DNA of 20,689 bases from a virus, in the IMG/VR virus record IMGVR_UViG_3300046455_000368, positions 1 through 20,689 of that record; one strand, written 5' to 3'. The notes beneath the pieces were generated by a model that ran no database searches, was not told the origin of the DNA, and worked only from the letters and a program-made list of their open reading frames with translations. Below, one piece after another: positions 1 through 20,689 of the stretch; the stretch's first letter is position 1; each line of letters opens with the position of its first letter. The position numbers and the translations under genes are program-made.

Positions 1-139
1 CGAGTTCAAGGGTGGCAATGCGGGCAGCTTGCTCGGTGATGCCGCGGTGCAATGCGTCGTGTTCCGCGGGGAGGGCGACGCCGCGGCGTGCCCGGTCGGC
101 GAGGTGGAGCAGCTGCTCGCGGGTGGGGTGGTCGGTCAT
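1..139 (-). CDS. hypothetical protein, 3' end outside window (partial)
   Basis: Only the N-terminal 46 codons are visible; the reading frame runs off the left edge. The ATG at 139-137 overlaps the TGA of the preceding gene in an ATGA junction, which fixes the start and implies coupled translation. The visible part begins MTDHPTREQLLHLADRARRG and is rich in Ala, Arg and Glu with heptad-like spacing, so a helical or coiled-coil N-terminus is likely. Small proteins with this kind of opening are common in Streptomyces phage early operons, but I know of no assigned function. It is the last visible gene of the leftward operon that starts with the replication initiator. Confidence 0.7.
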   Translation of the reverse strand, partial: MTDHPTREQLLHLADRARRGVALPAEHDALHRGITEQAARIATLEL

Positions 140-333
140 CGGGTCGGCTCCTTCGTGGCGTGGCCGAAGTCGGCGTGCGCCTGGACGAGAATCGCGCGCA
201 GCTTCTTGGTGGCCTCGAACCACTCGGGGTTCTCGGCAGGCAGGTCATCGAGCAGGTCGGCCACCTCGTTGTCGGCGATCTCGATGTGGATGCGTTCGCT
301 GCCGGGGATGCGGTTCATGTAGATGCGGTCCAT
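136..333 (-). CDS. hypothetical protein, 65 aa
   Basis: A 65-residue acidic/basic mixed protein beginning MDRIYMNRIPGSERIHIEIA. The ATG at 333 is preceded by AAGGAG six bases upstream, a strong ribosome binding site, so this start is preferred over the internal Met at residue 6. The central segment (ADNEVADLLDDLPAENPEWF) looks helical and acidic. No membrane segment, zinc motif or known domain is visible. It lies 22 bases after the end of the gene at 356-514 and overlaps the next gene by ATGA. The function is unknown. Confidence 0.75.
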   Translation of the reverse strand: MDRIYMNRIPGSERIHIEIADNEVADLLDDLPAENPEWFEATKKLRAILVQAHADFGHATKEPTR

Positions 334-355
334 GCCGTGCTCCTTGGCGAGGTGG

Positions 356-514
356 TCAGTGGGGTTGTGATCCGCATTTGCGGCCGCAGGTCCAGCACCA
401 GTCCGGGTCGCGCGTCGGGTCGTTGGACACAGGGCGCGCGGGCACGGTGACCGGGGGGAGTGCGGCGAGGATGCGGCGCTCGCGGCGAGTGGCCCGGCGG
501 GCGGTGATGGTCAT
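356..514 (-). CDS. small basic CxxC protein, 52 aa
   Basis: I start this gene at the ATG at 514, which overlaps the TGA of the upstream gene (ATGA) and is preceded by AAGGAG about seven bases away; the longer open frame upstream has no such support. The product is 52 residues: a very basic N-terminal part (MTITARRATRRERRILAALP) and a C-terminal DWCWTCGRKCGS segment with three Cys (C40, C43, C47), which could bind a metal ion. It may be a small nucleic-acid-binding protein, but that is only an inference from charge and Cys spacing. Confidence 0.7.
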   Translation of the reverse strand: MTITARRATRRERRILAALPPVTVPARPVSNDPTRDPDWCWTCGRKCGSQPH

Positions 515-633
515 CGGGGTTCTCCTTGCTCGGGGTTGTGCCGCCCCCGGTAGCCCTCCCGGAGGCACAGCACCGTCAGCACGGTGAGCGCGGCCAGGAG
601 GGCGACATGCGGGGCGAGGTGGGCCAGCGTCAC
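511..633 (-). CDS. small single-pass membrane protein, 40 aa
   Basis: A 40-residue protein starting at a GTG (633-631) that overlaps the preceding TGA in a GTGA junction and ending in an ATGA junction with the next gene, so both boundaries are set by the neighbours. Residues about 5-24 (HLAPHVALLAALTVLTVLCL) form one hydrophobic segment long enough to cross the membrane, followed by a charged tail (REGYRGRHNPEQGEPR). It is probably an inner-membrane phage early protein. A longer in-frame opening to 720 is rejected because it would overlap the upstream gene almost fully. The function is unknown. Confidence 0.65.
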   Translation of the reverse strand: MTLAHLAPHVALLAALTVLTVLCLREGYRGRHNPEQGEPR

Positions 634-779
634 GGGGTGGTGTTCGGCTCCTCGGCGGCGGTGAGGCAGCTCTCGTGGTGCTCCCCGTCGGGCAGGAGGT
701 GGCACTCCCAGAACTCGCACTCCGTGGCGTCCGCGATCTGGGTGACGAGGGCGTTCAGCTGGGCGGCGAAGTTGGTCAT
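630..779 (-). CDS. hypothetical protein, 49 aa
   Basis: A 49-residue acidic protein beginning MTNFAAQLNALVTQIADATE. The ATG at 779 has GGAG a short distance upstream and overlaps the previous stop codon (ATGA). It contains E-C-E-F-W-E-C-H followed by H-H-E-S-C, so Cys and His are concentrated around residues 21-38; a small metal-binding fold is possible but not proven. It is part of the tightly packed string of small genes after the helicase loader. I do not recognise the family. Confidence 0.7.
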   Translation of the reverse strand: MTNFAAQLNALVTQIADATECEFWECHLLPDGEHHESCLTAAEEPNTTP

Positions 780-991
780 GAGGTTCTCCAGGTGAGTTCG
801 TGCTGCATGGGTGGCAGTGGGAGTTCGATCTGTCCGGGGTGGGTCTCGGGTGTGGCGGCTGGTGCGGGTGTGCGCGTGCGGGGCGCTGTGTGGGCGCGTG
901 TGCGGCGTTCGCAGACGGGGCCGATGCGGCGGGCCGCCCACTTCTTCGAGCGGAGTGGGCGCCCGCACACCCGGCAGGACGGGTACGTCAC
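776..991 (-). CDS. small zinc-ribbon-like protein (DUF6011-like), 71 aa
   Basis: Residues 6-28 carry C-R-V-C-G-R-P-L then W-A-A-R-R-I-G-P-V-C: CxxCGR, a WxAR stretch, GPxC. This is the pattern I associate with DUF6011-type small proteins of actinobacteria and their phages, presumed to bind zinc through the Cys residues. The C-terminal half (residues 30-71) is Pro/Thr-rich and looks disordered. The start is the GTG at 991-989, which overlaps the upstream TGA (GTGA); the longer open frame to 1156 would run over the neighbouring gene. Role unknown; the family name is from memory of the motif, not from a search. Confidence 0.7.
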   Translation of the reverse strand: MTYPSCRVCGRPLRSKKWAARRIGPVCERRTRAHTAPRTRTPAPAATPETHPGQIELPLPPMQHELTWRTS

Positions 992-1299
992 CGGGCGGGC
1001 TCGTGAACGTGGGGGGCGCCGGAGCCGGGGCACGGCTGGTCGGCGTCGCCGTGGCGACGTATCCGCCCGTCCTGGTTGACCAGTTGCAAGGTGTGGCAGG
1101 ACGGGCAGGGGCGACGGGTGCCGGTGCGGTTCCGCGGGGGGATGTGGACGGCCCACCCGGAGGTGACGAGGTACTCGGCCGCACGACGCGCGGCTTCGTG
1201 GGGGTTTTGCTCGGCTGCGGGGGTGGTGAGGCGGTAGTCATCGAGGCCGGCGGCGAACGCGGCGAGCGCGGCGGGCGGGAACGGGTCGGGGGTCGTCAT
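988..1299 (-). CDS. hypothetical protein with C-terminal Cys/His motif, 103 aa
   Basis: The start is the ATG at 1299 in an ATGA junction with the helicase-loader gene. The N-terminal half (MTTPDPFPPAALAAFAAGLD, then an Ala-rich helix with HEAARRAAEYLV) is followed by a C-terminal region with C-P-S-C-H (residues 65-69) and, about 20 residues later, a second Cys in QPCPGSG, giving a possible zinc ribbon. Its position directly after the replication initiator and helicase loader suggests a supporting part in DNA metabolism, but nothing in the sequence proves this. Confidence 0.7.
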   Translation of the reverse strand: MTTPDPFPPAALAAFAAGLDDYRLTTPAAEQNPHEAARRAAEYLVTSGWAVHIPPRNRTGTRRPCPSCHTLQLVNQDGRIRRHGDADQPCPGSGAPHVHEPAR

Positions 1300-2027
1300 G
1301 CGGCGTGGCCTCCTCGGCGGCGGTCGGTGCCGGTCATGGCGATGACGTGGGTGTCCTCGGAGAGGCGGGACACGATGCGTTCGCCGAGTGCGGCGGTGAG
1401 GTCGCGGCCGTCGGTGGACTTGGCGGGGAGGTTGCTGGTGTAGATCGAGGGGCGACAGGCGTTGTACCGCTCGTTGATCAGCCGGTACGTAACCTCCTCG
1501 GTCCACTCGGACGCCTTCGCGCTGCCGAGGTCGTCGAGGAGGAGGAGCGGGATGCGGCAGAGGCGCCGCAGTTCCTCTTCGACGCCGCGCTGGGAGCCGT
1601 TGGGCCGGAGCAGCCCGTACATGTCGGCTGCGGTCAGCGCCCGGACTTCGTACGGGTGGGTACTGCCGGCGGCGGCGATACGGCGGAGCGCGCCGTATGC
1701 CTGGTACGTCTTCCCGGTGCCGGTGGTGCCGGTGAGGAGCAGCGATCCGGCGGTCTCGGGGTCGGCTGCGACCTCGTCGGCCCAGCGCTGAACGTCCAGC
1801 AGCGTGGCGTCGGAGCGGCGGTAGCGGGGCGGTGTCGCGGTCTCCCAGCGCTTCAGGGCCCATTCGGCGCGGTGGCGGCGGTGGTACTCGGGGTGGCCGG
1901 GCTCGTCGGGGGTGGGCGCGTCGTCGATCGGGCCGGGACCAATGCCTTGCTGCTGCTTCTCGGTGACGCCGGCCATGATGCGGGCGAACGCGGACGGGCC
2001 GAGGCTGCCGACGGTTGTGGGTTCCAT
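1296..2027 (-). CDS. DnaC-like helicase loader (AAA+ ATPase), 243 aa
   Basis: A AAA+ ATPase of the DnaC/IstB type, expected to load the replicative DnaB helicase onto the phage origin in the cytoplasm. Visible motifs: Walker A GTTGTGKT (residues 100-107), Walker B LLLLDDLG (161-168), sensor 1 YTSNL (196-200), and GERIVSRL with candidate arginine finger at 217 or 221. The N-terminal 80 residues lack zinc-binding Cys residues and may contact the initiator or helicase. The length (243) fits DnaC-type loaders. The ATG is two bases after the initiator's stop codon (TGATCATG), so the two are translationally linked. IstB transposition helpers have similar motifs, but no transposase is nearby, and the neighbour is a replication protein. 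Confidence 0.9.
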   Translation of the reverse strand: MEPTTVGSLGPSAFARIMAGVTEKQQQGIGPGPIDDAPTPDEPGHPEYHRRHRAEWALKRWETATPPRYRRSDATLLDVQRWADEVAADPETAGSLLLTGTTGTGKTYQAYGALRRIAAAGSTHPYEVRALTAADMYGLLRPNGSQRGVEEELRRLCRIPLLLLDDLGSAKASEWTEEVTYRLINERYNACRPSIYTSNLPAKSTDGRDLTAALGERIVSRLSEDTHVIAMTGTDRRRGGHAA

Positions 2028-2029
2028 GA

Positions 2030-2893
2030 TCAGAATCCGTTCGAGTAGGCGGAGACATCGGTCGGGTTGGTGTAGGGCTGCCAGCCGCCGACCACAGCAC
2101 GCAGGGCGGGGCGCTCGGTGCCGGGACGGGGCAGCGGCGGCAGTTCGCTCCAGCCGCGCATGAAGTACTTCGCGGAGTCGATGTTGGTGCGGGCTGCGGC
2201 GCGGGTTGCGTAGTCGACGAGAGCGGGGACACCGCTCTTCGTGATGAGCGCCAGGACGGGAAACCACTGGTCGCCCTTAAAGGGCCAGCGAACGGTGATG
2301 CCTGCTGCGGTGATGCCTTCGACGAGCGGAAGGGCGGCTTCGGGGATGCCGTAGCCGAGTCGCTCGGAGGCGGGCTCTTCCTGCTTGCTAGCTGAGGGGG
2401 TAGTAGAGGAGGGGTAAAGAGGGGTAGGGGTCCCGGATTCCGGGACACTGACGTCCCGGATTCCGGGACACTGAGACTGTTCAGGGTCCGCATTTTCGGG
2501 ACACTGAGCGCTTTCGTCAGCGTCCCGGAATCCGGGACGCTGAGAGGTGTCAGTGTCAGGGGAACCGGGACGCTGAGACGGGGTGTCAGTGTCAGGGATT
2601 TCGGGACACTGAGGCACTGCGAACATCGGGATCTTGTACTTCGCGGTGCCGTTCTTCTGGCCGGCCGCCAGCTTCTCCAGCGCCCCCTTGGCGGCGAGCG
2701 ACTTCAGGACGGCGTACAGCTGCGAGCGGCTGAGCTTCGCGCCGTGCAGTACCTCGGGGCGCTCAACGCTGTTCCACGTGATCCGCGTGTCGTCGTTGGC
2801 GTCCTCGGCCAGGACGACGAGGAGGAGCTTCTCCCGGTGCGTCAGGGCCTCGGGTGCGCTGGTGAGCACCTCAACGATCAAGCGGATTCCCAC
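2030..2893 (-). CDS. replication initiator-like protein carrying the origin repeats (lambda O-like layout), 287 aa
   Basis: The N-terminal ~90 residues (beginning VGIRLIVEVLTSAPEALTHR) read as a winged-helix DNA-binding domain, with a recognition-helix-like LSRSQLYAVLKSLAAKGALE. Residues 94-157 form a low-complexity linker of repeated CPG/RPG units that is the translation of the iterons at 2425-2612. The C-terminal ~110 residues (LGYGIPEAALPLVEGITAAG onward) form a compact domain that may contact the helicase loader encoded next. I start at the GTG at 2893, with GAGAAG upstream; an in-frame ATG at 2962 has no good ribosome binding site and lies in the promoter region. Such N-terminal domains are common in actinophage replication proteins. 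The initiator role is inferred from domain order, repeats and neighbour, by analogy with lambda O. Confidence 0.75.
   Translation of the reverse strand: MGIRLIVEVLTSAPEALTHREKLLLVVLAEDANDDTRITWNSVERPEVLHGAKLSRSQLYAVLKSLAAKGALEKLAAGQKNGTAKYKIPMFAVPQCPEIPDTDTPSQRPGSPDTDTSQRPGFRDADESAQCPENADPEQSQCPGIRDVSVPESGTPTPLYPSSTTPSASKQEEPASERLGYGIPEAALPLVEGITAAGITVRWPFKGDQWFPVLALITKSGVPALVDYATRAAARTNIDSAKYFMRGWSELPPLPRPGTERPALRAVVGGWQPYTNPTDVSAYSNGF
2394..2430. other. C-free purine tract beside the iterons (candidate unwinding region)
   Basis: For 37 bases the plus strand has no C at all and only four T (2401, 2404, 2415, 2425), in an otherwise very GC-balanced genome. It directly adjoins iteron 1 on the side coding for the C-terminal half of the initiator, the same side on which lambda ori has its AT-rich segment. 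On the minus strand it codes for a Pro/Ser/Thr-rich linker. It may help strand opening or form unusual DNA structure; this is inference from position and composition. Confidence 0.4.
2425..2612 (+). repeat. six 27-bp dyad iterons, candidate phage replication origin
   Basis: Six copies of a 27-bp unit lie at 2425-2451, 2448-2474, 2481-2507, 2517-2543, 2550-2576 and 2586-2612. Each ends with CGGGAC(A/G)CTGA on the plus strand. The left side tends to the reverse complement: TCAG(C/T)GTC is seen in copies 4, 5 and 6, TCAGGGTC in copy 3, and GTCCCGGA in copies 1 and 2. Copy 4 is a perfect palindrome with 13-bp arms around one A (2530). Starts are 23, 33, 36, 33 and 36 bases apart. The array is inside the initiator gene, as the lambda origin is inside O. 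Binding by the encoded protein is inferred. Confidence 0.8.
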
Positions 2894-2999
2894 GGGTTGT
2901 CTTCTCTCAGTCGTGCGTGGTTGAAGGGCGGCGTCTTGGCAGGTTCGGCCCTCCCCTGCCATACTACTTTAAAGATTGGTCAGAATGGAAAGGATGGTC
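2894..2999. promoter_or_regulatory. divergent promoter region between replication operon and Phd/YefM-like gene
   Basis: The start of this 106-base stretch is GC-rich, but 2960-2995 is the most AT-rich run nearby. For the plus strand, TTGGCA (2936-2941) and CATACT (2960-2965) are spaced by 18 bases, a plausible -35/-10 pair. For the minus strand, TAGTAT (complement of 2961-2966) could be a -10 for the replication operon, with no clear -35. The two would overlap, so one protein bound here could control both directions. Confidence 0.45.
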
Positions 3000-3362
3000 A
3001 TGACTTACACTCTCGACATGGCGTCTGAACTGGAGCCCTGCATTGCCGACGACGGCATTCAGGACGTGCCGCTCACCCGCGCGCGCGCCCTGCTGACCCG
3101 GCTCATCGAGCAAGTCCGCGAAGACGGGCTGGTCAGCGCCCTCACCATTCGTGGCCGGCGCCGCGCCTACCTCGTCACCCCGGATGCCTTCGACACCGCA
3201 CAGTCGGACAAGCGGATGGTCAGTGCCTTCCACGCCGCCGTGCTCGAACGGCCCCTGCCGGAGAAGACGGAAGACTTCCTGACGGTGATGGCCCGCAAGT
3301 TGTCGGAAGCCGAGGAGCGGGATGCTGCGGCTGCACGGCGTATCGCTGACTACGAGCCCTGA
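3000..3362 (+). CDS. Phd/YefM-like antitoxin-fold protein, orphan, 120 aa
   Basis: Residues about 20-65 (DVPLTRARALLTRLIEQVRE then ALTIRGRRRAYLVTPD) match the Phd/YefM pattern: a short strand, an 'LTxARxxLxxLI' helix, then a 'TIxGRxxAxLV' hairpin, a fold that dimerises on DNA. The C-terminal part is charged and helical (ARKLSEAEERDAAAARRIAD). The ATG at 3000 is chosen because GGAAAGG lies seven bases upstream; the frame also stays open to a TTG at 2976. Toxins of such systems (Doc, YoeB) would normally be encoded just after it, but the next gene converges from the other strand, so the gene stands alone. It could be a DNA-binding regulator of the divergent replication promoter or an antitoxin against a host toxin; both are inference. 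Confidence 0.65.
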   Translation: MTYTLDMASELEPCIADDGIQDVPLTRARALLTRLIEQVREDGLVSALTIRGRRRAYLVTPDAFDTAQSDKRMVSAFHAAVLERPLPEKTEDFLTVMARKLSEAEERDAAAARRIADYEP

Positions 3363-3384
3363 TCGCATCCCGTTCTCCTCTCTG

Positions 3385-3406
3385 GCCCCGTACCGAGGTG
3401 CGGGGC
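3385..3406 (+). terminator. hairpin terminator after the Phd/YefM-like gene
   Basis: GCCCCG (3385-3390) pairs with CGGGGC (3401-3406), and the pairing continues inward (TACC with GGTG, one wobble) to leave a small loop. It is followed by TTTG and lies 23 bases after the stop codon. The structure is consistent with an intrinsic terminator with a short U run. Confidence 0.6.
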
Positions 3407-3424
3407 TTTGTGCTGTGCGGGTGG

Positions 3425-3452
3425 CGGCCCGGGGCGCGGCGGCCCCGGGCCG
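3425..3452 (-). terminator. strong GC hairpin ending the long early operon
   Basis: CGGCCCGGGG (3425-3434) and CCCCGGGCCG (3443-3452) form a perfect 10-bp stem with an 8-base loop. It starts four bases past the minus-strand stop codon at 3457. There is no U run, which is usual for many actinobacterial terminators. Together with the plus-strand hairpin at 3385-3406 it separates the two converging genes. Confidence 0.6.
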
Positions 3453-3456
3453 GTGG

Positions 3457-3921
3457 TCACGCGGTGCGGCCGGTCATCTCGTTGAGCGACACGACGGCCA
3501 TGTCGAACAAGGCCCGGATGCCATCGGCAAAGGCGGATGCTGCGGCCTCGGTGCCGGGGCTGACGAGCGCTTCGAACAGGGCGTAGGCGGTGTCCCGGTC
3601 GTTGTTGCCCCACGCGGTGCTGAACTGGGCGGCGAACCGGATTCCAGCCGGCAGGGTGTTGATGTCGCCGCGGTCCCCGGTGTCGGCGTTCAGGACGAGG
3701 AGCCCGAACGTGCCGCCCTTCGGCAGGGTCTTGCGGGGCCCGATGGCGGACATCTCGGCGAGGGCGGCGCAGAGGCCGACTGCGGTGGCAGGCCCGCCTT
3801 CGACGAACGGGCGGAACAGGGGGATGGCCTTCTCAGGGTGGCCGTCCATGCCATGGGCGAGGGCGGCCATGATGGTCTCGCTGGGGTCCGGCTGCGGCTC
3901 GGTCGGGATCGGGTGCGTCAT
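3457..3921 (-). CDS. hypothetical protein, 154 aa
   Basis: A 154-residue, mostly helical, Ala-rich protein that is the last gene of the long early operon. The ATG at 3921 overlaps the TGA of the WhiB-like gene by one base (TGATG), so the start is well supported; the longer frame to 4017 would overlap that gene. The middle carries GPRKTLPKGGTFGLLVLNAD and GIRFAAQFSTAWGNNDRDTA, which suggests a compact globular fold. No Cys clusters or membrane segments are visible. I do not recognise the family. Confidence 0.75.
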   Translation of the reverse strand: MTHPIPTEPQPDPSETIMAALAHGMDGHPEKAIPLFRPFVEGGPATAVGLCAALAEMSAIGPRKTLPKGGTFGLLVLNADTGDRGDINTLPAGIRFAAQFSTAWGNNDRDTAYALFEALVSPGTEAAASAFADGIRALFDMAVVSLNEMTGRTA

Positions 3922-4514
3922 CAGCGCTGTCCGTTCTGGGAGGCGGTGGCCTTGGTGGTGCCGGTGTTCCGCAACCTGCGGTCGGCGTCGGCGTTGGCCT
4001 TGCGGCAGGCGTCGCACGCGGTCTCACCGTTGCGGCGGTGCCGGTGGTAACCGCCCCGGGTGCCGCACTCGGCCGCTGCCGCACGCTTCAGCGCCTCGCG
4101 CTCTCGCTTCTGTCGGGCGTGGGCGTCGCGGCACGGCTGGTCGATCGGCTCCTTCTTGCGGATGTGCCGGTCGTACGCGGCCGGGGTGCCGCACGGTGCG
4201 AGCGGCTTACCCGAGGGCTGGGGTTCCCTGTCGGTGACCTGGGGGTCGGCGTCCCAACGCTGCCGGGCGGTGAGGCCGCCGCGGATCCCCCACCGGTTCT
4301 GCCTGCCCTTCCCCTCCTCCTCGATGGTTGCGGTGGCGAGGCAGAGGGCGCGGATGGGACAGCCACGGCAGACCTTGACGGCGGCGCGTAGTGCCTCGCG
4401 TTCGCTGTCTTCGGCGAACCACAGGTCCCGGTGATCCGCGTACTGGGGTGCGGCACACGCGGGCTGCTTCCGCCAGGTGTCGGCGGGCTGGAGGGTGTCG
4501 GGTGCGCAGCTCAT
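3921..4514 (-). CDS. WhiB-family regulator with two C-terminal Cys/His repeats, 197 aa
   Basis: The N-terminal 95 residues are a WhiB (Wbl) domain: the four iron-sulfur cluster Cys are C20, C49, C52 and C58 (the latter in VCRGCPIRALC), followed by the WGIRGG turn at 75-80. Wbl proteins carry a 4Fe-4S cluster, bind the major sigma factor, and alter transcription. Unusually long for the family, it continues with two copies of a unit patterned CGTxxxYxRHxRxxE...CRxA, from about residue 108 (CGTPAAYDRHIRKKEP) and about 150 (CGTRGGYHRHRRNGET); these look like small metal- or DNA-binding modules. The ATG overlaps the preceding WhiB-like gene's stop (ATGA). It probably redirects host RNA polymerase for phage genes; the target is unknown. 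Confidence 0.88.
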   Translation of the reverse strand: MSCAPDTLQPADTWRKQPACAAPQYADHRDLWFAEDSEREALRAAVKVCRGCPIRALCLATATIEEEGKGRQNRWGIRGGLTARQRWDADPQVTDREPQPSGKPLAPCGTPAAYDRHIRKKEPIDQPCRDAHARQKREREALKRAAAAECGTRGGYHRHRRNGETACDACRKANADADRRLRNTGTTKATASQNGQR

Positions 4515-4897
4515 GCCGCCGCCTCCTGCTGCTGCCGGTGAGCAGCGCGGACGCGGCCGACGGTGCGGTCGGAGATGTCGAGCTGGTCGGCGATCTCGGC
4601 GAGGGACATGCCGCGGTCGGTGAGAAGCCGGATCTGCCGGTCACGCTCGGAGGACTGCGGGTCTCCGCCCAGGCGGGCCCGCTCGCGCGGGGACTTGCCA
4701 CCCCAGGCGCCGTGTCGGCGGTCGGCGGACGCGTTGCCTTCCAGGCCCCGGGCGTGCTCGTCGCACGCCGTCTGTACCGGGCAGGCCGCGCAGACTTTTT
4801 TGGCCTGCCGGGTGCTGCTGCCCGAGCCCTCGGGGAAGAACAGGTCGGGGTCGGTCTGGGCGCACAGTGCGTCGCCCATCCAGTCGAGGGACTTCAC
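4511..4897 (-). CDS. WhiB-family regulator with C-terminal helix-turn-helix, 128 aa
   Basis: Cluster ligands are C12, C36, C39 and C45 (VCAACPVQTAC at 35-45), and the family turn appears as HGAWGGKSPRERARL from 62. After a short linker, residues about 82-115 (RQIRLLTDRGMSLAEIADQL, then DISDRTVGRVRA) form a clear helix-turn-helix of the type seen in resolvases and sigma-like regulators. The start is the GTG at 4897-4895, which overlaps the upstream stop in GTGA; the longer open frame to 4942 would overlap the upstream gene. It sits head to tail with a second WhiB-like gene, so the two could act on the same promoters or in sequence. Confidence 0.88.
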   Translation of the reverse strand: MKSLDWMGDALCAQTDPDLFFPEGSGSSTRQAKKVCAACPVQTACDEHARGLEGNASADRRHGAWGGKSPRERARLGGDPQSSERDRQIRLLTDRGMSLAEIADQLDISDRTVGRVRAAHRQQQEAAA

Positions 4898-5277
4898 GAC
4901 TTCACCGCCGGTCGGGGCTTGTCGGCACGCCGGTTCTGCCACGTCGCGCCGTGCTCCAGCGCCGGGTTGTCGAGGCTGGTCGCGTTGTCGTATGCGGCCT
5001 GGAGCCGGGCCACCTGCCGGGTCAGGCGGGCGTTCTCGGCCCGGTACCGGACGCAGGCGCGGATCAGGCTGGTGATGCGCCCGGTGTAGGTGACGGCGTC
5101 CTGGAGACGGGTGAGCCGCACCTGGATCAGCGCTTCCTCGGCACCGCTGTACTGGCCGGCGGCCGTACGGATTGCGGCGAGGTGGTCGCGGGCGTCACGG
5201 CGGGCGGTGTCCCGCTGCTCCAACACCCGCTCGTACTGGGCGAGCAGGGCCGTGTACTTGCTGCGGAGAACGAACAT
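4894..5277 (-). CDS. coiled-coil hypothetical protein, 127 aa
   Basis: A 127-residue Ala/Arg/Glu-rich protein with two long predicted helices: residues 5-50 (YTALLAQYERVLEQRDTARR) and about 78-98 (RAENARLTRQVARLQAAYDN), both with heptad-like hydrophobic spacing. The tail is polar. The ATG at 5277 overlaps the upstream TGA (TGATG), but a GTG directly before it (5280) would give the GTGA junction common elsewhere here; the two choices differ by one residue. It lies between the putative annealing protein and the WhiB-like genes. No enzymatic motif is seen; a structural or adaptor role is possible. Confidence 0.72.
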   Translation of the reverse strand: MFVLRSKYTALLAQYERVLEQRDTARRDARDHLAAIRTAAGQYSGAEEALIQVRLTRLQDAVTYTGRITSLIRACVRYRAENARLTRQVARLQAAYDNATSLDNPALEHGATWQNRRADKPRPAVKS

Positions 5278-6092
5278 CACGCACCCGCCCCCGCTCCGGT
5301 GATCTCCTCGGCCGTCACGCGCGGCGCCGGGAATTCGTCGTCGGCGGTGACCTCGCCACGCTGGATCGACTGGAAGATGACGACCAGCTGCGCCACGTCG
5401 TGCTCCGTCCACTTCCCGGACGGCCGGCCGAGCTTCGTCTCGATGCGGTCGGCGGTGATGTTGATGCCCTCGAACGTCTTGATTGCGTCGGCGACTCGGA
5501 TGTTCAGCGGCTTGCCGCCGCCGTCGCGGATCGTCTTCGCGCAGAGTTCCTTGGCCTCTTCGACGAACCACGGCGGGAGGATCGCGAAGATTGCCTCACG
5601 GACCCGGCGGGCCCCGTTGTTGGCGTTGTTCTCGTAGATATCCCGCATGTCCGTCAGCTGCTTGGGGCCGCCCTTCTGGTCCCTCTTGTGCGGAACGATG
5701 AAGGTGCTGCTGTTGCGGCTGTTCTTCTGAACGTCCCAGGCGAACGCCTGCATCTCCGACTCGCCGTACTCGTCGTCGCGGCGCATCTCCACCAGCCCGT
5801 ACTGGATGTTGCCCCAGCAGCGGGCCAGCTCCCGGGCCAGGTGAACGGACGGCCCGGACACGGTCTGGCCACCGCGGGGGAACCGGAACTGGGCGCGCTC
5901 GGCCAGGTACGGCTGGGTGCAGGACTGCCGCATCTCAGCAATGGCGGCGTTGATGTCGCGGGGGCACTGCTGTGCCACGACGATGGCGGCCTGCACTTCG
6001 GCGACCGCGCGGGACTGCTCAACCGCGGTGCCCTGCCCGACGCGGGCCGGAGCTGCAGCCGGAGTCATGCGCTCGATTTGCTGGTAGCTCAC
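5277..6092 (-). CDS. putative RecT-like single-strand annealing protein, 271 aa
   Basis: A 271-residue soluble protein. Conserved-looking blocks are AVAEVQAAIVVAQQCPRD (about 29-46), the Gly-rich GGQTVSGPSVHLARELARCW (about 74-93), SSTFIVPHKRD and DMRDIYENNANNGARRVREA. The GTG start at 6092 overlaps the stop of the nuclease gene (GTGA), so the two are made together. Exonuclease plus annealing protein is the usual RecE/RecT or lambda Exo/Beta arrangement, and that pairing is the main reason for this call. I cannot show a RecT signature by eye, and the alternative is an uncharacterised phage DNA-metabolism protein. Confidence 0.6.
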   Translation of the reverse strand: MSYQQIERMTPAAAPARVGQGTAVEQSRAVAEVQAAIVVAQQCPRDINAAIAEMRQSCTQPYLAERAQFRFPRGGQTVSGPSVHLARELARCWGNIQYGLVEMRRDDEYGESEMQAFAWDVQKNSRNSSTFIVPHKRDQKGGPKQLTDMRDIYENNANNGARRVREAIFAILPPWFVEEAKELCAKTIRDGGGKPLNIRVADAIKTFEGINITADRIETKLGRPSGKWTEHDVAQLVVIFQSIQRGEVTADDEFPAPRVTAEEITGAGAGA

Positions 6093-7060
6093 AGGTACTC
6101 CTCGGTGTCACGGATGGCGGCCCACGTGGGCAGGGAGAGGTAGGCGATCTCGTCGGTGTAGCCAGGCCAGCGGCCGGCCGCCGTGCACTCGGCGAAGACC
6201 TCGATCGCGCGGCGGTTCCGTGCTGCGGCGATCCGGCGAGCCTCGGCATCAGGCTCGAAGACGGTCACGATGTACGGGGCGGTCTTCTCCTGGCAGACGA
6301 AGACCATGACCGGGTCGTCGGCCAGACCGATGGCGCGGGCAGCTGCTCGGTACCAGTCGTCTTGGCAGTGGTAGCCGAACTCGTACATGGCCTTCTCCAG
6401 GGCCGTCGGCTCGGCGGACCGACAAGTCTTGTAGTCCGGGATGATCAGCCGCCCGGCCCGCGGATCCGGCAGCCAGTCGAACCGGGCCCGACGCATCACA
6501 CCCGACGGGGCGTCCCGCCAGAACACCGACGCTTCGGGGCGCCCCGAACCGGGGGCGAACAACGCGCTGGCGACGGGGTGTCGGCGGATCGCGTCGGCCA
6601 TGGCGAGGACCTGCTCGTACTCGTCGGCCAGCAGCGCGACACCCCCGGCGGCACGAACCTCGTCACGTTCCTCGCGGGCGGCCTTCGTCCGCCAGTCGTC
6701 CGCCTCGATCGCCACCAGCTCGGGTCCGTTGCCGAGGACGACACGGTGCGCAGCAGTGCCGAAGTCGAACACGGCCTTGTACGGCTGCGGGTGGTCCTGC
6801 TCGTACCGGAACAGGGCAGGGCAGGACGGGGCCAGCAGCTTCCGGGCGCCCGACGACGACAGTGACCCGCGGTCACCGTGGTACCGCTCCATCGACAGGT
6901 TCGGGTACAGGCCAGGCGCGAGCGGCCCCTCCTCGTTGTGCTGCCACTGGAGACCGCCCTCGGTCTCGTGCCAGTCACTGTGCGGTCCGCGAATGCAACG
7001 GTGGAGCGTGCCCGTCTCCGGGGAGTACAGAGCCTCCGGGCACTGCACGAGCTCGGTCAT
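6089..7060 (-). CDS. RecE-like PD-(D/E)XK exonuclease, 323 aa
   Basis: The pattern of a RecE/YqaJ-type nuclease is visible: GTAAH (101-105), E176 in RPEASVFW, D195 in RRARFDWL, the catalytic IIPDYKT with D209 and K211, and the downstream helix Y230/Q233/Y237 (YHCQDDWYRAA). Such enzymes resect double-stranded ends 5' to 3' so that an annealing protein can load. The N-terminal ~45 residues (with CPEALYSPETG and HSDWHETEGGL) look like a separate small appended module. The ATG at 7060 overlaps the upstream stop (ATGA). It probably acts in phage recombination, with the gene at 5277-6092 as partner. Confidence 0.82.
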   Translation of the reverse strand: MTELVQCPEALYSPETGTLHRCIRGPHSDWHETEGGLQWQHNEEGPLAPGLYPNLSMERYHGDRGSLSSSGARKLLAPSCPALFRYEQDHPQPYKAVFDFGTAAHRVVLGNGPELVAIEADDWRTKAAREERDEVRAAGGVALLADEYEQVLAMADAIRRHPVASALFAPGSGRPEASVFWRDAPSGVMRRARFDWLPDPRAGRLIIPDYKTCRSAEPTALEKAMYEFGYHCQDDWYRAAARAIGLADDPVMVFVCQEKTAPYIVTVFEPDAEARRIAAARNRRAIEVFAECTAAGRWPGYTDEIAYLSLPTWAAIRDTEEYL

Positions 7061-7626
7061 GCGGTCACCGCCATCGGGGTGGCCTTGTGCTCACGGCTGT
7101 AACGCCACTGGAGCGTCCGCGCGTTGGTGTTCTCGCGCCACTCGATCGGGCCGTGGCACTTACGCAGCGGGTCGTGGAACCACTCGCGGCGCATGGCCTG
7201 CTTGCCGCAGTCGGGGCATGCGATCCTCGGGCCGATCGGGCCGCCCAGCAAGGTGTCGCGCTGGTACTTGTCGACGCGGCGGATCTCGAACCCGCCGTCG
7301 ATCGCCTGCTCGCCGTCCAGATCGGGGTAGTCGCCGTTGTTCCAGTACTCGAGCGCTTCGTCCTCGGTCGCGCCGGGCACCTTGATGACGTAGACGCTGG
7401 TGACCTCAACGACGATCGGCCAGTTCACCTCGTCCATGTCCCAGGCGCCACGCTTACGGGCGGCCCGCTCGATCAGGTCGGCGACGTCCGGGTTCGGCTC
7501 GGTCGGCTCGGGGCGGGGGAACCTCTCGCCGAAGTACTCGTGCGCCCCGGAGTGCCCCAGTTCCAGCTGGCAGTCACGGGAGGAGTACTCCTCACCATTG
7601 GTGTACAGCGGCTCGTCGCACTTCAT
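7057..7626 (-). CDS. hypothetical protein with two Cys/His zinc-type motifs, 189 aa
   Basis: The N-terminus has C3 in MKCDEPLY and then C19...H24...H28 in CQLELGHSGAHE, a spacing seen in small zinc-binding phage proteins. Near residue 137, ACPDCGKQAM followed by KCHGPIEW (about 155) forms a likely second zinc ribbon. Between them is an acidic region with a strand-rich stretch (NWPIVVEVTSVYVIKVPG) and an acidic segment ATEDEALEYWNNGDYPDLDG. The ATG at 7626 overlaps the stop of the small membrane protein gene (ATGA). Its role is unknown; placement just before the nuclease suggests DNA metabolism. Confidence 0.72.
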   Translation of the reverse strand: MKCDEPLYTNGEEYSSRDCQLELGHSGAHEYFGERFPRPEPTEPNPDVADLIERAARKRGAWDMDEVNWPIVVEVTSVYVIKVPGATEDEALEYWNNGDYPDLDGEQAIDGGFEIRRVDKYQRDTLLGGPIGPRIACPDCGKQAMRREWFHDPLRKCHGPIEWRENTNARTLQWRYSREHKATPMAVTA

Positions 7627-7829
7627 GCGATCACTCCTGCTGCGGCAATGAGGCCGCTGATGATGAGGGCCCACAGGACCCCGGAGACGGCGAGGGCGAG
7701 GAGGCAGGACATGCCCGCGGCCGGCGCCTGGTCGAAGCTGGCGCGGTCCTGCAACTCCCGCTGGGAGCGGCCTCGTCCGTCCTGCTGGGGGCGGGTCCAC
7801 GTCCCGCCGAACGTGCCGTGGTCGCTCAC
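7623..7829 (-). CDS. small C-terminal membrane-anchored protein, 68 aa
   Basis: Polar, Gln/Arg-rich first 38 residues are followed by a single hydrophobic segment to the C-terminus (about 42-68: CLLALAVSGVLWALIISGLI and AAAGVIA). This topology suggests a tail-anchored membrane protein with a cytoplasmic N-terminus. The GTG start (7829) overlaps the preceding stop (GTGA) and the stop overlaps the next ATG (ATGA). It could be an exclusion or membrane-associated early protein, but no family is recognised. Confidence 0.65.
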   Translation of the reverse strand: MSDHGTFGGTWTRPQQDGRGRSQRELQDRASFDQAPAAGMSCLLALAVSGVLWALIISGLIAAAGVIA

Positions 7830-8062
7830 AGCTGGCCTCCGTGGGCGTAGTTGAGGCGGTAGCAGCGGCGACCGGGGTCGGTCTCGTCGCAGATGAGAAG
7901 CCCCTCCCCGGTGAGCTGGGCGAGGTCTTGGCGCGCTTTGCTTCGCCAGTCGCCCTTGCCGAAGCGGGCGGTGTAGCGCTGCTGGACGATGCGGGTGGTG
8001 AGCTCGCCCTGGTAGTCACGGGCCAAGGCCCGGAGGACGGCGAGACGGTCGGCGGTGGTCAC
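7826..8062 (-). CDS. small winged-helix-like protein, 78 aa
   Basis: The 78 residues fit a compact winged helix: helix 1 (TTADRLAVLRALARDY), helix 2 with TTRIVQQRYTARFG, helix 3 (SKARQDLAQLTGEGLL), then a two-stranded wing (LICDETDPGRRCYRLNY). It probably binds DNA or modifies another DNA-binding protein. The GTG at 8062 overlaps the upstream stop (GTGA). No partner gene is evident beyond the operon. Confidence 0.68.
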   Translation of the reverse strand: MTTADRLAVLRALARDYQGELTTRIVQQRYTARFGKGDWRSKARQDLAQLTGEGLLICDETDPGRRCYRLNYAHGGQL

Positions 8063-8790
8063 GCGGCACCGCCCTCGTCGCGTGCGTAGTCCTCGGCGTC
8101 GTACATGAACTCGTCGTCGCGGTCCATCTCGTAGAGCTCGGACGCGGTGAAGATGTCCGCGTTACTCATCTGCTCGTCGGCGGGGTCCGGCGCCTGCACG
8201 TCCAGCGCCTGGACGGTCGCGCACGGGTAGTCGGACCCGCACTGGATGCAGGACCCGACCTCGTCCGGGCTGCCGTCGACCTCGTAGTGCTGACCACGCA
8301 CCGCCTCGGCGGCCGCCTCCAGCTCGGCAACCTGGGCCCGCAGGCCGGCCGCCTCGGCGGTCAGCAGCTGCACCGCTGCCACGAGTTCCGGGACGTCCGT
8401 ACGAGCAGCCGCTACGAACGATGCGTCCGCCCGGTCCTGCTCCGGCGTCGACGTACCCCGGCACGTCTCACCGATCCACCAAGAGATCCCCGGCTCGTAC
8501 TCGGCGCCCTGGTAGATCTCCCACGCGTCCGTGCACCACGGGCCCGGTGTTGCCGCGTCGGCACGGGCCAGGATTTCCGCCAGGTGGTCATCGACATCAG
8601 CGGTCGCCTCGGTGCGCGCCTGCTTCGCCTGCGCCTCCAGCTCGGCCGCCGTCTCCGGCGACTGGAGCAGGCCGGCCGCGTCCAGCACGAACGCCAGCGA
8701 GTACGCCTCCCGGTTGCCCTGTGCCATCGCGGCCTTGATCACACCCGACACGGTGTCGATCAGCTGCGGATTCACACGCTTCGCACTCAT
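8059..8790 (-). CDS. Ead/Ea22-like hypothetical protein, 243 aa
   Basis: Residues about 60-150 carry the pattern of phage Ea22-type proteins: RADAATPGPW, then an acidic-aromatic stretch, then DRADASFVAAARTDVPELVA, followed by a coiled-coil (LTAEAAGLRAQVAELEAAAE). After it comes CIQCGSDYPC (about 192-201), a small Cys motif. The N-terminal 40 residues are helical (VSGVIKAAMAQGNREAYSLA), and the C-terminus is strongly acidic. The ATG at 8790 overlaps the upstream stop (ATGA). Ea22-like proteins are variable early phage proteins without a firm function. Confidence 0.7.
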   Translation of the reverse strand: MSAKRVNPQLIDTVSGVIKAAMAQGNREAYSLAFVLDAAGLLQSPETAAELEAQAKQARTEATADVDDHLAEILARADAATPGPWCTDAWEIYQGAEYEPGISWWIGETCRGTSTPEQDRADASFVAAARTDVPELVAAVQLLTAEAAGLRAQVAELEAAAEAVRGQHYEVDGSPDEVGSCIQCGSDYPCATVQALDVQAPDPADEQMSNADIFTASELYEMDRDDEFMYDAEDYARDEGGAA

Positions 8791-9113
8791 GCCGCCACCG
8801 CCGTGTGCGCCGACGCCGAGCAGATGCCCTTGACCTGGATACGAACGTCTCGCCACAGCACGAACAGACTGGCGCTGTACATCCGCCCGGCGGTGCCGTC
8901 GAATTCGAACTCGGAGACCTCGCCACCGAGGACCTCGGCGTACGCGGCGATGATCGGCCGCATGTCCACGCGATCGTTGATGACGATGCCCGTCAGCGGG
9001 CCACCGTTGTCCGGCAACGACCAGTCGACCAGCGGGAGGTGGGAGTTTTCCGACAGCAGCTGCACCAGCGCCGTCGCGGCGCCCAACTGCGGGATCGGGA
9101 TAGGCTTGTTCAC
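8787..9113 (-). CDS. hypothetical protein, 108 aa
   Basis: The GTG at 9113 is chosen because GAAGGAG lies nine bases upstream; the longer reading from a TTG at 9131 would place this ribosome binding site inside the gene. The product begins VNKPIPIPQLGAATALVQLL and looks like a mixed alpha/beta protein with TGIVINDRVDMRPIIAAYAE and SEFEFDGTAGRMY. No catalytic motif, membrane segment or Cys cluster is seen. It follows the excisionase gene after an 81-base gap without a strong promoter, so it is probably on the same transcript. Confidence 0.7.
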   Translation of the reverse strand: MNKPIPIPQLGAATALVQLLSENSHLPLVDWSLPDNGGPLTGIVINDRVDMRPIIAAYAEVLGGEVSEFEFDGTAGRMYSASLFVLWRDVRIQVKGICSASAHTAVAA

Positions 9114-9194
9114 GGTGTTCCACTCCTTCAAGCGGTGTGTGGGATGCCAGGGGTCGTCCGGATTGCCGTCCGGGGCGGCCCCGCTTTGCGTTGG

Positions 9195-9413
9195 TCAGGC
9201 CGCGGCGCGCTGCGCGAGCGGGTCGGCGGCGAACCGAGCGGCCATCCACGCCTCGACGACGTCGCGGGGGTAGAGCACATTTCGGCCGACCTTCACGCCG
9301 GCCGGGGCGGCACCGCGGTGACGCATGATGCGGATGGCGTTAGGTGTCATCCGGAGTTCGGAGGCGAGTTCCTTCGTCGTGATGTACCGCGAGGCGGTGC
9401 TCGACTCGCTCAT
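9195..9413 (-). CDS. xis: excisionase-like helix-turn-helix protein (Xis), 72 aa
   Basis: A 72-residue MerR/HTH_17-type protein: YITTKELASELRMTPNAIRI (10-29) is the DNA-binding helix-turn-helix, followed by MRHRGAAPAGVKVGRNVLYP, the wing typical of excisionases. Such proteins bend attachment-site DNA and steer the integrase towards excision. The ATG at 9413 has GGAG eight bases upstream. Its first 74 bases overlap the end of the Cro-like gene in another frame; a later start would remove the first recognition helix. Position next to the switch region and ~1 kb from the integrase supports the call. Confidence 0.8.
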   Translation of the reverse strand: MSESSTASRYITTKELASELRMTPNAIRIMRHRGAAPAGVKVGRNVLYPRDVVEAWMAARFAADPLAQRAAA

Positions 9414-9648
9414 CGTTGGGCTCCGTCCTGTGTTGTTCGATGTCGTCGACCCGGCATCCGATGAGATTCGCGATACGAGCCATGACCTCGGGTTGTGCGC
9501 CCCTGAGCCCGGTTTCGATGCGGGACAGGTGCGTGTGGCTGATACCGGCGGCGGCGGCGAATCTGCGCAGGCCGTAGCCGCTGAGTTCGCGCTGCTTCCG
9601 GATTTCTGATCCGTCGGGCTGCACAAGGGAGACAGTACCCAACGACAC
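9340..9648 (-). CDS. Cro-like XRE-family repressor, 102 aa
   Basis: Residues about 14-72 are a five-helix XRE domain: SEIRKQRELSGYGLRRFAAA, then AGISHTHLSRIETGLRGAQP and VMARIANLIGCRVDDI. The first gene of the leftward early operon and divergent to the CI-like gene, it takes the place of Cro. No ribosome binding site precedes any candidate start (GTG 9648, TTG 9642, GTG 9624). A TACAAT -10 sequence (complement of 9666-9671) would start the transcript only about ten bases before GTG 9648, so translation may be leaderless or nearly so. The C-terminal tail after the domain is polar and overlaps the xis gene. Confidence 0.75.
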   Translation of the reverse strand: MSLGTVSLVQPDGSEIRKQRELSGYGLRRFAAAAGISHTHLSRIETGLRGAQPEVMARIANLIGCRVDDIEQHRTEPNDERVEHRLAVHHDEGTRLRTPDDT

Positions 9649-9844
9649 CCAACGAGGCAAGACCAATTGTAACGACGCACAATGAAACGCATTGTGTGTG
9701 CATGGCGTGCGGGTTCGGTCTGTGTATGGCCATTTCGGCCGAACGCCCCGTGGCGGCGGGGGGCCCCCACCCCTAATCTGGTGCCCAACGGTGCCTATCG
9801 GTGCCTGTCGACAGGCGTCGAACCCGAAAACGAAAGGCCATCCG
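9649..9844. promoter_or_regulatory. lysogeny switch region between the two divergent repressors
   Basis: CACAATG (9678-9684) and CATTGTG (9690-9696) form a perfect inverted repeat over the -35 position of the leftward promoter, whose -10 is TACAAT (complement of 9666-9671). Further right are palindromes TTCGGCCGAA (9734-9743) and CCTGTCGACAGG (9804-9815), and a 10-bp-spaced direct repeat CGGTGCCT (9789-9796 and 9799-9806). TAATCT (9774-9779) may be the rightward -10. These are the likely operators of the two repressors; which protein binds which site cannot be told from sequence. Confidence 0.6.
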
Positions 9845-10300
9845 ATGAACCGCGACCCACAAACCTGGGCCCGGCTCGGCCAGGCACTCCGCAACGCCCG
9901 CGAGCATCTCGGCCACAGCCAGGACGAGCTCGCCGCACTCGCCCACGTGTCCACTGCCAGCGTTCAATCCGCAGAGGCCGGCACAGTGCCGAAATCGCGG
10001 ATGCCGTTCACGCTCGCCTCGATTGCGCGCGCCCTGGGCTGGCCGCAGGGGGCAGTCGATGAGGTGCTGGCCGGCGCCGAGCCGCCAGGCAGCCAGTGGC
10101 GCGACGTTCCGGTGCAACAGCAGCTTGATGCGGAGCAGCTCGCCGGGATCATGACGAACGCGATGGTGCGTGCCACGTCTAAGACGACCTCGGACGAGAT
10201 CAAGGAAGCGACGAGGATCGCGCTGGACGAATTGCGTCGCCACGGCTATCTGGCCAAGACGGATGGCGTACAACTTTCAACAAATGGTGAGAACACGTAG
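9845..10300 (+). CDS. CI-like XRE repressor without protease domain, 151 aa
   Basis: Residues 11-76 form an XRE helix-turn-helix domain: LGQALRNAREHLGHSQDELA, then ALAHVSTASVQSAEAG and a C-terminal helix pair with SIARALGWPQGAVDEVL. The remaining ~75 residues are helical (DAEQLAGIMTNAMVRATSKT and IKEATRIALDELRRHGYL) and probably mediate oligomerisation. There is no S24/LexA-type peptidase region, so induction by RecA-driven self-cleavage is not expected. AAAGG lies about 9 bases before the ATG. Transcribed away from the Cro-like gene and towards the integrase, it is the best candidate for the lysogeny-maintaining repressor. Confidence 0.8.
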   Translation: MNRDPQTWARLGQALRNAREHLGHSQDELAALAHVSTASVQSAEAGTVPKSRMPFTLASIARALGWPQGAVDEVLAGAEPPGSQWRDVPVQQQLDAEQLAGIMTNAMVRATSKTTSDEIKEATRIALDELRRHGYLAKTDGVQLSTNGENT

Positions 10301-10335
10301 TCACCAAGTGGTCACCCGGCATATTCTCCAGATCC

Positions 10336-10352
10336 CGGAGCCTGCCGCTCCG
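10336..10352. other. small stem-loop between repressor and integrase operon
   Basis: CGGAGC (10336-10341) and GCTCCG (10347-10352) form a perfect 6-bp stem with a 5-base loop in the 72-base gap after the repressor gene. There is no U run. It could attenuate read-through into the integrase or be an operator. No strong promoter is visible in the gap. Confidence 0.3.
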
Positions 10353-10372
10353 AAAGATGAACGGGGGGCCGC

Positions 10373-10579
10373 ATGTCCATAACGCCGATCGTGATCACCG
10401 CAGCACTCGGGCAGAACGTCGCCGCGTTCACCTGCCGAATCAACGGACGGCCTGCCGCCGTCATCAACACCCGCACCCGCACCGACCCGACGCTCCACAC
10501 CCAGGCCGCGATGGCCCTCCTGTGCGGCGGCATCGACGCGGGGGCGGCCATGGGGGTACTGCATGGGGTACGTAGCTGA
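10373..10579 (+). CDS. small hypothetical protein ahead of the integrase, 68 aa
   Basis: The ATG at 10373 follows GGGGGG with a four-base gap. The product (MSITPIVITAALGQNVAAFT, then CRINGRPAAVINTRTRTDPT and an Ala/Gly-rich end) has no known domain; the last ~25 residues are weakly hydrophobic (AAMALLCGGIDAGAAMGVLH). It overlaps the integrase start by 17 bases, so the two are probably translated from one transcript. Codon use has strong third-position GC, as in real genes here. A regulatory role for integration is only a guess. Confidence 0.55.
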   Translation: MSITPIVITAALGQNVAAFTCRINGRPAAVINTRTRTDPTLHTQAAMALLCGGIDAGAAMGVLHGVRS

Positions 10580-11816
10580 CCGCTGGCACAAGACCAGGCC
10601 ACGCGGAAACGAGCCAGAGTGTGGTGAGCACAAAGGCAAGGTGGCATCGTCAGCCCACGGAACGGGCAAGAGGTGGCAGGCCCGGTACGACGGACCCGAT
10701 GGCAGGGAACGCACCAGCCTCTGGGCCACCAAAACCGAGGCCGAGCGGGAGATCATCAAGCAGGAAGGGGCCAAGCTCACCGGGTCCTGGCTGGATCCGA
10801 AGGCCGGCCAGGTCACGGTGGAGAGGTTCGCCCTCGACACGTGGCTACCCGCACAGTCGATGATCAGCCGGAGCGAGGTCGAGGTTCTCGGCCTGCTCCG
10901 GCGACACCTGTTCTCTGAATGGGGGCAGCGGGAAATCCGGTCGGTCAAGCCGTCGGAAGCGGGGGCGTGGCAGAAGCTCCTCGTCACGAAGTACGAGTTG
11001 AGCGGGGCCACTCCGAACCGGGTGGCCCGCTTTGCGCGCAGCATCTTCCGCCTCGCGGTCGTTGACCGGGTGCTGCCCGTGTCGCCGTTCGAGAAGATCC
11101 CCGCGCCGAAGCTGGTCGAAAAGGCAGTGCAGCCACCCGACGTGGCTGAGGTGCGGCAACTTATCGCCGCGGCCTTTAACGACCGGTGGCGGGCCATGCT
11201 TGAGTTCACCGCCCTCACCGGGCTCCGCTCCGGTGAATTGCGCGGGCTGCGCTTGGATCGCATCGACTTCCTGCGGCGCACCATGCTCGTCGATCAGCAG
11301 CTGGTGCAGGAGAAAGGCAAGGGCCTGTACTTCGACGACCTGAAGACCGGGGCCGGTCTGCGGACCCTGCCGGTAACACAGCGCGCCCTGGACCTGATTG
11401 CCTCGTACGTTAAGGACCACCCGGTACCGGAGTCAGGCCGGGGTGCAGGGCTGGTGTTCACGATGCCGGCCTCTGGGCTGATCAGTCGGTCGACGCTCGA
11501 CTACGCCATCAAGAGCATCTGCAAGAAGGCCGGCGTGAAGCCGCGGCACTGGCACGAGTTGCGGCACCACTACGCGAGCGTGCTGATCGCGGGTGGGGAG
11601 AATCCGAAGGTTGTTCAGAAGCGGCTCGGGCACGAGGACGTGATGACGACGCTCAGGACGTATGCCCATCTGTTCGCGGAAGCGGAGGAGCAGACGAGGG
11701 ATGTTCTGGATGCGGCGTGGTCTTTGCCAGAGGCGGGGAAGGATTCTTCTGAGACGAGCGGAAGGGTTCCGGAACCGCGGCGCGCGGATGGGGTTCTTTT
11801 GCAGCTCAGGACGTGA
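10563..11816 (+). CDS. int: tyrosine-type site-specific integrase, 417 aa
   Basis: All six catalytic residues of the tyrosine recombinase family are present: R222 (TGLRSGELRGL), K261 (DDLKTGAGLRTLP), H331 and R334 (HELRHH), H357 (KRLGHEDV) and the nucleophile Y367 (TLRTYAHLF). Residues 30-65 (AHGTGKRWQARYDGPDGRER) look like the arm-site-binding AP2-type domain, and about 85-180 the core-binding SAM-like domain. Length is typical of actinophage integrases. The ATG at 10563 has GGGGG six bases upstream. The enzyme recombines attP with a host attB site; attP is expected close by, most likely just after this gene. The last ~35 residues are a polar tail of no known function. Confidence 0.95.
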   Translation: MGYVADRWHKTRPRGNEPECGEHKGKVASSAHGTGKRWQARYDGPDGRERTSLWATKTEAEREIIKQEGAKLTGSWLDPKAGQVTVERFALDTWLPAQSMISRSEVEVLGLLRRHLFSEWGQREIRSVKPSEAGAWQKLLVTKYELSGATPNRVARFARSIFRLAVVDRVLPVSPFEKIPAPKLVEKAVQPPDVAEVRQLIAAAFNDRWRAMLEFTALTGLRSGELRGLRLDRIDFLRRTMLVDQQLVQEKGKGLYFDDLKTGAGLRTLPVTQRALDLIASYVKDHPVPESGRGAGLVFTMPASGLISRSTLDYAIKSICKKAGVKPRHWHELRHHYASVLIAGGENPKVVQKRLGHEDVMTTLRTYAHLFAEAEEQTRDVLDAAWSLPEAGKDSSETSGRVPEPRRADGVLLQLRT

Positions 11817-12155
11817 TCGGTAGCTACCGTATCGGTATGTCGAGCCTGGGGTGGCATGGGCAGGTCAGCGGCGTGGTCATGGGTTGACCAGCGGAAACAA
11901 GCGTTTCAATGCGTTTCGGCGGAGCCTTGGGGGCGTCGTTGTCGTACGGAATTCTTCCGGAATCCGGGCGCCGTCCGGAATCCTTCCGGAACGCGATCCC
12001 GCCCCTGACCACTGGAACAACCACCCCAGAGGCGCCAGTACGCAGCAAAGTCCGGACCGCCATGGTGCATGGTCCGGGCTCTTGCTCGGGCACCTCGCAT
12101 AAAGGCGACCGTTTGGGTACTGACTCGTGATCATTGGCAATCGACTGTTTGAGGA
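11817..12155. other. non-coding, palindrome-rich stretch after the integrase; best attP candidate
   Basis: No convincing gene lies here. Right after the integrase stop, CGGTAGCTACCG (11818-11829) overlaps TACCGTATCGGTA (11825-11837), two nested palindromes. At 11956-11990 the palindrome TCCGGA occurs three times (11956, 11974, 11985), twice as TCCGGAATCC. A long hairpin follows at 12049-12080. Integrase-adjacent, repeat-rich, non-coding DNA is the normal setting of a phage attachment site. No tRNA 3' end is recognisable, so the core sequence and host target cannot be named. Confidence 0.45.
12049..12080. other. 10-bp stem-loop in the integrase-downstream region
   Basis: AGTCCGGACC (12049-12058) pairs with GGTCCGGGCT (12071-12080), nine Watson-Crick pairs and one wobble in RNA; the 12-base loop contains a further ATG/CAT inverted repeat. 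No U run follows, so it may be a terminator for the integrase transcript, a protein-binding site, or part of the attachment region. Confidence 0.5.
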
Positions 12156-12398
12156 GTGCCCCTCCGAAGAACACCCCTGCCCGAGTGGGCCATCGCCCGC
12201 CGCAGGGAATTGGGGCAGCGCCTTGCCGCCGCCCGTCGAACGGTCCAGCTCTCCCAAGACCAGCTCGCCGACCGCGTTGGAGTCGAGCGTCGCACCATTC
12301 AGCGGTACGAGTCAGGCGAGCGAGACCCCCGCTACACCGACCTGCTCCTCATCGCCGACGCGATCGGCGTACCGCTCGCCGACCTCGTACGCAAGTAA
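12156..12398 (+). CDS. small XRE-family regulator, 80 aa
   Basis: Residues about 19-75 are a clear XRE helix-turn-helix domain: LGQRLAAARRTVQLSQDQLA, then DRVGVERRTIQRYESGERDP and a final helix ending IADAIGVPLADLV. The protein is almost nothing but this domain. The start is uncertain: the GTG at 12156 abuts GAGGA with no spacing, so either translation is inefficient or another start is used. It is the third XRE-type gene within 3 kb. It may control the adjacent small-gene cassette or back up the main repressor. Confidence 0.7.
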   Translation: MPLRRTPLPEWAIARRRELGQRLAAARRTVQLSQDQLADRVGVERRTIQRYESGERDPRYTDLLLIADAIGVPLADLVRK

Positions 12399-12518
12399 GC
12401 CCCGGCCGGCCGACGGGGGGCGGCTGACCGGGGCGGTCTCGGGGCGGGGACTAGTCGCGGTTGTCGACGAGACCCGCCCGCACCCCGGCCGCCGCCGGCC
12501 ACGGGTACGGGCGGGAGC
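12399..12518. terminator. GC hairpins between converging XRE and CxxC genes
   Basis: GCCCCGG (12399-12405) pairs with CCGGGGC (12428-12434), directly after the XRE gene stop. A second pair of alternative hairpins follows: GGTCTC (12435-12440) with GAGACC (12469-12474), or GGGCGGG (12443-12449) with CCCGCCC (12473-12479). Neither has a U run. They probably separate the two converging transcripts. The direct repeat ACGGGTACGGGCG begins here (12501-12513) and recurs at 12533-12545. Confidence 0.45.
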
Positions 12519-12677
12519 TTACGGGCGCGTGTACGGGTACGGGCGTGGTTTCGTCGGCGGGACAAGGCAGAGCCGCTTGTGAACGCGGATCGTGACACCG
12601 GGCCCGGTCGCGCCGGGGATGGTGTACGCCTTCGCTTCCTTGTCGGGCATTGGCTCGCCGCAGCGGTCGCACATCAT
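12519..12677 (-). CDS. small CxxC protein, 52 aa
   Basis: A 52-residue protein beginning MMCDRCGEPMPDKEAKAYTI, with C3, C6 and a third Cys at 37 (KRLCLV) near H33, enough for a partial zinc ribbon. The C-terminal end (PTKPRPYPYTRP) is Pro/Tyr-rich and encoded by GTACGGG-type repeats. The ATG at 12677 overlaps the stop of the upstream gene (ATGA). The longer frame to 12773 is not used because it would run over that gene. The two small Cys-rich genes form a short operon divergent from the GntR-type gene. Confidence 0.68.
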   Translation of the reverse strand: MMCDRCGEPMPDKEAKAYTIPGATGPGVTIRVHKRLCLVPPTKPRPYPYTRP

Positions 12678-12868
12678 CGGCCCGCCCCCGCGGAGGTTTT
12701 CGCTGCGCGGTATGCCTGCCGCAGCTCGGCGGCGACCGGGCAGTCCATGCCCTCGGTGCGGCAGCTGGTGCATGCCACGGTGTGGCGGATGAACGCACTG
12801 TATGTGGTCTGCATCGCGGCGTCTGTGGCCCTGTGCTGGGCTGCCACCCGCCCGGTAGGCTCGAACAT
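12674..12868 (-). CDS. small Cys-rich hypothetical protein, 64 aa
   Basis: The ATG at 12868 is preceded by GGGAG eight bases away and is preferred to the in-frame opening at 12964, which lacks such a site and would cover the regulatory region. The centre carries H29-T-V-A-C33-T-S-C36...C43 (HTVACTSCRTEGMDCP), a compact Cys/His cluster likely to bind metal. The remainder is helical. Similar short 'CxxCR...DCP' proteins occur in actinobacterial mobile elements, to my knowledge without assigned function. It lies opposite the GntR-type gene, which probably represses it. Confidence 0.68.
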   Translation of the reverse strand: MFEPTGRVAAQHRATDAAMQTTYSAFIRHTVACTSCRTEGMDCPVAAELRQAYRAAKTSAGAGR

Positions 12869-13020
12869 GTCATCAGCTCCCACTGCTGGTGTCCGTACCC
12901 CCGGGCCGGTCACACGGTCGCGGGGGTTATTCGTGGCATCCACGATAGACCCACCATGCTGCACCCTGGTAGGTCTAGTACATCTCGCGTGGTCTGGTCC
13001 GGTACACCAATGCTGGACAC
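12869..13020. promoter_or_regulatory. divergent control region of the GntR-type cassette
   Basis: Two related 13-mers, GGTCTAGTACATC (12972-12984) and GGTCCGGTACACC (12996-13008), match at 10 of 13 positions and are 24 bases apart, just before the GntR-type start; they are the best operator candidates. A perfect inverted repeat, TCGTGG CAT CCACGA (12931-12945), lies nearer the minus-strand gene. Core promoter hexamers are not clear on either strand. Confidence 0.45.
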
Positions 13021-13272
13021 ATGATCGAGTGGCAGCCGGATGTGGCGCGGTGGAAGCAGGTGGCGGACATCATCCGTGAGCGGATCGAGGACGGCACCTA
13101 CCCGCCGCGGTCCCGGATCCCGTCCGTCGTCGACATGCTGGAGGAATTCGGCATCAGCACATCAACGGGGCAGAAAGTGCACCGGGCACTCAGGGCGGAG
13201 GGGCTGACGCATACAGAGCCAGGCATCGGAACGTTCGTCGCTCGCCTCCCCGAACCACCAGCCAGCGCCTGA
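13021..13272 (+). CDS. GntR-type winged-helix repressor, no effector domain, 83 aa
   Basis: Residues 8-76 match the GntR DNA-binding domain: VARWKQVADIIRERIEDGTY, PPRSRIPSVVDMLEEFGIST and a wing with LTHTEPGIGTFVARLP. The usual C-terminal effector-binding domain is absent, as in small plasmid-type Kor repressors. The ATG at 13021 has no strong ribosome binding site. It faces the two-gene Cys-rich operon across a 152-base control region and probably represses both directions. Repressors of this kind typically guard transfer or maintenance functions of actinobacterial integrative elements, so the cassette may have been acquired from one; this is inference. Confidence 0.85.
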   Translation: MIEWQPDVARWKQVADIIRERIEDGTYPPRSRIPSVVDMLEEFGISTSTGQKVHRALRAEGLTHTEPGIGTFVARLPEPPASA

Positions 13273-13289
13273 CCCCGGACGCACGAAAC

Positions 13290-13323
13290 CGCCCCCGCCC
13301 GGCCCGTAGGCCAGACAGGGGCG
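13290..13323. terminator. bidirectional hairpin between GntR-type gene and lysis operon
   Basis: CGCCCC (13290-13295) pairs with GGGGCG (13318-13323), with an inner GGCC/GGCC pairing around CGTA. It sits in the 64-base gap between two converging genes. On the minus strand the stem is followed by GGTTTCG, a short U-containing tail, so it probably ends the late (lysis) transcript. Confidence 0.55.
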
Positions 13324-13336
13324 TGGTGGGTGTGGG

Positions 13337-13591
13337 TCAGCGGAGGAGAGCAAGGACACCGGTTGCTGCGCCCGCGACACCGGCCAGGACGCCGAGCGTG
13401 GGCATCGGCCACCGGGCTTTCTCCAGGGTGGTGACCCGCTGCACCAGGTCACCGACGTCTTTCTCTACCTGGGTGGTGCGTTGCAGCGCTGTGTCGAGGC
13501 GCCCGTTCAGTGTGGCGAACCCTGTGTCGACGGCCCCGCGGAGCCGCTCCAGCTCGACAGCGACCTGAGTCGACTCCTGCGGGGTCACCAC
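13337..13591 (-). CDS. coiled-coil membrane protein of the lysis cassette, 84 aa
   Basis: Residues 8-60 form a coiled coil (VAVELERLRGAVDTGFATLN, then TTQVEKDVGDLVQRVTTLEK), and 65-82 one hydrophobic segment (TLGVLAGVAGAATGVLAL), so it is a C-terminally anchored membrane protein. It starts at a GTG (13591 or 13588) that overlaps the TAG of the holin gene by one base. A second small membrane protein after the holin is common in actinophage lysis cassettes, where it may be an accessory holin or regulator; the sequence does not prove which. It is the last gene of the late operon. Confidence 0.75.
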   Translation of the reverse strand: MVTPQESTQVAVELERLRGAVDTGFATLNGRLDTALQRTTQVEKDVGDLVQRVTTLEKARWPMPTLGVLAGVAGAATGVLALLR

Positions 13592-13854
13592 TACACCCCC
13601 CGGGCGAGCGAGGCCGAGTTCGTGACGTCCCGCCACCGGGCGATGAGCCCCTTGACGAGCGACCCGGCCGCGGCCACCCCGGCGATTCCGGCGTTCTGCC
13701 ACATGCCCAGGTCGAATGGCTGGGTGAGGACGAGGCCGCCGACGAACGCCTGGAGGAACGTGGTCAGTACGCGCTCGACGAGGTCGCGGGTATAGGTGCG
13801 TACGCCCTTGATGACCGTCTCGGTACTGGGCAACGGGAACTGGGGCTCGGCCAT
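13591..13854 (-). CDS. holin, r1t-like, 87 aa
   Basis: An 87-residue protein matching the r1t-type holin pattern: a polar start (MAEPQFPLPSTETVIKGVRT), YTRDLVERVLTTFLQAFVGG, a first hydrophobic stretch about 29-45, then DLGMWQNAGIAGVAAAGSLV as second membrane segment and a short basic tail (KGLIARWRD...SASLARGV). Holins make membrane lesions that let the endolysin reach the cell wall. The ATG at 13854 has AAGGAG eight bases upstream and is two bases after the endolysin stop. The order endolysin, holin, second membrane protein is usual for actinophages. Confidence 0.85.
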   Translation of the reverse strand: MAEPQFPLPSTETVIKGVRTYTRDLVERVLTTFLQAFVGGLVLTQPFDLGMWQNAGIAGVAAAGSLVKGLIARWRDVTNSASLARGV

Positions 13855-13856
13855 GG

Positions 13857-14825
13857 TCAGAACTCCTTGGTGTTGATGTTGACGTCGATGACGGCCCGCT
13901 CGATCGCGGCCTCAACCGCAGCGACGGTGGCCGTGGTGTCCGCGCCGCCTCTGACCTCCAGGACGAGGGTGGTGATCGCGGCGGACTGGGCGGCCATCCG
14001 CTTGTCCAGGGAACGGATGCGGGCCTGCACGTCCTTGAGGATCGACTGCGCCTGCCACGTCGGATTCGTCTTGTGGTCCGCTGCGTCCGCCGGACCGTCG
14101 ATCGCGTCTGTCTTCCACACGGCGTCGAAGATGTCGCGCTTGGTGATGCCTGCCATGGGGTTGTCCTCCGTACTCGGGGCGGTGGTGGTGCCGCTGCCGG
14201 GGCTCCAGCTGGCGGGGTGGGTGAGGCGCTCGGCGACGTCGGCGCGCAGCTGGGGCATGGTGAACCCGCGGGGGTCGACCTTGTCCGCGCTCCACTCCAG
14301 GTGGCCGATCACGCTTTTCGCCGACCAGCCGTGCGCCCGGCACAGCGCGGCCTGGACGCGCACGATCGCGTCGTACTGGGCTGCCGGCCACGGGTCCTTC
14401 CCGTCGCCGAGGTTCTCGCACTCCCAGCCGTAGAAGCGCGCGTTGCCGTCGACACCGTTCGCGTTGCCGCGGGTGGGCTTCGGTGGGCGGTCGCCGTAGT
14501 CCTCGGCAATGACGCGGGCCAGAACGGCCGGGTCGCCGCCGCCGCCGTGGTTGGTGCGGCCCCAGCCGACCATGTGCACGACGCCGTCCTTCGCGATCAT
14601 CCCGTGACACAGCGGACCAGGCAGGGACGCGTACCCGTCGCGGACCATCGCGACGGTGGACGCGGTGCCCTTGCTGACCGTGTGATGCACGATCGACCCG
14701 TTGAGCGGGCCCCACGCGCCGTGCCCAGCGCGGTTGTGGGTGCGCCAGTTGCCGACTTCGACGACCTTGACGCCCTCCGCGCGGAGAGCCGCGATGAACT
14801 GCGCGGCGGACAGAGGTACGGCCAC
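13857..14825 (-). CDS. endolysin, N-acetylmuramoyl-L-alanine amidase (Amidase_2 type), 322 aa
   Basis: Residues about 20-190 form an Amidase_2 catalytic domain that cuts the bond between muramic acid and the peptide stem in peptidoglycan. Visible: SIVHHTVSKG with zinc-ligand candidate H47/H48, FYGWECENLG, and GHLEWSADKVDPRGF with H175, K182 and D184. After a Ser/Thr/Pro linker (207-223), residues 224-322 form a helical region (ILKDVQARIRSLDKRMAAQS) that may bind the wall or oligomerise. The start is the GTG at 14825, with GGAGG five bases upstream. There is no signal peptide, so export depends on the holin. The ATG of residue 224 has its own ribosome binding site (see 14154-14169). Confidence 0.88.
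   Translation of the reverse strand: MAVPLSAAQFIAALRAEGVKVVEVGNWRTHNRAGHGAWGPLNGSIVHHTVSKGTASTVAMVRDGYASLPGPLCHGMIAKDGVVHMVGWGRTNHGGGGDPAVLARVIAEDYGDRPPKPTRGNANGVDGNARFYGWECENLGDGKDPWPAAQYDAIVRVQAALCRAHGWSAKSVIGHLEWSADKVDPRGFTMPQLRADVAERLTHPASWSPGSGTTTAPSTEDNPMAGITKRDIFDAVWKTDAIDGPADAADHKTNPTWQAQSILKDVQARIRSLDKRMAAQSAAITTLVLEVRGGADTTATVAAVEAAIERAVIDVNINTKEF
14154..14169 (-). promoter_or_regulatory. internal ribosome binding site and ATG within the endolysin gene
   Basis: On the minus strand GGAGG (complement of 14165-14169) stands eight bases before an in-frame ATG (14156-14154), which is Met224 of the endolysin. The position is exactly the end of the Ser/Thr/Pro linker. Initiation here would give a 99-residue C-terminal polypeptide (14156-13857) starting MAGITKRDIFDAVWKTDAID. 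Confidence 0.6.
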
Positions 14826-14890
14826 AGAGGCCTCCAGACATGAAGATGGCCCCGGCCGGATAGGCGTGGGGCGTGCAGGTTGGGGATGGG

Positions 14891-15412
14891 TCAGGCTGCT
14901 GCGGGCGGTGTCCAGCGGCGGGCGGTGAGGTGCCCGTATTCGCGGTCCACGGTGAGGGTGTCGCCCGACACCCACGCGGTGCTGTGCGCGTCCGCGCGCA
15001 GGGCGACGACCATGCGGTGACCCTCCGGCCAGTCCGCGGGCACCGTGTACACGGTGCTGATGGCGAGTGGCATGTGGTGCCGGTCCCGGGGCACGTTGTC
15101 GCCGCACAGCGGGCTGATACGGAGCCAGTCCCCGGCGGAAACGGGGCCTGCGTCGACGTCGTACATCCACAGGTGGTAGCCCACGCCGACGGTGTAGCCC
15201 GTGGTGCCGCGGCTGACCCCGGTGTCGTTGGTGACGCGGGCCCATCCGCTGATGTCGAGCAGGTCGCCCGACGCCACGGGGACGACGACCCGGAGCATGG
15301 TGCGGTAGGTGTCCGTCGGCAGGTCGACCGGCAGGGTCTTGGCCACCACCTCGTCGGTGCTGTGGAGGCCGGCCAGAGTGAGCGGGCCGGGAACGTTCGT
15401 GATCGTGGTCAT
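14891..15412 (-). CDS. putative tail-tip or fibre-associated protein, 173 aa
   Basis: A 173-residue protein rich in beta-strand-forming stretches: DTYRTMLRVVVPVASGDLLD, GTTGYTVGVGYHLWMYDVDA and EGHRMVVALRADAHSTAWVS. No signal peptide, membrane segment or enzymatic motif is seen. The overall look is of a beta-sandwich, and its place between a tail-fibre-like protein and the endolysin suggests a virion or host-binding component. The ATG at 15412 has GAGGAG four bases upstream. The family is not recognised, so the role is inferred from location and composition. Confidence 0.65.
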   Translation of the reverse strand: MTTITNVPGPLTLAGLHSTDEVVAKTLPVDLPTDTYRTMLRVVVPVASGDLLDISGWARVTNDTGVSRGTTGYTVGVGYHLWMYDVDAGPVSAGDWLRISPLCGDNVPRDRHHMPLAISTVYTVPADWPEGHRMVVALRADAHSTAWVSGDTLTVDREYGHLTARRWTPPAAA

Positions 15413-15420
15413 GGGGCTCC

Positions 15421-15918
15421 TCAGCTCGCAGTCTGGTAAGTGACGGTGGCCCGGACCTGCGTGGTGGCGGCCAGCGTCTCCGGCTTGGAGTCGGACATGT
15501 TCGCGCCGCGGGTGTCTGTCGTCGTGTTGCTGAAGGTGAGGTTCGCGCTCGTCGCGGAGGACCCGACGAGCATGTGACCAATCCAGGTGGCCGTGCCGGA
15601 GATCCGGGCGGACCCGAGGCAGGACACCACATCGGATGCGGCGGGGAAGGGCAGCCCGAAAAGATAAGTTCCAGCGCCGTAGGTAGTGGTGCTCCCGGGG
15701 ATCAGGAGCAGCGACACCGTGCAGGTCCGGCCAACCTTGATGTACCGGCCGGTGAGCGTTCCGTTGCCGATGACCGGGTTGGTGGTGGCACCAGTCCACG
15801 TTGGCGTGTAGCTGGTCCATGCGCCGAAGATCGAGTTGAACTGGTCGCGGATCTCCTGGTTCATGGTCGCGGCGCTGACTACCTCGCCGACCACCCATGT
15901 CTTTGGGGCGAACGTCAT
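15421..15918 (-). CDS. putative tail fibre/minor tail protein, 165 aa
   Basis: The opening MTFAPKTWVVGEVVSAATMN followed by QEIRDQFNSIFGAWTSYTPT is a stretch commonly seen at the start of small actinophage tail-fibre proteins ('WxxGEVVxAAxMNxxIRDQ'). The remainder is Thr/Ser/Gly-rich and beta-like (NGTLTGRYIKVGRTCTVSLL, LVGSSATSANLTFSN), as expected for a distal tail component. The ATG at 15918 overlaps the stop of the preceding gene (ATGA). It lies directly after the main tail proteins in the late operon. I am confident it is structural, less so about its exact place. Confidence 0.72.
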   Translation of the reverse strand: MTFAPKTWVVGEVVSAATMNQEIRDQFNSIFGAWTSYTPTWTGATTNPVIGNGTLTGRYIKVGRTCTVSLLLIPGSTTTYGAGTYLFGLPFPAASDVVSCLGSARISGTATWIGHMLVGSSATSANLTFSNTTTDTRGANMSDSKPETLAATTQVRATVTYQTAS

Positions 15919-16373
15919 GCTGCTGCCCCCTTCGGCGGGCTCTTCGGGTCGGGGTCGAACGGCGGGGGCGGCTCCGTCGGCGGCTGGTCCGGGTTGTTCG
16001 CGTCGGCCGGGTTCCACCAGTTCCGCAGGTGGGGCGTCTCGATGGCGAGCATCTCCGCCTCGACCGCATCGACGTCCTCGGGGAAGACCAGCGCGCACCA
16101 GCCGTAGCCGCACTCCGTGCACCCGTACCGCGGGTCGGTGGGGCTGACCACCTGCGCGGATCCGCATACGCAGTCGGCGACCCACCGGTTCTGATTGATC
16201 CGTGCGAAGTAGACGTCGGTGACGGCTTCGGCCGGCGGGAGGACGCGGCGCTGCATCCGGTGCTCCATCCACCGGAACACCAGCTCCGCCGCCGGGGTGT
16301 CCGCCCAGGCGTCCTCCGGCTCGCGCGATGGGGGCAGGTAGAACGTCTCCGCCCTGATGACAGGGATCGGCAC
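15915..16373 (-). CDS. zinc-ribbon protein in the tail module, 152 aa
   Basis: Residues about 67-92 contain two knuckles: ADCVCGSAQV and RYGCTECGYGWCALVF, i.e. CxC and CxxC plus one more Cys, a probable structural zinc ribbon. The N-terminal part (FRWMEHRMQRRVLPPAEAVT) is helical, and the C-terminal 35 residues are a Pro/Asp-rich tail. The GTG at 16373 follows AGGAGG by five bases, one of the best ribosome binding sites in the window. It is unusual to see such a protein among tail genes; it may be a minor virion protein or a late regulator. Confidence 0.72.
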   Translation of the reverse strand: MPIPVIRAETFYLPPSREPEDAWADTPAAELVFRWMEHRMQRRVLPPAEAVTDVYFARINQNRWVADCVCGSAQVVSPTDPRYGCTECGYGWCALVFPEDVDAVEAEMLAIETPHLRNWWNPADANNPDQPPTEPPPPFDPDPKSPPKGAAA

Positions 16374-16382
16374 AGGGGCCTC

Positions 16383-18812
16383 CTAATAGGCGAGTCGGGC
16401 GGTGGAGTCGAGCCGCCCATACGTCGCATCGCCGAGGACCCACACGGAATCCCGGGCGCTGGTGCTGGTGCGGAACTGGATGACGTGCGACCGCTCTTTG
16501 ATCGTCTCGGTGTAGCCCTCGACCGTGACCCGCATCGACGACGCCGATGCCTGGGCAGGCAGGCCCGTCACGGAGAAGAAGCTGCTGATGTCCGCGTCGA
16601 GGATGTCCAGGTACCTGGGCAGCGTGTACGCCTCGATTGGCACCTCGCGCAGCTCCGGGTCCGGGTCCGCGTACCGGGAGACGATCCACGACGCCGCGTC
16701 GACGAGTGAGTTGTCGGTGGTCTTGAGGATTTCGAGCTGCTGCCCGTACAGGCCGAACGCCAGGACCGAGCTGTCCGCCCGGACCTTCTGCGTCGCCCCA
16801 CCCGGACGGCTGGCTTCGACCTGGTTGCACAGCTTCTGATCGTCGTCGGCCAGCTGCACGCCGAGGGTGTCGAGGTCGGCATAGGCGATCGTGAACACCT
16901 CGGACGAGGGATCCGGGTTGTACCGCTGGTCCCGTGACTGGTACGCGAGCCCGAAATAGTCCCGCTCGGCATACAGGCGCCCGGACTCGGTGGCCTCGAC
17001 CTCCCGCATCCGGGCCACCACACCACTGCCACCCGCACCCTGCCCGGCGATCGGATCGTGCGTGGTGCCGAAGATGGTCACCGAGCCGATTCCCGCGTAC
17101 CCGGCGAGCCGGGCCATCCGGACGTCAGCCGTCTCCCCTGCGAAAGCGGTGGTCCCGGCCTGGTAGTGGATGGCCATCTGTGGGCCGAGCGGAGTGGAGG
17201 GGGTGGCCGTGAGCATGACGTGCCCGATGGTGCCGGACCACAACCGGGCACCCGCGTAGGCGCCCACGGTGAGATTCCGCAGCGCATACATCCACTGCAC
17301 GTGCCCGGACGTCTTCAGCACACCGTCGACGTAGACGTTGTTTGTGTTCTCGTCGTAGGCGAAGTGGTGGACCTTCCCGTCAGCGAGGTTCCCGCTGGTC
17401 ACGGTCGCGGTCTGCCACGAGTCTCCGTCCTGCATCGTCTCGGCCTGGAGCGCACCGGACCCGTTCAGGGACCACACGATCTGCATCGTGCCCGCGGACC
17501 CTGTCAGGGCGAAGAGCACCCGCCCCGGGGTGGATGTGCTGAACCAGCACTCCATCATGTTCCAGTTGCCGGTGGAGGCGTCCTGGTACACCTGCCCCAT
17601 GTCCGCCGTCAGGAATTTCCCTGCTGTCGCGGACGCGGGCGTGAACGTCGGCAGGGCCTCCGGGGCGGCCGTGGGGCCCGTCGTTGTGCCGAAGTCGAGG
17701 GTGCCGCCCGCCCCGACCTGGGTGGTGCTGAGCGGTCCGGCCGTGGTGCCGGAGATGTCGCCGGCTGACGTTGACCCGGTCGGCTCGGTCAGCGGGTAGT
17801 ACGCCAGCGGGCCAAGGGATTTGATCTCCTCGGACAGACAACTCATCAACGGAGGCAGCCGGTTGAGGCGCTTGAACAGGTCGGTCGCGCTGATCGTGAC
17901 CGAGCTGTACAGGCCCTCCCAGCCGACGGGAAACTCGTTGACCATGCCGTAGAACCGGGGCCTGATCTGGGCGCCGAGGAAATCCCATTCCGCGTAGTCC
18001 CCGGTACCGCCAGTGCGGATGGCATTGAAGGACACCACGAGGGACTGCGACGTTACCCAGGCCGGAGTGGCCAGGGTGCGCTGCACCGACCAGCCCCACC
18101 CGTCCGGCGATGTCTCCCAGATCACGAACCCGGACGCCTCCCGGATCCGCATCCACCGGTGGCTGATCGCCGAAAAGTTCACGTCCACCGGTGACCCGTC
18201 CACGTCCCCGACGAGGTTGACGGCGCGCAGCTTGCCCGTGCTGACGTTGTGCTGAAAGCCGAGTCGGGTGCCCGCCGTGGTGCTCTCTACAAAGAAGTTG
18301 GACCGGGATACGGCGCTGCCGTTCGGCGTCGGAACGGTCGTGAGCCGGGCGCAGACGCTGGCCCCGGGCAGGGTCCACTGCCGTGCCGACTGCATCACCG
18401 AGGTAACACCCGGCGTCAGCGGGATGCGGGCCCGGCCTTCGACCACGGAGGCGCCCCCGGTGAACGACGCCCACAGCCCGCTGTCGCTGTCGAAGTCGTC
18501 GCCCATCATCGACAGCGGCCACGGCGCCGCCCCGGTCCGGGCCGGCATGACCGCCGCGCTGATCCGGATCGGGGCGTTGCGTCGCACGTAGGGGTAGAAC
18601 GGCGACGCCGGGTTGCCCGGGGTGAGCGCCCCGTCCTGGTTGTCCAGGGTCAGCGTCGCCGTGCCCGGCTGCGTCTCCGACAGCTCGTCCGAGGCGCCGC
18701 GGGTGATCGTCACCCCCGACTTCATATCCACCCGGGGCGTGATGTCCGTCCACGTGATGGTGGCCGGAGCCTGCACCAGGCCGCCCCAGCCCATCTCCAC
18801 GAGCACAGCCAT
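16383..18812 (-). CDS. large minor tail protein with LamG-like domain, 809 aa
   Basis: The N-terminal ~90 residues (ITWTDITPRVDMKSGVTITR, ELSETQPGTATLTLDNQDGA, TPGNPASPFYPYVRRNAPIR) are the pattern of actinophage minor tail proteins near the baseplate. Residues about 330-540 look like a concanavalin/LamG domain: LAYYPLTEPTG, NMMECWFSTSTPGRVLFALT, GKVHHFAYDENTNNVYVDGV. Such domains often bind carbohydrates. The C-terminal third (SSEVFTIAYADLDTLGVQLA, SWIVSRYADPDPELREVPIE) resembles the end of other phage baseplate proteins. The gene follows the tape measure by three bases and ends in TAG. Probably a distal tail protein that helps bind the host surface. Confidence 0.82.
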   Translation of the reverse strand: MAVLVEMGWGGLVQAPATITWTDITPRVDMKSGVTITRGASDELSETQPGTATLTLDNQDGALTPGNPASPFYPYVRRNAPIRISAAVMPARTGAAPWPLSMMGDDFDSDSGLWASFTGGASVVEGRARIPLTPGVTSVMQSARQWTLPGASVCARLTTVPTPNGSAVSRSNFFVESTTAGTRLGFQHNVSTGKLRAVNLVGDVDGSPVDVNFSAISHRWMRIREASGFVIWETSPDGWGWSVQRTLATPAWVTSQSLVVSFNAIRTGGTGDYAEWDFLGAQIRPRFYGMVNEFPVGWEGLYSSVTISATDLFKRLNRLPPLMSCLSEEIKSLGPLAYYPLTEPTGSTSAGDISGTTAGPLSTTQVGAGGTLDFGTTTGPTAAPEALPTFTPASATAGKFLTADMGQVYQDASTGNWNMMECWFSTSTPGRVLFALTGSAGTMQIVWSLNGSGALQAETMQDGDSWQTATVTSGNLADGKVHHFAYDENTNNVYVDGVLKTSGHVQWMYALRNLTVGAYAGARLWSGTIGHVMLTATPSTPLGPQMAIHYQAGTTAFAGETADVRMARLAGYAGIGSVTIFGTTHDPIAGQGAGGSGVVARMREVEATESGRLYAERDYFGLAYQSRDQRYNPDPSSEVFTIAYADLDTLGVQLADDDQKLCNQVEASRPGGATQKVRADSSVLAFGLYGQQLEILKTTDNSLVDAASWIVSRYADPDPELREVPIEAYTLPRYLDILDADISSFFSVTGLPAQASASSMRVTVEGYTETIKERSHVIQFRTSTSARDSVWVLGDATYGRLDSTARLAY

Positions 18813-18815
18813 GAA

Positions 18816-20689
18816 TTACCCCACCCTCAGATTCACCGTGGTGCCCTGCACTCGCCCGAACTTCACCAGCAGCTTCTGCACCTCGCGCGCAGCAGCGAGC
18901 GGGTCCAGGGTCTGGATCGTGATGTTCGCTTCGATCACCTGACGACCACCCCCGCCCCCGCCGACGACCGCGGGCCGGCCAATGACCGGCTGCGCGGACG
19001 CGACCCGATCGGTGACCGCACCGAGCGCCTGATCGAGGACCGGCATCCGCTCACCGAGACCTGCGGCCAGGCCCTCGGTGGAGTACCGGCCGAGCTGGGC
19101 CATGACCCGCGACGGGCTCTTGATGCCCAGCGCCTTTTTGATCGCCGCCTGCATGCCGCGCGCGATCTTCAGCATCTGGTCTTCGATGGCTTTCTGCTGG
19201 CTGGTCAGCCCGGTCAGGAAGCCCTTGCCTGCGTTCTTGCCCGCGTCATACATGCCGTCCGCGCCGGTCTTGCCGAGCTTGTCCGCCCCGTGGTTGAGCT
19301 GCGTCTCCAGGCTGTTGATGCTGTTGAACGTGGCCTTGTCCGCGCCCACGAGCGCGCTGGCGTAGGCGTATCCGGCATCCGGGCCCATGTCGAGGATCTG
19401 CCGCAGCAGGCTCTTGTTGAGACCCTTCTTGGCCAGCATCCCGATGTAGGTGGTGAACGTCTTCAGCTTGGCCAGCTTCTGCTGCAGCCCGGCCTTGATG
19501 CCGCCAGCCGTCACCTCCTCGTCGGCCATGCCGAGGTTGCCCAGCTCGGCCGCCTGCCGCGCCCCGCCCGTGACGCTCTTCGCGAAGTCCTTCGCCGCCT
19601 TGATCCTCGCCGTCAGCGCGTCCCGCTGATCCGCCAGCTTCAGCAGCTTCTTCGTGTCGGCGTTGACCATCCGGACGAGCTTGGAATCCTTGGTGGACTT
19701 GGTGCCTTCCCAGGCTTTCCAAATGTCCTTGACCAGATCCTTTGCCGTGGCGGAGATCTTCGCCTTGGTGCCGGTCAGGCCGATGATGATGCCCTTGCCG
19801 ACATCGGCCATCAAGGCTTTCATCTTCTTCGACGGGGATGCGATCTCCAGCTCGGCACGGACACCGGCGGTCACCGCGGCCGCCATCCTCCGGGCCGCGG
19901 ACTCCACCCCGGAGGCCGCCGAGCTGAGCCCGGCCATCAGACCCCGGCCGGCATCCTGCCCTGCTCCGACCATCGACCCGCCGGACCCGGACGTCATGCG
20001 TGTCGAGGTGCGGTGGTCGTAGACCCGCTCGCCACCACGGAAGCGGACGAGCTCGGGGCCCTGCTCGCCAACCCATGCCCAGCCGGGGGCGGCGCTGGGT
20101 GTGCCCTTGGCGTGCATCGGGATGCCGCCCGGCCCGTTGTGTCCGGGCGGGGAGTACACGGTCCTGACCGTCTTGATGTAGGTGGTGGCTGATTTGCCGT
20201 CCATCGCCGCGAGCGCCGCTTTCGCGGATGCGATCTTCCGCTCAAGGTCGCGGATGTCCCCCTTCACCTTCGCCTGCTTCTCCGGCGGCAGGGTCTTCAG
20301 CTTGGCCTTGGCCGTGTCGAGCTGGCTGGTCCAGCTGTTGATGTCCAGCTGTAGCTTGCCCCGCTCCAGCTTGGGCAGGGCGCCCGCGGCGAAGTCCTTC
20401 GCCTTCTGCTCGGCGGCAGAGAGGCCGCCTATGTAGCTGTCCTTGAAGTGGCCGAACTCGCGGTCCGCGGCCTTCAGCTTGTCGCCGACACCAGGGATCC
20501 AGCCGAAGGCCATAGCAGAGGCGTGCAGTACGCCGCCGAGCGCAACGACCATGCCGCCAGAGACGACTTTGAAGATGCCCAGGATCTTCGGCAGGTACTC
20601 GATCGCCGTGCCGGACATGTCGATGAACACGTTGCCCAGGACGCGGGCGACTTCCTGGATGGTGCCCTTGTTCTGGGTGATCGCGTCGG
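18816..20689 (-). CDS. tail tape measure protein, N-terminus outside window (partial)
   Basis: The reading frame is open to the right edge, so at least 623 residues are visible and the true start lies outside. Features of tape measure proteins: a hydrophobic region (VVSGGMVVALGGVLHASAMA), long Ala/Lys-rich helices (LDTAKAKLKTLPPEKQAKVK), the phrase PELVRFRGGERVYDHRTS, and two copies of an SPSxxMxxL...GxxxGL unit (SPSKKMKALMADVGKGIIIG; SPSRVMAQLGRYSTEGLAAG). The protein fixes tail length and is passed towards the cell membrane during DNA entry. An in-frame GTG at 20630 is not the start, because coding continues upstream. The stop is TAA, rare in this genome. Confidence 0.9.
   Translation of the reverse strand, partial: DAITQNKGTIQEVARVLGNVFIDMSGTAIEYLPKILGIFKVVSGGMVVALGGVLHASAMAFGWIPGVGDKLKAADREFGHFKDSYIGGLSAAEQKAKDFAAGALPKLERGKLQLDINSWTSQLDTAKAKLKTLPPEKQAKVKGDIRDLERKIASAKAALAAMDGKSATTYIKTVRTVYSPPGHNGPGGIPMHAKGTPSAAPGWAWVGEQGPELVRFRGGERVYDHRTSTRMTSGSGGSMVGAGQDAGRGLMAGLSSAASGVESAARRMAAAVTAGVRAELEIASPSKKMKALMADVGKGIIIGLTGTKAKISATAKDLVKDIWKAWEGTKSTKDSKLVRMVNADTKKLLKLADQRDALTARIKAAKDFAKSVTGGARQAAELGNLGMADEEVTAGGIKAGLQQKLAKLKTFTTYIGMLAKKGLNKSLLRQILDMGPDAGYAYASALVGADKATFNSINSLETQLNHGADKLGKTGADGMYDAGKNAGKGFLTGLTSQQKAIEDQMLKIARGMQAAIKKALGIKSPSRVMAQLGRYSTEGLAAGLGERMPVLDQALGAVTDRVASAQPVIGRPAVVGGGGGGRQVIEANITIQTLDPLAAAREVQKLLVKFGRVQGTTVNLRVG

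Follow-up and report, generated by a model that had tools for sequence, protein, structure and literature searches.

The window (the whole stretch of 20,689 nucleotides analysed, a virus record in IMG/VR) appears, judging by its relatives, to derive from a Streptomyces prophage or phage. An initiator gene on its minus strand contains an array of repeated dyads and is followed by a gene for a helicase loader. The features of the locus are as follows.

1296 to 2027, minus strand: gene for a DnaC-type helicase loader, immediately following the initiator gene (phrog_50, 6e-34; IstB_IS21, 2e-13)
2030 to 2893, minus strand: initiator gene, encoding an N-terminal winged-helix domain, an array-bearing linker and a C-terminal helical domain
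2394 to 2429, minus strand: pyrimidine-rich low-stability tract, candidate unwinding element (from stability and synonymous conservation)
2425 to 2451, minus strand: dyad unit 6, read in the other frame (VSVPESGT vs QCPGIRD) and adjoining the pyrimidine tract
2448 to 2474, minus strand: dyad unit 5, joined to unit 6 through its distal half (GACGTCAG); the 23-bp pair is recurrent in relatives
2481 to 2507, minus strand: dyad unit 4 (dyad pattern match)
2517 to 2543, minus strand: dyad unit 3, a perfect palindrome with 13-bp arms (dyad pattern match)
2550 to 2576, minus strand: dyad unit 2 (dyad pattern match)
2586 to 2612, minus strand: dyad unit 1, loader-distal (dyad pattern match)

The initiator reading frame is open to 2962 (2030–2962, minus strand), and the start is probably the GTG at 2893 rather than 2962, because homology begins there. 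Comparison with PHROG profiles gave weak but consistent replication-initiation and O-like matches (E about 1e-5 to 3.6e-5). The Pfam scan gave no match to the O or RepA_N families and solely sub-threshold TrmB and HTH_36 matches, and a PDB sequence search with the initiator family profile gave none. In the AlphaFold model, residues 1–93 form a confident wHTH domain and residues 181–250 a confident helical domain, while residues 94–180, exactly the stretch encoded by the array, are disordered. Together with the alignment, this model puts the array, as had been proposed, in the stretch of the gene that separates the coding regions of the DNA-binding domain and the C-terminal domain. The best Foldseek matches in the PDB (E about 0.009) were N-domains of plasmid initiators, with RepA_N on top, and a complex of Rep with DNA. 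The superposition of RepA_N on the initiator N-domain (VIA Z 7.9, 3.6 Å over 91 residues) is tied by unrelated wHTH folds. The fold matched is a common one and the E-values are not significant; many wHTH regulators come close in score, so that the Foldseek matches are supportive at most.

Elsewhere in the window, a gene divergent from the initiator (2976–3362) has a sub-threshold Phd/YefM antitoxin match, and two adjacent WhiB-like genes overlap by 4 bp (3921–4942). Two 20-bp repeats of CGTNCGGAATNCTTCCGGAA, 29 bp apart at 11943–11991, lie between a tyrosine integrase gene (10563–11816) and an HTH gene (12156–12398) and are possibly an operator or attachment-site region.

Analysis of the array verified the original prediction of six 27-bp repeats at 2425–2612 inside the initiator gene, including the unit starts on the plus strand (2425, 2448, 2481, 2517, 2550 and 2586, spaced by 23, 33, 36, 33 and 36 bp) and the perfect palindrome with 13-bp arms at 2517–2543. 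The repeats had been described by a longer shared end with its reverse complement on the other side; the dyad stands, but the conserved half-sites are TCAGNGTC and GACNCTGA in the gene direction, which gives the core TCAGNGTC-N11-GACNCTGA, with weaker conservation of the inner CCGG...CCGG than of these half-sites. With at most two mismatches, this core has 5 matches in the 20,689-base window against 0.11 expected, and none of 100 shuffled windows reached five. Units 5 and 6, nearest the tract, overlap and both lack a proper distal half-site. The spacing had also been held to lie close to whole helical turns, which does not stand: the six starts are unphased at 10.5 bp per turn (resultant length 0.28), and no helical phasing of the units was found (resultant 0.16–0.47).

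To compare the array among homologues, we assembled 50 distinct genes, including that of the window, from viral and genome collections, using patterns in the N-domain, outside the array. Forty-eight of them (that of the window and 47 more) bear 5–8 units at the same part of the gene. The units are spaced mostly by 36 alternating with 33 bp, and a final 23-bp step is present in 47 of the 48 array-bearing genes. Most spacings are multiples of three, fitting the coding need, with the exception of the steps at which the frame changes. The final step shifts the reading frame, so that identical DNA is read as QCPGIRD and then as VSVPESGT, and three relatives (L020, L033 and L064) carry additional frame-shifted units.

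Codon usage within the array revealed a strong constraint on the DNA. The NGT codon after CAG ends in T in all 275 main-frame units, vs 8% expected for these amino acids, while its residue can be C, R, S, G or H; elsewhere in the array-bearing genes, 3.7% of codons end in T. T also ends 88% of the codons before Q, although the residue there varies widely, and 82% of the NCT codons in the other half-site, against expectations of 5% and 3%, respectively. These patterns indicate that selection acts on the DNA of the array, not on the protein, because protein-level selection cannot yield the T-ending pattern. The homologue comparison suggested earlier, which would have refuted the idea had linker residues been kept and DNA repeats lost, gave the opposite: the half-sites persist at synonymous positions, and in two frames, with linker residues changing. 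The linker peptide would mainly be a by-product of holding the sites within the gene.

Immediately behind the last unit comes the tract, with 72–85% pyrimidine in most genes and a stability among the lowest in the region; in the window it is 85% pyrimidine and holds the least stable 40-mer of the initiator gene. Third-base T occurs in 48% of tract codons vs 4% expected (48 genes). By low predicted stability and synonymous conservation, the tract corresponds to the easily melted stretch that adjoins the iterons on one side in a lambda-type layout; its position is the one anticipated for an unwinding element, and it may melt. A G-quadruplex was rejected as a general feature of the tract, its motif being present in just 17 of the 48 genes.

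In many relatives, as in the window, the initiator is followed by a gene for a Walker-A loader. The DnaC-type loader predicted to adjoin the initiator is accordingly present in the window (phrog_50, 6e-34), but in some relatives other genes take that place. Some encode a phrog_8924/22143 protein that contains a phage zinc-finger domain, likewise in SV1 and, by PHROG, in Eklok; in L064 the gene encodes a DnaB-like helicase. Proteins of the phrog_8924 type are found in place of the DnaC-type loader at L051:3894–4460, at L068:3960–4658 and as SV1 gp39; that they act in helicase loading is a guess.

This initiator gene is the sole location of exact dyads in the 25 viral records, two of which (L019 and L021) have none, and in 10 host genomes. 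Scanning 393 Streptomyces genomes by DNA pattern only gave 38 with a match, most of them a single dyad. All four clusters inspected outside the ten named host genomes (G050, G212, G216 and G296) lie within initiator genes, a check that is partly independent, as two are sequences already seen (L077 resembles L043, L088 resembles L041), the G050 protein is that of L059, and G296 is a new sequence. The single dyad matches inspected in host chromosomes were outside initiator genes in all eight cases. When the phage collection was searched for the array at the DNA level, no relevant match came up, and its named phages therefore appear to be without this iteron.

Taken on position, DNA-level conservation, the tie to the N-domain and neighbouring replication genes, these results support the earlier suggestion of a lambda-like origin with a sequence of its own. 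The array is very probably the start point of phage genome copying, and we consider it highly likely that it works as the phage's own replication origin, at which the N-domain binds the dyads, the tract melts and the C-domain brings the helicase. The N-terminal winged-helix domain would bind the dyads, probably as dimers on two TCAGNGTC half-sites, and the bound initiator would assemble on the 5–8 units. The pyrimidine-rich tract beside the array would melt, and the C-terminal domain would then bring the helicase, in the window via the DnaC-type loader encoded next door. As to the GC-skew turn suggested as a check, coding-strand skew within 2 kb differs between the two sides of the array (-0.08 upstream vs -0.20 downstream, n=43 relatives), but there is no sign change. 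This, the weak similarity of the initiator to lambda O families, the unphased units and the non-significant fold matches count against an origin.

Other functions of the array were weighed against an origin. Palindromic sites for a wHTH dimer would look alike in an operator serving autorepression or a different phage regulator, and origin function is itself compatible with autoregulation. An operator instead of an origin is nevertheless unlikely, given the 5–8 mid-gene units with near-fixed spacing, the low-stability tract alongside, the helicase-loading neighbours, and the absence of exact dyads upstream of the gene and elsewhere in the 25 viral records. Plasmid-like phages also use iteron arrays as parS or incompatibility sites, but a partition (centromere-like) or incompatibility site is very improbable here: no ParA or ParB was found among the scanned window genes, the array lies within the initiator gene in every case checked, and the window has a tyrosine integrase, so that the prophage is probably integrated. 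Selection on a repetitive peptide, Q-x-P-x-x-x-D-[TA]-[DE], contacting helicase or loader, with the DNA repeat as its by-product, would agree with the good conservation of its Q, P and D; the third-base T that is invariant in a codon whose amino acid changes, the different peptide encoded by the same DNA in the last units, and the further frame-shifted units of L020, L033 and L064 leave it scarcely tenable. That the palindromes fold as hairpins acting in mRNA is equally hard to credit, since the letters of the half-sites stay the same from unit to unit and gene to gene instead of covarying, and the two imperfect dyads beside the tract still keep TCAGTGTC.

Comparison of the two protein domains among the relatives revealed that the array follows the N-domain and not the C-domain. 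It is present in each of the 48 genes whose N-domain is of this kind (62–100% identity to that of the window), while 22 array-bearing genes lack this C-domain; two of the latter match replication-initiation and primosomal PHROGs (L034) and phrog_8064 (L068). Conversely, L019, L021, SV1 and Eklok have the C-domain in common (41–73%), but are without this N-domain (that of L021 is 30% identical to the window's, E 0.012) and without this array, and their linkers carry other repeated, mostly palindromic motifs, such as GGTCGGGAATCCCGGACAC in Eklok. Different repeated, often palindromic linker motifs were observed with other N-domain classes (Eklok, SV1, Darolandstone and two prophages; L024, L025, L026, L019 and L021), and those of Eklok, SV1 and Darolandstone are candidate origins of named phages. 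We lean, with modest confidence, towards the view that N-domain, dyad array and pyrimidine tract form an exchangeable origin-specificity cassette in Streptomyces phages, combined with C-domains that are unrelated and with different adjacent replication genes (DnaC-type loader, phrog_8924 zinc-finger protein or DnaB-like helicase), with other N-domain classes carrying dyads of their own.

The layout resembles several known systems. The lambda origin within gene O has mid-gene inverted-repeat iterons, an easily melted tract on one side and the loader gene next (PMC7466680), and the array described here shares all three, the tract by its low predicted stability. It differs in its 27-bp dyad of 8-bp half-sites and 11-bp spacer (19-bp imperfect inverted repeats in lambda), in its longer, irregular spacing, in having a pyrimidine tract in place of the AT tract, and in an initiator that does not match the Pfam O family. 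Origins of Stx phages have six iterons, and extra iterons add linker residues (PMC7466680). In SPP1, oriL in gene 38 has repeats and an unwinding element within the initiator gene, with the helicase loader gp39 next (PMC6316719), similar to the repeats, candidate unwinding element and adjacent loader of the window; however, the SPP1 repeats are direct and gp39 is a different loader type. In the rep gene of pSK41, the wHTH N-domain binds boxes in the middle of the gene and the linker encoded by the origin is dispensable, and the pPR9 chimera differs from pSK41 in N-domain and origin as one block but retains the C-domain (PMC5703833); N-domain and C-domain are dissociated in the same way among the phage relatives. 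Unlike the phage initiators, these RepA_N proteins belong to plasmids of low-GC hosts, and their C-domain contacts DnaG primase. For mycobacteriophage RepA, origins have been suggested in or next to repA and likened to that of lambda, with no repeated motifs found (PMC7157519); the likeness lies in an initiator-dependent origin of an actinophage, and the differences are that those prophages are extrachromosomal and that repeats were not found in their case. A search of the open-access literature found no description of an iteron origin in actinophages, in agreement with the original prediction, which knew of none for this repeat. The architecture is already known from lambda O, SPP1 gp38 and pSK41 Rep, but this iteron, the family that carries it and its behaviour as a cassette are apparently undescribed in actinophages.

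The array thus provides a sharply defined candidate origin, found in prophages across Streptomyces, for which both the exact DNA sites and the domain expected to bind them are predicted. An origin within the gene would account for the odd repetitive linkers of these initiators, and it might be used as a replicon for Streptomyces vectors. If N-domain, array and tract are indeed exchanged as a cassette, the linker array could tell the replication specificity of a phage.
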